This document shows positions 1-64,000 of a stretch of 64,000 bases of DNA, in pieces. The notes beneath the pieces were generated by a model, which was not told the origin of the DNA, did not search any database, and saw nothing but the letters and a program-made list of their open reading frames with translations. How positions within the stretch are numbered: the stretch's first letter is position 1; each line of letters begins with the position of its first letter. The stretch is from Mariprofundus sp. KV (GTDB lineage: Bacteria; Pseudomonadota; Zetaproteobacteria; Mariprofundales; Mariprofundaceae). The DNA is taken from NCBI RefSeq assembly GCF_013387475.1, contig NZ_VWNB01000010.1, positions 1 through 64,000 on the forward strand, in the 5' to 3' direction. Both the position numbers and the translations under genes were made by a program.

Positions 1-1
1 G

Positions 2-88
2 GAAAGCCCATATTCTTCTTTAGATCGATATGAATCAGTGAACACAAAAAAACGACTCTATCTTGGGCTTCTTGCTCGGTTGAGATAA
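2..88 (+). other. possible 3' end of an upstream gene
   Basis: An open frame runs from the window edge to a TAA at 86-88, giving about 28 residues that end in ...RLYLGLLARLR. The composition looks protein-like, but no domain can be recognised in so short a piece. It may equally be chance. About 110 bases of apparently non-coding DNA separate it from the next gene. Confidence 0.25.
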
Positions 89-164
89 ACCTTAACCCCA
101 GACCTGCGTTTTCACACACTCTGGGCCGAAAGTCGCCCTTTGGGGCAGCCGGGTGAGGAACCAG

Positions 165-191
165 ATGGCGCGGATGAAGCGGGCAAGTTAA
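165..191 (+). other. mini-ORF ahead of the aminotransferase gene
   Basis: ATG at 165 is preceded by a fair Shine-Dalgarno (GTGAGGAA, 153-160) and opens an 8-codon frame, MARMKRAS, ending at TAA 189-191. It stops 9 bases before the aminotransferase ATG, which itself has no obvious ribosome site. Ribosomes could reload from the mini-ORF. This is inference only; no attenuator or codon bias was seen. Confidence 0.2.
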
Positions 192-200
192 GCTGCTGGC

Positions 201-1343
201 ATGCGACGAATTGATCAGATTGAACCGTTTCGGGTGATGCAGCTTCTGGAGCGCGCCAAGGAGTTTGAGGCCGAAGGGCGCAAGATCATCCATATGGAGA
301 TCGGCGAGCCCGATTTTCCAACGCCTGCCTCGGTGGTTGCAGCGGCAAAGGTCGCACTTGATAGCGGTGACAACTTCTACACCCCCTCTACCGGCAGCCC
401 TGTGCTGCAAAAGGCATTAAGTGACTGGTATCTGGATGAGTACGGACTCTCCGTTGCACCTGAGCGCATTCTGATCACCCCCGGCACCTCCGGTGCGTTC
501 AGCCTGATCTATGCTGCCCTGCTTGAAGCGGGTGAATCGGTACTGCTCTCTGACCCCGGTTACCCCTGCCAGCGTAATTTCATCCGCCTGACGGGTGCAG
601 AACCGATCAATGTTCCGGTCGGGCCTGAGACGCGTTATCACCTCTCCGCTGAACTGATTGAGAACAACTGGCGAAAGGGCACCCGCGCTGCGGTGGTGAT
701 TAACCCCTCCAATCCGACCGGCACGCTGATTGAGGATCGTGAGCTTAAAGCGGTTGCTGAAACCTGCCGCAGACTCGGCGGTTATCTGATCTCCGATGAG
801 ATCTATCACGGACTCACCTACGGCACCAAAGCGCGCTGCGCGCTGGAGTTCGATGAACATGCCATCATTGTTAACGGCTTCTCCAAGCGCTGGGCGATGA
901 CCGGCTGGCGTGTCGGCTGGGTCATTGTGCCCGATGCGCTGATCGATGCCTGTCGTCGCGTGATGCAGAATATCTTTATCGCTGCCCCCACCCTCTCCCA
1001 GTATGCCGCCACAGCGGCACTGCAGAACAGCGATGATATTGAGGCCATGCGACTGGCATATAGTGAGCGTCGCAGTTACCTGCTGGCTGAACTGCCCAAG
1101 CTCGGTTTCAATATTGTGGTGGAGCCGCAGGGGGCATTTTATATCTATGCCGATGTCAGTGGCATCACCGATGATTCGCGCGAATTCTGCTGGCAGATGC
1201 TTGAAGAGGCTGGTGTGGCGATCACGCCGGGTGAGGATTTCGGCAGCTACAAATCGGCCCGTCATCTGCGCTTCTCCTACGCCACCGGCCTGGATGACAT
1301 TCGCGAAGGCATCAAACGCATTCGCCAACATCTGGCCATTTAG
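201..1343 (+). CDS. pyridoxal-phosphate-dependent aminotransferase, class I/II
   Basis: Fold-type I aminotransferase of the aspartate/alanine aminotransferase class, moving an amino group from an amino acid to a 2-oxo acid in the cytoplasm. The NPSNPTG loop lies near residue 168. The PLP-binding SDEIYHGL segment follows, and the Schiff-base lysine sits in GFSKRWAMTGWR near residue 229; the carboxylate-binding arginine is in RHLRFSYA near the C-terminus. The length of 380 residues is normal for the family. The start is the first ATG that keeps the usual N-terminal RRIDQIEPF...; it has a weak ribosome site, so translation may depend on the mini-ORF just upstream. The exact substrate cannot be told from sequence. 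It is monocistronic as far as I can see, with about 110 bases before the cytochrome gene. Confidence 0.9.
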   Translation: MRRIDQIEPFRVMQLLERAKEFEAEGRKIIHMEIGEPDFPTPASVVAAAKVALDSGDNFYTPSTGSPVLQKALSDWYLDEYGLSVAPERILITPGTSGAFSLIYAALLEAGESVLLSDPGYPCQRNFIRLTGAEPINVPVGPETRYHLSAELIENNWRKGTRAAVVINPSNPTGTLIEDRELKAVAETCRRLGGYLISDEIYHGLTYGTKARCALEFDEHAIIVNGFSKRWAMTGWRVGWVIVPDALIDACRRVMQNIFIAAPTLSQYAATAALQNSDDIEAMRLAYSERRSYLLAELPKLGFNIVVEPQGAFYIYADVSGITDDSREFCWQMLEEAGVAITPGEDFGSYKSARHLRFSYATGLDDIREGIKRIRQHLAI

Positions 1344-1453
1344 GGCTATTTCTCCCCAAAAGGCTGCACTTATCGAGAAAAACTGAAGATTATTGCTTGA
1401 ACAGATTCTGTTTTCAGCGTTAGTGTGACTGCCGATTATCTGGGGAGGTGGTC

Positions 1454-2005
1454 ATGTTCAAATATTCGCTTCGACTTGTCATCACACTGCTGGCCATGTT
1501 TACAACACAAGCGGCTTTTGCTGATGCCGAGAAAAAGATGCAGATCTGTATCGGCTGCCACGGGCTTGAGAGCAGCACTTCGCCCGAATACCCCAACCTT
1601 GCCGGTCAGAATGCCCGATATATCTTCAATCAGGTGCAGAATTTCAAAAACGGCAGCCGCGACGATTTCACCATGACCATGATGGTTGAAGCGATCAGTG
1701 ATGAAGATATTCAGAAGATCTCTGAGGCCTATGCCAAAATCACCCCTGCGAAAAACAAGGCAGATGCCAAACTGGCCGCCAAAGGCAAGGTGATTTTTGA
1801 AGAGGTCTGTATCGCCTGCCATGGCGCCTCTGGCATGGGGGATGAGAATATCGCCCGTCTGGCCAGCCAGAAATCGGTCTATATCGTCAAACAGCTCAAG
1901 GCATTTAAGAGTGGTGCGCGCAAAAACGATACCATGCCGGATGTTGCCGCAGCGCTGAGTGTGGATGATATGAAGGCCGTCGCCGAATTCATCTCCGGCC
2001 TCTGA
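1454..2005 (+). CDS. diheme cytochrome c, c4-like, exported
   Basis: Periplasmic electron carrier with two covalent hemes. A signal peptide (MFKYSLRLVITLLAMFTTQAAFA) precedes two class I cytochrome c domains, each with one CxxCH motif: CIGCHG near residue 35 and CIACHG near residue 122. Methionines that could be axial ligands follow in each half (TMTMM and NDTMPD). The two-domain layout and about 184 residues match the cytochrome c4/c553 group, which passes electrons to terminal oxidases. I prefer ATG 1454 over the GTG two codons upstream, because GGGGAGG at 1442-1448 lies 5 bases before it. It stands alone between the aminotransferase gene and secA. In an iron- or sulfur-oxidising host it would fit periplasmic electron transfer, but that is inference. 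Confidence 0.9.
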   Translation: MFKYSLRLVITLLAMFTTQAAFADAEKKMQICIGCHGLESSTSPEYPNLAGQNARYIFNQVQNFKNGSRDDFTMTMMVEAISDEDIQKISEAYAKITPAKNKADAKLAAKGKVIFEEVCIACHGASGMGDENIARLASQKSVYIVKQLKAFKSGARKNDTMPDVAAALSVDDMKAVAEFISGL

Positions 2006-2140
2006 CCCCCTTTTCAGACTCAGGCTGACGCCTTTTTCCCCTATTCGCTTCGACTTTGCCATCGTCAGTGTTATGCTGCGCATCCCTGATGCCTGCCGGA
2101 AATGGCGCTGCATTGAGATTCAATCGGAGTACACACCATC

Positions 2141-4819
2141 ATGTTTAAAGTCCTGACCAAGCTGTTCGGTAGCCGCAATGACCGTTTATTAAAAGAACTG
2201 TGGCCTATGACCGAGCAGATCAATGCACTGGAAGCTGATATGCAGGCCCTCTCTGATGAAGAGCTGGCCGCCAAAACGGTTGAATTCCGCCAGCGTCTGG
2301 CTGATGGCGCCACTGTTGATGATCTGCTTTTCGAAGCCTTTGCCGTGGTTCGTGAAGCCTCTGTGCGCACACTCGGCCTGCGTCATTTCGACGCCCAGCT
2401 GATCGGCGGTATCATTCTGCATCAGGGTAAGATTGCCGAAATGAAGACCGGTGAGGGAAAAACCCTGACCGCCACACTCTCCGTCTACCTTAACGCCCTG
2501 CCGGGTAAAGGTGCACATGTGATCACTGTGAACGATTATCTTGCACGTCGTGATGCCGAGATGATGGGCAAGCTCTACGGCTTCCTCGGTCTGACGACCG
2601 GCGTCATCGTGCATGGCATCAGCAATGATGAGCGCCAGGCTGCTTATGGCTGCGACATCACCTACGGCACCAATAACGAATTCGGCTTTGACTACCTGCG
2701 CGACAACATGGCTTTTACCGCTGAAGAGCTGGTTCAGCGCGGCCACCACTACGCCATCGTCGATGAGGTCGATTCGATCCTGATCGATGAGGCACGTACG
2801 CCGCTGATTATCTCCGGCCCTGCCGAGCAGGCCACCGAGCTCTACAGTCAGGCTGATGGCCTGATCAAACAGCTTAATGAAGAGGATTATGATAAAGATG
2901 AGAAGGATCGTGCGGTCTCCTACACCGAGATCGGTAATGATCATGTGGAGCAGCTCTTCCGCGATGCCGGCCTGCTCACCAACGGCAACCTCTACGACCC
3001 TGAAAATGTAAACCTGATGCATGCCGCCACTCAGGCGCTGCGTGCCAACACCCTCTTCACCCGCGAATCCGACTACATCGTGCGCAGCGATGAGGTGATC
3101 ATTATTGATGAATTCACCGGCCGCATGATGCCCGGTCGCCGCTACTCCGATGGCCTGCATCAGGCACTGGAGGCCAAAGAGGGTGTCACTGTTCAGCCTG
3201 AGAACCAGACGCTGGCTTCGATCACCTTCCAGAACTACTTCCGTATGTATGGCAAACTGGCAGGTATGACCGGTACTGCTGATACTGAAGCTGAAGAGTT
3301 CGAGAAGATCTACAAACTGGAAGTGGTCATTGTTCCGACCAACAAGGATATGATCCGTAACGATGTCGCCGATGTGATCTATCGCGATGAAGAGGATAAG
3401 TTCGAAGCGATTGTCAACGATATCGAAGCTGTCCATAAAGAGGGCGTACCGCTGCTGGTGGGCACCATCTCGATTGAAAAATCGGAATACCTCTCCGAAC
3501 AGTTGAAAAAGAGGGGCATCAAACACGAGGTGCTCAACGCCAAACACCACGAGCGTGAAGCGGAGATCGTATCTCAGGCCGGACGTAAAGGTGCAGTCAC
3601 CATCGCCACCAACATGGCGGGCCGTGGTACCGATATCATGCTCGGTGGCAATCCGGACATGCTGATTGCCCAGTTGTCTGACAAGCTCAGCGATGCAGAG
3701 CGTGCAGCCAAAGCTGAAGAGATCAGAGCGACCTGCCTGGCCGAGCATAACGAGGTTGTAGCACTCGGTGGCCTGCATATTCTCGGTACCGAACGCCATG
3801 AATCACGCCGTATCGATAACCAGCTGCGTGGCCGTTCAGGTCGTCAGGGCGATCCGGGTACAACCCGCTTCTACCTCTCGCTTGAAGATGATCTGATGCG
3901 TATCTTCGGCGGTGAGAAGATGCAGGCGATGCTGACCAAGATGGGCTTTGAGAAGGGTGAAGCGATTGAGCACCCGTGGGTGACCAAAGCCATTGAGAAC
4001 TCGCAGAAGAAGGTGGAAGGTCGCAACTTCGATATCCGTAAGCAGCTGCTCGAATATGATGATGTGATGAACCAGCAGCGTGATGTGGTCTACTCCCAGC
4101 GCCGTGAACTGCTCAGTGCCGAAGATGTGCATGATGTGATTGATGATATGCAGGCAGACATTGCCGCACGCCTTGGTGCTGAATTCCTGCAGGGACACCC
4201 CGAAGAGTGGCACATGGATGAGCTTCAGGAAGCACTGATGGAGCGACTCACCGTTGATGGTGACCCCAAAGAGTGGCTCTCGCACGATGATGTTGAAACA
4301 TCTGAAGATATGGATGCCAAGATCAAAAATGCACTGAAAGAGCACATGGCAGCCAAAGAGGAGATCACCGGTGCCGAGCAGATGCGCGGCTTTGAGAAGT
4401 ATCTGGTACTGCAGATTCTCGACCATCACTGGAAAGAGCATCTGCTGGCGATGGATCACCTGCGCCAGAGTGTTGGCCTGCGCGGTTACGCCCAGAAGCA
4501 ACCGATTCAGGAGTACAAGCGTGAATCATTTGAACTCTTTGAAGCGATGCTCGATAAGGTGCGCGAGCAGACCATGATTGCCCTGCACAGTGTTGAGGTA
4601 GAGAGACCGACCCCTGTTGTTGAGCAGGAGGAGGCCACTACACCTGTGATCGAGCAGCAGCGCGAAGCGACTCCGGTGAGCTATAACCATGGCGAATCAG
4701 ATGACGCTGAAGAGGGCTCACACACCTACAAACGTGACCATCCCAAGGTTGGCCGTAACGATCCCTGCCCATGTGGATCGGGCAAGAAATACAAGCAGTG
4801 CCACGGAAAACACGCCTGA
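2141..4819 (+). CDS. secA: preprotein translocase ATPase SecA
   Basis: Motor ATPase that drives unfolded preproteins through SecYEG at the inner membrane. Walker A is MKTGEGKT near residue 103 and the DEAD-box equivalent is [13 protein letters not shown] near residue 208. The preprotein-crosslinking region, the second helicase domain ([15 protein letters not shown]) and the [12 protein letters not shown] motif VI all follow in order. The C-terminus ends in a complete zinc/SecB-binding motif ([13 protein letters not shown]). The 892-residue length is standard. It begins 135 bases after the cytochrome gene and has its own upstream region; argJ follows on the same strand after 87 bases. Confidence 0.98.
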
Positions 4820-4906
4820 TTCAGCTTGTTGTAACATGAAAAAGCCTTACGATGCAGTCGTTGTGGCTTAATAAATCAGTTCGAATTCGGACGAGGAACA
4901 GCGCTT

Positions 4907-6130
4907 ATGCCAGTCAATCAGCCTGAGCTTTCACCACCCCTGCCAGTACCCGGCTTTCGAGTCGGCACTGCCTCCTGCGGCGTCAAATCACCGGCGCTTA
5001 AAGGTAAACGTCAGGATCTGACACTGATCGTCTCCGATGTCGATTGTCATGCGGCAGGCGTATTCACCCGTAACCGCTTTCGTGCCGCCTGTGTACGCTG
5101 GGGTGAGAAGACACTGGCAAGCCATGCTGAGCAAGTGCGAGCCATTGTTGCCAATGCCGGCAATGCCAATGCAGGACTTGGCGAGATGGAGACCGTCTGG
5201 GGCAAACAGCTGATTGAGGCGGGCGCCGATGCTGCCGGTGTGGATGCAGCGTGCGTACTCTCCGCCTCCACCGGCGTGATCGGCACACCATTCCCTATTG
5301 AGCGCATTCAAGCCAATATGTTTGAGGCTGCCGACTCACTCACTGCTGACAACTGGGAAGCTGCCGCCAATGCTATCCGCACCACCGACACCTTTGCCAA
5401 ATGGTCGTCAGCGCAGATCGAGATCGATGGCAACAGCTACACACTCACCGGTATCGCTAAAGGCAGCGGTATGATCCATCCGAATATGGCCACCATGCTC
5501 GGTTTTGTCGCCACCGATGCTCCAATTGCTGCAGCAGTGTTGCAGCCGATGCTTAAACGCGTCGCCAACCGCTCGTTCAACTGCATCAGTGTCGATGGTG
5601 ACACCTCAACCAATGATACCCTCTATCTGCTCTCATCGGGTATCGGCCTCGGCCATGCACCTCTCTCTGATACAGCACTTTTTGAACAGGCGCTGACCAA
5701 TCTCTGCATCGAACTGGCACAGCAGATTGTGCGCGATGGCGAAGGCGTCTCGAAATTTGTCACCATTGAAGTTACTGGTGCTGCCAGTGAAGCGGATGCC
5801 CGCACTGTTGGCCGTGCCGTTGCCGTCTCGCCACTGGTGAAAACAGCCTTTGCCGGATCTGACGCCAACTGGGGACGCATCCTCTCTGCCGTGGGTAACT
5901 CCGGTGTAGCGATCGACACCAACGCCATCACCCTGTCAGCCGATGATCTGCTGATGTTTGAGAAGGGTAATCTGCACCCTGATTACAGGGATGACGAGGG
6001 CATGGCGATCTTTGCTAACGATGAGTTCACCATCTCGCTCGATCTGGGCATGGGCGACGCATCCGCCACCATCTGGACAGGTGATCTGACCCACGAATAT
6101 ATTGTCATCAATGCCGAGTACCGCACCTGA
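4907..6130 (+). CDS. argJ: ArgJ, glutamate N-acetyltransferase (ornithine acetyltransferase)
   Basis: Moves the acetyl group from N-acetylornithine to glutamate, giving ornithine in the cyclic arginine pathway; some members also use acetyl-CoA. The autocleavage motif KGSGMIHPNMATMLGF lies at about residues 184-199, with the threonine near 195 becoming the nucleophile at the N-terminus of the beta chain. The 407-residue length is normal. GAGGAA lies 8 bases before the ATG. A Nudix gene overlaps or abuts the 3' end. The partner genes argG, argF and argD lie 50 kb away, so the pathway is scattered. Confidence 0.97.
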   Translation: MPVNQPELSPPLPVPGFRVGTASCGVKSPALKGKRQDLTLIVSDVDCHAAGVFTRNRFRAACVRWGEKTLASHAEQVRAIVANAGNANAGLGEMETVWGKQLIEAGADAAGVDAACVLSASTGVIGTPFPIERIQANMFEAADSLTADNWEAAANAIRTTDTFAKWSSAQIEIDGNSYTLTGIAKGSGMIHPNMATMLGFVATDAPIAAAVLQPMLKRVANRSFNCISVDGDTSTNDTLYLLSSGIGLGHAPLSDTALFEQALTNLCIELAQQIVRDGEGVSKFVTIEVTGAASEADARTVGRAVAVSPLVKTAFAGSDANWGRILSAVGNSGVAIDTNAITLSADDLLMFEKGNLHPDYRDDEGMAIFANDEFTISLDLGMGDASATIWTGDLTHEYIVINAEYRT

Positions 6131-6522
6131 AGGGCATCGCTATTGCACTGGTTGTCCCGTTCGATGGTGATGGCAATGTGCTACTGTTAAAGCGGGACTC
6201 CGGTCAACACTGCGGCGACCTCTGGTCTTTCCCCGGTGGTAAAATTGAGACAGGTGAATCACCCAAAACAGCTGCTATTCGCGAACTAAGCGAGGAGACC
6301 GGACTGGAAGGCAACGACTGGCAACTCCTTGGTGACTCCACCTTTGAATACCCTGACCGCCTGCTCCACTTTTTCCTCTTCAGCTGCCAGTGTCACCATC
6401 CCGAAGCGCTTGCCTGTGAATCCAGCCACCTCTGGAGCGAACCCGATCAGCTATCGAGCTATCCGATGCCCGATGCCAACAAGGCGCTATTGCATATCAT
6501 TCAAGCAAAGCTTAAGGATTAA
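6127..6522 (+). CDS. Nudix hydrolase, MutT-like, with non-standard start
   Basis: Hydrolyses nucleoside diphosphates linked to another moiety; the short MutT-like form suggests an oxidised-nucleotide sanitiser. The Nudix box begins at GGKIETGESPKTAAIREL and ends SEETG, with all core glutamates present. The only ATG/GTG/TTG in frame is GTG 6178, but the frame upstream of it encodes GIAIALVVPFDGDGNVLLLKR, which is the expected first beta-hairpin of the Nudix fold. The frame is open only from 6085 and contains no ATG, GTG or TTG before 6178. I therefore suggest CTG 6127, which overlaps the argJ stop as CTGA, or ATC/ATT nearby. GTG 6178 would remove the first strand. The stop lies 6 bases from the convergent kinase gene. 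Confidence 0.8.
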   Translation: MKGIAIALVVPFDGDGNVLLLKRDSGQHCGDLWSFPGGKIETGESPKTAAIRELSEETGLEGNDWQLLGDSTFEYPDRLLHFFLFSCQCHHPEALACESSHLWSEPDQLSSYPMPDANKALLHIIQAKLKD

Positions 6523-6528
6523 TCCAGA

Positions 6529-8667
6529 CTATTTTCTGAGCTGATCATGTATAATCTGACTCAGTAGCGCGGCTTGGCAGGGCTTGTAAATCACTGGTGC
6601 ATCAACGGAACCAACATCACTCTCCAGAGTGTCATGCATATCGTAACCCGTAGAAAAAATAATTCTGGTTGCTGGTCTTATAGAGAGAATCTGTTTTGCA
6701 GCATCTACCCCTGTCATGCCGGGCATCACCAAATCGAGAATGGCAACATCAATCTCATCGAGATGTTTCTCGAACAGATGCACTGCCTCAAGGCCATCGT
6801 TGGCGACGATGCTTCTATAACCGAATGACTCTACGATCCTGCCCTGTGCCTGCAGAAGAACCGAATCATCATCCGCAATTAATATGCACTCTCCGTGCCC
6901 TTTTATCACCGACTGATCTGTGACTTTGACCTCTTCCTGCCTCTCAAAGTCGAGAGGAAGATAGATGCGGAACTCTGTTCCCCTGCCAACCTCGCTATCA
7001 ACAACCAGACTCCCCCCCGCCTGCTTAATCGCACCATAAGCCATCGAGAGACCCAGTCCGCTCCCCTCATCAACCGGCTTGGTGGTGAAGAAGGGGTCAA
7101 ACACCCTATCAGCAACCTCCTTTGACATGCCGCAGCCGTTATCTCTTAATGAGAGGCAGATATGCCGCTCCTCCTCCACCTCAGGCCTTAAGCGCAGCAG
7201 CGAATCCTTACTGTTAAATATCTGTACTTTTAACGTGATCTTTGGGTTCTTCACCCCCTTCAGGGCATATTGCGCATTCTTGATGAGATTGATCAGTATC
7301 TGCTGTACCTGTGACTCGTTCCAATAGACATACACATCACTCTCGCAGGGAAGAAATTCAAATTGAATGGAGGTGGGAATCATTGAACTTACCATTAAAC
7401 AGGCCTTTTGAAGGCATTGATTCAACTCTATAGAGTCCATCAAGACTGTATCCTGACGCGCGTAACTCAGGATGTGTCGAATATGGGTTGCAACACTGGA
7501 ACAGATCTCCTCTATGGCTGATATATGCCTGATCGTATCCCTGTCCTTATTGGCCAGTCCTTTCTCTAACAGATATATATTACCGGTAATGCCAGCCAGG
7601 GCATTGTTAAAGTCATGAGCTATGCCACCGGCAAGTGTTCCGAGTGCTTCCAGTTTCTTACTCTTGAAAAAGTTCTCTTCCAGCCGCTTGTACTCACTCA
7701 AATCAGACTGATTGGCTACATAGTGGGTCGTCTCACCGGCATTATCAAAAATGGGGGCAATGGTCATCAGAGCCGGATATAAGGTGCCATCTTTTCTGCG
7801 GTTGATCAGCTCCCCCTGCCAAACCATGCCGCTGGTGATCGTAGACCACAAAGATTCATAAAATGTTCGCTCCTGCTTACCACTGCTTAACATATTGGGA
7901 TTATTACCAAGCGTCTCTTCGGCTGAATAGCCGGTCATGCGGCAAAAGGCATCATTTACAAATTCAATCACACCATCTCTATTGGCAATGATTGCCGCCT
8001 CGCCAGAGTGCTCCAGTGCCTGCGAAAGCCGAGTCGATTGCTGGAGTGCCAAAGCCTGCCCTTTCTGACTACGCGCTAGCATCAACAGTAACAGAGTGAA
8101 CAGCAGCAGAGTGAGTCCAAACAACACCATGAAAATATTGCGCTGCTTCTCCATGCTGACGGCAACACCTTCATGCACCTCTTCATCAAGCTGATTGGCA
8201 ACCATCTCTGTTGATGAGAAGAGGTGATCATGCACAAAGTCCTCATCCGCATCCCGATTCAAAATCTCAGCGTTCTTTTCAAGGTAACTGGATAAAAAAT
8301 CAAGGTGCTCTTTCAGATGGTTCAGGGATTCATATGAGAGATGCTCCAAAGAGAGATCGTCAGAGATACGCCCCATCTGAACCCGGTCACCCTGCAAAAA
8401 GGAGGCACTCTTATTGATTCTTTCCAGCAGTATGGCAACAAAATTCATATCGAGCGATGACGGCTTCACCTCTGTCTCTTCATGAATCTGATAGTGGGTC
8501 TGGGATAACTCCACCCTGAGCTGCATAACCTTATCAACCAGTAGCGCACTGTTTTTTAACAGCTCCTGCCCCGACTGATGCGTCCAGACCAGCACCAGCA
8601 GGGTCACAATCAGCAGCCCCCCCAACGCAGCAACAGGCCTGCTATTGACCATAGCCGCCACACTCAT
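6529..8667 (-). CDS. membrane hybrid sensor histidine kinase (PAS, HisKA, HATPase, receiver)
   Basis: Inner-membrane signalling kinase. Two transmembrane helices (about residues 14-30 and 175-197) bracket a roughly 145-residue periplasmic helical sensor. A PAS domain with the FCRMTGYSAEE motif follows. The HisKA phospho-site histidine lies in GGIAHDFNN near residue 350. The ATPase has its N box NLIKNAQYAL, G1 box DNGCGM and G2 box GSGLGLSMAYG. A C-terminal receiver has the acidic DDD near residue 600 and phospho-acceptor Asp in ILDLVMPG near 645. No DNA-binding domain is present, so it must pass phosphate on or act by protein contact. It is divergent from the LuxR-type regulator at 8879, about 210 bases away, a possible but unproven partner. 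The signal is unknown. Confidence 0.93.
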   Translation of the reverse strand: MSVAAMVNSRPVAALGGLLIVTLLVLVWTHQSGQELLKNSALLVDKVMQLRVELSQTHYQIHEETEVKPSSLDMNFVAILLERINKSASFLQGDRVQMGRISDDLSLEHLSYESLNHLKEHLDFLSSYLEKNAEILNRDADEDFVHDHLFSSTEMVANQLDEEVHEGVAVSMEKQRNIFMVLFGLTLLLFTLLLLMLARSQKGQALALQQSTRLSQALEHSGEAAIIANRDGVIEFVNDAFCRMTGYSAEETLGNNPNMLSSGKQERTFYESLWSTITSGMVWQGELINRRKDGTLYPALMTIAPIFDNAGETTHYVANQSDLSEYKRLEENFFKSKKLEALGTLAGGIAHDFNNALAGITGNIYLLEKGLANKDRDTIRHISAIEEICSSVATHIRHILSYARQDTVLMDSIELNQCLQKACLMVSSMIPTSIQFEFLPCESDVYVYWNESQVQQILINLIKNAQYALKGVKNPKITLKVQIFNSKDSLLRLRPEVEEERHICLSLRDNGCGMSKEVADRVFDPFFTTKPVDEGSGLGLSMAYGAIKQAGGSLVVDSEVGRGTEFRIYLPLDFERQEEVKVTDQSVIKGHGECILIADDDSVLLQAQGRIVESFGYRSIVANDGLEAVHLFEKHLDEIDVAILDLVMPGMTGVDAAKQILSIRPATRIIFSTGYDMHDTLESDVGSVDAPVIYKPCQAALLSQIIHDQLRK

Positions 8668-8878
8668 CTTGCAATCTCAAGATGCTTCACTTGAGAAAAA
8701 ATCGGAATCTGCATCACCACCTCACTTAAGGTATTAGTTAAGACCACAAATCAGATAAAGTGAATAGGAGTTGTTCCCGAATTTACAGGCCAGCTTCATA
8801 TTTTGACATTGGCACGCATAATGCTTTGATATCCACACATATATCAGGGCACGCTGCGCTACAGGCAGCAGGAGTTTG

Positions 8879-9523
8879 ATGCTTATGCAGATTCAGTTGA
8901 TCAGCGAGACAAACTTAATTCGCCGTGGACTGCTCTGCCTGCTGGAGAGTGAGATGGATTTATGTGTCATTTCGCCGCAAGTCACATGCTCACCGCCCAG
9001 CTGCTATCAAGCCTGCCATTCAGATAAAACAGACCTTGTTGTGATGGATACCACCGCCGGAAAACACAGCTGCATTGACTGCATTCGTCAAATCACCAAG
9101 CGACATCCCAATGTAAAAATCCTTGTTATCATCTGGCGCGATCATTTTACTCAGGTTAATGAGGCCCTTAATAATGGAGCTCTGGGCGTGATTGCAATGG
9201 AGGCGGATCAAGCCCTGCTGCTTCAAGCCATCCGCACCGTTGCTGCGGGCCAGCAATTTGTTGATCCCGCTCTGCAGCAGGCACTGGCTGATAGGCCTTA
9301 CCAGCAGCTGATCGACCCGTTTGATATCCTTTCGGCAAGAGAACAAACGATTCTGCACCTGATCCTGAAAGGGCTGAATAGCGATGAGTGCGCAAAGCGA
9401 CTGCATATCAGCAAAAAAACAGTCGCCAATCACTATACCCAAATCAAGAAAAAAATGGCTGTTAGTGACCTGGGCCAACTGACCCGGCTGGCAATACGCC
9501 ATAATCTGATAAAACCGGTCTAA
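8879..9523 (+). CDS. NarL/LuxR-type regulator with a degenerate, cysteine-rich receiver
   Basis: DNA-binding regulator with an N-terminal receiver-like domain (about residues 1-120) and a C-terminal LuxR helix-turn-helix (LSAREQTILHLILKGLNS... onward, about 150-200). The presumed phospho-acceptor Asp is kept in LVVMDTT. The acidic pair at the N-terminus is reduced to SE, and the conserved lysine after the fourth strand is replaced (LGVIAMEA), so normal phosphorylation is doubtful. Seven cysteines fall in the first 75 or so residues, including CSPPSC and CIDC, which is unusual. AGGAG lies at 8870-8874; ATG 8879 or ATG 8885 could be used. It is divergent from the hybrid kinase and convergent with xerC. 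Confidence 0.85.
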   Translation: MLMQIQLISETNLIRRGLLCLLESEMDLCVISPQVTCSPPSCYQACHSDKTDLVVMDTTAGKHSCIDCIRQITKRHPNVKILVIIWRDHFTQVNEALNNGALGVIAMEADQALLLQAIRTVAAGQQFVDPALQQALADRPYQQLIDPFDILSAREQTILHLILKGLNSDECAKRLHISKKTVANHYTQIKKKMAVSDLGQLTRLAIRHNLIKPV

Positions 9524-9545
9524 TACCATCACAACCTGAACCGGC

Positions 9546-10448
9546 TTACTCCGGTCTCTTTCTGGCCCTTGGGTGGGTCTGATCATAGACCTCAGTGAGT
9601 TTGGCGATATCGAGATGGGTATAGCGCTCGGTGGTGGCCAGCGACGCATGGCCGAGCAGCTCCTGAATGGCGCGCAGGTCGACGCCGCCGGCCAGCAGGT
9701 GGGTGGCAAAGGAGTGACGCAGGCGATGCGGCGTCACTGAGATATCAGCCCCATTCTCCAGCGCCCGATCTTTGAGCATACGCTGCACACTGCGCACCGA
9801 TAAGCGCTTACCGAAACGATTGAGAAACACTGCCGGCTCTTCCGCTGCTGCGCTGCGCTCGGCGAGATAAGCCTGCACATAGTCAACCGCCCCATCCGGA
9901 AGCGGTACAATGCGCTCCTTGCGCCCCTTGCCAAATACACGCAGCTCGAGTTGATGCAGATCAATATCGTGCAGGTTCAGACCCACCACTTCAGAGACAC
10001 GCAAACCACAGCCGTACATCACCGCCAGCAGCGCCAGATCACGCAGTTCACTGCTGCGATCGCTGCTCTGCATCAGGGCTGCGGTCTGCTCCGGTGGCAG
10101 CGTGCGTGGAAGTCGCTTGGGCTTTTTGGGCGGGCGCACCCCTACCGCCACATTGGTTTTACACCAGTGGGCCTGCACAGCAGCATCAAAGAAGCTGGAG
10201 AGGGCAGAGAGACGTCTGGCCAGCGTGGAGGCAGCAAGGCCAGAGGCGTGGCCGGAAACCAGCCAATCCTGTACCTGCATACGGGTGATCTGGCTTAGTG
10301 ACCGATCACCGGAAAAATCTATAAAACGGGCAAGATCGCGCCGATAGGCGGCGACAGTATGTTCAGATGCCAGGCGAACATCGGCCAGCTCCTGCAGGAA
10401 CTGTTCAACCGCCTCTTGCAGAGAGGGATCAGTGACCGCTGCCTGCAC
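9546..10448 (-). CDS. xerC: XerC-type tyrosine recombinase
   Basis: Site-specific recombinase that, with XerD, resolves chromosome dimers at dif before division. An N-terminal SAM-like core-binding domain (about residues 5-95) is followed by the catalytic domain: Arg in YGCGLRVSEV, HRLRHSFATH (His-x-x-Arg), the later His in ELLGHASL, and the nucleophile Tyr in TTERYTH. I take GTG 10448 as the start, giving 300 residues, the usual XerC length; the longer open frame to 10697 is only the shadow of the neighbouring gene. It overlaps the end of the DUF484-GGDEF gene by 20 bases. DUF484 next to xerC is a common proteobacterial arrangement and supports XerC over XerD. Confidence 0.92.
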   Translation of the reverse strand: MQAAVTDPSLQEAVEQFLQELADVRLASEHTVAAYRRDLARFIDFSGDRSLSQITRMQVQDWLVSGHASGLAASTLARRLSALSSFFDAAVQAHWCKTNVAVGVRPPKKPKRLPRTLPPEQTAALMQSSDRSSELRDLALLAVMYGCGLRVSEVVGLNLHDIDLHQLELRVFGKGRKERIVPLPDGAVDYVQAYLAERSAAAEEPAVFLNRFGKRLSVRSVQRMLKDRALENGADISVTPHRLRHSFATHLLAGGVDLRAIQELLGHASLATTERYTHLDIAKLTEVYDQTHPRARKRPE

Positions 10449-11544
10449 CTGAGTCGGCCACTTCAAAGCGGTTACCGCCGAGCGCCTTGGCGACGTACAT
10501 CGCCTGATCCGCCAGAGCGACCAGCTGCTTAACTGCCAGGTCCTGATCGGAAGATGAAAAAGCCACTCCGATACTGATGGTGATCGATTCACCCTCCAGC
10601 AGGGAACTCTCAGCAACCTCAGCAACGGCCTGTTCAGCAATTTCACGCGCCTTATCTGCTGAGCAACCCGGTAGCAACAGTACAAACTCATCACCACCCA
10701 TGCGAATCAACGGATCATTGGAGCGCACATGCTGGCGCAGCGCCTGACTGACCATGCTCAGCACCGCATCCCCGGACTCATGACCCAGTCGATCATTCAA
10801 GCCTTTAAAGTGATCAACATCCGCATAGATGCAGGCAACTTTGGTCTCTCCGAACCACTGGGATAGCGGCTGATGGCTGTGAGGCTGCAGAAAACGGCGA
10901 TTATGGCTGCCGGTCAACGTATCAGTGACCGAGAGTCGGGCCAGATGTTCACGCGCCACTGCATGCTCCAGTGTTAAACCCACCACCTGAGCCAGATGCT
11001 GCAGAAAATCACTGCTCTGATCGGGTGCAAAGCGATCCCGATCAATGGAGCCGACACCGAGCACACCAAACGGTTTCTCAGCATCACCCAGCGGCAGCAG
11101 TGCCAGGGAACCGAGATGCTGATCCTGAGAATCGAGCCAGTCAAAAGCGTTATCGGCAGAGAGCTGAATCAGCCAGGCCGGTTTGCGACCAATGCCCATC
11201 TGCCTGATCTCATCCTTCTCCACCCAGACCAGGTCACGCTCAGAGAGAGAATCGAGCTTATGACCACCGATAAAGCTGGAGCGATCAAGCCAGAAACGGA
11301 CAAAATCAAGTTCAAAACCTGAACGCAGACCTCGCAACAGGGTGAAACAGAGATCTTCCGGATCGGTAGATTTGAGCACCTGCGACTCCAGCTCAAACAT
11401 GCGCGAGAAGAGGCGCTCATTCTGGCGCAAGCGCTGCATCACCTCCGCGACATAACTTTTAAGCTCCCTGTTCTCATCGGCCAGCTGCTGAAAACGGCGT
11501 GTGGAGAGATCCTCCACCTTGGATACTACCCCCTTCTCACTCAT
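10429..11544 (-). CDS. DUF484 (GAF-like) - GGDEF diguanylate cyclase
   Basis: Predicted cytoplasmic enzyme making cyclic di-GMP from two GTP. The N-terminal 45 residues look coiled-coil, then a GAF-like DUF484 domain (about 50-200) and a GGDEF domain (about 205-360). The active-site GGDEF is intact, and the RSND inhibitory I-site lies exactly five residues before it, so product feedback is expected. ATG 11544 overlaps the TGA of the upstream L,D-transpeptidase gene as ATGA; an in-frame ATG 11 codons earlier is less likely. DUF484 proteins are usually stand-alone beside xerC; fusion to GGDEF links this locus to c-di-GMP signalling. Confidence 0.88.
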   Translation of the reverse strand: MSEKGVVSKVEDLSTRRFQQLADENRELKSYVAEVMQRLRQNERLFSRMFELESQVLKSTDPEDLCFTLLRGLRSGFELDFVRFWLDRSSFIGGHKLDSLSERDLVWVEKDEIRQMGIGRKPAWLIQLSADNAFDWLDSQDQHLGSLALLPLGDAEKPFGVLGVGSIDRDRFAPDQSSDFLQHLAQVVGLTLEHAVAREHLARLSVTDTLTGSHNRRFLQPHSHQPLSQWFGETKVACIYADVDHFKGLNDRLGHESGDAVLSMVSQALRQHVRSNDPLIRMGGDEFVLLLPGCSADKAREIAEQAVAEVAESSLLEGESITISIGVAFSSSDQDLAVKQLVALADQAMYVAKALGGNRFEVADSGAGSGH

Positions 11545-12824
11545 CGTTTCAGACTCTCCTCCAGCAAAATTTTCCACGGGCTGGATTTGGAGTCACGTGC
11601 CAGATAGAGGCGTTTACGCCCCTGATCAGCATAGTTACTGGAGCGGTAATGCTGGTCAAACTCAGCCAGAACCACCTCCCCCTCAGGCCAGCGCGTTGGA
11701 TCACGCATCAGTGTAAAGTTGCTAAACTCCACCTCTACAAATGCTTTATTGGCATTGACCCGTCGCTTGTAGGATTTCCAGGCTTTCAGATCACGTTGGC
11801 CTGAACGGAAGTCGCGATGGTAGTGCGAGAGGTAGGCTTCACTGTCGAGTGATGTCCAATCCTGTTTCCAGGCTTCGATATCCCTCTTTACAGAGTCCAG
11901 CAGGGTCTGCTTTTCCAGATCGCGATCAAATTCGAAATTCTCTCCGGCAATCACCCAGCTTCGCTTAAGCTTCACCAGACTGGCAACCCTGGTCAGGCTG
12001 GTGTTAGAGAGCGAGAAGCAGCCGCGTGTATCCTGAGGTGGGCGACGGCTGACATCCATCGGATAGCCATGCAGCCAGATGCCATAACCATCCTTATTGT
12101 GCAGCCTATCCAGCTCGTTGGGATAATCGATAGGAAAAGCGACCGGGCCATAGCGGGACTCCAGCTCTTTTCCCTGCAGTTTTTTAATGAAGCGGTAGAT
12201 GCCATTGGGTGTTTTACCATCGCCCTGCCGCTGCTTATCACCCGCCACAGAACCGGTCACCACATACTCATCAGCGATTTTCTTCAACTGCCCGTCTGCA
12301 GCCGGTTGATAAATATAGAGCCGGTTACGTGCCTTATCGAACATGAAGATATTCTCCACATCCGGCCCCGGCAGCAGAATATCCAGAGGATTACCTGAAA
12401 CCTCATTGACCTTATCGATAAAGGAGTTCAAGCGCGCATCCGCCTCGCCAAGGCCACGATTAAGATCAGCTGAGGCGAGCATCTCCTCCTCTCCGACATT
12501 GCCGCCAAAGCTACCCGCTTCACGCATGGCATGGATCGCCTGCTGTCGATGCGCTTCGGCTTCAAGCAGTGCAACCAGCGGATCCCTGCTTTTGGCAGAG
12601 TCGAGCAGCGCCAGCGCCTCTCCGGGGTGGTCGCCTTTCAGGGCTGCGGTTGCCTGCAGAATGGTACGCTCCTGATGAGAGAGCTTCTGAACTGCGGCAT
12701 GATTGCCCTCTTTGAGAATCTTCGAGGCGTAGGCCAGTTGATCGGGCTCAGCCTGCGCTGCCAACGGCATGGTCAGCAGCGAACCGAGCAGAGACAGGTA
12801 AAAAAGATTAATTCGAAAGTTCAT
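11541..12824 (-). CDS. exported L,D-transpeptidase (YkuD) with C-terminal NTF2-like domain
   Basis: Periplasmic enzyme that builds 3-3 peptidoglycan crosslinks or attaches proteins to the wall. A signal peptide (MNFRINLFYLSLLGSLLTMP, then LAAQA) is followed by a helical N-terminal region. The YkuD core lies at about residues 155-290, with the catalytic His in IWLHGYPMD and the catalytic Cys in DTRGCFSLS. The last 110 residues form an NTF2-like domain (DIEAWKQDWTSLDSEAY...) that is clearly related to the C-terminus of the next gene upstream. ATG 12824 is chosen because the signal peptide begins there. It overlaps the TPR gene by 17 bases and the GGDEF gene by 4, so the three are probably co-translated. 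Confidence 0.9.
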   Translation of the reverse strand: MNFRINLFYLSLLGSLLTMPLAAQAEPDQLAYASKILKEGNHAAVQKLSHQERTILQATAALKGDHPGEALALLDSAKSRDPLVALLEAEAHRQQAIHAMREAGSFGGNVGEEEMLASADLNRGLGEADARLNSFIDKVNEVSGNPLDILLPGPDVENIFMFDKARNRLYIYQPAADGQLKKIADEYVVTGSVAGDKQRQGDGKTPNGIYRFIKKLQGKELESRYGPVAFPIDYPNELDRLHNKDGYGIWLHGYPMDVSRRPPQDTRGCFSLSNTSLTRVASLVKLKRSWVIAGENFEFDRDLEKQTLLDSVKRDIEAWKQDWTSLDSEAYLSHYHRDFRSGQRDLKAWKSYKRRVNANKAFVEVEFSNFTLMRDPTRWPEGEVVLAEFDQHYRSSNYADQGRKRLYLARDSKSSPWKILLEESLKR

Positions 12825-13734
12825 GCGTAATTTTCCAGCGCTCTCCAACCCTCTTCAGCAGTAGCTCTTTTTGATTGTTACTCTGAAAGGAGTCAGCAAT
12901 GAAATTCTGCAAAAACACAGCCTTGATCTCTCCTGCGGCAACTTCACTGACCACGATATTGTTGATTGTGACATTGATGAAGGAGCGCTTGCTGATGACC
13001 GCCTGCTTATAGGCTTTCCACTCTGCCACTGAATCGAAATTGCTGCCGGGATCAAAATCGGCTGCGTAAGCAGCAAAATAGGCATCCAGATCGCGGCTGC
13101 TCCACGCTATGCGCCAGGCCTCAATCGCAGCCAGTGCCTGATCAGAGGGAGAGGATGCATCAGTTGCAGCCACAACCGGCTCACGCTTTGTCTCAACATT
13201 CAGATGCTCCGTCGGGGTCTGTTGCACCGTTGCCGGCTTGCGAATCAGCAACAGGTTCTCATAACGGCTTCTAAGCTGTGCATTCTCGCGTTGCGAGAGG
13301 GCCTCTTTATAGGAGCGCGCTGCAAGTTTCACATACAGATCACCGATGTTCTCATGTGCAGTGACATAATCCGGATTCAGCTTAAGCGATGCCTCCAGCT
13401 CCCTGACCGCTGCGGTCAGGTTGCCCATCTCATTGTAGATCACGGCCAGATTGTTATGTGGCTCGGCGAGTTCGGGCTGCAGCTGCACCACCTTGCCAAA
13501 GGCGGCAATGGCATCGTCAAAATGGCGTTTTCTAGCCTGCGTCACACCGAGCAGAAACCACGCCTGATACGCATCGGGATGCTCCTGGACAGCGCGCTTA
13601 AGCACACTGATAGCGGCAAGATCCTTACCCTCGGAAATAAGCCCTTCAGCCGTAGCAACAGGCGCCTTCTCAGCCAGAGAAACAGCTGGTGAAACAACAA
13701 CAAGAAGTGCGAAAATCAGGCTTTTAAGTGACAT
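12808..13734 (-). CDS. exported TPR protein with C-terminal NTF2-like domain
   Basis: Secreted scaffold-like protein. A signal peptide (first 21 residues, ending SLAEK) precedes three or so tetratricopeptide repeats at about residues 35-140 (AYQAWFLLGVTQARKRHFDD; PHNNLAVIYNEMGN; AHENIGDLYVKLA). A variable linker leads to an NTF2-like domain at about 195-305 (AIEAWRIAWSSRDLDAYFAA...). The same domain closes the L,D-transpeptidase encoded immediately downstream, with which it overlaps by 17 bases. I infer that the two act together in the periplasm, perhaps as enzyme and targeting or activation partner. No catalytic motif is visible here. Confidence 0.85.
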   Translation of the reverse strand: MSLKSLIFALLVVVSPAVSLAEKAPVATAEGLISEGKDLAAISVLKRAVQEHPDAYQAWFLLGVTQARKRHFDDAIAAFGKVVQLQPELAEPHNNLAVIYNEMGNLTAAVRELEASLKLNPDYVTAHENIGDLYVKLAARSYKEALSQRENAQLRSRYENLLLIRKPATVQQTPTEHLNVETKREPVVAATDASSPSDQALAAIEAWRIAWSSRDLDAYFAAYAADFDPGSNFDSVAEWKAYKQAVISKRSFINVTINNIVVSEVAAGEIKAVFLQNFIADSFQSNNQKELLLKRVGERWKITHELSN

Positions 13735-13784
13735 GTGAACATCGTAACGGCATTCGAAAAAGGAACAAGTTCTATCTGCTTTGT

Positions 13785-14396
13785 TTACTGTGTTTCTTCT
13801 CTGTTTGCAGCCGGCAAGGTGCCACCTGAAAGCACCAGCTTCATCCCCTCTTCCACGCTCATCTCGAGAGGGACAATCTCTGCAACATCAACAAACAGCA
13901 ACCAGCCGGTAGTCGGCATAGGTGTGGAAGGGACAAAGACCGAGATGCGCTGCTGCCGGGCTCCATGCATCAGAACCGCCATCTCACCGGTAACAAAACC
14001 GATGACCATGGTTGATCTGTCGGGAAACGGGACCATTACCACCCGCTCAAAAGCCTTGGCGTTATCACTTAACGTCGCCTCAAAGAGCTGCCGGGTCGCC
14101 TTATAGATCGTGCGCACCAGTGGAATACGCTCCATGATACGATCAATCCACCGCATCAGTTGATTACCGATAAAATGGGTTGTAACCATACCGATGAGAA
14201 TAATGAACAGAACAGCAAGAACGACACCCAGCCCCGGAATATCGATACCAACCAGCGCCTCCGGCCTGTATTGCGACGGCAGCAATGCAATTGCCGCATC
14301 AGAGAGTTCAATCAACCAGTTGATCAGGGCAACGGTAACCAGAAGGGGGGCAAGCGCCACAATGCCTGCCAGCAGATATCGGCGTAGTGCTGCCAT
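13785..14396 (-). CDS. DUF502 family inner-membrane protein
   Basis: Predicted membrane protein of the DUF502 family, function not established. Two transmembrane helices occur in the first 80 residues (LLAGIVALAPLLVTVALINW and GVVLAVLFIILIGMVTTHFI). A soluble domain follows with the family-typical IPLVRTIYKATRQLFE, VVMVPFPDRSTMVIGFVTG and VFVPSTPMPTTGWLLFV. The 203-residue length is usual. Its ATG shares one base with the TAA of the deacetylase gene (TAATG), so it is translationally coupled to that envelope gene. Confidence 0.9.
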   Translation of the reverse strand: MAALRRYLLAGIVALAPLLVTVALINWLIELSDAAIALLPSQYRPEALVGIDIPGLGVVLAVLFIILIGMVTTHFIGNQLMRWIDRIMERIPLVRTIYKATRQLFEATLSDNAKAFERVVMVPFPDRSTMVIGFVTGEMAVLMHGARQQRISVFVPSTPMPTTGWLLFVDVAEIVPLEMSVEEGMKLVLSGGTLPAANREETQ

Positions 14397-15325
14397 TAAA
14401 ACCGCTCCTCTGTGCTCAACTTCGCCTGCACTGCAGCATCACCACCACGCAGCAGTTGGGCGACAGGAATCAGGCTATCCAGTCTTTCTGCGCTGAGCTG
14501 CGCCTCAAGAAAGGCCACAGTCTCCCTGTGTGGATGGCCGATCACCAGACAGCGATAGCCCTTGGCCAGACAGGCCTCAGCCTTCTGCCAGGCAGCCTGC
14601 ATCGCCTCAGGTGCCAGATCGTGATCGAGAAAGATCTGTCTGGATGCCCACGGAAGATCCATCGCTTGTGCCATATCTGCAGCGACACTTTTATGGCTGG
14701 TTTTGGAGTCGACAAAAAAGAGCTCCTTCTCCCGGCAAACCTGCATCACCCAGCGCATCGGCTCGGCCAGCTCGGTCAGATATGAGCCCATGTGGTTGTT
14801 GACCCCTTCGACATAAGGCACCTGCGCAAGCCCCTTAAGAAAGGTCTCACGCAGCTGCTCTCTATCCATCTTTTCATGCAGAAAATAGGAGGTCATTTTT
14901 TTCCGGTACTTCTCCGATGCCGGCTCCATCGGCAGATGCAGCATCACCATCTGGCCACTCTCATGGGCCAGTGTTGCCGATGCTTCTGCATAGGGGGCAT
15001 CGGGAATCACGGCGATCGCCACAGGTACGGAGAGCTTGAGGATGCGCTGTAGTGCAGACAGGTCGTAACCGACATCATCAACAATCAGCGCCAGCCCAGA
15101 CTCTACACGCTGCAAGGTTGGCCGCACCGGCTCCTCCACCACATCAGGAGTTACATCCGGCACAACAATTTTCGGCATCACCGGCTTTTCAACACGCGGT
15201 TTAAGCGCATCTCCGGAGAGGCGGCTCTGATCCGATGGCTTCAATACCGTGATAAGCAGCAGTACCCCCAGCAGCAAAACCAGCGTCAGCGCCAGCCACT
15301 TGGGCAGTTGCTTTTTTCGACTCAT
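14396..15325 (-). CDS. divergent polysaccharide deacetylase family protein (YibQ-like)
   Basis: Envelope protein of the divergent polysaccharide deacetylase (DUF610/YibQ) family, whose substrate is not established. One N-terminal signal anchor (ALTLVLLLGVLLLITVLK) is followed by a low-complexity linker and the barrel at about residues 75-305. Family landmarks are GLALIVDDVGYD, VMLHLPMEP, EGVNNHMGSYLT and FFVDSKTS. In proteobacteria this gene often follows envC and ctpA, exactly as here (envC, ctpA-like, then this gene, all on the minus strand), which supports a role in cell-wall maintenance or daughter-cell separation. Start at ATG 15325; a 44-base spacer separates it from the protease gene. 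Confidence 0.9.
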   Translation of the reverse strand: MSRKKQLPKWLALTLVLLLGVLLLITVLKPSDQSRLSGDALKPRVEKPVMPKIVVPDVTPDVVEEPVRPTLQRVESGLALIVDDVGYDLSALQRILKLSVPVAIAVIPDAPYAEASATLAHESGQMVMLHLPMEPASEKYRKKMTSYFLHEKMDREQLRETFLKGLAQVPYVEGVNNHMGSYLTELAEPMRWVMQVCREKELFFVDSKTSHKSVAADMAQAMDLPWASRQIFLDHDLAPEAMQAAWQKAEACLAKGYRCLVIGHPHRETVAFLEAQLSAERLDSLIPVAQLLRGGDAAVQAKLSTEERF

Positions 15326-15369
15326 AATGTGATCAGGCTTCTCGATGTTGCTACCCCGGTTAACAACGC

Positions 15370-16698
15370 TTAACCGCGCAGTACATGTAACCCTCTAAGC
15401 AGATCCAGAGCACGCTGCAGCTGGGTATCAAGCTTCAGACGCTCCTGCATCACTTCACTCGGCCCTTCGCCCAGCTCCTCGCTCTTCTTCTTTTTATCCT
15501 TGCCGTTACCGTTGGCCAGATGGCCCTTCAGGTTGCGCTCAGAAACCGCATTGGAGGCACGTTTGCTGGCCTCTTCATCCCGTTTCAACACAACCTGCTC
15601 GACAAGGATATCCGGATCGATGCCGGTAGCCTGAATGGAGCGACCGCTTGGTGTGAAATAGAGAGCAGTCGTCACCTTGATCGCTGTGCCGTCATTCAGA
15701 GGCACAACCGACTGCACAGAGCCTTTACCGAAAGATTTGGTGCCCATGACAATAGCACGATGATGATCCTGTAGTGCACCACCGACAATTTCGGAGGCAG
15801 AGGCTGAACCGTTATTCATCAGCACCACCATCGGCAGACCATTCAGAATATCGCCAGGCTCAGCATCAAAGGAGAGGCTTTTACCGGCTCGTGATTTTGT
15901 ACTGACAATATTGCCCTTCTCAAGGAAGAGGTCGGAGACAGCTACCGCCTGATTAAGCAGTCCACCCGGGTTGTTACGCAGATCAAGCACCGCTCCGGAG
16001 AGCGTTCCTCCGGCACGCTTCTTCAACTCCCTGATCTGCTTGGAGAGCAGCTGTACGGTAGGCTGCTGGAACTGGGTGATGCGCAGGTAGGCATAACCGG
16101 GAGCCAGCATATCGCTCTTCACAGAGTTCACCTTGATAACAGCACGGGTAATCTTCACCTCAAGCGGTGCACTCTCACCCTCACGGAAGATCGTCAGCAT
16201 AATGCTGGTGCCCGGTTTGCCGCGCATCTTCTTAACCGCTTCCATCAGCGACATATCACGCGCCAGATCCTCATCAATCTTGATGATCAGATCACCGGCC
16301 ATAACGCCAGCCCGATCAGCAGGCGTATCCTCAATCGGAGAGACGATGCGAATACCACCTTCAGCCGACTGAATCTCAATACCCAAGCCACCAAACTCCC
16401 CTTTGGTATCGACATTCATCTGCTTGTACATATCTTTATCAAGGTAGGTGGAGTGGGGATCAAGGCTTAACAGCATCCCCGATAGCGCTCCGTCAATCAG
16501 CTGCTCGTCAGTGACCTCTTCAACATAAGCCTGGCGCACCATCTCCATCACCTGCGAAAACTTCTGCAGCTGCTGATAGTCGGTGGCAGCATTGGCCTGA
16601 CGATAACCATCTGTACCCGGCTGCCAGGCCATCACACCCGCACCCAGCAGGGCGATAGCGCCTGCGCCCAAAATCACTCGACGAAAATTTAAAGACAT
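15370..16698 (-). CDS. C-terminal processing peptidase, S41 family (CtpA/B-like)
   Basis: Periplasmic serine protease with a PDZ domain. A signal anchor lies at about residues 5-25. The PDZ region (GEFGGLGIEIQ... TPADRAGVMAGDLIIKID) is at about 95-175. The catalytic Ser lies in NGSASASEIV and the Lys in GTKSFGKGSVQ about 25 residues later; the substrate-positioning FTPSGRSIQ follows. The C-terminal tail is charged (GKDKKKKSEE). I choose ATG 16698 because GGAGA lies a few bases upstream; the ATG four codons earlier overlaps that ribosome site. It sits between envC and the YibQ-like gene, consistent with a role in processing division or peptidoglycan proteins. Confidence 0.93.
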   Translation of the reverse strand: MSLNFRRVILGAGAIALLGAGVMAWQPGTDGYRQANAATDYQQLQKFSQVMEMVRQAYVEEVTDEQLIDGALSGMLLSLDPHSTYLDKDMYKQMNVDTKGEFGGLGIEIQSAEGGIRIVSPIEDTPADRAGVMAGDLIIKIDEDLARDMSLMEAVKKMRGKPGTSIMLTIFREGESAPLEVKITRAVIKVNSVKSDMLAPGYAYLRITQFQQPTVQLLSKQIRELKKRAGGTLSGAVLDLRNNPGGLLNQAVAVSDLFLEKGNIVSTKSRAGKSLSFDAEPGDILNGLPMVVLMNNGSASASEIVGGALQDHHRAIVMGTKSFGKGSVQSVVPLNDGTAIKVTTALYFTPSGRSIQATGIDPDILVEQVVLKRDEEASKRASNAVSERNLKGHLANGNGKDKKKKSEELGEGPSEVMQERLKLDTQLQRALDLLRGLHVLRG

Positions 16699-16827
16699 AC
16701 CGTTCTCCATAAACCCAGCACAGGGTGGATTATCACTTCTCTTTTCACCGCACTACAGCTTGCACTGAGCGGGTTTCAAACTGACTTCTGGCTCCACCCC
16801 TGTATCAGCCAGCAGCATGCCAGCCGA

Positions 16828-17988
16828 TCAGCGCCGACACCAGCGTTTCGGATCTACGGCTTTACCGCGATCCCTGATTTCGAAATAGACGGCTACATTG
16901 TTGATCCAGCCGGTACTGCCTGCATCGGCTATTGTCTCATTCTCCTCCACCCAGTCACCCAACTGCTTGTAGAGCACGTCATTATGGGCATAAACACCGA
17001 GCAGTCCGTCGCCATAATCGACAATGGTCATTAGCCCGAAACCACCAAACCAGTCAGCATAACGCACCTGCCCGGAAGCCATAGCCCGCACTTCGCGGAA
17101 ATTTGATTTCGGTTTGAGCTGCACCCCCTGCAGGGTCGGCATGGAGGGGGATGGCCGCGAACCGAAGCTTGCAATAATATTGCCCGGCAGTGGCCACTTC
17201 AGTCGCCCTTTGCGCTTACGGATCTGCTGATCTGAGGTTGAAGACTTCTCAATCGCCAGCAGCCCTTCGCTCATATCATCAAGCAGCCGCAGCAGCGCCT
17301 TCTCTTCACGCGCCAGCTGCAGGTCGCGACTCTTTTTTGAGGCAACCTCCTGGCGTACCCGATTGAGCATGCCACGTTTGTCACTCACACGCGCAGCGAG
17401 CTGACTTTCAACCTGTTGCCTCTGCTGGTAAAGCACCTCAAGCTGATCACGTTGCTGTTGAAGATCTATTTCAACCTGTGCCAGCTCTTTTACCGATCTG
17501 ATATAGGCGTGGCGATCCTCTTCCTGAGAGTGCATCACCACATTGAGCAGATAACGCCGATGCGGAATGTCACTGACCGGCACCCCGGTAAAAATGCCCA
17601 TCCATTCAGAGGTACGACTACTGCGCTGCCAGGCTGCCACTGTCTCATCCAGCATCAGCTTTTTCAGCGCTTGAATATGGCCTTTAAGCTGGCTGCGCTG
17701 CCTTTTCAGATCAGCAAGTCGCTGATCTGCAGCCTGCACCTGCGCCTGCACACTACGACTGGCTTTGCGCGCCTCAATCAAGGCTGAATCGAGTGTCCTC
17801 AGCTCGCGACCGATACCGCCCATCTGCCCTTCAAGCTGACTGCGCACCCGACTCAAACGTTGCCGTTCAGCCTTGATCTTCTCGATTTTTGACTGCGTAG
17901 CCGCACCTGCAGCAACAGCATCAGGTGCTGCAGCAGACGACAACAGCAGCGCCAGCACAACAAGGGGCAGAGAGGGCCAGTATCTCAT
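16828..17988 (-). CDS. envC: EnvC-type murein hydrolase activator
   Basis: Periplasmic activator of N-acetylmuramyl-L-alanine amidases at the division site. A signal peptide (first 27 residues) is followed by a long coiled coil (about 30-250; repeated Gln/Arg-rich heptads) and a LytM/M23 domain (about 265-385). The metal ligands of active M23 peptidases are lost: the first His is replaced in TLQGVQLKPKS, and the HxH position reads VYFEIRD. This matches EnvC, whose LytM domain is catalytically dead and binds FtsEX-regulated amidases. The C-terminus (GKAVDPKRW) is close to the EnvC end I know. The ATG overlaps the rlmH stop by 4 bases. Confidence 0.9.
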   Translation of the reverse strand: MRYWPSLPLVVLALLLSSAAAPDAVAAGAATQSKIEKIKAERQRLSRVRSQLEGQMGGIGRELRTLDSALIEARKASRSVQAQVQAADQRLADLKRQRSQLKGHIQALKKLMLDETVAAWQRSSRTSEWMGIFTGVPVSDIPHRRYLLNVVMHSQEEDRHAYIRSVKELAQVEIDLQQQRDQLEVLYQQRQQVESQLAARVSDKRGMLNRVRQEVASKKSRDLQLAREEKALLRLLDDMSEGLLAIEKSSTSDQQIRKRKGRLKWPLPGNIIASFGSRPSPSMPTLQGVQLKPKSNFREVRAMASGQVRYADWFGGFGLMTIVDYGDGLLGVYAHNDVLYKQLGDWVEENETIADAGSTGWINNVAVYFEIRDRGKAVDPKRWCRR

Positions 17989-18434
17989 ACGCGGTGGTAA
18001 GGGTGACCCTGAATAATGGTAAATGCGCGATACAGCTGTTCAAGCACCACTGCCCGCACCAGCTGATGCGGCAGCGTCAATTTAGAGAGACTCCAGCAGG
18101 CTGAAGCGGCCCTGCGCACCTCATCAGAGACACCATCAGCACCACCTATAACAAAATCCTGCTGCGCATCCCCTTGCAGTGTCGCCATATGCGAAGCCCA
18201 CTGCTTGCTGCCATGCAGCGAACCATGCTCATCAAACAGCACAAAACCGGGTTTGGCCTGTTTGAGAATCTGCTTCGCCTCCTCCTGCTTGCGCTGGGCT
18301 ACCTGCTTACCACGCCCCTCCGGCAACTCAACAACCTGGCAGGGTGCAAAAGGTTTCAACCGTTCGAGGAAACGATCCTCGAAATCGGCGAGCTCGCGTG
18401 ATCCGCGTCCGACAACCAGCAGGCGTAACTTCAC
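17985..18434 (-). CDS. rlmH: RlmH, 23S rRNA pseudouridine-1915 N3-methyltransferase
   Basis: SPOUT-class methyltransferase acting on pseudouridine 1915 of 23S rRNA in the assembled 70S ribosome. Family landmarks are LDEHG-like FDEHGSLHGSKQWA, the knot region FVIGGADGVSDEV, and the C-terminal LEQLYRAFTIIQGHPYHR. The length of 149 residues is close to the usual 155. Both ends overlap neighbours by 4 bases (rsfS stop/ATG and stop/envC ATG), giving a tightly coupled rsfS-rlmH-envC unit. The rsfS-rlmH pair is a common bacterial arrangement. Confidence 0.97.
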   Translation of the reverse strand: MKLRLLVVGRGSRELADFEDRFLERLKPFAPCQVVELPEGRGKQVAQRKQEEAKQILKQAKPGFVLFDEHGSLHGSKQWASHMATLQGDAQQDFVIGGADGVSDEVRRAASACWSLSKLTLPHQLVRAVVLEQLYRAFTIIQGHPYHRV

Positions 18435-18802
18435 GATGCCGCGTCAGCACCCTTATTCGGCACACGCCACAGCCGCTCAAGCTGAAAGCTCTCGCGCACA
18501 TCAGGAAGGAACAGGTGCACAACCACATCTCCCATATCAACCAGCAGCCACTCCATCGCTTCCAGCCCTTCCACCTTGGCAGGCAGACCATACCGGTGCG
18601 CCACTTCGGAGACAGACTGGGAGAGCGCCTTGATCTGACGGTCTGATCGGCCACTGGCCACGATAAAGCGATCAGCAAAATCACAGCGTCCGTGTACATC
18701 AATGACCAGGATATCCTGTGCCTTTTTATCCTCCAGCGCCTCAACCAGCTCTGCAGTCATCTTCTCAAATCTCTCGTTATCTTTTGCTACCACTTCAACC
18801 AC
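18431..18802 (-). CDS. rsfS: ribosome silencing factor RsfS
   Basis: Binds ribosomal protein uL14 and blocks subunit joining when nutrients are short. The 123-residue protein has the family core: ALEDKKAQDILVIDVHG, FIVASGRSDRQIKALSQSV, and VVHLFLPDVRESFQLERLW. The start is GTG 18802, preceded by AAGGAGAA. It lies downstream of nadD by about 40 bases and overlaps rlmH, giving the nadD-rsfS-rlmH order seen in many bacteria. Confidence 0.97.
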   Translation of the reverse strand: MVEVVAKDNERFEKMTAELVEALEDKKAQDILVIDVHGRCDFADRFIVASGRSDRQIKALSQSVSEVAHRYGLPAKVEGLEAMEWLLVDMGDVVVHLFLPDVRESFQLERLWRVPNKGADAAS

Positions 18803-18843
18803 AACTTCTCCTTAATAAAAGCCGCTGACTATGTCAGGACTCC

Positions 18844-19473
18844 TCAATCCACGATCTGATAACTCTTCTCAACTTCAGCGATCACCTGTTCAGGAACCCT
18901 GCCTGCAAGTGATCGTCCCATCTCTGCATCCCGGCGCAATGCGGTAGCCGAGATATCCGGTAAATCCGGCTGCAGATAACAGTAGTGACCCGGACTCTCA
19001 CACGAACGCCACATATCAGGCTCCACCTGCTGCCAGCCTGCATGCTCAACCATCTCAGCATCCAGGCCCTGACGAGCGAACACTGCCACATTACACAACT
19101 GCAGATGTGCCGGGTATTCACGCCAGCCCGGCAACCCGGCCCATGCATCAGCCCCAAGCAGCAACCAGGGCACTATCTCAGGATTGGCCTTGCGAAACTC
19201 GCGTAGCGTCTCAACCGCTGCAACCGGCCGACCTCGTGCCACCTCCCAATCCACAACGCTGACGCGCTCATTGGCAGCAAAAACAGTCTGCAACCAGCGC
19301 AAACGCTGCATCCCGTCGGCACGGCCTGAAAGCGATCGATGCACCGGCTCCGCCGGAATCACCAGCACCTCATCCAGCCCCATCACCTGCAATCCGGCTT
19401 CAACCAGAGCCAGATGTCCATTATGCGGCGGATCAAATGTCCCGCCGAACAGCCCGACACGGTGTGCTTTCAC
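18844..19473 (-). CDS. nadD: nicotinate-nucleotide adenylyltransferase NadD
   Basis: Adenylates nicotinate mononucleotide to deamido-NAD in NAD synthesis. The nucleotidyltransferase signature GGTFDPPHNGH begins six residues after the start I choose, GTG 19473 (VKAHRVGLF), which matches family spacing. The later ISATALRRD motif (ISSTxxR type) is present. The longer open frame to 19521 runs through two palindromes, so I do not accept it. The product is 209 residues. proA lies 72 bases upstream on the same strand. Confidence 0.93.
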   Translation of the reverse strand: MKAHRVGLFGGTFDPPHNGHLALVEAGLQVMGLDEVLVIPAEPVHRSLSGRADGMQRLRWLQTVFAANERVSVVDWEVARGRPVAAVETLREFRKANPEIVPWLLLGADAWAGLPGWREYPAHLQLCNVAVFARQGLDAEMVEHAGWQQVEPDMWRSCESPGHYCYLQPDLPDISATALRRDAEMGRSLAGRVPEQVIAEVEKSYQIVD

Positions 19474-19494
19474 CGCCAAATCAGAGCGGCCACC

Positions 19495-19512
19495 CCACCC
19501 ATGGATGGGTGG
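19495..19512. repeat. palindrome of the ATGGAY-loop family, copy A
   Basis: CCACCC ATGGAT GGGTGG, a perfect six-base stem around ATGGAT. It lies in the proA-nadD spacer only five bases from copy B. The same ATGGAT/ATGGAC core recurs at 30966 and 31059, and in altered form at 33295. Confidence 0.7.
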
Positions 19513-19517
19513 CAAAG

Positions 19518-19541
19518 CCAAAAGCCATGGACGGCTTTTGG
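19518..19541. repeat. palindrome of the ATGGAY-loop family, copy B
   Basis: CCAAAAGCC ATGGAC GGCTTTTGG, a perfect nine-base stem around ATGGAC, starting four bases after the proA stop. It could act as a transcript-end hairpin for proA as well as being a repeat. Confidence 0.75.
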
Positions 19542-19545
19542 TGAA

Positions 19546-20814
19546 TCAAGAACGAACCTCGCCATGGCCGTAGACAATCCACTTCTGCGTCGTCAACCCC
19601 TCAAGTCCGACAGGGCCGCGCACATGCAAACGATCAGTTGAGATACCGATCTCAGCACCCAGACCGTACTCAAAACCATCGGCGAAACGGGTGCTGGCAT
19701 TCCACATCACGGAAGATGAGTCCACCTCGCGCAGGAAGCGGCTACCCGCCTCATAATCCTCGGTGACAATCGTTTCGGTGTGATCTGAACTGTAGGTGGC
19801 GATGTGATCCACCGCCGCATCAAGTGAATCAACGATGCGCACCGAGAGAATCGGCGCCAGATATTCAGTGGCCCAATCCTCTTCTGTAGCGATCTTCACA
19901 TCCAGTCCGGCACAGCACTCGCGTGTCTGCGCACAGCCACGCACCTCAACACCCTTCTCAAGCATCGCCTGCACCAGCGCCTGCACAGTTTCAGCAGCCA
20001 CATCACGATGGATCAGCAGTGTCTCCATGGCATTGCATACGCCATAGCGATGGGTCTTGGCATTCACGGCAATCTTCACAGCCATCTCAGCTTTGGCAGC
20101 CCTGTCCACATAAACATGGCAGATGCCATCAAGATGTTTGATCACCGGCACACGTGATTCAGCAGAGACACGCTCAATCAGTGACTTGCCGCCACGCGGG
20201 ATAATTACATCGACATACTGCTCGCTCTTCAACAGCGCACCAACCAGTGCCCGATCGGTTGAATCAATCAGCTGAATCGCATCCTGTGAAAGACCACTGT
20301 CCACCAGCGCACGACGCAGACACGCGGCAATCGCACGATTGGAGTGAATCGCCTCGGAGCCACCACGCAGAATCACCGCATTGCCCGATTTCAGACAGAG
20401 CCCGGCGGCATCAGCCGTCACATTAGGGCGCGACTCATAGATAATCCCGATCACGCCCAGCGGTACGCGCATATGGCCGATCTGAATGCCGGACGGGCGA
20501 TAGTTTAAATTGTCCACGGCACCAACGGGATCTGGCAGGGCAGCAATCTGCTCAAGCCCTTCAGCCATCGCCTCAACACGATCACCATTGAGCATCAGGC
20601 GATCTTTCATCGCTGCATCAAGGCCATTCTCATCAGCCGCCTTCATATCCAGCGCATTGGCTGCGAGAATCTCTTTCATCTCACGCCGCATCACCGCCGC
20701 AGCCAGTGTCAGCGCTCTGTTTTTGGCACTGGTGTTGGCCATACGCATCGCTTTGGCTGCAACCCGGGCCTGCTTGCCCAGCACATTGATCATATTTACC
20801 GCATCTACTTCCAT
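19546..20814 (-). CDS. proA: glutamate-5-semialdehyde dehydrogenase ProA
   Basis: Reduces gamma-glutamyl phosphate to glutamate semialdehyde, the second step of proline synthesis. It is an aldehyde dehydrogenase-fold protein of 422 residues. Visible landmarks are [28 protein letters not shown], broken here only for naming (residues about 130-157), the [11 protein letters not shown] stretch, the catalytic Cys in [13 protein letters not shown] near residue 255, and [20 protein letters not shown]. proB lies directly upstream (42 bases), so proB-proA form an operon, with nadD following. Confidence 0.97.
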
Positions 20815-20856
20815 GCTCGTATACTCCCGAACCTTTCTGAACAGTATCTGTTCAGA

Positions 20857-21996
20857 TCAATCAGTGTCCTCTCTGCACAACACCAGATTATCACGATGAA
20901 TCACCGCTGAGAAATCGCGGTAACCCAGTATCGCTTCAATATCACTGCTGGCGTGCCCCATAATTCGCTTCAACTCTTCAGAGGTGTAGTTGCACAATCC
21001 GCGCGCAATCACACCCTCAGCGCCGACAATCTCTACGCACTCACCCTTATCAAAACGGCCGCTCACCTGTTTCACGCCAACAGGCAACAGGCTGCTGCCT
21101 TTGCCCACAATGGCCTGCTCAGCTCCGGCATCAACATAAATTTCGCCCTTGGGTGAGAGCACCTCAAGAATCCAGTGTTTGCGTCGTGTCTGCCTGTCGA
21201 CACCACAAAGAAACAGCGTGCCCTCATCCTCGCCGGCCAGCAGGCGTGATAACCTGCCACTCTCCTTGCCGCTGATAATGGCTGCGGTGACACCACCGGT
21301 GGTGGCCACTCTGGCTGCAGATATTTTACTGCCCATACCACCGGTACCGAATGCGGAGCCGGTATCACCGGCCATTTCCACATGCTCCTCGTTCAGGTGT
21401 TCGATCACACCGACACGCCTGGCATCGCTATGTGTTGTCGGATTTTTATCGTAGAGACCATCGACATCGGTCAGCATCACCAGCAGATCGGCATCAACCA
21501 CGAGACTGACCAGTGCACCAAGTGAGTCGTTATCGCCAAACTTGATCTCTGCCACCACGACCGTGTCATTCTCATTGACGATCGGCACCACGCCTGCAGA
21601 GAAGAGTGTTTCACTGGTATTGCTGGCATTGAGATAACGACGACGGTGCCTTAAATCATCCTTGGTCAGCAACATCTGCGCCACGGTTCTGCCATGTCTG
21701 GCAAATGATCTGGCGTAAGCACTCATCAGCATCGGCTGACCTATGGCTGCAGCAGCCTGCTTCTCATGTACCGAGAGGGTGCGCCCCAGCCAGCCCAACT
21801 GCACACGACCCAGCGCAACCGAACCTGAAGTCACCACGACCACATCCACACCACTGCCCATACAGCTCTGCAGCTCATCCACCACCCGGTCAATGACATC
21901 CTGACGGACACCGTGCTCGGCATCGGCCAGCAGCGAGCTGCCGATCTTCACGACAACGCGGCGGGCATGGCCCAGATCACTCCTCGAACGAATCAT
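20857..21996 (-). CDS. proB: glutamate 5-kinase ProB with PUA domain
   Basis: Phosphorylates glutamate in the first, usually proline-inhibited, step of proline synthesis. The amino acid kinase domain (about residues 10-260) shows RRVVVKIGSSLL, SGSVALG, NENDTV and DVDGLYDKNP. A C-terminal PUA domain follows at about 280-360 (GEIYVDAGAEQAIVGKGSSLLPVGV). Length 379 is typical. It begins inside the last 20 bases of obgE, so translation is probably coupled to that GTPase. Confidence 0.97.
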   Translation of the reverse strand: MIRSRSDLGHARRVVVKIGSSLLADAEHGVRQDVIDRVVDELQSCMGSGVDVVVVTSGSVALGRVQLGWLGRTLSVHEKQAAAAIGQPMLMSAYARSFARHGRTVAQMLLTKDDLRHRRRYLNASNTSETLFSAGVVPIVNENDTVVVAEIKFGDNDSLGALVSLVVDADLLVMLTDVDGLYDKNPTTHSDARRVGVIEHLNEEHVEMAGDTGSAFGTGGMGSKISAARVATTGGVTAAIISGKESGRLSRLLAGEDEGTLFLCGVDRQTRRKHWILEVLSPKGEIYVDAGAEQAIVGKGSSLLPVGVKQVSGRFDKGECVEIVGAEGVIARGLCNYTSEELKRIMGHASSDIEAILGYRDFSAVIHRDNLVLCREDTD

Positions 21997-23056
21997 TTAA
22001 CTCCTCAATCGCCTCAATTTTATCGGCTTCCCTGTCAGCAGCCTCTTTAGCCAGTCTGGCCCGCAGATTCAGTACCTGCTCATAGATACGGTGCAGAAGT
22101 TGCTGCACCCCTTCGCCACTGACTGCCGAGATAAAATAGGTCTCAAGCCCCATCGTGGCAATCTCTTCTTCGATGGCCAGACGCTCTTCATCAAGCAGTG
22201 CATCGCACTTATTAAATACCAGCAGCTTCGGCTTATCGGTCAGGGCATCACCATACCCCGCCAGCTCACCGTTAATCTCTTCAATCTGCTCACGAACCGG
22301 TTTGCCATCCTCACACGCCGCATCCACCATATGCAGCAGCACGGCGGTACGCTCAATGTGACGCAGGAAGCGATGTCCCAGCCCTTTACCTTCATGCGCC
22401 CCTTCAATCAAACCGGGGATATCGGCAACAACAAAACCGTCACCATCATCCATAAATACCTGACCCAGCATCGGTTTAATCGTGGTAAACGGATAGTCGG
22501 CAATCTTCGGACGTGCATTGGAGATGCGTGCCAGCAGGGTGGATTTGCCTGCATTGGGCAGGCCAACAAGACCGACATCGGCCATCAGCTTCAGCTCCAG
22601 ATAACGGATGCCCTGCTCACCCTCCATGCCGGGCTGACAGTAACGCGGAGCGCGGTTGGTACTGGTTGCAAAGCGGGCGTTGCCCATGCCACCGGCACCG
22701 CCACGGGCGACAAAGAACTCCTCACCATCGTGAGACATATCAGCCAGAATATGGCCATCCTCATCCTTCACGATCGTGCCGATCGGCACCTCAACCACAA
22801 CATCGGTACCATATTTGCCATGACAGTCAGAGCCCATGCCGGACTGGCCATTCTTGGCGATCAGGCGTTTGCGCAGATAGAGCTCCTGCAGCGTGTTTTT
22901 TCGCGCTGATGCAACGAAGATGACATGGCCTCCGCGACCACCGTCACCACCATCGGGGCCACCTCTGGGGATATACTTCTCTCGTCGGAATGAACTACAC
23001 CCTTTGCCACCGTTGCCGGCACGTACTTCAACCCTTACTTCATCAATAAATCGCAT
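21977..23056 (-). CDS. obgE: Obg/CgtA GTPase
   Basis: Ribosome-associated GTPase that monitors large-subunit assembly and (p)ppGpp. The N-terminal glycine-rich Obg fold (about residues 1-158; GNGGKGCSSFRREKY, GGDGGRGGHV) precedes the G domain: G1 GLPNAGKST, G2 in YPFTTIKP, G3 DIPGLIEGA and G4 FNKCD. The C-terminal tail is short and acidic. The order rplU-rpmA-obgE-proB, all minus strand here, is a common bacterial cluster. Confidence 0.98.
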   Translation of the reverse strand: MRFIDEVRVEVRAGNGGKGCSSFRREKYIPRGGPDGGDGGRGGHVIFVASARKNTLQELYLRKRLIAKNGQSGMGSDCHGKYGTDVVVEVPIGTIVKDEDGHILADMSHDGEEFFVARGGAGGMGNARFATSTNRAPRYCQPGMEGEQGIRYLELKLMADVGLVGLPNAGKSTLLARISNARPKIADYPFTTIKPMLGQVFMDDGDGFVVADIPGLIEGAHEGKGLGHRFLRHIERTAVLLHMVDAACEDGKPVREQIEEINGELAGYGDALTDKPKLLVFNKCDALLDEERLAIEEEIATMGLETYFISAVSGEGVQQLLHRIYEQVLNLRARLAKEAADREADKIEAIEELNDSFEE

Positions 23057-23155
23057 GCTGTATTACACCATATTTACATCGAACCACAAAGGCAGCAGAT
23101 GAATTGTCCGTTGGGCACATTCAATCTGGCGCATCGTGGTGAATTTTTCACAAAC

Positions 23156-23187
23156 AAAAAAGGGGTGCGACAAGCGCACCCCTTTTT
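23156..23187 (-). terminator. bidirectional-looking intrinsic terminator after rpmA
   Basis: Stem AGGGGTGCG (23161-23169), loop ACAAG, stem CGCACCCCT (23175-23183), flanked by A-run and T-run on the two sides. It lies just downstream of rpmA on the minus strand and would end the rplU-rpmA transcript before obgE, implying that obgE has its own promoter or depends on read-through. Confidence 0.85.
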
Positions 23188-23209
23188 AAAGTTTTGAGCT
23201 TAACTACCC

Positions 23210-23458
23210 TCAGGCAGTTACACGTACAGTCGTACGACCAGCGCTCTTGTAGTATTCAACCTTACCGTCGGTCAGAGCGAACAGGGTGTAGTCGCGACCA
23301 CAGCCTACGTTATCGCCCGGGCGGATTTTAGTGCCGCGCTGACGAACAAGGATGTTGCCGGCAATTACAGCTTCGCCGCCATATTTTTTAACGCCGAGGC
23401 GTTTGGAATTGGAATCGCGTCCGTTACGACTGGAACCACCAGCTTTCTTATGTGCCAT
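23210..23458 (-). CDS. rpmA: 50S ribosomal protein L27 (bL27)
   Basis: Large-subunit protein whose N-terminus reaches the peptidyl transferase centre. The sequence [20 protein letters not shown] begins without the Firmicutes-type cleaved extension, as in other Gram-negatives. Length 82 residues. It follows rplU by three bases, so the two are co-translated, and a strong terminator lies 22 bases after its stop. Confidence 0.98.
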
Positions 23459-23461
23459 GGT

Positions 23462-23770
23462 TTACTCCTTGATCTTTTCGATACGCACAGAGGTGAAGCT
23501 CTGGCGATGACCCTGGGTCAAACGATAGTTTTTACGGCGACGCTTCTTGAAGACAACAATCTTCTGTCCACGGCCTGATTCAGTGACGACACCGGTTACC
23601 GATGCTTTTGCAGCATCTTCGCCAGCCTTGATGGATTCGCCTTCGCCAACCATCAGAACATCATCAAATGTTACTTTTTTTCCGGTCTCAACATCCAGCT
23701 TCTCAACGCGCAGGAGATCACCTTCCTGAACACGGTACTGTTTGCCACCAGTTTTGATTACAGCGTACAT
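23462..23770 (-). CDS. rplU: 50S ribosomal protein L21 (bL21)
   Basis: Binds 23S rRNA with L20. The protein begins [18 protein letters not shown] and ends with the RNA-binding basic stretch [16 protein letters not shown]. Length 102 residues. It lies 17 bases downstream of rpmE and directly ahead of rpmA. Confidence 0.98.
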
Positions 23771-23787
23771 CTAAAACTCCAATCGCC

Positions 23788-24000
23788 TTACGCAGCTTTC
23801 GCAGGCTTGCCGTATTTCTTATAGAAGCGCTCAACACGACCTTCCGTGTCCATGATCTTCTGCTTACCGGTATAGAACGGATGGCAGGAAGAACAAATCT
23901 CCACGTGGATGTCGCCTTTACTAGAGCGCGTCTCAAATGTGTTTCCGCAAGAACAAGTTACCTTGGATGCGAGATATTCTGGATGAATGTCTGCTTTCAC
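23788..24000 (-). CDS. rpmE: 50S ribosomal protein L31 (bL31), zinc-binding form
   Basis: Large-subunit protein of 70 residues starting [16 protein letters not shown]. The four zinc ligands are kept: CSC near residues 16-18 and CSSC near 37-40, so this is the zinc-containing (C+) form rather than the zinc-free paralogue used under zinc starvation. It leads the rpmE-rplU-rpmA unit; the placement of rpmE directly before rplU is less usual. Confidence 0.97.
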
Positions 24001-24343
24001 GTCATTTCTCCGTCAATTTTTAAGGGGCGCGATTTCTAGCGTCCCTGCTCCGGTTAATCAAGCACTAAAACGAGGTTTTTCTCTGATTGATCGATTTGCA
24101 TGCAGATAATCTTCTATCTGCCCCTCTCAACCACTTCAATGGCATAGCCATCAGAGCCTTCTACAGATGCAACAGGGCTGTTGGGCCACCCTCATCAGAC
24201 CGGGCTGGCGGCTGACTACTCCGCCATTGCGGCGCACCCTAACACAGATCCAACAGATATTCTCTACACCAATCGCAATGCGACCAGGGCCGCTACGGAA
24301 TCATCATACTATATATAGATTGCAGAGTGGTAGCTTCCAGCAG
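24001..24343. other. intergenic gap between rpmE and nhaD
   Basis: About 340 bases with no convincing gene. It must hold the rpmE promoter on the minus strand. Short protein-like stretches appear in two frames: on the minus strand a 20-codon piece ending ...SDGYAIEVVERGR-stop at about 24119, and on the plus strand a piece ending ...YTNRNATRAATESSYYI-stop at about 24319. Neither has a start codon, so this could be a decayed gene or chance. No RNA family was recognised. Confidence 0.35.
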
Positions 24344-25759
24344 TTAAAATGCCATACCAGAGATCCAGTAGTGGACAGCGATGGAGGCGGCATAACCCAG
24401 AAAGATAGCCCATGTCCACTTCAGGTGGCTAAAGAAGGTGTAGGCGCCGCGGGCCTGGCCCATCAGAGCAACGCCTGCCGCAGAGCCGATCGAGAGCAGC
24501 GAGCCGCCCACACCTGCTGTAAGCGTCACCAGCAGCCACTGATTCACGCTCATATCAGGCACCATACTCAACACGGCAAACATCACAGGAATATTGTCAA
24601 CGATCGCAGAGAGGAAGCCGACAAGGATATTCGCCCAGCTCGCTCCCAGCTGATCATACATCAGATGCGAGGTTAGGTTCAGGTATCCCAGCGCACCCAG
24701 GCCACCCACGCAGAGGATAACACCGTAAAAGAACATCAGCGTATCCCACTCCGAGCGCTGCAATTGATGGAAAATATCAAATGGAGGGCCTCCTGGAGTG
24801 CCATCCAGCTGCGTATTGCCTTCGAACGACACCTCAAAGCCCATCTGAGACTTTTTCAACCAGTAGCCATAGAATTTCAGCAGGCCCAAACCAGTCATCA
24901 TACCCAGCATCGATGGCAGATGAAGAACACTGTGGAAAGAGACGGCCAGGGCGATCGTAAACAGGAACATGGCAATAATGATAAAACCACCCTGTTTTAC
25001 CTGAATATCCTCTTTCACAGCTTCGGGCACGGCATTGGGTACAAACATCACCATGATCGCTGCCGGCACAAGCCAGTTGACCAGCGAGGGGAAAAACAGC
25101 GCAAAGAACTCCTGGAAATGAACCTGTCCACTCTGCCAAACCATCAATGTGGTGATATCACCAAACGGGCTGAATGCGCCACCGGCATTGGCTGCCACCA
25201 CGATATTAATACAACCCAGCGACACAAATTTCGCATTATCCCGGGCAACTGCCATTACCACAGCGGCCATCACCAGTGCGGTGGTCAGATTATCGGCAAC
25301 AGGCGAGATAAAGAAGGCCAGCAAGCCTGTCAGCCAGAATATGCTCTTCAGCGACAACCCTTTTGAAACCAGGAATGCCCGCAGCGCTGAAAACACATCC
25401 CGCTCTTCCATCGTATTAACATAGGTCATGGCAGCAAGCAGGAAAAGCAGCAGCTCGGCATACTCAAGGATATTATGCTGCACCAGTGCATGCGCAGAGT
25501 GCGTATCCCCCACAGAGTTAAAGGCAATAGCCACCAGTATCCAGATCAATCCGGCAGCAACCATGACCGGCTTGGATTTACGCAGATGCAGCGCCTCTTC
25601 GGCAATGACCAGCGCGTAGGCGAAAACAAACAGAACCAGAGCAGAGATACCGTACCATGTGGTGGTCATATCAATCGGGGCCGCAGCACCGGATGCGAGC
25701 GCCACAGATGGCAGCAGCAGTGCCAGCAGCGTTGGTATCAATAATGAGATTCGAGTCAT
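24344..25759 (-). CDS. nhaD: NhaD-type sodium/proton antiporter
   Basis: Inner-membrane Na+(Li+)/H+ exchanger of the ion transporter superfamily, active at alkaline pH and in salt. The N-terminus (MTRISLLIPTLLALLLPSVA) may be a first helix or signal; about 12 transmembrane helices follow. Typical NhaD segments are ISPVADNLTTALVMAAVV, GGAFSPFGDITTLMVWQSG and VDNIPVMFAVL. ATG 25759 is chosen because AGGA lies upstream and the protein then has family length (471); the open frame runs 28 codons further with no support. It lies next to a second antiporter gene on the same strand, about 110 bases apart. Confidence 0.93.
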   Translation of the reverse strand: MTRISLLIPTLLALLLPSVALASGAAAPIDMTTTWYGISALVLFVFAYALVIAEEALHLRKSKPVMVAAGLIWILVAIAFNSVGDTHSAHALVQHNILEYAELLLFLLAAMTYVNTMEERDVFSALRAFLVSKGLSLKSIFWLTGLLAFFISPVADNLTTALVMAAVVMAVARDNAKFVSLGCINIVVAANAGGAFSPFGDITTLMVWQSGQVHFQEFFALFFPSLVNWLVPAAIMVMFVPNAVPEAVKEDIQVKQGGFIIIAMFLFTIALAVSFHSVLHLPSMLGMMTGLGLLKFYGYWLKKSQMGFEVSFEGNTQLDGTPGGPPFDIFHQLQRSEWDTLMFFYGVILCVGGLGALGYLNLTSHLMYDQLGASWANILVGFLSAIVDNIPVMFAVLSMVPDMSVNQWLLVTLTAGVGGSLLSIGSAAGVALMGQARGAYTFFSHLKWTWAIFLGYAASIAVHYWISGMAF

Positions 25760-25867
25760 GATTAGTTCCTTTCGCAGCATATTAAACCAGAGCGGGGGAG
25801 ATTTGAACCATTGCAATGCGAGTCTGTCCAGCACAAGCGCCAATATCCTTCAATTTTTATCATTCGT

Positions 25868-27037
25868 CTACTCGTGCTTTGGAAGAACACCATCCCGCCG
25901 CGCCAGCCGTTTCACCATCATCATCCAGCCCGGACTGAACAGCAGCGTCATGGCAATCACAATCACCGTCAGCTCTTGCAACTCAGGCGACAGGATGCCG
26001 GCAAAGACGCCCACAGTTGCAAGCAGAAAGGAGAACTCCCCGATCTGGCTTAACAGGCCGCCGGTGATCAGTGCATGTTCCCAATCCTCTCCAAGTGCAC
26101 GCATCACAAATACATTCACACCAGAGTTAAAGAGAAAGACCAGCATCGTAGCACCACACACCAGCAGCAGATGCGACTGCAGATAATCGACATTCACCAT
26201 CATGCCGACCGAAAGAAAGAAGATCATCACGAAGATGATATAGACCGACTCCAGATGATCATGCACCCATTCGGACTGATCGCTGGAGGCCAGCAGCATA
26301 CCGGCCAGAAATGCCCCCAATCCCGGGGAGAGACCAAGCCATGAGGTCAATGTTGCAGCCCCCAGACAGAGAAGCAGGCCAAGCAATACACGCTTTTCTA
26401 CACTGCCTTTAAGAAACTCAGGGATATGAAAACTGCCGGTACGCATCAGGAAGATCACCAGCGCCAGCACGGCAACACCACCAACCACCTGCTTGATCAG
26501 GGCTGCCGTCTCCAGTTCACCATCACCCATCAGGGAGAGTACAATCATCATCGGCACAATCGCCATATCCTGTACCAGCAGCACGCCCACGGCATTCTGA
26601 CCGAACGGCTCATCCATCTCACCGGAGTCCTGCAACTCTTTCAGCACCACGGCGGTACTGGAGAGGGAGATGACAAAACCAAAGAGGATGCCAAGCGTTG
26701 TCGGCATCGAGAAGGCCCATACCAGTGCCACGCAGGCCGTCACACTGACCAGCACCTGCACCGCTGTACCAATCACCGCAATTTTCCAGCGCTGCATCAG
26801 CCTGGGTATCGAGACCTCCATGCCGACAAAGAAGAGCAGCATCACCACGCCGATCTCACCGACACGGGTTACCATGTGCTGATCATCAATCACCCCGAGC
26901 ATCGACGGCCCGAGCATAATACCGGTAACAATATAGGCCACCACAATCGGTAGCCCCATACGCACGGTGAGATAGCCTATGCCCAGCGCCAGCAGGAGCA
27001 CGATCGAGATGTTCATCATCATGGGATCGAGATGCAT
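25868..27037 (-). CDS. cation/proton antiporter of the CPA2 family, membrane domain only
   Basis: Kef/NapA-type exchanger with about 12 helices in 389 residues and no cytoplasmic RCK domain. Conserved regions are GLPIVVAYIVTGIMLGPSML near the N-terminus, SLSSTAVVLKELQDSGE, VLLVQDMAIVPMMI, and LGLSPGLGAFLAGMLLASS. The ion could be Na+ or K+. ATG 27037 is preceded by AAGGAT. It shares a 230-base region with the divergent purC and lies upstream of nhaD, so the two antiporters may be one transcript. Confidence 0.9.
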   Translation of the reverse strand: MHLDPMMMNISIVLLLALGIGYLTVRMGLPIVVAYIVTGIMLGPSMLGVIDDQHMVTRVGEIGVVMLLFFVGMEVSIPRLMQRWKIAVIGTAVQVLVSVTACVALVWAFSMPTTLGILFGFVISLSSTAVVLKELQDSGEMDEPFGQNAVGVLLVQDMAIVPMMIVLSLMGDGELETAALIKQVVGGVAVLALVIFLMRTGSFHIPEFLKGSVEKRVLLGLLLCLGAATLTSWLGLSPGLGAFLAGMLLASSDQSEWVHDHLESVYIIFVMIFFLSVGMMVNVDYLQSHLLLVCGATMLVFLFNSGVNVFVMRALGEDWEHALITGGLLSQIGEFSFLLATVGVFAGILSPELQELTVIVIAMTLLFSPGWMMMVKRLARRDGVLPKHE

Positions 27038-27268
27038 AATTAAAATCCTTTGTCTGCCAAGAAATCCTTTCTAAAGCATTAGTTTTACATAAAACATCAT
27101 GAAAGCAAGCTTCATGCTGACTCAGCCCGGCGTGGTCGATCCTTCTGCCAAACAGATAACATATCGACATTGCCTGTGATATCATAACCCTCTTTGTCTT
27201 GTCTGTTTCACAATAATCGGGCATTTTTCGCCGCTTTCGTAAACCAGACACCCTCGGGAGAACCTGCC

Positions 27269-28150
27269 ATGAATGCCATGATGCATGCCGACATCAAAAG
27301 CCTGAAACTACTGCATAGCGGTAAAGTGCGAGATATGTATGAGATTGATGAGAACCATCTGCTCATCGTCACGACCGATCGCCTCTCCGCTTTCGACGTG
27401 ATAATGCCTACCCCGATTCCGGGCAAAGGTACGGTGCTCAATGCAGTATCCGACTTCTGGTTCAAAAAACTCGCTCATATCGTACCCAACCACTCAGCAG
27501 CGATGACACTTGAAGAGGCGATTCCTGATGCAGATGAGCGTGAGCGCGTTCGCAGCCACGCCATTGTCGTCAAGCGGCTGAAACCACTGCCGATTGAGGC
27601 GATCGTACGCGGCTACCTGATCGGTTCAGGCTGGAAAGAGTACCAGAAGCAGGGCTCTGTCTGCGGCATCAAGCTGCCGGATGGCCTGATCCTGGCTGAT
27701 CAGCTGCCAGAGCCGATCTTCACCCCATCCACCAAAGCAGCGGTTGGTGATCATGATGAGAACATCGATTTCGAAAGTATGTGCGAGATTATCGGCAGCG
27801 ACCTGGCCACCCAGGTGCGTGATATAAGCCTGCAGCTCTACAGGGAGGCTGCAGCTTTCGCACTGGAGAAGGGCATTATCATTGCCGACACCAAATTTGA
27901 GTTCGGCCTTGATGCCGATGGCAATCTGGCGCTGATCGATGAGGTGCTCACCCCTGACTCTTCACGCTTCTGGCCGATCTCCGAGTACAAGCCGGGCGTG
28001 AGCCCGCCAAGTTTCGACAAGCAGATCGTACGCGACTGGCTGGAGACGCTGGATTGGAACAAGAAGGCTCCTGGCCCTGTGATTCCCGATGCAATTAAGG
28101 ATAAAACAGCCGAGAAGTACCTTGAGGCATTAAAGACGCTGTCCAGCTGA
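27269..28150 (+). CDS. purC: phosphoribosylaminoimidazole-succinocarboxamide synthase PurC
   Basis: Joins aspartate to CAIR in purine synthesis, using ATP. The glycine-rich ATP loop is [11 protein letters not shown]; the substrate signature includes [18 protein letters not shown], and the C-terminal half has [15 protein letters not shown]. At 293 residues it is the longer form of PurC. ATG 27269 has GGGAG eight bases upstream; the open frame extends 25 codons further up but lacks support. It is followed after 39 bases by a Ca2+/Na+ exchanger gene. Confidence 0.96.
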
Positions 28151-28189
28151 ACCGATAGGTAGAGCAGTCCATAGAGAGGGGAGGGTTTA

Positions 28190-29149
28190 ATGTTACTGGC
28201 AATTGGAGCTTTAATCGCAGGCATCGCACTGCTGGTCTGGGGTGCAGATCGCTTTGTTGATGGCGCCGCCTCAGTAGCAAAAAACCTGCGAGTACCGCCG
28301 ATGGTGATCGGCCTGACCATTGTCAGCCTCGGCACCAGCCTGCCGGAGATGATTGTAGCGGCGATGGCCGCCCTTGATGGTAATCGCGATCTGGGTATCG
28401 GCAATGTACTGGGCTCCAATATCGCCAATATCGGCCTTGTACTCGGTGTTACTGCCCTGATTATTCCTCTGGCAGTGCAGTCGATGACCCTAAGGCGTGA
28501 GATGCCGGTACTGATGCTGGTCACCTTTCTCGCCTTTGCCCTGCTTGCTGATGGTGTGTTGAGCCAGATTGATGGCATCATCCTGATCATCGGACTGGTA
28601 CTGATGATGGGCTGGATCACCCGTATCGGCATGAAGGATCGCCATGACCCCATGGTTGAGGAGTTCACCGAATCGATTCCGGAAGGGATGAGCATGAAGA
28701 GCTCCATCCTCTGGTTTATCGTCGGGCTGGTCGTGCTGATCATCAGCTCACGCATGGTGGTCTGGGGTGCAGTGGAGATCGCCCACTTCTTCGGCGTCAG
28801 TGATCTGATCATCGGTCTGACCATTGTCGCTATCGGCACCAGCCTGCCTGAGCTGGTCGCCTCCGTTGCCGGTGCAGTGAAAGGTGAAGCTGATCTGGCG
28901 ATCGGTAACGTTATCGGCTCAAATATGTTCAACCTGCTGGCCGTACTGGCCATGCCTGCACTGATCTACCCCGGAGCCTTTGCACAGGAAGCGCTGATGC
29001 GTGATTTTCCGATCATGCTCGCTTTCACCATTGCCCTTCTGGTTGTCTCCCTCGGCTTTAAGGTGGGTGGCAAGATCAACCGCTTTGAGGGCGGCCTGCT
29101 GCTCTCCGGTTTTGTCGGTTACCTCTACCTGCTCTATCTGCAGTCGTAG
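28190..29149 (+). CDS. calcium/sodium antiporter, CaCA superfamily (YrbG-like)
   Basis: Inner-membrane exchanger of cations, probably Ca2+ against Na+ or H+. Two inverted alpha repeats are clear: GTSLPEMIVA ... GNVLGSNIAN in the first half and GTSLPELVAS ... GNVIGSNMFN in the second. About ten helices in 319 residues, the usual size for YrbG-type proteins. It is convergent with the Kef-like gene, with a 31-base gap between the stops. It could be co-transcribed with purC. Confidence 0.93.
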   Translation: MLLAIGALIAGIALLVWGADRFVDGAASVAKNLRVPPMVIGLTIVSLGTSLPEMIVAAMAALDGNRDLGIGNVLGSNIANIGLVLGVTALIIPLAVQSMTLRREMPVLMLVTFLAFALLADGVLSQIDGIILIIGLVLMMGWITRIGMKDRHDPMVEEFTESIPEGMSMKSSILWFIVGLVVLIISSRMVVWGAVEIAHFFGVSDLIIGLTIVAIGTSLPELVASVAGAVKGEADLAIGNVIGSNMFNLLAVLAMPALIYPGAFAQEALMRDFPIMLAFTIALLVVSLGFKVGGKINRFEGGLLLSGFVGYLYLLYLQS

Positions 29150-29180
29150 GCGTGGCGCAAGGCGTGAGGCAAAAGCAATC

Positions 29181-30824
29181 TCACCGGCTTAACTTGAAGC
29201 GCCTGATCATCTCCTGCGTAAACATCTGATCACTGCCGAAGGTATCAGCGACCACCTCGGTTGCCCCGGCCTGATAGAGTCGATAGAGATCAATCTCTTT
29301 GCGTGTACGCACCACAATCGGCAGCTTCGGATAACCCTGTCGTACCCGCGATAGAATTTTCATCGTTGTATTGAGATCAATCGTACTGATCACCAGCGCT
29401 GATGCCCGCGCCAGACCACAGGCATGCAACAGCTCCAGACTGCCCGCATCACCATAGGAGACAGGCTGACCAGCGGCTCTCCCCTCACGCACCAGCTGCT
29501 GATCCAGTTCAATGGCCATGCAGGGGATCTTCTCGGCGCTTAACATCATCACCGTATGTTGCCCGATCCTGCCAAAACCGCAGACAATCACATGATGATC
29601 CAACCCACGTGTGGCATCGAGAATTTCACTCTTGATCTCATCACGACTGCGTGCCATCTGTTGTGGCAGCAGGCGCGCCGTAATATGGCCATTATGGCGA
29701 ATCAGCAGCGGCGAGAGCGCCATACTGAAGAGCATCACCGCCAACACGATCTGCCCCTCCGGTGTATTGAGGATGCCGCCATCCATCGCCAGAATCAGAA
29801 TGGCAAAACCAAATTCGCCACCGTGGGCCAGAATCAGCCCGGTGCGCATCGAAACCGCACCGTTATAACCGGACATCCGACACAAACCGGCAACCAGCAG
29901 CAGCTTGAACAGCATCAGTCCGGCCAATAGCAGCACCACCCTGCCCCAAACCTCAGGAAGCGAACCGATATCGAGCATCATACCTACAGTGATAAAGAAG
30001 AGTCCCAGCAGCACATCCCGAAATGGCCGGATCTCCGACTCCACCTGATGCCGGAATTCAGTCTCACTGAGCATCACGCCGGCCAGAAAAGCACCCAGGG
30101 CAAAGGTCAAGCCGATGTAGTGGGTAAGCCATGAGGAGCAGAGCACAACCAGCAGCACGGTCAGGGTAAATACTTCAGCAGAGTGGAAACGTGCCACCTC
30201 ATGAAACAGCGGTCGCAGTACCCGGCGGCCAATAACAAAGATCAACCCCAGTACCAGCACCCCCTCGGCGAAGATGATCAGCACAGCCGTCGGCGTGAGC
30301 TCGATAGCCGTGCCACTCATATTGGCCACCAGAATCAGGAATGGCACCACCATCATATCCTGAAACAGCAGGATACCGAGGCTGTTACGTCCATGGCGTG
30401 TATGCAACTCCACCTGATCCACCAGCTGCTTGGTCACCAGTGCAGTTGAGGACATCGCCACCACACCGCCAAGCACCAGCGCACTCTCAACGTTCAGTCC
30501 GGCATAATAGGCGACAGCCGTTGTTACCGCCGTGGTGACAAGTACCTGTGCTCCGCCCAATCCCAGCACCAACCCTTTCATGCGAATCAGCAGCGAAATG
30601 GAGAATTCAAGGCCGATGGTAAAGAGCAGGAAGACCACGCCGAACTCGGCGAAGGTTTTGATATGCTCGATATCATGAATCAGTGCGAAGCCGTAGGGGC
30701 CAACCAGAAGCCCTGCCACCAGATAACCGATAATCGGAGGCAGTCCGATGCGCAGAAAGAGAACCACCACAGCAACCGTGGCCAGCAGAATCATCAGCGC
30801 TTCATTAAGATAGCTATAGGTCAT
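29181..30824 (-). CDS. Kef-type potassium/proton antiporter with RCK domain
   Basis: CPA2 transporter of 547 residues: about 12 helices (residues 1-385) followed by a cytoplasmic RCK_N/TrkA-N Rossmann domain (about 410-540; HVIVCGFGRIGQHTV nucleotide loop). Other landmarks are GLPPIIGYLVAGLLVGPYG, MSSTALVTKQLVDQ and LTFALGAFLAGVMLSE. GGAGG lies just before the ATG. K+ efflux systems of this type acidify the cytoplasm in response to electrophiles; whether glutathione gates this one is unknown, and no KefF/G-like partner is beside it. Confidence 0.92.
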   Translation of the reverse strand: MTYSYLNEALMILLATVAVVVLFLRIGLPPIIGYLVAGLLVGPYGFALIHDIEHIKTFAEFGVVFLLFTIGLEFSISLLIRMKGLVLGLGGAQVLVTTAVTTAVAYYAGLNVESALVLGGVVAMSSTALVTKQLVDQVELHTRHGRNSLGILLFQDMMVVPFLILVANMSGTAIELTPTAVLIIFAEGVLVLGLIFVIGRRVLRPLFHEVARFHSAEVFTLTVLLVVLCSSWLTHYIGLTFALGAFLAGVMLSETEFRHQVESEIRPFRDVLLGLFFITVGMMLDIGSLPEVWGRVVLLLAGLMLFKLLLVAGLCRMSGYNGAVSMRTGLILAHGGEFGFAILILAMDGGILNTPEGQIVLAVMLFSMALSPLLIRHNGHITARLLPQQMARSRDEIKSEILDATRGLDHHVIVCGFGRIGQHTVMMLSAEKIPCMAIELDQQLVREGRAAGQPVSYGDAGSLELLHACGLARASALVISTIDLNTTMKILSRVRQGYPKLPIVVRTRKEIDLYRLYQAGATEVVADTFGSDQMFTQEMIRRFKLSR

Positions 30825-30965
30825 CGCACCTCCACTGATATCGTGCCGCTGCTCTCTTGCCCCTCCCTCGACGCAGTTGAGACAACTGCGTCCCTATCTC
30901 TAACATATTGCAGAAACAGCCAAACTGCAAATTTAAGGATGCTCTGAAAAAGTCAGGGTATCCGT

Positions 30966-30985
30966 GCAAGCCATGGATGGCTTGC
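30966..30985. repeat. palindrome of the ATGGAY-loop family inside the element
   Basis: GCAAGCC ATGGAT GGCTTGC, a perfect seven-base stem around ATGGAT. The same core is seen at 19495-19541 and at 31059. Confidence 0.75.
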
Positions 30986-31058
30986 CAAAATCATGCACAG
31001 TAAGTGCTTGGTTTTGTAAGCAAAGGAAAAACCACGCTTTTGCCTTTGCGTGCTGAAA

Positions 31059-31076
31059 AACTACATGGACGTAGTT
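31059..31076. repeat. second internal ATGGAY-loop palindrome
   Basis: AACTAC ATGGAC GTAGTT, a perfect six-base stem around ATGGAC, two bases inside the right end of the element. Confidence 0.7.
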
Positions 31077-31140
31077 ATTCAGAGTTTCCTTAAGAGGATA
31101 TTCTTGACTTGTAGCCTGCGACTCTCAGTCTGATTCCGTT

Positions 31141-33195
31141 TTGAACAGCCACGATTCCGATAATAGTCAGCCCATCACGCTACACCGCCACCTCTACCGT
31201 GGAGCCAACCGGCTGCGCGTGGCACTGGTCGGCCAGCACAACAGTGGCAAGAGCACCATCTTCCATGCCGTAGCCAGTACCAGTTACCAGACCGGTAAAC
31301 TTTCCGGCACCCAGAAACCCTATGCCGAGTGTCCGGTACAGATTGGCGTTGATGAGATCCATCTGGTGGATCTGCCTGATCTTCACTGCCTGCGCAATCT
31401 TGCCGGTGCTGATCTTGAGGCGCTGAAATACCTGCTCTGGGGCGATGCGCGACCACTGGTATCGCGTCATGAACGCTCTGAGCCTCCCGCCCCCTTCTCC
31501 AGACCCGATGTGCTCGTCTATGTGATTGATGCCAGCGCCCTGCAGCAGAGTCTTGAACTGGCTCTTGAACTGCCTGAACTGGGGCTGCCGGTTGTCGTGG
31601 CGCTGAATATGATGGATGAGGCACATCGCAAAGGGGTTGAGATCGATATTGAGGCCCTCTCGGAAAAACTCGGTGTGCCTGTCATCCCTACCGTCGCCCT
31701 CAAAGGTCACGGCCTGACCGCGCTGTTTGACCAGGTGTTGCAGTGCGCACGCAAGCGCAGCTGCCCCCTGCCGCAGCTGCCCAATCCGCATATCATGGCG
31801 TGGGCGGCAAAGATGCAGCAGCGGCTGGACACTCCCGAGATCCAGACTGCATTTGCTATGCCGAAAAACCAGCTGACCATGCACCTTCTGGAGGCCGACA
31901 GCTATTTTATGCATGAGCTGGCAAGCCATTTCCCGGATACGCTTGCCGAGGTGAAATCACTGCAAAACGAGGCGCTGGAGGCGCTACCCCGCTCTCTGGC
32001 TGAAGAGGTGGAGGCCGACCGCCACCATCGTGCTGCCCAGCTGTTTGAGAGTGTCGCCAGATTTGTACATAAACCGAAAATCAGCTGGGAGGAGCGCCTG
32101 GATATGCTCTTCCTGCATCCGAAGTGGGGGCTTGTTGGCTCACTCGGCGTCTTTGCCGCCGTGCTGTTTATGGTCTTTGAGGTCAGCACGACACTCGATG
32201 CCATGACTGCAGCCCGACTGGCAGATATGGTCTCGGGCTGGCAACCGGAGACCGCGTCAGGCGTGGTCGGCCGCGCTGTGGTGGATGGCCTGATCGGCCT
32301 GATCGGTATTGTGATCCCCTACATGCTACCACTGGTGCTGATGCTGGTGGCACTGGAAGAGAGCGGCATCATGCACCGCATCGCCTTTGTCGTAGACCGT
32401 TTTTTCCACGCCATCGGTCTGCATGGCAAGGTAGCTGTACCCTTCCTGCTTGGATTGGGTTGTAACGTACCGGCCATTGCCGCCACCAAAGGTTTGACCA
32501 GTGGACGCGACCGTGTGGTCGCATCACTGCTGATCACCTTTGTCCCCTGCTCGGCGCGCTCGGCTATTGTGCTTGCGCTCGGTGCCAAGTATCTCGGAGT
32601 GCTCGGTGTATTCCTGCTCTTTGCGTTGAGTCTGCTGGTGATTGCCATTCTCGGTCGCCTGCTCTCGCACCGCTATCCGGAGATCAGTCCCGGTCTGATT
32701 CAGGAGATTCCCGCTTACGGCTGGCCGAAGATGCAGCCACTGCTACACTCCACCTGGAACCGTACCAGTGATATTCTCACCATCGTCACCCCGCTGCTGG
32801 TCGGCGGCAGTGTCATCCTTGCGCTGCTGCAGTTCTATGGTGCGGATCAGGTGATCAACACAGCGCTTGCCCCGATCACCGTCTGGGCGCTCGGCCTGCC
32901 TGTGGCACTCGGTGTACCGATTCTCTTTGGTGTGCTGCGCAAAGAGCTCTCGCTGGTGATGATCTATCAGGCACTCGGAACCTTTGAAGTGGGGCTGGTG
33001 ATGAACTGGATTGAGATCACCACGTTTCTCGTTTTCCTGCTCTTCTATATCCCCTGCATCTCCACCTTTGCTGTGATGCTCAAGGTGATCGGCCGCAAAG
33101 AGGCATTCTTCTCCATCGCCCTCTCCATTGGTGTTGCCCTGATCACCGCCCTGATCGTGCGCTTCTCCCTCACCGGCATCGAAACCCTTATCTAA
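31141..33195 (+). CDS. feoB: FeoB-like ferrous iron transporter with divergent G domain
   Basis: Inner-membrane Fe2+ importer. The N-terminal G domain has a sound G1 (GQHNSGKST) and an acceptable G4 (LNMMD). The FeoB G2 motif NWPGVTVE is missing, and G3 reads DLPD instead of DLPG, with about 20 extra residues before the next strand. The membrane part is typical: two Gate repeats (LGLGCNVPAIAATKG and VPILFGVLRKELSL), the CSARSAIVLALG segment and the C-terminal LLFYIPCISTFAVM. The start is TTG 31141, with a weak ribosome site and no in-frame ATG before G1. No feoA or feoC is adjacent. A MITE-like element lies upstream. The last 36 bases recur after katG. Confidence 0.88.
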   Translation: MNSHDSDNSQPITLHRHLYRGANRLRVALVGQHNSGKSTIFHAVASTSYQTGKLSGTQKPYAECPVQIGVDEIHLVDLPDLHCLRNLAGADLEALKYLLWGDARPLVSRHERSEPPAPFSRPDVLVYVIDASALQQSLELALELPELGLPVVVALNMMDEAHRKGVEIDIEALSEKLGVPVIPTVALKGHGLTALFDQVLQCARKRSCPLPQLPNPHIMAWAAKMQQRLDTPEIQTAFAMPKNQLTMHLLEADSYFMHELASHFPDTLAEVKSLQNEALEALPRSLAEEVEADRHHRAAQLFESVARFVHKPKISWEERLDMLFLHPKWGLVGSLGVFAAVLFMVFEVSTTLDAMTAARLADMVSGWQPETASGVVGRAVVDGLIGLIGIVIPYMLPLVLMLVALEESGIMHRIAFVVDRFFHAIGLHGKVAVPFLLGLGCNVPAIAATKGLTSGRDRVVASLLITFVPCSARSAIVLALGAKYLGVLGVFLLFALSLLVIAILGRLLSHRYPEISPGLIQEIPAYGWPKMQPLLHSTWNRTSDILTIVTPLLVGGSVILALLQFYGADQVINTALAPITVWALGLPVALGVPILFGVLRKELSLVMIYQALGTFEVGLVMNWIEITTFLVFLLFYIPCISTFAVMLKVIGRKEAFFSIALSIGVALITALIVRFSLTGIETLI
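33158..33193 (+). repeat. direct repeat, left copy (3' end of feoB)
   Basis: Starts TGCGCTTCTCCCTCACC and runs to the feoB stop region. The first 31 bases are identical to 36947-36977, and 35 of 36 bases match over the full span. It encodes the last residues RFSLTGIETLI. Confidence 0.9.
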
Positions 33196-33227
33196 GTTTA
33201 AATGCGATAGCCGTAGGGCTTAATTTG

Positions 33228-33329
33228 GTTCGTTTCTTTTCTGGACAAAAAGGCAGGAGCCGTTTGGACGAGCTTTAGCTCGCCTGCACGGTGAGGGCCA
33301 TTGGATGGCCCGAATCAAAAGAAATGAAC
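33228..33329. mobile_element. second MITE-like element with terminal inverted repeats
   Basis: The ends GTTCGTTTCTTTT (33228-33240) and AAAAGAAATGAAC (33317-33329) are inverted repeats at 12 of 13 positions. Inside are a CGAGC-TTTA-GCTCG hairpin and a GGGCCAT-TGG-ATGGCCC hairpin (33295-33311), the latter resembling the ATGGAY-loop palindromes. There is no open frame. It lies just after feoB, between it and oxyR. Confidence 0.6.
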
Positions 33330-33419
33330 AAACAGTCCCACCATCATAGCTAGAGAAGACGCGTCTTCAGTTCTGGTTTACTAAGACTTCTTTCCCAGAC
33401 TCCCGCGATGAAACTTTAA

Positions 33420-34310
33420 TTACTGCTGCAGCTGCTGAATCAACTCACCTATTTTGGTGAACTCATCACTTCGACTGCTCCCTTTTCGCCATGCCAGGCC
33501 GATTTCACGACTATGCTGTTCAGGCAGCGCATGCAGCTCTAATGCAGCGTTTCCTCCTATCAATGCCCCTTTCGCCATAGCAGGTACGAATGTAATGCCG
33601 AGATCCGCGACAACCATCTGCAGCAGTGTCTGCAGGCTTGTTGCAGCAAAGCGGTTGATCTGATTGGTGTTGCGCAGATGACACGCCTCCAAAGCGTGAT
33701 CACGCAGGCAGTGTCCATCCTCAAGCAACAGAATGCTCTCATCAGGCAGTGAAGCCAGATCCAGCCTGGCATTGTTGATCCATCGGCTATCCCGACGACA
33801 GGCAAGAAGAAAGGGGTCTTCAAACAGCGGCATCACCGTTACACCCCGCATCTGGAACGGCAGCGCAACCAGAATCAGGTCGAGCTTGCCATCCAGCAGC
33901 TGTTCGTGAATCACGGCAGTTTTGTCCTCACGCAGGAAGAGCTGCAGTTTGGGGAATTGTTTCAGCACCTCAGGGATCAATGGCGGCAACAGGAACGGTG
34001 CAATGGTCGGTATAACGCCCAGCGTCAATTTTCCACTCAACGGCTCCTGCTCACTGCTGGCGATACTCATCAGCACTTCCAGATCACGGATGCAGTGGCG
34101 CGCCTGACTCATTACCGCTCGCCCCGCCTCGGTTATAACAACACTCTTATTGGTGCGATCAACCAGCTGTACATTCAGTGCCGTTTCAAGCTCTTTGATG
34201 GCAATGCTGAAGGCTGACTGCGAAATAAAGCAGGCCGCCGATGCTTTGCCAAAATGCAGATGCTCATCCAGTGCAATGAGATACTTCAACTGTTTGATTG
34301 TCGGGGTCAC
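33420..34310 (-). CDS. oxyR: OxyR-type LysR regulator of peroxide response
   Basis: Peroxide sensor and transcription activator. The N-terminal winged helix-turn-helix (about residues 1-60; HFGKASAACFISQSAFSIAI) precedes the substrate-like domain. The redox cysteines are both present in EDGHCLRDHALEACH, near residues 200 and 209, the same nine-residue spacing as in known OxyR. The start is GTG 34310 with AGGAGGT upstream. It is divergent from the DUF2061-katG pair, with a likely OxyR site between, so KatG is its probable target. Confidence 0.94.
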   Translation of the reverse strand: MTPTIKQLKYLIALDEHLHFGKASAACFISQSAFSIAIKELETALNVQLVDRTNKSVVITEAGRAVMSQARHCIRDLEVLMSIASSEQEPLSGKLTLGVIPTIAPFLLPPLIPEVLKQFPKLQLFLREDKTAVIHEQLLDGKLDLILVALPFQMRGVTVMPLFEDPFLLACRRDSRWINNARLDLASLPDESILLLEDGHCLRDHALEACHLRNTNQINRFAATSLQTLLQMVVADLGITFVPAMAKGALIGGNAALELHALPEQHSREIGLAWRKGSSRSDEFTKIGELIQQLQQ

Positions 34311-34353
34311 GGCACACCTCCTGAATCACCATCAATCTAAATAATGAATCGTT

Positions 34354-34383
34354 ATCATAGATATATCCAATTTTATTTATGAT
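34354..34383. promoter_or_regulatory. candidate OxyR operator in the oxyR-katG divergent region
   Basis: A 30-base AT-rich interrupted dyad: ATCATAGATATAT on the left mirrored by ATAAATAAAAT.. on the other strand, with outer ATCATA/TATGAT. Spacing and AT content fit an OxyR tetramer site. It lies immediately upstream of the -10-like TATACT at 34395-34400, which has no good -35, as expected for an activated promoter. Confidence 0.5.
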
Positions 34384-34394
34384 GGTGGCACGCA

Positions 34395-34400
34395 TATACT
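34395..34400 (+). promoter_or_regulatory. -10 element for the DUF2061-katG transcript
   Basis: TATACT, with a purine-rich start region about 7 bases on. The matching -35 window is AT-rich (TTTATT) and poor, consistent with activation from the dyad just upstream. Confidence 0.4.
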
Positions 34401-34432
34401 CCCTTTGTAAGTTGATGAATCAGGAGGTTGCT

Positions 34433-36879
<2,447 letters not shown>

Positions 36880-36907
36880 TCCAGTCAGATAAAAACCTGC
36901 AAAACAT

Positions 36908-36940
36908 GGGCGGCGTTTCGGAGAACCTGAAGCGCCGCCC
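36908..36940 (+). terminator. GC-rich hairpin after katG
   Basis: GGGCGGCGTTTC paired with GAAGCGCCGCCC around a nine-base loop, with one mismatch or bulge. There is no T-run after it; the feoB-tail repeat starts seven bases later. Likely transcript end for katG. Confidence 0.55.
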
Positions 36941-36946
36941 TAAGCT

Positions 36947-36982
36947 TGCGCTTCTCCCTCACCGGCATCGAAACCCTCATCT
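36947..36982 (+). repeat. direct repeat, right copy (duplicated feoB 3' end)
   Basis: Thirty-one bases identical to 33158-33188, then a single mismatch and four more matching bases. In frame it would read LRFSLTGIETLI and stop, exactly the FeoB C-terminus, but no gene precedes it; the katG hairpin does. Confidence 0.9.
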
Positions 36983-37101
36983 GAAACAACGCTAATCCTG
37001 CAAACTTCCAGAATTAGTCTATAGTACATCTAATTAACCAGTCATATTCCTTGTTCGATCCAGAATATGAGATATGGCGGAAAAAAGGGCGTATATAGGA
37101 G

Positions 37102-37142
37102 GGTAATACATGGAAAATCTAGTACACGTATTACCTAGTTAG
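37102..37142 (+). other. inverted repeat carrying a 10-residue mini-ORF
   Basis: GGTAATAC (37102-37109) is mirrored by GTATTACC (37128-37135). Between them, ATG 37110, preceded by AGGAGGG at 37097-37103, opens MENLVHVLPS, ending at TAG 37140-37142. The stem would hide part of the ribosome site. It lies 14 bases before the next small ORF. It may be a leader peptide or the relic of a mobile end. Confidence 0.35.
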
Positions 37143-37155
37143 AACTGAATAGTTT

Positions 37156-37374
37156 ATGCATCATTATAAAATAACAATGTATGGGTGGTTAGCTATCGGT
37201 GTCAGCCTGCTGGCTGGGTCAGTAAATATGCTCATTCAATTCAAGACTTCAACTGGCCCATTTAATTCAGCGCTTATGACTTTAGGCTTTTCTATTTTTA
37301 TCCTTTCTGGAGTCATTGGTTTATTTTATAAGGCGCAATGGGGTAAAATAGCTGTGTCATGCAAGGCGTTATAA
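37156..37374 (+). CDS. small two-helix membrane protein, unknown function
   Basis: A 72-residue open frame with two hydrophobic segments (about residues 8-28 and 38-60) and a short basic tail. I do not recognise the family. It has no clear ribosome site of its own; the mini-ORF just upstream has one. Codon use is AT-richer than neighbouring genes, and it lies in a patch that looks acquired. The next frame begins four bases after its stop. Confidence 0.5.
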   Translation: MHHYKITMYGWLAIGVSLLAGSVNMLIQFKTSTGPFNSALMTLGFSIFILSGVIGLFYKAQWGKIAVSCKAL

Positions 37375-37377
37375 GAT

Positions 37378-37527
37378 ATGAAAAGAAAAACACTTCTCCA
37401 TTACACAGATGCTGGAGCTGTTCACTCAATCTTGCTCAACAAGTGCATTTGGCTTACAGATCTGCGTTTTCTAAACGATTCTCCGTATTACGGTGACAGT
37501 TTACTAATTACACCCTCCCTTGGTTAA
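37378..37527 (+). pseudogene. truncated DUF2971-like gene fragment
   Basis: Forty-nine codons from ATG 37378 encode LLHYTDAGAVHSILLNKC followed by IWLTDLRFLNDSPYYGDS, which matches the N-terminal pattern of DUF2971 proteins (HYT...L..IL.N..LW.TD.RFLND). These are normally 200-300 residues and often sit in defence or mobile regions. This frame stops soon after the motif, and nothing in the following 80 bases continues it, so it is a remnant. Confidence 0.55.
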
Positions 37528-37609
37528 ACACCAATGTGATGAAAAACACGGATATCCCTCCAAATCCCCCGTAGCAATCGGGTTGAATTACCTGATTGGA
37601 GGTCTGACT

Positions 37610-37897
37610 ATGAAAAAACTGGTGATTGTTTCCCTGATGATTTTTGGACTGATGAATGCACCGCAGATTGCTGCGGCTGAAGAGGATATGTGGGAGAAGA
37701 CAAAAGTGACCGCAGACTCAGCCTGGAAGAGTACCAAATCCTTCGCCTCAAATGTGGCTGACTGGACTGTAGAGAAGTCGCGCTCAGCTTGGCACGTGAC
37801 CAGCGAAGCGGCTGAAGATGCTGCCGAGTGGAGTGGTGAGAAGGCTAAACAGGGTTGGCAGGCCACGCGTGAGATCGCCGCTAACACCAAAAGTTAA
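37610..37897 (+). CDS. small exported helical protein, unknown function
   Basis: A 95-residue protein with a signal peptide (MKKLVIVSLMIFGLMNAPQI, then AAAEE). The mature part is a charged amphipathic helix with regularly spaced Trp: MWEKTKVTADSAWKSTKS, WTVEKSRSAWHVTSEAA, WSGEKAKQGWQATREIA, roughly an 11-residue period repeated about six times. This is like YtxH- or LEA-type stress proteins in texture, but I do not claim homology. ATG 37610 has TTGGAGG eight bases upstream. It is convergent with the cyclase gene, only 16 bases apart. Confidence 0.75.
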   Translation: MKKLVIVSLMIFGLMNAPQIAAAEEDMWEKTKVTADSAWKSTKSFASNVADWTVEKSRSAWHVTSEAAEDAAEWSGEKAKQGWQATREIAANTKS

Positions 37898-37913
37898 TAG
37901 ATCAGACTAGAGG

Positions 37914-38825
37914 CTACTTCAGCTCAATCTCATAGAGCGCGTAGCTGCCGGTTTTACCTTTTAGCTCCGCCTTATGGCAGCCGATCTGCTCTATCTCACC
38001 AGCCACCTGTTGGTAGGCCGCTTCCGAGATCAGCAGTTGGGAACCGAACTGTTTGTTCGCCTGCTCAATCCGGGCCGCCAGATTCACCGTATCACCAATG
38101 GCTGCCACCTTACTCATCGGGCCGGTACTAAAATGGCCGATAATGGCCGATCCATAGTGGATACCCGCCCTTAAACCGAATGAGCGACCATACATGCTCT
38201 CCAGATACTCATTAAAATGGGTCAGCTCCCGGCGCATCGCCTGCACGGTGCGAATCGCATCGATCACCAGCCCATCCTCTTTTTTGCAGGCACCAAACAG
38301 GATCAACATGCCATCGCCAGCCACATCACTGATCACACCACCATATTTGGTGACGATATCATTCATCGTCATGTAGTAGCGATTGAGCACATGCACCACA
38401 TCATAGGCAGGCAGTGATTCAGCAAATGCGGTGTAGTTGGCCAGATCGGTAAACAGCACCGCAATCTCTTTTTCCCGACCCAGTGAGTTCTCATCATGTG
38501 TAGCCAACTGATCTCTGATGATTTGAGCATCCAGATCATCAACAACCAGGCGACGGATTTTGATATCACCCGTAATCCTGGTCTGGCAGGCAAGGCGGAT
38601 ATCATCAGGAAGCCCGATCAGCTTTTTCATCTGCTCTTCCGCACTGTTGCGCGGCTGGCAATGCTGTAGCCCCTCAACCACATGCACCCTGCAGGTGGAG
38701 CAGCGTGCATTGCCGCCACAGGCGTGTGTATGATTGATGCCCGCCTTTAGGGATGAGGTTAGAAGCGTATCCTCATCCGTTACTTCGATTCGTTGATGGT
38801 CGGTATCTGAATAGATATGGCTCAT
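37914..38825 (-). CDS. ferredoxin - class III adenylate/guanylate cyclase fusion
   Basis: N-terminal 2Fe-2S ferredoxin domain (about residues 1-95) with the adrenodoxin-type ligand pattern CGGNARCSTC and the fourth Cys in RLACQTR. It is followed by a class III nucleotide cyclase domain (about 115-300). Both metal Asp residues are seen, in VLFTDLANYTAF and ISDVAGDGMLILFG, and the VAAIGDTVNLAARIE strand is intact, so the enzyme should be active. An iron-sulfur sensor controlling cyclic nucleotide synthesis by redox state is the simplest reading. Its ATG overlaps the RND pump stop as ATGA, so it is the last gene of the efflux operon. No CRP-type receptor is in the window. Confidence 0.92.
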   Translation of the reverse strand: MSHIYSDTDHQRIEVTDEDTLLTSSLKAGINHTHACGGNARCSTCRVHVVEGLQHCQPRNSAEEQMKKLIGLPDDIRLACQTRITGDIKIRRLVVDDLDAQIIRDQLATHDENSLGREKEIAVLFTDLANYTAFAESLPAYDVVHVLNRYYMTMNDIVTKYGGVISDVAGDGMLILFGACKKEDGLVIDAIRTVQAMRRELTHFNEYLESMYGRSFGLRAGIHYGSAIIGHFSTGPMSKVAAIGDTVNLAARIEQANKQFGSQLLISEAAYQQVAGEIEQIGCHKAELKGKTGSYALYEIELK

Positions 38826-41800
38826 GCCAGTTTCTCCGCTAACTCCAGCTCCGCCTCACTACTCACCACCTCAGCGGCACGATCCTTGGCCAGCAGCACG
38901 TAGACCGCAGGCACCACAAACAGGGTAAACAGCGTGCCGATGGAGAGACCGGTAAAGATCACCAGCCCCATCGAGTAGCGCCCTGCCGCACCGGCACCAC
39001 TGGCCATGACCAGTGGAATCACACCCAGCACCATCGCTGCGGTGGTCATCAGGATCGGACGCAGACGCACCGCCGAAGCCTCGATAATGGCATCAACCTT
39101 CGAGCGTCCGGCCAGCTGCAGCTCATTGGCAAACTGTACCATCAGGATGCCATGTTTACTGATCAGCCCCATCAGTGTCACCAGCCCCACCTGCGTATAG
39201 ATATTGATCGAGGCGAGGCCGACATTGATAAACAGCAGTGCGCCGAGCAGCGCCAGCGGCACAGAGACCAGAATTACCATTGGATCACGGAAGCTGTTGA
39301 ACTGGATGGAGAGGGCGAGAAAGACAATCACGATGGCAAACAGCATGGTGAAGACAAAACCGCCGGACTCCTGCATGTACTGGCGCGATGGGCCGGCATA
39401 GTCGGCACTGTAGCCGCTGGGCGCCTCCTCATGGAGGGTATTGGCCATAAAGTCGAGCACCTGCTGCTGTGACACACCCGGCGCATAGACGCCCATGATG
39501 GTGGCTGAATTGAGCTGCTGGAAACGGTTGATCGACTCCGGCACCACCTCATAGGAGATCGAAGCGATGGTCGATGCGGAGATCATCTTACCGGCCGGTG
39601 TGCGGATATAATAATCGAGCACCTGCTCAGGGTTAAGGCGGAACTCCTGCCCGACCTGCGGCATCACCCGATAGGAGCGGCCACCGATGGAGAAGTAGTT
39701 CACATAACCGCCACCAAGGGCAGCACCCAGGGATGCACCGATATCCTGCTGGGTCAGGCCGAGGCTGGTCGCCATATCGCGATCCACCACCAGCGTACTC
39801 TGTGGCTTGTCGATCTTCAGATCGGAATCGATAAAGAAGAACATGCCGCTGGCCTGCGCTTTGGCCAGCACCTTGCCGACAATCTCATTCAGGTTCTCAA
39901 ACGATTCGGTGGTTTTGATAACAAACTGCAGCGGCAGACCGCCTGAGCCGGGCAGCGCCGGGAACTGGAAGGCGGCAACATGGGCGCCGGCAATCGTGTT
40001 CCACTTCTGCTGCAGAATCTGCTGCAGCTCTGCGGCGCTGCGATCACGCTGATCCCACGGCTTGAACATCACACCGCCTATGCCCTGATTGATCGTCGGC
40101 ATGCCGGTAAGCTGGAACATCTGATCATATTCGGGCAGGTCACTCGCCAGCGCGAAGGCCTGATCGGCATAGACGCCCATCTGCTGTGCGGTGGCATTGG
40201 GGGCACCGGCTACATGGGCCAGTACAATGCCCTGATCCTCCTGCGGTGCCAGCTCCGCCTTGGAGGTGGCAAAGAGATAGACCACGCCCACCAGCAGCAG
40301 GCCACCCATCACCACCATCACCGGCCATGTTGCCAGAGTGCCGGTTAACCTGCGCTTATAGCCATCGTGCAGGCGCGAAAACTGGCGATCAATAAAGATG
40401 ACCAGCCGACTCTCATCCTGTTTGGGCTTGAACATTTTCGAGGTCATCATCGGCGAGAGGGTCAGTGCGACAATGCCTGAGATGGTCACGGCACCGGCCA
40501 GTGTAAAGGCGAACTCGGAAAACAGGGCACCGGTCAATCCGCCCTGAAAACCGATCGGCACATAAGCGGCGATGAGCACCACAGTCATGGCGATAATCGG
40601 CCCGCCCAATTCACGCGCGGCCAGAATCGCCGCCTCAAACGGACTCTTGCCCTCATGATGCATATGGCGATCGACATTCTCCACCACAATAATGGCATCA
40701 TCGACCACCAGTCCGATGGCCAGCACAAGCGAGAGCAGGGTGAGCAGATTGATGGTGTATCCGAGCGACTGCATAATAAAAAATGCACCGACAAGCGAGA
40801 GCGGAATGGCCACCAGCGGCACAACCACGGCTCGCCAGTTGCCCAGGAAGATGAAGACGACAAAGGCGACAATCAGCAGCGCCTCAACCAGTGTTTTGAT
40901 CACCTCATCAATCGAGCTCTCAATGAATTTGGTGCCGTCATAAACAATCTTACCGGTCAGACCGTTGGGCATCTGCGCCTGAATCGCCGGGAAGGCGTCG
41001 CGCACGCGCTGAATCACCTCCAGCACATTGGCATCGGGTGCTACTTTGACACCGATAAAGACCGACTTCTTACCACCAAAGGCTGTGGTCAGATTATAAT
41101 CCTCCGCCCCGAGCATCACATTGGCGACATCCTGCAGGCGCACAATAGCGCCATTGCTCTCACGGATGGCCAGCTGTTTGAACTCCTCCACAGAGTGCAG
41201 ACTGGTGGCCGCATTCAGCTCAACGCTGACCATCTGCCCCTTACTGCTGCCCAGAGCCGCAAGGTAGTTATTGGCTGCCAGTGCGCCGTAGACATCGGAT
41301 GCTGAGATACCATAAGCGGCCATACGGGCCGGATCGAGCCAGGCGCGCAGCGCGAACTGACGTGCACCGATAATCTCGGCACGCTGCACCCCTTCAATAC
41401 CATCGATCTGCGGCTTCACCACGCGCAGCAGATAATCGGTCACACTGTTGCCCGGCAGCACCTCACTGAAAAAACCCATGTACATCGAAGCGATGGTCTC
41501 GCCGACCTGCACAGTGAGTACAGGCTGCTGCGCCTCGGCAGGCAGCTGATTCAACACAGCATTCACCTTGGCATTGATATCGGTCAATGCCCGGTTGGAG
41601 TCGTGGTTCAGGCGCAGGGTGGCGGTCACCGTGGAGACACCACTAACACTGACGGATGAGAGGTAATCGATACCTTCTGCCTGCGCCACGGCTGTCTCCA
41701 GTGGCTGGGTGATAAAGCCGGATACCGTTTCAGCATCAGCACCATAGTAGGCAGTACTCACTGTTACCACGGCATTCTGTGTCTCCGGATACTGGCGGAT

Positions 41801-41899
41801 CGGCATATTCATGATCGCCTGCAGTCCCAGAACCAACAGCAACAGACTGATGGTGGTGGCCAGTACCGGCCTGCGGATAAAGATATCGGTGTAGCGCAC
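38822..41899 (-). CDS. RND efflux pump, inner-membrane subunit (HAE1/AcrB type)
   Basis: Proton-driven trimeric exporter of 1025 residues with 12 helices and two large periplasmic loops. It begins VRYTDIFIRRPVLATTIS, the usual start of this family, at GTG 41899; the longer open frame upstream overlaps the adaptor gene and is rejected. The proton-relay helix is LSLVLAIGLVVDDAIIVVEN with the paired Asp residues, and the second half has the matching helices. Substrates cannot be told. Gene order TetR, outer-membrane factor, adaptor, pump, cyclase, all within a few bases, marks one operon. Confidence 0.95.
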   Translation of the reverse strand: MRYTDIFIRRPVLATTISLLLLVLGLQAIMNMPIRQYPETQNAVVTVSTAYYGADAETVSGFITQPLETAVAQAEGIDYLSSVSVSGVSTVTATLRLNHDSNRALTDINAKVNAVLNQLPAEAQQPVLTVQVGETIASMYMGFFSEVLPGNSVTDYLLRVVKPQIDGIEGVQRAEIIGARQFALRAWLDPARMAAYGISASDVYGALAANNYLAALGSSKGQMVSVELNAATSLHSVEEFKQLAIRESNGAIVRLQDVANVMLGAEDYNLTTAFGGKKSVFIGVKVAPDANVLEVIQRVRDAFPAIQAQMPNGLTGKIVYDGTKFIESSIDEVIKTLVEALLIVAFVVFIFLGNWRAVVVPLVAIPLSLVGAFFIMQSLGYTINLLTLLSLVLAIGLVVDDAIIVVENVDRHMHHEGKSPFEAAILAARELGGPIIAMTVVLIAAYVPIGFQGGLTGALFSEFAFTLAGAVTISGIVALTLSPMMTSKMFKPKQDESRLVIFIDRQFSRLHDGYKRRLTGTLATWPVMVVMGGLLLVGVVYLFATSKAELAPQEDQGIVLAHVAGAPNATAQQMGVYADQAFALASDLPEYDQMFQLTGMPTINQGIGGVMFKPWDQRDRSAAELQQILQQKWNTIAGAHVAAFQFPALPGSGGLPLQFVIKTTESFENLNEIVGKVLAKAQASGMFFFIDSDLKIDKPQSTLVVDRDMATSLGLTQQDIGASLGAALGGGYVNYFSIGGRSYRVMPQVGQEFRLNPEQVLDYYIRTPAGKMISASTIASISYEVVPESINRFQQLNSATIMGVYAPGVSQQQVLDFMANTLHEEAPSGYSADYAGPSRQYMQESGGFVFTMLFAIVIVFLALSIQFNSFRDPMVILVSVPLALLGALLFINVGLASINIYTQVGLVTLMGLISKHGILMVQFANELQLAGRSKVDAIIEASAVRLRPILMTTAAMVLGVIPLVMASGAGAAGRYSMGLVIFTGLSIGTLFTLFVVPAVYVLLAKDRAAEVVSSEAELELAEKLA

Positions 41900-41900
41900 C

Positions 41901-43046
41901 CTACTTCTCCTGCGGCTTTGGAGCCGCATCATTGGCCGGCTGCACACTATTATTGATAATCAGAGGTGTGCCGTTCTTCAGCTTCAGCTGACCACTTGTC
42001 ACAACGGTATCGCCCTCCTCAAGGCCTTCGAGGATAACGACCTGATCGCCGCGCTTGTCTCCGGTTTTCACAAACACCTGCTGCGCAACCAGTTGGCTTT
42101 TACCCTCCTGATCCCCCTGCACCTCTTTGGCAACAAACAGGGTGGAGCCGTAGGCGTTATAGCTGATAGCCGTCTGCGGCAGGGTCAACAGCTTTTGCGG
42201 TGCTCCGCTATCCACCTTCACATTCACAAACATGCCGGGCAGCAGTGTGCCACTGCTGTTATCAATCAGCCCCTCGACCTGCACATTGCGGGTGCTGTTA
42301 TCGACAACGCTGTTGATGGTGCTGATCGTGCCGCTGATGGCCAGATCACTGTTCTGCGTATCAACAACAGTCATAGTCTGCCCCTGCCTGATCTGACCGA
42401 CATACTTCTGAGGCAGATTGAAATCGATATAGAGAGCACGGCTGTTCTGCAGCGAGACAATGCGTTCGGCCATGTTCAGGTACTGGCCGGGATTGACCCG
42501 GGTGATGCCAAGGCGACCGGCAAAGGGGGCGCGAATACGCTTCTTATCGATGATCGCCTGCTGCTGCGCCTCCTGTGCAATCCTGCTGGTCAGTTCAGCC
42601 TGAGTGGCATCCAGCTTCGACTTGCTGATCGCATGCACGGCAAACTGCCGCTTATCGCGATCCAGATTAATTTCGGCAAGCTTACGATTGGCCTGTAGCG
42701 ACTGCAGCTGAGCCGCCTCCTCTGCACTGTTGAGCTCCAGCAGCAGATCACCCTTGTTCACCTCATCGCCCGATTTGAAGTGAACCTTCTTCACAATGCC
42801 GGCAATCTCGGCGCTGATCTCCACCCCCTGAATCGCACGCAGGGTGCCAACCGCACCAAGCTGTGACTGCCATAGCTCACGTTTCACCTGCATCGCAGTC
42901 ACCGTAGCTGGCGGCTGCGCATTGGAGGCCAGAAACTGCTTCATCATACTGGCAACAAACATCTGATAACCGATAATCGCCGCAAATACCGCCCCGACGA
43001 TGACCAGCATAATGATCATCCGTTTACTCATCGATTTTTTCATCAC
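41901..43046 (-). CDS. RND efflux adaptor (membrane fusion protein)
   Basis: Periplasmic adaptor of the HlyD/AcrA group. One N-terminal anchor (MIIMLVIVGAVFAAIIGYQMF), then a lipoyl half (VEISAEIAGIVKKVHFKSGD), a helical hairpin (LQANRKLAEINLDRDKRQF), the second lipoyl half (IRAPFAGRLGITRVNPGQYL) and a beta barrel (GMFVNVKVDSG). It is 381 residues. ATG 43046 overlaps the outer-membrane gene stop by 4 bases, and it ends two bases before the pump start. It lacks a lipobox, so it is held by its N-terminal helix. Confidence 0.95.
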   Translation of the reverse strand: MMKKSMSKRMIIMLVIVGAVFAAIIGYQMFVASMMKQFLASNAQPPATVTAMQVKRELWQSQLGAVGTLRAIQGVEISAEIAGIVKKVHFKSGDEVNKGDLLLELNSAEEAAQLQSLQANRKLAEINLDRDKRQFAVHAISKSKLDATQAELTSRIAQEAQQQAIIDKKRIRAPFAGRLGITRVNPGQYLNMAERIVSLQNSRALYIDFNLPQKYVGQIRQGQTMTVVDTQNSDLAISGTISTINSVVDNSTRNVQVEGLIDNSSGTLLPGMFVNVKVDSGAPQKLLTLPQTAISYNAYGSTLFVAKEVQGDQEGKSQLVAQQVFVKTGDKRGDQVVILEGLEEGDTVVTSGQLKLKNGTPLIINNSVQPANDAAPKPQEK

Positions 43047-44518
43047 TGTTTCTCCGCCTTTTTCTCAACTGTTTGATCTTGCTCATCGCTGTTCCACCAG
43101 CCACCACCGAGTGCATACATCAGTGCTGCGGTATCGGCATAGAGGATGGCGCGCGCCTGAATCAGGCTGATACGTGCCTGCTGATACTGCTGCTGGGCAT
43201 TCAGCAGGGTAAGAAAACTCACCGCCCCCTGCTCATGCTGCAGATTCACCAGCTGCAACGTCTCTGATGCCATCTTCTCCGACTGCTTCTGCAGCTCCAG
43301 CTGCCTGCTATCCATCTCAATCGCCAGCAGTGCATCGGCCACATCCTGAAATGCGGCCAGCACACTGCCCCGATACTCGGCAGCGGCCTGCTCATATTTT
43401 GCCACCGCTGCCCGTTTCCTGGCATGCAGCTCGCCGCCTCTGAACAGCGGTTGCAGCACGCCTGCACCCAAGCCCCAGATGGCGGTTCCGGCACTGAACA
43501 GATCGCCGAACTTCACCGCTTCTGTGCCATAACTGCCGGAGAGGCCGATGTTGGGGTAGAGGTTGGCCGTGGCTACCCCCACCTGTGCACTGGCCTGATG
43601 CAGGGCCGCCTCAGCCACCCGCACATCCGGTCGCTGGCGCGTCAGTGTGGAGGGCAGTGTCAGCGGTATCTCCTGCGGCATGGTCAGTGTCTCAAAGCTG
43701 AACTGCGGCAGCGCTGCCTCGCCAGGCAATCGCCCGGTCAGCGTTGCCAGTTGATGCCGGGTCTGTGCCAGCGCCTTCTGCAGGGCCGGTAGTTGCGTGC
43801 GTGTCTGCGCCATGGCGGTGCGCTGACTTAACAGATCCGCCTTGGCCATCACGCCAATCTCAAACTGCAATTCGGCCACCTTCAGCTGCTCTTCCTCTGC
43901 AGTGATAATCTCCTGCAGGGCTATGATCTGTTGACGCAGTGATGCCTCATTGATTGCGGCTGTCACGATGTTGGTGGCCAGTGTGTTTTTGACCGCCTCT
44001 AACTGATAAGACTCAAACTCTACCTGCGCCAGTCCGTACTCCAGATAGCGTTGTCCGCCACCAAACAGATCAAGCGAGTAGCTGGCACCCACGGAAGCAT
44101 TGTGCACGGTAAACAGACTACCGTTGCCGGCATTGCCAAAGGCGGCGCCGGAGATCTTCTGACGTGAGCTGTTCAAGCTGGCATCCACGGCCGGAAACAG
44201 GATGGATGCGTGATCCGCACTGAATGTCTCCTCTGCTGCTTTCAGTCTGGCTTTGGCTGCAGCAAGGGTAGGGCTCTGCTGCAGACCGAGCGCAACCAGC
44301 TGCTCCAGTTCATCTGATTCAAACAGCTGCCACCAGAGTGCCGGAATCGAAGCGCTCTGCTTGAGCTGCGGCTGAGTCGATGCAGTCGCGGATGCAACGT
44401 CCATTAGCTCATTGGAGTACTTTGACACCTCGGGGGAGGCAGGCGATGAAAAATCGGGACCTACCGCGCAGCCGCTGATCAACAATGACAGAACGGCTGC
44501 TGTTATGACTTTCGGCAT
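43043..44518 (-). CDS. RND outer-membrane factor, NodT/OprM-type lipoprotein
   Basis: Outer-membrane channel of the TolC superfamily, 491 residues. The N-terminal lipobox is LLISGC (MPKVITAAVLSLLISGC), followed by AVGPDF, typical of the OprM group. Two outer membrane efflux repeats follow with long helices and the FEIGVMAKADLLSQRT segment. ATG 44518 is chosen because the lipoprotein signal begins there; it starts six bases after the TetR stop. The pump's other two parts follow directly. Confidence 0.95.
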   Translation of the reverse strand: MPKVITAAVLSLLISGCAVGPDFSSPASPEVSKYSNELMDVASATASTQPQLKQSASIPALWWQLFESDELEQLVALGLQQSPTLAAAKARLKAAEETFSADHASILFPAVDASLNSSRQKISGAAFGNAGNGSLFTVHNASVGASYSLDLFGGGQRYLEYGLAQVEFESYQLEAVKNTLATNIVTAAINEASLRQQIIALQEIITAEEEQLKVAELQFEIGVMAKADLLSQRTAMAQTRTQLPALQKALAQTRHQLATLTGRLPGEAALPQFSFETLTMPQEIPLTLPSTLTRQRPDVRVAEAALHQASAQVGVATANLYPNIGLSGSYGTEAVKFGDLFSAGTAIWGLGAGVLQPLFRGGELHARKRAAVAKYEQAAAEYRGSVLAAFQDVADALLAIEMDSRQLELQKQSEKMASETLQLVNLQHEQGAVSFLTLLNAQQQYQQARISLIQARAILYADTAALMYALGGGWWNSDEQDQTVEKKAEKQ

Positions 44519-44523
44519 TATTT

Positions 44524-45276
44524 TCACGACGACTGCTCCCTGCTGGCTGAGAACCAGGTGGTCTGATCCATGCACGCCTGTGCGATACCCTTGCACTGCG
44601 CGAAGACCGCCTCCGGATTCTCCTCCCGCCAGCCATACCCCTTGAGGAAATTGGTATAGTTGGTGGCGAAATATCGGTCACTCTCATCACCACTATCCGG
44701 GCAGAGGGTACTGGCATAACCCGACTGCGCGGTACTGGAGAGCCCCACGCACAAGCCCCACATGCCGTGGGTAAGATAGTTGGCCAGCTGCTCAATCTGC
44801 GGCTGATCCAGCTGATCATAACCATTCAGACTCGTCTCAATCGCCTCATGCACGATCCCGAGAAACAGCTGCGCCAGCTCAACATGCAGCAGATTCAGTT
44901 CATTGGCCCGCTGTTTGGTCGCCCTGCGCCAGACCGAAGGCATCAGTGAGAGGTTGTCGATCTCAATCAGGTCGGGGTGGCGCATGGATATCTGCCAGCT
45001 GCACTGGGCGGTGGTGATGATCTTCTCAATGGCAGAGATCGGCTGACTGCCGATGGCGTTAAACAGCACCTTGTGCTCCAGAATCAGTGCATAGGCACAG
45101 GCCACCAGCAGATCCTCTTTACTCTCAAAGTGGGAGTAGATCGTACCCATCGAATAGCTGGTCTCTTTGGCAATATCGGCCATACGCAGATCAAGAAACC
45201 CGCGCTGCGACAACAGCCTGATCGTTGTCTCAACAATCTCTTTTTCGCGCAGTTCACGCTTCTCTCGCCGCTGCAT
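44524..45276 (-). CDS. TetR-family repressor of the RND operon
   Basis: One-component regulator: N-terminal helix-turn-helix (about residues 1-50; FLDLRMADIAKETSYSMGTI, then YSHFESKEDLL) and a large C-terminal ligand domain. It is 250 residues. ATG 45276 is preceded by GGGGTGAAT; the open frame extends 21 codons upstream through the operator and is rejected. It is the first gene of the efflux operon and probably represses itself and the pump by binding the CGAAC palindrome just upstream. Confidence 0.92.
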   Translation of the reverse strand: MQRREKRELREKEIVETTIRLLSQRGFLDLRMADIAKETSYSMGTIYSHFESKEDLLVACAYALILEHKVLFNAIGSQPISAIEKIITTAQCSWQISMRHPDLIEIDNLSLMPSVWRRATKQRANELNLLHVELAQLFLGIVHEAIETSLNGYDQLDQPQIEQLANYLTHGMWGLCVGLSSTAQSGYASTLCPDSGDESDRYFATNYTNFLKGYGWREENPEAVFAQCKGIAQACMDQTTWFSASREQSS

Positions 45277-45295
45277 ATTCACCCCGCCATAAAAA

Positions 45296-45308
45296 CGAAC
45301 AATGTTCG
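45296..45308. promoter_or_regulatory. candidate TetR-family operator
   Basis: CGAACAATGTTCG, a five-base inverted repeat with a three-base centre, 19 bases upstream of the repressor start. A further CGAAC follows at 45317-45321 and CTCGAA at 45327, so two overlapping half-site pairs are possible. This is the only palindrome between the repressor start and the kinase gene that fits an operator. Confidence 0.5.
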
Positions 45309-45432
45309 AACAATAATCGAACGCAGCTCGAAACATCAACCATTATCTTTCAAGGTGTTAAATGTACGGGGATAATTTGGCGCTTATTTCACTTTGATTA
45401 ACCACGATGCATCAAATTTATTCAAGCCGCGA

Positions 45433-45450
45433 TTGGCCGCTTCCGGCCAA
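45433..45450 (-). terminator. hairpin after the hemerythrin kinase gene
   Basis: TTGGCCG-CTTC-CGGCCAA, a perfect seven-base stem 28 bases past the kinase stop on the minus strand. There is no T-run, so it may be a processing or partial terminator. Confidence 0.4.
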
Positions 45451-45477
45451 AATCGGACTCTCAAAAGGGAGGAACGT

Positions 45478-47286
45478 CTACGAATCCAGCTGATCCCTGA
45501 GCACTTTACTAAGCTCATCAACACTATGGGGCTTGGAAAGTATTGAGACCCCTTCTGAAGGAAGCTCACCCTTCAATGCTTCATCTTTGTCATAGCCAGT
45601 AGAAAGTATAATTTTCATTTCAGGTTGAATTTCTTTGATGCGCCTGGCTGCTTCTACGCCGCCGAGCTTTGGCATAACCAAATCAAGTATCACCAAAGCA
45701 ATTTCATTTGGATTGGCTGCAATTATATCAACTGCTTCCAATCCATTAGAAGCCTCACATACCTTGTAATTTATACTCTCTAAGATGTCTCTGGTGCTCT
45801 TTCGTACTATTTCGTTATCATCTACGACTAAGACCATCTCCCCATTACCTTCAGCAACGTTCTCCGAAGATGCTGTATAGTCAATTTCCACCAGTTTATG
45901 AATAGGTATGTAGATGTGAAAAGCTGAGCCTTTACCTATGCTGCTACTTACTTCAATAAAGCCCTGATGGGTTTTTACTGCTCCAAAAACCATTGCTAAA
46001 CCAAGGCCTGTACCCTTGCCTTGTTCCTTGGTGGTGAAAAAGGGTTCGAACAAATGTTTAACTTGATGCTCTGGAATACCGCCCCCATTATCTTCAACAC
46101 TTAAATGTGCATAAGGAGTCAAACTAGACTCCGGGTGCATTTCAATAAATGCCGTGTCTGGATAATACTCCTCAAGCTTAATAGTAATGGATGGATCAAT
46201 TGCACCCTCGATGGCATCACAAGCATTATTCACCAAGTTCATCAATACTTGATGAAGCTGGGTCGCATTGCCTACAATTTTCATCGAATCACTAGAAATA
46301 CTCTGGTGAATTTCAATATTTTCAGGAATGGATGTCCTCAGGAATTTAAGTGTTTCTTTAACAAAGGAGTTCAATGGTAACGGCACCATTGTAACGTCAC
46401 CCTTACGAGCAAATGTTAGTAACTGCTGGATCATCTCAGATGCTCGAAAGGCGAGCTCTTCAACACTTGCAAGTCTTTGCGCCACATCTGGCATTTCCAA
46501 AGTACGCTTTTTGGCTAAATAGAGATTGCCTGTAATACCCGACAGCATATTATTAAAATCGTGGGCAATACCTCCCACAAGTGTACCGATAGCCTCCATC
46601 TTCTGGGCTTGATAAAGCTGTTCCTGACTTTTTGCTAAAGCCTCCGTACGTTCAACAACACGGGCCTCTAATTCATCATGTGCCTGTTGCAGCTCCTTCT
46701 CGAAACGTTTGCGCTCTGTTTTCTCTTTCATGAGCTCCAGAGTGCGTGAGGAAAGGCTATCATACATGCCAAGCACTGTTTCAATCAGAAGCCTCATTGA
46801 ACCACTCATTTCATGATCAGCATGCATTTTGGCTTGCTCCAGTGACAGGCCTGAGTTGACTGCTAACACGGCTTTAGCCATCCGCTTATCGCTGTCTAGA
46901 ATATGATAGGCTAGCCAGTGTGTAAGAAATTTAAGGATGTCTTCAATCACCTCATCCAGAGGTTTTGTACCCTCCTCTTCTTTTAACTTAACTACGTTCT
47001 CCATAAAAGAGTTATGAGTTTGTTCATGGTTGATAAACCAGTCATCATCTTTGAAATAAGGTCTCCAAATACCCTCTTCGGTTTTGAAGTGATGATCAGC
47101 ATAAGCTGCCAATTCTCCAAAAACTTTATTTAATTCGATCGAATCAGACTGATGGGCCAAGTGTGCGGCCAACTGGTTCAAAAGGTGTACTAATTGCTTA
47201 TGCTGATCATCAATCTCTGGGATTCCCGTTTCAAAATTATCATTCCATGGAAATACTTCGAAAAATTCAACCATACTCTCTGACAT
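45478..47286 (-). CDS. hemerythrin-domain hybrid sensor histidine kinase
   Basis: Cytoplasmic kinase of 602 residues with no membrane helix. The N-terminal bacteriohemerythrin domain (about 1-135) keeps the diiron ligands: IDDQHKQLV, YADHHFKTEE, HEQTHNSF and HWLAYHILDSD. A helical linker is followed by HisKA (GGIAHDFNN, near residue 275), HATPase (N box LVNNACDAI, DNGGGIP, GTGLGLAMVFG) and a C-terminal receiver (VVDDNE; Asp in VILDLVMPK). Hemerythrins bind O2 or NO, so this is probably an oxygen or NO sensor, suiting a microaerophile. ATG 47286 has AGAGGTGA upstream; the frame before it is unsupported. Kinase and receiver resemble the 6529-8667 protein. Confidence 0.93.
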   Translation of the reverse strand: MSESMVEFFEVFPWNDNFETGIPEIDDQHKQLVHLLNQLAAHLAHQSDSIELNKVFGELAAYADHHFKTEEGIWRPYFKDDDWFINHEQTHNSFMENVVKLKEEEGTKPLDEVIEDILKFLTHWLAYHILDSDKRMAKAVLAVNSGLSLEQAKMHADHEMSGSMRLLIETVLGMYDSLSSRTLELMKEKTERKRFEKELQQAHDELEARVVERTEALAKSQEQLYQAQKMEAIGTLVGGIAHDFNNMLSGITGNLYLAKKRTLEMPDVAQRLASVEELAFRASEMIQQLLTFARKGDVTMVPLPLNSFVKETLKFLRTSIPENIEIHQSISSDSMKIVGNATQLHQVLMNLVNNACDAIEGAIDPSITIKLEEYYPDTAFIEMHPESSLTPYAHLSVEDNGGGIPEHQVKHLFEPFFTTKEQGKGTGLGLAMVFGAVKTHQGFIEVSSSIGKGSAFHIYIPIHKLVEIDYTASSENVAEGNGEMVLVVDDNEIVRKSTRDILESINYKVCEASNGLEAVDIIAANPNEIALVILDLVMPKLGGVEAARRIKEIQPEMKIILSTGYDKDEALKGELPSEGVSILSKPHSVDELSKVLRDQLDS

Positions 47287-47379
47287 AATCACCTCTGTTT
47301 CCAACCATGATAATCTTTCGGAACGTACTTTTATGATCGAGCAACGTAAAGGCCAAAAGCAGATGATCAATCAGTCTGA

Positions 47380-47586
47380 TTATTTGGGGGTCCCTGCACT
47401 GTAATAGAGGCAGCCGCAAAGCCTGCACGAATCCTTTTTCTCCATGCCGGAGAGCTCTTGCCTCACCTCTTTAATCACATGATGATAACAGAGCGTTCCA
47501 TCAATCTCCCAGCACTGGGGCCCATCTTCCTTGCCAAACATGGGGCACTCTGTCTGTTTGCATCCAAGATACTCGTAGCAGCGCAT
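47380..47586 (-). CDS. small cysteine-rich two-CW domain protein
   Basis: A 68-residue soluble protein with about nine cysteines: CYEYLGCKQTECP, QCWEIDGTLCYHH, and SCRLCGCLYY. This matches what I know as the two-CW domain, in which Cys clusters probably bind a metal or an iron-sulfur centre and which is often fused to sensory proteins. CGGAGGT precedes the ATG. It lies 93 bases upstream of the hemerythrin kinase on the same strand, so the two may be one transcript and work together as a redox or metal sensor. Function not proven. Confidence 0.75.
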   Translation of the reverse strand: MRCYEYLGCKQTECPMFGKEDGPQCWEIDGTLCYHHVIKEVRQELSGMEKKDSCRLCGCLYYSAGTPK

Positions 47587-47897
47587 AGCACCTCCGAGGA
47601 ATTACACCCACTCCACCGTATACTTGTAAATATAGCTCCTACAGCCTTATTTGTCGAAGTACATTGCATCTTGCGCTTGAATGTCTGCTCCTTTGATCGG
47701 GCCATTCAGTCAAGCACCTAAAATATGCCTAGTTATACTCGGTTTAGTCTCTCGTGGTGGGTCACGCTCCTTTTCGCAGTCGAGTCGATTGAGCCAACTA
47801 GCTGCACGCAGAAGTCAGACGAAGTGGAGAGGCAGGCTTTTGGTCGCGTTTGATGCGCAGCAGACATTTACGGCAACCTCGGTCATTCAGGAATCAA
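47587..47897. other. intergenic region upstream of the two-CW gene
   Basis: About 310 bases with no gene I can support; open frames here are short and overlap in several frames. It must carry the promoter of the two-CW/hemerythrin kinase unit on the minus strand and any terminator of the gene pair at 47898-48769. I see no strong hairpin or repeat. Confidence 0.5.
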
Positions 47898-48272
47898 TCA
47901 GGCTTTGCTGTTTACCCACTTCAGAGCATCATCAACTGTCTGGAAAGTAGCATATTCAAACAATTTATTGTTTGTTAGTTCACATAGACCGTTTGCGAGA
48001 CCAACATAGGCTGCCTGAGGCACTACTAGAGCGATTTTAAATTCGTGCTTTTCCTGAGCTATCATTTCATCCATTGATGCAAAGGCTTGCAAATCAGAGG
48101 CTTCTATTGAATGGCCTGATATTTCTGCGAAATCATTAATGATATATCTAGCGCTATTAAAGCGCACATCATTATACAGCTCAAGATTTGACTTTAAAAT
48201 TTCACTACCGCTGACTAAGCCTGAGAATATTCTATATATTCCAGTAGATTTCCAAGTGCTTGAATATGCCAT
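47898..48272 (-). CDS. unknown protein, tandem paralogue 2
   Basis: A 124-residue soluble protein of unrecognised family. It shares its layout with the gene immediately upstream (48365-48769): GxVxGxE near residue 20, Y...R near 33-43, an acidic DFxEI stretch, LxAFASMDE near 65, a hydrophobic VVP strand near 85, and a closing DDALKWVNSK. The alpha/beta pattern is reminiscent of the STAS/SEC14-like small proteins that report on partner switches, but I would not assign it. AGGAG lies before the ATG. Codon use is AT-richer than most genes here. Confidence 0.7.
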   Translation of the reverse strand: MAYSSTWKSTGIYRIFSGLVSGSEILKSNLELYNDVRFNSARYIINDFAEISGHSIEASDLQAFASMDEMIAQEKHEFKIALVVPQAAYVGLANGLCELTNNKLFEYATFQTVDDALKWVNSKA

Positions 48273-48364
48273 GAAACCGCTCCTACTGTACTTTCATTAC
48301 ATATAGGCCATCGAAATTGATGTCGCCGGAAACAGTGTGAGCGTTAAATTTGGAAAAGCGACAT

Positions 48365-48769
48365 TCATCTTGTTGCTTGTTTTTCGAGAGTGACTGTAAT
48401 TCCTTTTGATGCGAACCAAGTAATGGCTTCGTCCATACTGCGTACAACATTGGTGTGAAATGCATCATTTTCGGCTTGAATATTCCACTGTCTAGAAAAT
48501 CCATACAGCGTATCCGTTGGTGCTACAACGCAGGCAAACTGCTCAGTTTCCTTTACACGGTTTTTGTCCATATTTGCAAGACTTTTAATTTCGTGAGAAG
48601 ACAACTTCACCTCTTCAACATTAGAAAATTCTAGCAGCTGAAACAGAAGACCTTCATCATATTTATGGGAATAAACCTGCCCGTTTGCTGAAAAAAATTC
48701 ATCTCCAGTAACAATACCACTGTGCCAGACAATAACTCCATTTGGTTTATATTCAGGTACAATAGGCAA
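48365..48769 (-). CDS. unknown protein, tandem paralogue 1
   Basis: A 134-residue soluble protein starting at TTG 48769 with GAGGAGAT upstream. It aligns along its length with the next gene: GIVTGDEFF, LLEFSNVEEVKLSSHEI, SLANMDKNR, ACVVAPTDTLYGF and MDEAITWFASKG. Ninety-two bases separate the two. Tandem duplication followed by strong divergence is the likely origin. No catalytic motif is visible. The family is unknown to me. Confidence 0.7.
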   Translation of the reverse strand: MPIVPEYKPNGVIVWHSGIVTGDEFFSANGQVYSHKYDEGLLFQLLEFSNVEEVKLSSHEIKSLANMDKNRVKETEQFACVVAPTDTLYGFSRQWNIQAENDAFHTNVVRSMDEAITWFASKGITVTLEKQATR

Positions 48770-48880
48770 CCAAATCTCCTCGTAATAGCTATTCGTTAAA
48801 GACAGGTAATTTAAGCATATTATAAATGTTCTGTATAGATTCTGAATGACCGTTTTTGGCCGAAAGAAGCTATTCAGATG

Positions 48881-49312
48881 TTAGCTGATTTCAGGTTCTG
48901 TTAGCGGAGGTTCGCCCTGCTTTTCGCGCATGGCGTTGACTGCGCCAAAGATCAGCGGCTTGCGGATGATCCAGCACTCAAGGCGATATTTGCCGGGATA
49001 GTTCATAATCATCAGGCCGAAGAGAATACTTAACAGCCCCTGCCCCGGTGTGAAGAGCATGATGATTCCGGCAATCAGCAGCACGGCACCGAGCAGGTTT
49101 TTCAGGATAACCAGTACCAGTTCAATGATCGGATGGCGTGAGCTCTGGCTCATGCGGTGGCGACCATGATGGGTGAAGTAGTCCACCGGAATACGGGCGA
49201 CGATATAGGGCATTGCGGCCAGACTGATGACAAACATCAACACGGAACCGACCGCAACCCACCAGCCCCAGGTTTCAAAAAAATCGCTGATCTGTTGAAT
49301 CAATGCTTCCAT
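48881..49312 (-). CDS. PGPGW-type membrane protein
   Basis: A 143-residue inner-membrane protein of unknown role. A first helix (about residues 16-38, AVGSVLMFVISLAAMPYIVA) is followed by a basic loop (HHGRHRMSQSSRH) and a hairpin of two helices (about 70-110) around the motif FTPGQGLLSILFGLMIM, a variant of the PGPGW signature. The C-terminal RLECWIIRKPLI segment is typical of the family. It ends 12 bases after the RquA-like gene begins the block, same strand. Confidence 0.8.
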   Translation of the reverse strand: MEALIQQISDFFETWGWWVAVGSVLMFVISLAAMPYIVARIPVDYFTHHGRHRMSQSSRHPIIELVLVILKNLLGAVLLIAGIIMLFTPGQGLLSILFGLMIMNYPGKYRLECWIIRKPLIFGAVNAMREKQGEPPLTEPEIS

Positions 49313-49324
49313 GCGTCTCGTGTC

Positions 49325-50053
49325 CTAATCTGCCTTTTTTGAGATGGTGAATTCAGTCACCCGGTAGAATGCCGAGAAGATATCCTTGTGTGCAGTGATG
49401 CTCACCTCTTTTTCATAAGCCGCACCCAGCTCATTGAGCAGCGCCTCAACATCCTCATGCCAGAAGCTCTCCAGAAATGGCTCCAGCTTTGTGGTCAGCC
49501 AGCGCATCGGCACAAAGCGATAGAGCCAGTGATGTTTCGGCAGCTTGCCATATTCGGTCACCAGCAGGACCCCGCCATCACGGATCACACGCATACACTC
49601 AGCCAGTGTATTGCGCCGCGCTTCAGCCGGCATCTCATGCAGCAGAAAAAAGAGCACCACAGTGGAGAAACTGTTGCTTTTATAAGCGAGTGATTCGGCA
49701 TTCATACGCGTGGCACAGAGCTGCTGCCCCGCCTCCACCTTGCTTGCTGCCAGTTCAAGCTGCACCTCAGCGACATCGGTAATATGCAGCGCTTGCGGAT
49801 GCACCTGCCGGATCAGGTGAGGTGTCAGAGAGCCGTAGACGCAGGTGAGCTGCAAGACGCGATCAAGCGGCGCCTGCTTTAAGCGCGCAAGCGTGGCGTT
49901 CATCAGCTTTTTATACTGACCAAAGAGGATCGCATTGATAATCGGCTGGTGATCAAAAAACCAGACCGATTTCGGCCAGAGGTAGGCCCACCAGTAGTGG
50001 CGCACCAGATAGGCCGGCTTACCATCAAGAAAATAGCGATAAAATCTGAACAT
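49325..50053 (-). CDS. rquA: RquA-like rhodoquinone biosynthesis methyltransferase-fold protein
   Basis: A 242-residue class I SAM-fold protein. The N-terminal HYWWAYLWPKSVWFFDHQ, the replaced motif I reading LQLTCVYGSLT in place of the acidic D/ExGxGxG, and the VVLFFLLHEMPAE stretch are the marks I associate with RquA, which converts ubiquinone to rhodoquinone by replacing a methoxy with an amino group. Rhodoquinone carries low-potential electrons, for example to fumarate reductase. The assignment rests on remembered motifs, so an ordinary ubiquinone/menaquinone methyltransferase relative is the alternative. It is followed by the PGPGW gene after 12 bases. Confidence 0.65.
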   Translation of the reverse strand: MFRFYRYFLDGKPAYLVRHYWWAYLWPKSVWFFDHQPIINAILFGQYKKLMNATLARLKQAPLDRVLQLTCVYGSLTPHLIRQVHPQALHITDVAEVQLELAASKVEAGQQLCATRMNAESLAYKSNSFSTVVLFFLLHEMPAEARRNTLAECMRVIRDGGVLLVTEYGKLPKHHWLYRFVPMRWLTTKLEPFLESFWHEDVEALLNELGAAYEKEVSITAHKDIFSAFYRVTEFTISKKAD

Positions 50054-50179
50054 CTACGATTTAGACCCCTTGTCCATCAGATGATGACCAATACAGCCAT
50101 AAAAACCACTTGAGAAAAAAGGCGTTCGCTTCCACGGCTGGATTAGACCTTTCAGAGCACCCTCAGTAGTTAAAACGAG

Positions 50180-50629
50180 TCACTCCGGCAGTCGGCAGAT
50201 GATATCACGTGCTGAGATAATACCGATCAGCTTTCCATCATCATCCACTACCAACACATTATGGCTGTCCCCTTTCAGGTTAATCAGCATCGCCGCCACC
50301 GCACTGGTTGGCATGCTCTGCCTGACCACCGGAAACTGACGATCCAGCACATCAACCACCCGATGCCCGGCAGAAGCAGCCAGCATTTCATAGACCGAGC
50401 CGATATCGGGGCCGCCGCGCATCACGGCCAGCAGATCATCGGTCGCATATTCGGGAACCGCATGGTGAAGAACCGAACGGGTGGTAACAATGCCGATGGG
50501 CCTGCCTTTGCCGTCAATAACAGGGAAATCGTGCAGCGGCGACTCCTGAAACAGAACAATTGCATCTTTCACCGTCGCATCTTCACCAAGCGTGATGAGA
50601 TCGGTTGTCATTACATTCGAAGCGATCAT
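50180..50629 (-). CDS. CBS-domain pair protein
   Basis: A 149-residue cytoplasmic protein made of two CBS motifs: MTTDLITLGEDATVKDAIV with DFPVIDGKGRPIGIVTTRSV, then MPTSAVAAMLINLKGDSHNV with LVVDDDGKLIGIISARDI. Such Bateman modules bind adenosine nucleotides and regulate partners. ATG 50629 has GGAGGAATAAG upstream; the open frame continues 76 codons further without support. It lies 137 bases downstream of arsJ on the same strand and may be read through from the ars promoter, but no direct link is visible. Confidence 0.88.
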   Translation of the reverse strand: MIASNVMTTDLITLGEDATVKDAIVLFQESPLHDFPVIDGKGRPIGIVTTRSVLHHAVPEYATDDLLAVMRGGPDIGSVYEMLAASAGHRVVDVLDRQFPVVRQSMPTSAVAAMLINLKGDSHNVLVVDDDGKLIGIISARDIICRLPE

Positions 50630-50766
50630 CTTATTCCTCCACCGCCTGCATCTCATCAGGGCAGATGATGTGCATACGTTGCCTGCTACTGATGATAAAG
50701 CAAACAACCATTGCACTGCAACCATCCCGCCTCTGCAAGAGACTGAGAGTGGGGCAACCTGTCCGG

Positions 50767-51978
50767 TTATCCGGGAGCGACAGGCGTAACCTGCTTCGGC
50801 AGCTGCAGTGAGATCAGTGCGGCGGCCAGTACAAAAGCAGCCGACCACCAGAGGCAACCTGTCAGACCCTGACTCTGATAGACCCAGCCGGAGAGCAGTG
50901 TTCCGGTCAGGCGACCACCGGCATTGGCCATGTAGTAGAAACCGACGTTCATCGAGACATGTTCACGCTCTGACCATGAGACAATCAGGTAGGAGTGCAC
51001 AGCCGAGTTGATGGCAAAAGCGATGCCGAACAGGGAGAGCCCCAAGATAATCACAAGCTGCAGATCCCACCCCTGACTCATTGCCAGGGCAATGGCGACT
51101 GGAACCACAAGCAGGACAAACGCTGCACCTGCCACCAGAGAGCCATCGGGATCCCTGCTGCTAAAAGTGCGCAACATTGCCGGCGCAGAACCCTGCACAA
51201 AACCGTAACCGATCACCCACAACGCAAAGAAGGCGCCCACCTCGGTAAAGCTCCAGCCCAGCTCTGCATAGAGAAAGAGAGGCAGCCCCACCACAAACCA
51301 GATATCACGGGCGCCGAAGAGGAAGAAGCGGGCGGCAGAGAGGCGGTTTACCTGCGGTGACTTGGAGAATATCTGTGAGAATTTCGGCTTAGAGGGACTC
51401 TTGCCCAGCTCACCCGGCAGCAGGATCGAGGTGATGATCAGTGCCACAAGCAGCAGTGCGGAGAGAGCCAGAAGTGCTCCGCGGAACTCCAGCCATGCCA
51501 GCAGCAGGGCACCGATAAAGAAGCCGCCCCCTTTCAGTGCATTCTTGGAGCCGGTGAGGATTGCCACCCAGCGGAACAGCTTTTTCTCCGACCTCTCAGG
51601 CAGAAAGAGCTTCACACCCGCCTTGGCACTCATCTTATTCAGATCCTTGGCGATGCCGGAGAGTGCCTGGGCTGCCATCACATAGGCCACCGACAACCAT
51701 GCGTCGGGCACGGTTAACATCAACAACGCCCCGATCTGCATCATCATGCCGATATTCATGCAGCGATTCAGGCCAACGCGAGCCCCCAGCCAGCCGCCAA
51801 CGAGATTGGTGACAATGCCGAAGAACTCATAGAAGAGAAACAGCATCGCGATCTCAAGCGGCGAATAACCGAGGCCGTGAAAGTAGAGCACCACCAGCAT
51901 GCGGATGGCACCATCGGTTATGGTAAAAGCCCAGTAACCGCCGGTAACCGTCAGGTAGTGTTTAAACCCCTGCTCCAT
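50767..51978 (-). CDS. arsJ: ArsJ, organoarsenical efflux MFS transporter
   Basis: Inner-membrane MFS protein that exports 1-arseno-3-phosphoglycerate, which then breaks down outside to arsenate. The N-terminal stretch GGYWAFTITDGAIRML, YSPLEIAMLFLFYEFFG, GLNRCMNIGMM and QALSGIAKDLNKMSAKAG are as in ArsJ, with about 12 helices in 403 residues. The pairing with a GAPDH gene 13 bases upstream is the defining context. ATG 51978 is preferred (AGGTG upstream) over the GTG two codons earlier. Confidence 0.93.
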   Translation of the reverse strand: MEQGFKHYLTVTGGYWAFTITDGAIRMLVVLYFHGLGYSPLEIAMLFLFYEFFGIVTNLVGGWLGARVGLNRCMNIGMMMQIGALLMLTVPDAWLSVAYVMAAQALSGIAKDLNKMSAKAGVKLFLPERSEKKLFRWVAILTGSKNALKGGGFFIGALLLAWLEFRGALLALSALLLVALIITSILLPGELGKSPSKPKFSQIFSKSPQVNRLSAARFFLFGARDIWFVVGLPLFLYAELGWSFTEVGAFFALWVIGYGFVQGSAPAMLRTFSSRDPDGSLVAGAAFVLLVVPVAIALAMSQGWDLQLVIILGLSLFGIAFAINSAVHSYLIVSWSEREHVSMNVGFYYMANAGGRLTGTLLSGWVYQSQGLTGCLWWSAAFVLAAALISLQLPKQVTPVAPG

Positions 51979-51991
51979 CAGCACACCTGCA

Positions 51992-52990
51992 TCAGATAGA
52001 ACCAGCCACCTTTTGCGCCAGCTCCATCATCCGGTTCACATAACCCCACTCATTATCATACCAGATATAGAGCTTCACCTGTGTACCATTGACCACCATC
52101 GTACTCGGTGCATCAATGATCGAAGAGCGGGCATCATTGGTATAATCGACAGAGACCAGTGGCCGCTCCTCATAACCGAGGATCCCTTTGAGCTCTCCCT
52201 CTGCAGCCTCCTGAAACAGTGTGTTGATCTCCTCCACCGTCACCGGCCGCTCCGCTTCAATGACCAGGTCGGTCAGGGATGCATTGAGCAGTGGCACACG
52301 CACCGCCATGCCATTGAGTTTGCCTTCCAGTTCAGGGAAAATCCTGGTGATCGCTTTTGCTGAACCTGTGCTGGTTGGAATCAGAGACTGACCACAGGAG
52401 CGGGCCCGGCGCAGATCTTTGTGCCCCCTGTCGACAATGGTCTGGGTGTTGGTGATATCGTGAATGGTGGTCATGCAGCCGTGTTTGATACCGACCTTCT
52501 CATGCAGCACCTTGATCACCGGTGCCAGACAGTTGGTGGTGCAGGAGGCGGCAGTCAGCAGATCATGCTGCTCCGGGTCATAGAGATGATCATTGATGCC
52601 GTAGACGATGTTCAGCGCGCCATCGACAGGGGCCGCCACAATCACCTTTTTCACACCCTGATCGAAATAGGCCTGCAACTGCTCGGGCTTGCGAAATGCG
52701 CCCGTGGCTTCAATAACGATATCACAGCCTGACCAGTCGGTTTCGCCGATAGCCCGATTGCTTGTGTGGGCGATTCTGGCACCATCGATCAGCATGGTTT
52801 CACCATCCGCTTCACAATTCAATGGCCAGGTGCCGTGCACTGAATCAAATTTCAGCAGGTGCGCAGAGCAGGCAGCCCCACAGGCAGTTTCATTGACCTG
52901 CACAACCTCAAAACCAGACATCTCCCATCCGGCTCTGAGCCCCAGACGTCCCATGCGACCGAAGCCGTTTATACCAACCTTGATTGTCAT
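51992..52990 (-). CDS. ArsJ-associated glyceraldehyde-3-phosphate dehydrogenase
   Basis: GAPDH-family enzyme that, with arsenate in place of phosphate, makes 1-arseno-3-phosphoglycerate for ArsJ to export. The NAD-binding start is [17 protein letters not shown], the catalytic Cys is in [12 protein letters not shown] near residue 150, and the general-base His is in TTIHDITN. At 332 residues it is normal. Because it lies in the ars operon rather than with glycolytic genes, it is the dedicated resistance copy, not the central one. GGGAG precedes the ATG. Confidence 0.95.
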
Positions 52991-53051
52991 CTGCTATCTC
53001 CCGAAAAACATCGCCGGACACATCCTGATATGTGAATATGTCATCTTCATG

Positions 53052-54089
53052 TCACGCTCTGCCACGCTCATACCAGCCTCTGCTGCGGTTCACGATGGCC
53101 ACCAGTGTCAACATCACAGGCACCTCCACCAGTACGCCAACCACCGTCGCCAGTGCCGCTCCCGACTCAAAACCAAACAGCGCAATCGCTGTTGCCACAG
53201 CCAGTTCAAAAAAGTTGGATGCACCAATCAGTGCGGACGGTGCGGCCACACTGTGTTTGACCCCAAGCTTGCGATTAAGCAGGTAAGCCACTCCAAAGGT
53301 TGCATAGACCTGAATCACAATCGGCACCGCCAGCATGGCAATCACCAGAGGCTGTTGTAAAATTTCATTGCCCTGAAAGGCAAAGAGCAGCACCACGGTA
53401 AGCAGTAGTGCCGCCATAGAGAGAGGATCCATACGCTGCAACACACGATCAAATGATCCCTGTTTAAGCAGATGATTCCTCCAGAAATATGCTACCAATA
53501 CAGGCGCCAGAATATAGAGCAGCACCGACAGTAGCAGGGTATCCCAGGGAATGGTGACTGCAGCAAAGCCAAGTAACAGTGCAACAATGGGGGCAAAAGC
53601 AAAGACCATGATCAGATCATTGAGTGCCACCTGGGAAAGTGTGAACTGGGCATCGCCATGGGTCAGTTTTGACCAGACAAAGACCATCGCTGTACATGGC
53701 GCTGCTGACAGAATCACCAAGCCCGCGAAGTAATCATCCAGCTGATCGGCAGCAAGCAGTGACGCAAAGATATGATAGATAAAGATATACCCGAGCAGTG
53801 CCATAAAAAATGGTTTGAACAACCAGTTGACGCCAAGGGTGACGGCAATGCCTCGCCGCTGTTGCCAAACCTCATGCAGGGCGGAGTAATCGATCTTGAG
53901 CAGCATCGGCAGAATCATTGCCCAGATCAGTAGTGCTACAGGCAGGTTGATATGTGCAACTTCCATGCCACCTAAAGCGTGAAAAAGTGTTGGCATCATT
54001 GAACCCAGAGCAATACCTGCCACGATGCAGAGGAACACCCAGACCGTGAGGTAGCGGGCAAACAGGCCCATCTGTTTTGATTCACTCAT
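53052..54089 (-). CDS. acr3: ACR3-family arsenite efflux permease
   Basis: Inner-membrane As(III) exporter of 345 residues with ten predicted helices. The conserved Cys lies in LSAAPCTAMVFVWS near residue 125, and the later Glu is in VLVEVPVMLTLV; ALIGASNFFELAVATA is also typical. ATG 54089 has GGAGG upstream; the open frame extends eight codons more and is rejected. It is the first gene after the ars operator/promoter, ahead of the GAPDH gene and arsJ. Confidence 0.95.
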   Translation of the reverse strand: MSESKQMGLFARYLTVWVFLCIVAGIALGSMMPTLFHALGGMEVAHINLPVALLIWAMILPMLLKIDYSALHEVWQQRRGIAVTLGVNWLFKPFFMALLGYIFIYHIFASLLAADQLDDYFAGLVILSAAPCTAMVFVWSKLTHGDAQFTLSQVALNDLIMVFAFAPIVALLLGFAAVTIPWDTLLLSVLLYILAPVLVAYFWRNHLLKQGSFDRVLQRMDPLSMAALLLTVVLLFAFQGNEILQQPLVIAMLAVPIVIQVYATFGVAYLLNRKLGVKHSVAAPSALIGASNFFELAVATAIALFGFESGAALATVVGVLVEVPVMLTLVAIVNRSRGWYERGRA

Positions 54090-54111
54090 TGATGCCTCCT
54101 GACTGGATAGC

Positions 54112-54139
54112 ATTATATCCGCCTATGCGGATATGTAAA
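54112..54139 (-). promoter_or_regulatory. ars promoter with ArsR operator in the spacer
   Basis: On the minus strand TTTACA (54139-54134), a 16-base spacer, then TATAAT (54117-54112). The palindrome ATATCCGC-ATAG-GCGGATAT (54115-54134) fills the spacer and reaches into the -10. Bound repressor would block polymerase directly. It drives acr3, the GAPDH gene and arsJ and lies just after arsR, so arsR must have another promoter as well. Confidence 0.8.
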
Positions 54140-54156
54140 TCAGACAGGTGCGCGGC

Positions 54157-54471
54157 CTAACAACCTCTGGATCGCTGCAGTCGCTGCATATCCTGTTGCG
54201 TCTCAAGCTGCTCAACACGCTGCAGCAGCACTGTCAGCTCAACAGGCACCTGCTCAGCAAGCTGATAATACATCCATTTGCCATCACGGCGGGTGCTCAC
54301 CAATCCCGCATGGCGTAAGACGCCGAGATGGCGCGATACTGTGCTCTGTGGCAACTCAAGGGCATCGGTAAGATGGCAGACACACTGCTCTCCGCATGCT
54401 GAAAGCAGTGCAAACAGACGCAAGCGAACCGGTTCACCCAGTGCTTTAAAGGTCCCGGCCGGATTCAACAT
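54157..54471 (-). CDS. arsR: ArsR arsenic-responsive repressor
   Basis: Winged-helix repressor of 104 residues released from DNA by As(III). The recognition helix is LPQSTVSRHLGVLRHAGL. The metal-site Cys pair is CGEQCVCHL near residues 26-32, the E. coli/plasmid-type ArsR site (C-V-C plus an extra Cys before). The C-terminus carries another Cys (SRGC). Its likely operator lies between it and acr3, and its own start at 54471 is only 36 bases from the end of the UspA gene, so arsR may also be read from the upstream gene. Confidence 0.94.
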   Translation of the reverse strand: MLNPAGTFKALGEPVRLRLFALLSACGEQCVCHLTDALELPQSTVSRHLGVLRHAGLVSTRRDGKWMYYQLAEQVPVELTVLLQRVEQLETQQDMQRLQRSRGC

Positions 54472-54507
54472 TCAGAGCCCCGTCATCGATGTTAATAAAA
54501 ATGGTGT

Positions 54508-54972
54508 TCAGCTTTCGCTATCTTCAAGCAGATCATGCTCAACAACGACCAGTACCGAACAGGGAGCATGCGCCACGACCCGCTCTGAGGTGGAGCCTTT
54601 GAGCATATGTTCGAGCAACCCCTTTTCATGATGGCGGCCGATTACGATCAGATCAGCAGGCAGTGATCTGGCGAAACTGCAGATAAAACGGGAGGGATCG
54701 CCACCCGCCTCTTTGATATGGGTGACCAGATCAAAATCAAACTGCTTGATCACCTCATGCAGACGCTGTTCAGCGCCTTCATGGGCGGCGTGATCCACCT
54801 TGTTTACAGGCGGCACAGAGACCATGTCTGTCTCAAAGAAGAGGGAGGACTCCAGCACATGCAGAAGATGCACTTCGGCATCGAACTTCTTTGCCATCAC
54901 TCCGGCACGCCTGATCGACTCAGTTGCCTGTTCTGAAAAATCGAATGGAACCAGAATCTTATTATGCTTCAT
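54508..54972 (-). CDS. universal stress protein, UspA family
   Basis: A 154-residue cytoplasmic stress protein of the Rossmann-like Usp fold. The first strand is KILVPFDFSEQATES, the ATP-binding-type loop is IGRHHEKGLLEHMLKGSTSE, and it ends RVVAHAPCSVLVV. ATG 54972 is preferred because GGGGGAG lies six bases upstream; ATG 54975 is too close. It sits between argG and arsR on the same strand and may belong to either transcript. Confidence 0.9.
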   Translation of the reverse strand: MKHNKILVPFDFSEQATESIRRAGVMAKKFDAEVHLLHVLESSLFFETDMVSVPPVNKVDHAAHEGAEQRLHEVIKQFDFDLVTHIKEAGGDPSRFICSFARSLPADLIVIGRHHEKGLLEHMLKGSTSERVVAHAPCSVLVVVEHDLLEDSES

Positions 54973-55037
54973 CATCTTCTCCCCCTGCACATCGGCCACC
55001 TGCAGAGCAGGTCTCCTGTGCACTCAAACTAGCAGGG

Positions 55038-55064
55038 GGAAACCGGCTTTGCCAGCCGGTTTCC
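55038..55064 (-). terminator. strong hairpin after argG
   Basis: GGAAACCGGCT and AGCCGGTTTCC form a perfect 11-base stem around TTGCC, starting 17 bases past the argG stop. There is no T-run, but the stem is strong. It probably ends or processes the arg transcript before the UspA gene. Confidence 0.6.
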
Positions 55065-55080
55065 GATGCCCGGATTTGTG

Positions 55081-56298
55081 CTATTTGCCTGCCAGAGCGC
55101 GCATACGCAGACGCAGCGCATTGAGTTTGATGAAACCACCGGCATCTTTTTGATCATAGGCACCCTGATCATCTTCAAAGGTGCAGAGGCGCTCATCGAA
55201 CATCGACTGATCAGAACGGCGTCCGACAACCATAACATTGCCTTTGTACAGCTTGAGCTGCACATCACCGTTGACTGTGATCTGCGTGTAATCGATCGCC
55301 TGCTGCAGCATCTCACGTTCCGCGGCAAACCAGTAACCGTTGTAGACCATCTTGGCATAACGTGGCATCAACTCATCCTTCAGATGCGCCGCTTCACGAT
55401 CCAGTGTCAGTGACTCGATGGCACGGTGCGCTTTCAGCATGATGGTGCCACCCGGTGTCTCGTAACAGCCACGTGACTTCATACCAACATAACGGTTTTC
55501 AACGATATCAATACGCCCGATACCGTGCTTGCCACCCAGACGGTTGAGCTCGGTCAATACCTCTGCAGGAGTCATGGCCACGCCATTGATCGCCACAATG
55601 TCACCACCCTGATACTTCAGCTCGACGTATTCAGGTACATCCGGTGCCGCTTCAGGGGAGACACTCCAGCGCCACATCTCTTCTGACGGCTCACACCACG
55701 GATCCTCAAGATCATAACCTTCGTAGGAGATGTGCAGCAGGTTGGCATCCATCGAGTATGGCGACTTGGAACCTTCACGCTTGCGCTCAACCGGAATGCC
55801 GTGTTTGGCGGCATAGTTGAGCATATCCTCACGCGAAACCAGATCCCATTCGCGCCACGGTGCAATCACCTTCACATCAGGTTTGAGGGCATAAAAACCG
55901 AACTCGAAACGCACCTGATCGTTACCCTTGCCGGTTGCGCCATGCGATACCGCATCAGCACCCTCAGCATTGGCGATCTCAATCATACGTTTGGAGATCA
56001 GCGGACGGGCAATGGAGGTGCCGAGCAGGTACTCGCCCTCATAGATGGCGTTGGCACGGAACATCGGGAAGACGAAATCGCGTACGAACTCTTCGCGCAT
56101 ATCCTCGATATAGATCGATTTCACACCACCGGCTACAGCCTTGGCACGAGCATCTTCAACCTCATCACCCTGCCCGAGATCGGCCGTAAAAGTGACCACC
56201 TCGCAATCGTAGGTGTCCTGAAGCCACTTCAGGATAATAGAGGTATCCAGACCTCCAGAGTAGGCGAGTACAGCCTTCTTTACATCGGAATGCGCCAT
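55081..56298 (-). CDS. argG: argininosuccinate synthase ArgG
   Basis: Joins citrulline and aspartate with ATP to give argininosuccinate. The ATP loop is [15 protein letters not shown] at the N-terminus; later landmarks are [15 protein letters not shown] and [16 protein letters not shown]. The 405-residue length is normal for the class. GAGGAC precedes the ATG. It follows argF after 93 bases with a GC hairpin between. argH is not in the window. Confidence 0.98.
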
Positions 56299-56353
56299 GA
56301 TTGAGTCCTCAACATCGTTGGATTAAATATTTTCTAATTCGGCCGCGCAGACT

Positions 56354-56389
56354 ACACGCGCCGCCGCTAACGCGCTATCAGGCGCGTGT
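56354..56389 (-). terminator. GC-rich hairpin between argF and argG
   Basis: ACACGCGCC and GGCGCGTGT pair around an 18-base GC-rich loop that may itself fold. It starts three bases after the argF stop. There is no T-run; it may attenuate rather than end transcription into argG. Confidence 0.45.
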
Positions 56390-56391
56390 GA

Positions 56392-57306
56392 TTACTGCTG
56401 ACCGCGCAGCAAAAAGTCGAGCAGCCCTTTCTGCGCATGCAGGCGGTTCTCAGCTTCTGCCCAGACCACCGACTGCGGCCCGTCGATCACCGAAGCGGTC
56501 ACCTCTTCGCCACGATGGGCCGGCAAGCAGTGCATGAACAGCGCATCAGCATTGGCATGCGCCATAACCCGGTCATTGACCTGATAGCCGGCAAAGGCCA
56601 CTTCACGCTCAGCCTGCTCCTGCTCCTGCCCCATCGATGCCCAGACATCGGTGGTCACCAGATCAGCACCATCAACAGCGGCAACCGGATCATCGATCAG
56701 AGAGACATCGGCACCAAGTGCGGTAGCTGCAGCAAGCAGCCTGGCATCGGGCCGATAACCCTCAGGGCTGGCAATTCTCAGGCTGTAGCCGAAAGAGACC
56801 GCACCATTGATCCAGGAGTGGGCCATATTGTTGCCATCACCGATCCAGGTCACGGTTTTACCCTCGATCGAACCGCGATGCTCCTCGTAGGTGAAGACAT
56901 CGGCAAGAATCTGGCAGGGGTGCGTCAGATCGGTCAGGCCGTTGATCACCGGCACCGCCGAATATTCGGCAAATTTCTGCACAATATCATGGCCAAAGGT
57001 GCGAATCATAACGCAATCCACCATGCTCGAGAGCACACGTGCCGAATCCTCAATCGGTTCACCACGACCTAACTGTGTGGTGCCGGAGTGCAGGAACAGT
57101 GCATGACCACCAAGCTGGAACATGCCGGTCTCAAAGGAGACCCGCGTGCGGGTACTCGCCTTGTCAAAAATCATGCCCAGCGTTTTGCCTTGCAGCGAGT
57201 GCGTTGCCTTGCCCTCTTTAAGCTTGCGTTTGATCTTGGCAGCGCGCTTAAGAATATAACGCGCCTCTTCAGCTGAAACGTCCAGCAGTGTCAGAAAATG
57301 TCTCAT
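56392..57306 (-). CDS. argF: ornithine carbamoyltransferase ArgF
   Basis: Makes citrulline from ornithine and carbamoyl phosphate. The carbamoyl phosphate site is KASTRTRVSFE near residue 50, with HPCQILAD near 134 and the ornithine-site HCLPAHRG near 265. It is 304 residues, normal. The ATG overlaps the argD stop by 4 bases, so argD-argF are translated together. Confidence 0.97.
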   Translation of the reverse strand: MRHFLTLLDVSAEEARYILKRAAKIKRKLKEGKATHSLQGKTLGMIFDKASTRTRVSFETGMFQLGGHALFLHSGTTQLGRGEPIEDSARVLSSMVDCVMIRTFGHDIVQKFAEYSAVPVINGLTDLTHPCQILADVFTYEEHRGSIEGKTVTWIGDGNNMAHSWINGAVSFGYSLRIASPEGYRPDARLLAAATALGADVSLIDDPVAAVDGADLVTTDVWASMGQEQEQAEREVAFAGYQVNDRVMAHANADALFMHCLPAHRGEEVTASVIDGPQSVVWAEAENRLHAQKGLLDFLLRGQQ

Positions 57307-58463
57307 TGCGTCCTCTCCATGACGGTAGCCAGCGTTACCAGAGCCTCATCGACTTCCGCCTCACTCACATTCAGCGGTGGCAACAGCCGCAACACATTCG
57401 GCCCTGCCGAAAGCACCAGCAGCCCTGCCTCGCGTGCCTGCGCAATGAGGGGGGCAGCTTCAACACTCAGCTCGGCACCGATCAGCAGCCCCTGTCCACG
57501 CACCTCTTTGATCACCGGAAAGCGGGCCTGAATCGCTTTCAATCCCTGCATCAACTGCTCGCCACGCGCCTTCACATTGGCCAGCAGTGACTCTTCTTCG
57601 ATCACCTCCAGCACCGTCAGTGCTGCAGTGCAGGAGAGCGGGTTACCACCAAAGGTGGAGCCGTGCGTGCCCGGGCCGAATGATGCGGCCACCGCATCAG
57701 TCGCCAGCATGGCGCCAATGGGGACGCCGCCGCCAAGCCCCTTGGCCAGAGTAAGGATATCGGGTTTAACACCGGCCTGCTCAAAAGCGAACATCGTGCC
57801 GCAACGACCAATGCCGGTCTGTACCTCATCAAACATCAGCAGCAAGCCGTGCTCATCACACAGCTTGCGTACACCCTGCAGATAGGCGGCATCGGCTATA
57901 TTCACGCCCCCCTCACCCTGCAGCGGCTCCAGCAGAATCGCCGCACTCTGCTGGTTGATCACCGATTTGAGTGCATCCAGATCATTCAACGGCACATGAA
58001 TAAAGCCCGGTGGCAGCGGATCAAAACCGACCTTCACCTTATCCTGACCGGTTGCCGTCAGAGTGGAGAGCAGCCGCCCGTGAAATGAGCGGGTTGCGGA
58101 AATCACCGTGCGCCGGGATGAACCCTGATCATAGAAATATTTACGCGCCAGCTTGATCGCCGCCTCATTCGCCTCAGCACCGGAGTTGCAGAAGAAGGCT
58201 GCACCCAGCCCGGAATCTGCACACAGCGTTGCTGCCAGCTGCTGCTGTTTGGGAATGTGAAACAGATTGGAGCAGTGCAGCATGGTTGCCGCCTGTGCGC
58301 TCAGCGCCTGCGTCATTTTCGGATGGGCATGGCCCAGCGTATCCACGGCAATACCGGAGATAAAATCGAGATAACAGTTCTCCGCATCATCCCAGACGCG
58401 TGAGCCCTGGCCACGCACCAGCGTCAGCGGAAAGCGGGCATAGGTGTTCATCAGTGCATTCAT
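57303..58463 (-). CDS. argD: acetylornithine aminotransferase ArgD
   Basis: Class III PLP aminotransferase of arginine synthesis. The PLP lysine is in TLAKGLGGGVPIGA, following LLMFDEVQTGIGRCG; HGSTFGGNPLSC is also typical. ATG 58463 (MNALMNTYARFPL) is chosen; the open frame 12 codons further up reads through an unlikely Cys-rich stretch. It is 386 residues, first gene of the argD-F-G run, divergent from trpF across a 143-base region that must hold both promoters. Confidence 0.95.
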   Translation of the reverse strand: MNALMNTYARFPLTLVRGQGSRVWDDAENCYLDFISGIAVDTLGHAHPKMTQALSAQAATMLHCSNLFHIPKQQQLAATLCADSGLGAAFFCNSGAEANEAAIKLARKYFYDQGSSRRTVISATRSFHGRLLSTLTATGQDKVKVGFDPLPPGFIHVPLNDLDALKSVINQQSAAILLEPLQGEGGVNIADAAYLQGVRKLCDEHGLLLMFDEVQTGIGRCGTMFAFEQAGVKPDILTLAKGLGGGVPIGAMLATDAVAASFGPGTHGSTFGGNPLSCTAALTVLEVIEEESLLANVKARGEQLMQGLKAIQARFPVIKEVRGQGLLIGAELSVEAAPLIAQAREAGLLVLSAGPNVLRLLPPLNVSEAEVDEALVTLATVMERTQ

Positions 58464-58606
58464 GGGCGGCAGTTTAGGGCAGAAGCAGACGAATCGCATC
58501 TTTTTCTGTCAAAAAAGCACATAACGGCGGCTCTTTCAGACTTTTTCTTCATCTCCTGTCTCACGGCAATGATGGAATCAGCCCGCTTTCCGGTTAGGAT
58601 GGCGCC

Positions 58607-59260
58607 ATGAGCCACAGCAACAAGTCACCACGCACGCGCATCAAGGTATGCGGCATTACCCGTCTTGAGGATGCGCTGGCCGCATCAGCCCTTGGTGTTG
58701 ATGCGGTTGGATTTGTCTTTTATCAGAAATCCCCCCGCTATATTGAGCCTGCAAAAGCAGCTGCCATCATCCGCCAACTGCCTCCCTTTGTCTCTGCTGT
58801 TGGTCTGTTTGTGAATCCGACGCAGGCCTTCATTGCCGAGGTTCTGCAGAGCGTGCCGCTGGGTGTCATTCAGCTGCATGGTGATGAGACACCTGAGTTC
58901 TGCCAGGCCCAGCGCCGCAGGGTGCTAAAGGCACTGCCTGTTTCCAGCCCCCAGGATCTGAAACGCGCCGCTGCCTACAACTGCCCGCTACTGCTCGATG
59001 CCAAAGCCCCTGCCGGTGTCTATGGCGGCACCGGCCACGCCTTTGACTGGTCTCTACTGGACGGCTTTGAGCACCCGTTCCCGTTAACACTTGCCGGCGG
59101 TCTGAATGTGGGTAACGTCTCAGAGGCTCTTGCTGTTCGCCAATGGTTTGCACTGGATGTATCCTCCGGCGTTGAACAATCACCCGGCATAAAAGATGCC
59201 GAAAAAATGCGCGCCTTCGTCGCAGCCGTTAACCACCACCAAGCCAAGGAGAGCCTGTGA
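58607..59260 (+). CDS. trpF: phosphoribosylanthranilate isomerase TrpF
   Basis: Isomerises phosphoribosylanthranilate in tryptophan synthesis. The TIM barrel starts [16 protein letters not shown] with the catalytic Cys, and the catalytic Asp is near residue 135 in [16 protein letters not shown] forms the phosphate site. A 217-residue protein. AGGA lies seven bases before the ATG. It leads trpF-trpB-trpA, with trpF stop and trpB GTG overlapping as GTGA. Confidence 0.97.
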
Positions 59261-60516
59261 GCCTGTCAGATCAGAAACCGGATCTAACCTCGATCTATAA
59301 TCTGGAGATCAAACATGCACCCGATGCCGGCGGCCACTTTGGCCGTTTTGGTGGTCGTTTTGCCGCTGAAACCCTGATGCAACCGTTACAGGAGATTGAA
59401 GATGCCTTTTTTGAGGCTTGGGCCGATCCCGCTTTCCATGCAGAGCGCCTTGATCTGCTGAAGAACTATGTAGGTCGCAGCACACCACTGTACCACGCCA
59501 AACACCTCTCCAGAGAGGTTGGCGGTGCCCAGATCTATCTTAAGCGAGAGGATCTCAACCACACCGGCGCGCACAAGGTCAACAACACCATCGGACAGGC
59601 ACTGCTGGCCCGTCGCATGGGTAAGAAGAAGGTGATTGCTGAGACAGGTGCCGGTCAGCACGGTGTGGCAACCGCAACGGTAGCGGCCATGTTCAATATG
59701 GAGTGTCACATCTACATGGGCCGTGAAGATATCCGTCGTCAGGCCCCCAACGTATTCCGCATGAAGCTGCTCGGTGCCAATGTGGTGCCGGTTGATTCAG
59801 GTACGGCCACGCTCAAAGATGCGGTGAATGAGGCGTTACGTGTATGGGTTGCCAGCTGTGAAGATACCTATTACATCTTCGGTACAGCTGCCGGCCCGCA
59901 CCCCTTCCCGCTGATGGTGCGCCAGTTCCACACCGTGATCGGTCAGGAGGCGCGTGCCCAGTGCATCGAGCAGACCGGACGCCTGCCCGATGTCGCGGTG
60001 GCCTGTGTTGGTGGTGGCTCCAACGCCATTGGCCTGTTACACCCCTTTTATGATGATGCCGATGTGAAGCTGGTGGCAGTTGAAGCCGGTGGCCATGGTC
60101 TGGATGGCGATGAGCATGCGGCTTCACTGGCGGCAGGCAAGCCGGGCATTATCCACGGCAGCCTCAGTTATCTGCTTGAGGATGAGGAGGGGCAGGTCAA
60201 AGGCACCCACAGCATCTCTGCCGGACTCGACTACCCCGGCGTAGGCCCTGAACTTGCCAACATGCTGGAGGCTGGTCGCCTCGATCTTGATGCCGCTACC
60301 GATACGCAGGCGCTGGATGCCTTCAAACTACTGACCCGCTGCGAAGGCATTATTCCGGCGCTGGAGTCGAGCCATGCCCTGGCCGCTGGTATGCGCATCG
60401 CAGCTGCAATGAGGCCGGATCAGACTGTACTGATCAACCTCTCCGGTCGGGGTGACAAGGATATGGGCACCGTCTTTGAACTGCTTGGTGATGAGATCGA
60501 GGGGGGCTGGAAATGA
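59257..60516 (+). CDS. trpB: tryptophan synthase beta chain TrpB
   Basis: Joins indole and serine, with PLP. The PLP lysine is in [14 protein letters not shown] near residue 105; GAGQHG and the phosphate-binding GGGSNAIG are present. It is 419 residues, about 20 more at the N-terminus than the shortest forms. The start is GTG 59257. It forms an alpha2-beta2 complex with TrpA, whose gene overlaps by 4 bases. Confidence 0.98.
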
Positions 60517-61322
60517 GCCAGATGCGACTGAGCGAGGTGTTCAAACGCTGCAAGACAGAAGGCCGCGCCGCCCTGATCGGCTATCTGACGGCAGGTGATC
60601 CTGACGTCGCGAGCAGCCACAAGCTTCTGGCCAGACTGGCCAGCCATGTAGACATTATCGAGGTCGGCATGCCCTTCTCCGATCCGATGGCCGATGGGCC
60701 GGTGATTCAGGCTGCCAGCGAGCGAGCACTAGCCTCCGGCACAAAAATCGCCGATGTCTTTGCCATCACGGCTGAACTGCGCAGCGCCAACCCTGAACTC
60801 GGTATTGTGCTGATGGGTTATGCCAACATCGCCTACGCCATGGGCTTTGAAACCTTTGCCCAAAAGGCTAAGGCGGCCGGTGCCGACGGCGTGCTGCTTG
60901 TCGATATTCCGCCTGAAGAGGGCGGTATCTGTGATGCGATCTTCGCTGCACACGGACTGGATCGCATTCTGCTGCTCTCCCCCACATCCACCGATGAACG
61001 CATTCGTCTGGCCGATCAAAAGGGAACCGGCTTTATCTATTATGTATCACTGACCGGCATTACCGGCGCTGAGATGGGTGCGATGGATGGTATCCGTGAA
61101 AAGACCCGGCACATTCAATCGATGACCGATAAACCGGTATGCGTCGGTTTTGGTGTGAAGACACCACAGCAGGTGGCCGATGTCGCTGCCTTTGCTGACG
61201 GCGTGGTGGTTGGCAGCCATTTTGTCTCCCAGATCACCTCCCACGATGGTACCGATGCGATTGCCGATGCACTCGGTAGTTCTGCCCTGGCTATGCACCA
61301 GGCCATCGCAAGCGGCGCATAA
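60513..61322 (+). CDS. trpA: tryptophan synthase alpha chain TrpA
   Basis: Cleaves indole-3-glycerol phosphate; indole passes to TrpB by the tunnel. The catalytic Glu is in [19 protein letters not shown] near residue 50 and the Asp in LLVDIPPEE. The phosphate-binding [10 protein letters not shown] and the later [10 protein letters not shown] are in place. It is 269 residues. ATG overlaps the trpB stop; the next gene starts ten bases after the trpA stop. Confidence 0.98.
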
Positions 61323-61331
61323 GGCAATCCA

Positions 61332-62117
61332 TTGAAATTAAAAGTTCTAGGCTGTTATGGCGGCCAGCTTCTCGGCTTCCGCCTGACCTCGTTTCTGATC
61401 AATGATTCCATCCTGCTGGATGCCGGCTCCCCGACAGAGGCGCTATCGCTGGAGGAGCAGCACGGTATTCGTCATATCTGCCTCTCACACACCCATCTTG
61501 ATCATATCAAGGATATCGCCTTTCTCGCCGATAACCGCTCCCTCAAACGACTTGGCGGCAATAAGGGCAACCGCACTATCCATGTGCACAGCCTGCCTGC
61601 CAACAATGCAACACTGCGCCGTGACTTTCTGAACAGTCATATCTGGCCCGATTTCACGGCCATCCCATCCGCTGATGATGCCATTCTGCAGTTGCATGAT
61701 ATTTCTGCTGAGCAGCCTTTTGAGATTGACGGTGTCCGCATCACCGCTATTGATGTCAATCATCCGGTCCCCTGCACCGGTTTTCTGGTAGAATTTGAGG
61801 GTAAACAGCTGATCTACAGCGCCGATACGGGCGTTACAGATCGCATCTGGGAGATCGCCAATCAGCAGCCCAACCTGAAAGCGGTGATTCTCGACTGCTC
61901 ATTCCCCAATGCCTATCAGCGGCTGGCCGATATCAGTGGCCATATGACACCGCAGGGAGTGAAACGGGAACTGCAAAAGTTTAACGCAGTTGGTAGGGTT
62001 CCGGTCTATCTGTATCATATGAAGCCTGAAACGCTGAATGTGATCACAGCAGAGGTGGAGGCTTTAAATGTTCCGCATCTGCGCATGTTAACGCAAGTTG
62101 ACGAATTACTGTTCTAA
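61332..62117 (+). CDS. metallo-beta-lactamase-fold hydrolase, class II phosphodiesterase-like
   Basis: Predicted metal hydrolase of 261 residues. The HxHxDH signature SHTHLDHIKD lies near residue 53, with the later Asp in IYSADTGVTD and His near the end in GHMTPQG. The overall layout (FRLTSFLINDSILLDAGS at the start) is like class II cyclic nucleotide phosphodiesterases and other small MBL enzymes. The start is TTG 61332, with AAGG seven bases upstream. It lies between trpA and accD, which are usually adjacent. If it cleaves cyclic nucleotides it could oppose the cyclase at 37914, but that is speculation. Confidence 0.8.
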   Translation: MKLKVLGCYGGQLLGFRLTSFLINDSILLDAGSPTEALSLEEQHGIRHICLSHTHLDHIKDIAFLADNRSLKRLGGNKGNRTIHVHSLPANNATLRRDFLNSHIWPDFTAIPSADDAILQLHDISAEQPFEIDGVRITAIDVNHPVPCTGFLVEFEGKQLIYSADTGVTDRIWEIANQQPNLKAVILDCSFPNAYQRLADISGHMTPQGVKRELQKFNAVGRVPVYLYHMKPETLNVITAEVEALNVPHLRMLTQVDELLF

Positions 62118-62138
62118 GGAAAGGTTGAGGTCACCACT

Positions 62139-63014
62139 ATGAGCTGGTTTACACGCCTGATTGAAACACCAAAAAACATTCTCAAGTCGAGCTCCAGTGA
62201 CGCCGGCTCGCCGGAGGGGCTGTGGGTAAAATGCCCGCGCTGTTCCGAGGCGATCTACAATAAAGAGCTGGCGCGCAACAGCATGGTCTGCTCCAAATGC
62301 AACCATCACCTGCGCATGTCTGCCCAGCAGCGTGCTGAGTTGCTCTTTGATGCCGATACCATTGAGCAGCTGGACACCGAACTACGCTCTGAGGATCCGC
62401 TCAACTTCAAAGATAAAAAGAAGTACAAAGACCGCACCCGCGATGCCAACAAGAAGGCTGGCCCTGAAGATGCGATTCGCAACTATATCGGTGATATTCA
62501 GGGACGTACTGTTTCCGCCTCCATTTTCGAGTTCGCTTATATGGGCGGCAGCATGGGCTCGGTGGCCGGTGAGAAGATTGTACGAGGCATGGAGCATGCG
62601 CTGGAGCGTGGCTGCCCCTACATTCTGATTGCCGCATCCGGTGGTGCACGCATGCAGGAGGGCGTTCTATCCCTGATGCAGATGGCCAAGACCTCATCCA
62701 CCGTCAATCGCCTGAATGAAGCCAAACTGCCCTTTGTCTGCCTGCTGACTGATCCGACTATGGGTGGTGTATCGGCATCGCACGCCTGGCTGGGTGATAT
62801 CATTATCGCAGAACCGGGCGCGCTGATCGGCTTTGCCGGGCCGCGTGTGATTCAGGAGACTGTAGGTCAGAAGCTGCCTGAAGGGTTCCAGCGTTCAGAG
62901 TTCCTTCTGGAGCATGGACTGATTGATGCTGTGGTCGACAGGGCTGATCTGCGCGACTACCTGAGCACCACCTTCAACCATTTGACCGACCGCTCTTTCC
63001 GCCAAAGCGCCTGA
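62139..63014 (+). CDS. accD: acetyl-CoA carboxylase carboxyltransferase beta subunit AccD
   Basis: Transfers CO2 from biotin carrier protein to acetyl-CoA, the first step of fatty acid synthesis, with AccA. The N-terminal zinc ribbon is CPRCSEAIYNK and CSKCNHHLRM (four Cys near residues 28-50). The carboxyltransferase core has ASGGARMQEG and GFAGPRVIQETVG. It is 291 residues, usual size. The ATG follows the hydrolase gene by 21 bases; folC starts nine bases after the stop, the trpA...accD-folC order known from other proteobacteria. Confidence 0.98.
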   Translation: MSWFTRLIETPKNILKSSSSDAGSPEGLWVKCPRCSEAIYNKELARNSMVCSKCNHHLRMSAQQRAELLFDADTIEQLDTELRSEDPLNFKDKKKYKDRTRDANKKAGPEDAIRNYIGDIQGRTVSASIFEFAYMGGSMGSVAGEKIVRGMEHALERGCPYILIAASGGARMQEGVLSLMQMAKTSSTVNRLNEAKLPFVCLLTDPTMGGVSASHAWLGDIIIAEPGALIGFAGPRVIQETVGQKLPEGFQRSEFLLEHGLIDAVVDRADLRDYLSTTFNHLTDRSFRQSA

Positions 63015-63023
63015 TTTTCAACC

Positions 63024-64000
63024 GTGAGCGCAAAGCCACAAAGCATTGAGCAGTGGCTGGCAGAGTTGGGCGCGCCCTCTGCTGATCGCGACTACAAGCC
63101 GGGCCATGAACGGCAGCTCGCGCTTCTCGCTCATCTGCAACTGCGTCGCCCGAAGCTGCGTATTCGGGTTGTCGGCACCAACGGTAAAGGCTCCACCTCC
63201 TTTATGCTGGCTGCAGCCCTGCAAACCTGCGGCCTGAAGGTCGGACTCTATAGCTCGCCGCATATCCTCGAATTCAATGAACGCATCCGCATCAATGGCA
63301 CACCGGTTGCCAACAGCCTCATTGAGCAGAGCCTTGCCCGTCTGATGCCGCATGCGCTACGCATCGGCAGCTCCTATTTTGAAACCGCTACAGCTGTAGC
63401 GCTGGATCTCTTCTCACAAGCAGCAGTTGATGTTGAAATCCTTGAGGCCGGTGTTGGCGCAAGGCTGGATGCCACGACCGCCGTGCCTGCTGATATGGCA
63501 CTGATGACCCCAATAGGGCTGGATCACCAGAACTGGCTGGGTGATACGCTGCAACAGATCGCCGGGGAGAAGGCGCATGCCATGAGCGGTTGTGACCTCT
63601 CGCTCTCTGCACCACAGACAAGCGAGGTGAGAGGCGTACTCTCTGCCTTCAATCCTGCAGTGAGATTTGTTGAAACCGGCGACTGGCCAGCACTTGCTGC
63701 ACCTGGTGAGCACCAGAAAACCAATGCATCACTGGCCTGTAGCGCCATCACAACACTGGCTGAAGAGAAACGGATAACGTGTGATCTGACAGTAGCCAGA
63801 GAGGCGATCAACCGCTGTCTGATTCCGGGAAGATTGCAGAAGGTGAAGATTGGCAGCGCCAGCATCTGGCTGGATGCGGCACACAACCGCCATGCCATTG
63901 AAGCGCTGCTGCCATCACTGCCACAGCTTGCCGATCCGCTGGATGCCATTCTTGTCTTCACCCGCGAGGATCGCTCTCTTGATGATTGTCTGCCGCTATT
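63024..64000 (+). CDS. folC: FolC, dihydrofolate/folylpolyglutamate synthase (partial, cut by window end)
   Basis: Adds glutamate to folates, and in most bacteria also makes dihydrofolate. The frame starts at GTG 63024 (VSAKPQSIEQWLAELG) and is open to the window edge, about 325 codons of an expected 420 or so. The Mur-ligase P-loop GTNGKGSTS is near residue 51, followed by SSPHILEFNERIRING. The metal/ATP region reads GVGARLDATT and GLDHQNWLG, and the downstream INRCLIPGRLQ is present. It follows accD closely. Confidence 0.95.
   Translation, partial: MSAKPQSIEQWLAELGAPSADRDYKPGHERQLALLAHLQLRRPKLRIRVVGTNGKGSTSFMLAAALQTCGLKVGLYSSPHILEFNERIRINGTPVANSLIEQSLARLMPHALRIGSSYFETATAVALDLFSQAAVDVEILEAGVGARLDATTAVPADMALMTPIGLDHQNWLGDTLQQIAGEKAHAMSGCDLSLSAPQTSEVRGVLSAFNPAVRFVETGDWPALAAPGEHQKTNASLACSAITTLAEEKRITCDLTVAREAINRCLIPGRLQKVKIGSASIWLDAAHNRHAIEALLPSLPQLADPLDAILVFTREDRSLDDCLPL

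Follow-up and report, generated by a model that had tools for sequence, protein, structure and literature searches.

The window analysed here, a stretch of 64,000 nucleotides from Mariprofundus sp. KV, a member of the Zetaproteobacteria (a mostly iron-oxidising marine class), carries on its minus strand a nearly gapless run of five genes in the order TetR-OMF-MFP-RND-cyclase. The first encodes a TetR-family regulator with a TetR_N domain (44524..45282), also the first gene of the operon in relatives, and is followed by genes for an outer membrane efflux protein of the NodT type (OMF; 43043..44533; TIGR01845 above cut-off), an RND periplasmic adaptor or membrane fusion protein (MFP; 41901..43046; TIGR01730 above cut-off), an HAE-1 RND efflux permease (38822..41899; Pfam ACR_tran, E 1e-257) and a soluble ferredoxin-class III nucleotide cyclase (Fd-cyclase) of 303 aa (37914..38825). 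An earlier note on this DNA had placed cyclase and pump together in a TetR-led operon and had the RND stop and cyclase start sharing an ATGA; the gene order bears out the former, and the overlap lies at 38822..38825 on the minus strand. We reject the overlap as special evidence, since 8 of the 46 same-strand neighbour pairs of the window overlap by 4 bp, two more of them within this operon. With an ACR_tran permease, an adaptor and an outer membrane factor in a single operon the pump is assigned to the HAE-1 RND type, so that of the ‘drug/metal’ pump of the earlier note the drug part stands, whilst a heavy-metal (HME) pump was rejected because the CusA/CzcA model scored 331 bits, far under its cut-off of 701.

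Just upstream of tetR lies a putative TetR operator, GTTCGAACATTGTTCG (45296..45311, minus strand), with the consensus RTTCGAAYRTTRTTCG. All 12 homologous operons examined, those carrying a cyclase gene as well as those lacking one, have a repeat of the RTTCGAAYRTTRTTCG type within a few bases of tetR on its upstream side. This makes the repeat a good candidate operator and suggests an operon that was already autoregulated when the cyclase joined it. A promoter scan gave matches no more numerous than in shuffled sequence. Beyond the cyclase gene, on the plus strand, a small convergent gene (37610..37897) encodes a protein of 95 aa with a signal-peptide-like start and no Pfam match; it neighbours the pump operon in several relatives, directly behind the RND gene where the cyclase is absent, and marks the insertion site.

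Among the other genes of the window, one immediately upstream of the TetR operon and in the same orientation encodes a hybrid of hemerythrin, histidine kinase and receiver (45478-47283), and a KatG-like catalase-peroxidase gene is divergent from that of a LysR-type regulator whose position resembles that of OxyR (33420-36879). Further away, Pfam matches identified a methyltransferase, an SBF-family permease and an MFS transporter adjoining a GAPDH gene (49325-54113), a region which looks to us like an ArsJ-type arsenic resistance cluster.

Residues 8-85 of the cyclase protein match Pfam Fer2 (E 4e-11) and residues 118-292 match Guanylate_cyc (E 1.5e-16), with a linker helix at about 97-108 between them. 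The four cluster cysteines (C36-x5-C42-x2-C45-x34-C80) are invariant in the 38 Fd-cyclases compared, and the top NCBIfam match is the ISC ferredoxin, albeit with a score under the model cut-off, so that the ‘adrenodoxin-type’ label of the earlier note for the domain preceding the cyclase is a fair one. Metal-binding Asp127/Asp171 and transition-state Asn248/Arg252 are likewise kept in 38/38, and the protein, with its four-Cys Fer2 domain preceding a class III domain that retains the Asp pair and Asn/Arg, is thus classed as an Fd-class III cyclase. In an AlphaFold2 model (mean pLDDT 90) a short helix joins the ferredoxin domain to a class III fold, for which Cya2, CyaC and CyaB are the best solved matches, with target TM-scores of 0.80-0.87. 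The dN/dS values of 0.09-0.14 (versus G001, G012, G009 and G008) indicate that the gene is under strong purifying selection.

Distribution of cyclase and pump operon in the Zetaproteobacteria

Gene order was surveyed in 78 Zetaproteobacteria genomes, scoring the pump on its adaptor (E at most 1e-60). The adaptor was present in 29 of these and the cyclase in 11, comprising seven orthologues (63-100% identity) and four members of a separate clade (about 38-42%). Cyclase and pump were joined in only 3/78 genomes, that of the window (G000), G001 and G012. The search for this gene order in relatives, which the earlier note had called for, therefore gave a divided answer: the ATGA overlap is kept in G001 and G012, whilst the four remaining orthologues lie elsewhere, behind a radical SAM gene (G008), a glutamate-synthase/CDGSH gene (G009) or a TatD nuclease gene (G093), or facing a CxxCxxCC gene with the upstream side cut by the contig end (G028), and each of these four genomes has its pump operon at a separate site (in G009 the contig ends inside the RND gene). 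The second-clade cyclases of G011, G013 and G014 stand behind a MidA-type methyltransferase gene. A scan of genome contigs returned two loci only, one of them a copy of a known relative.

In G016, G019 and G020 the cyclase is missing and the convergent small gene comes straight after the RND gene, an order which looks like the pre-insertion state of the cyclase site. Where its downstream end is readable, the pump operon outside the joined genomes ends at the RND gene or, in two genomes (G006 and G011), with a pseudouridine synthase gene that occupies the cyclase's slot and likewise has a 4-base overlap with the RND gene. In the cyclase tree the seven orthologues form one clade (100/100) within which the joined trio is grouped (88/86); the pump tree recovers the trio as well, with weak support (79/72, 76% of bootstraps), and across these trees the monophyly of the trio is only moderately supported. 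The RND gene of G001 (L031, about 8200) has an 11-bp deletion in the context GCTGCAGCAGC that shifts the frame, with the cyclase intact, a sign either of an error in the assembly or of a pump that has been lost.

We consider it probable that the common ancestor of three closely related species added a soluble Fd-cyclase to a widespread, autoregulated drug-efflux operon. The starting state would be the autoregulated TetR-OMF-MFP-RND drug-efflux operon that is widespread in the Zetaproteobacteria, and the new gene would have been inserted behind the RND gene, ahead of the convergent small gene. Today the cyclase is probably transcribed together with the RND gene and coupled to it in translation, so that more of it would be expected once TetR leaves the pump promoter.

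Any benefit of such co-expression is a separate matter. The cyclase may simply have come to lie behind a suitable operon, with no significance in its being expressed alongside the pump; this is a sub-case of the acquisition just proposed in which a benefit is denied, and we put its chance at somewhat less than even. The exchange of the operon-tail slot between lineages, the frequency of 4-bp overlaps in the window and the unrelated genes that neighbour the orthologues elsewhere all favour it, whereas a linkage that has outlasted a divergence of dS about 0.4-0.9 among the three joined species speaks against it.

The opposite reading, in which pump and cyclase form a functional module, efflux induction raising the cyclase and a redox-gated cyclic nucleotide acting on a stress response or on the pump, appears unlikely to us. 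It can draw on the overlap kept in three species, on the KatG-like gene with its LysR-type regulator and the hemerythrin histidine kinase nearby in the window, and on G015, where a second-clade Fd-cyclase of the Lys/Thr type is found 387 bp downstream of another RND operon (L038 1428-8388), an independent neighbourhood of Fd-cyclase and RND gene. Against it stand the four orthologues in other contexts, the absence of the cyclase from most pump operons, the unrelated gene that in G006 and G011 occupies this coupled position, and the flanks of Fd-cyclases sampled beyond the class, where none of 27 loci (0/27) had an RND gene nearby. On the gene order of the class and these 27 loci a general pump-cyclase module was rejected, and the joining, judged from gene order, is a local arrangement of one sub-lineage. 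The earlier note had suggested an undescribed stress-signalling module; this is not supported, as the ferredoxin-cyclase architecture has already been published (PMC4821796) and the pump pairing is specific to that sub-lineage. The persistence of the linkage through the split of G000, G001 and G012, together with the G015 neighbourhood, nevertheless leaves room for a functional tie.

The base-specifying pair and the possible product

The unexpected part of this locus, and the one worth following, is the altered base-recognition pair of the cyclase; the pump linkage is a local curiosity. The earlier note had described a complete class III catalytic domain, which is correct for the metal-binding and transition-state residues but not for base recognition. 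In the motif S166-DVAGD-G172 (38310..38330, minus strand), which includes the second metal ligand Asp171, the ATP-specifying Lys position is taken by Asp167 (codon 38325-38327), and the other base-specifying position, filled by Asp or Thr in adenylyl cyclases, by Ala241 (codon 38103..38105, minus strand). With the Lys and Asp/Thr pair thus replaced, a canonical ATP-specific adenylyl cyclase was rejected. Of the 38 Fd-cyclases, 26 have Lys at the first position, and all seven members of the orthologue clade have Asp there; at the second position 31/38 have Thr, and six of those seven have Ala. Asp at the Lys position was found in none of 39 other cyclases tallied, comprising 31 Fd-cyclases outside the clade and eight more cyclases of the same genome. 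This monophyletic clade sits on a long stem (100/100, length 1.14).

On alignment to Cya2 (2w01), Asp167 pairs with the Glu and Ala241 with the Gly of that enzyme. The Asp/Ala pair therefore resembles, without equalling, the Glu/Gly or Glu/Cys of guanylyl cyclases, and because an acidic/small pair aligns in this way cGMP production is a possibility; the product of the enzyme may be cGMP, or its specificity may be relaxed. An E-G base-specifying pair is known from the bacterial guanylyl cyclase Cya2, and swapping the Lys/Asp of Ma1120 for guanylyl cyclase residues raised guanylyl and lowered adenylyl activity, whilst similar residue swaps in other cyclases often merely lowered activity (PMC4215837). 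We tentatively propose, as an idea with a minority chance of being right, that a zetaproteobacterial clade of soluble [2Fe-2S] cyclases switched from Lys/Thr to Asp/Ala and would be a redox- or cluster-gated guanylyl or relaxed-specificity cyclase.

The enzyme would most likely be a homodimer, its N-terminal [2Fe-2S] domain reporting redox or cluster state to the catalytic domain via the short linker helix, and the cyclic nucleotide may act through one of the genome's Crp-like receptors. The genome of the window holds nine class III cyclase domains, that of the window included, and 17 matches to cNMP-binding domains, so candidate receptors exist. A second cyclase of this genome (L117, G000:C24:58577-59089) has a guanylyl-cyclase-like Glu/Ala base-specifying pair.

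Were the proposed gating correct, these bacteria would have a cGMP signal under Fe-S control. If the pair alters the product, Fe-S redox state would be tied to bacterial cGMP in an iron-oxidising class, and Asp/Ala would be an added solution to the choice between ATP and GTP in class III cyclases. That the Asp/Ala enzyme is instead catalytically dead or a regulatory pseudo-cyclase, as the alteration of both base-specifying positions might suggest, is more doubtful even than the functional module, given that the metal Asp, Asn and Arg are intact in 7/7 orthologues and selection on the gene is strongly purifying.

Comparison with known systems

The nearest described architecture is that of the ferredoxin-linked class IIIb adenylate cyclases, reported in 2016 as 30 proteobacterial cyclases with a ferredoxin between a membrane anchor and the class IIIb catalytic domain (PMC4821796). 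As in those of cluster 1 (PMC4821796; Rhodopseudomonas palustris Q132R4), the ferredoxin of the window protein directly precedes the class III domain, and with the relatives compared it shares the four cluster Cys and the catalytic metal, Asn and Arg residues. The cluster 1 cyclases have a six-helix cytochrome-b-like membrane anchor, whereas such an anchor is absent from the window protein, whose 303-aa ORF begins with the ferredoxin domain, and which, itself soluble, falls in the cyclase tree within a separate clade of anchor-less forms (100/99). The long relatives sampled are mostly Lys/Thr, in contrast to the Asp/Ala of the window protein. Neither a biochemically characterised Fd-cyclase, of the anchored or the anchor-less type, nor an Fd-guanylyl cyclase was found in the freely accessible literature searched.

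Synechocystis Cya2, a guanylyl cyclase (PDB 2w01), is the best solved-structure match of the window cyclase in both sequence and fold. The two share an acidic residue at the Lys position and a small residue at the Asp/Thr position; they differ in the residues themselves (Glu/Gly in Cya2, Asp/Ala in the window), in the solved part of Cya2 having no ferredoxin domain, and in a Tyr of Cya2 that boosts its guanylyl cyclase activity and corresponds to Ala251 in the window cyclase. The pump operon is like other TetR-regulated HAE-1 RND operons in its overlapping genes for tetR, OMF, adaptor and permease and in the candidate operator before tetR, and unlike them in carrying, in three species only, a cyclase gene at its 3' end.
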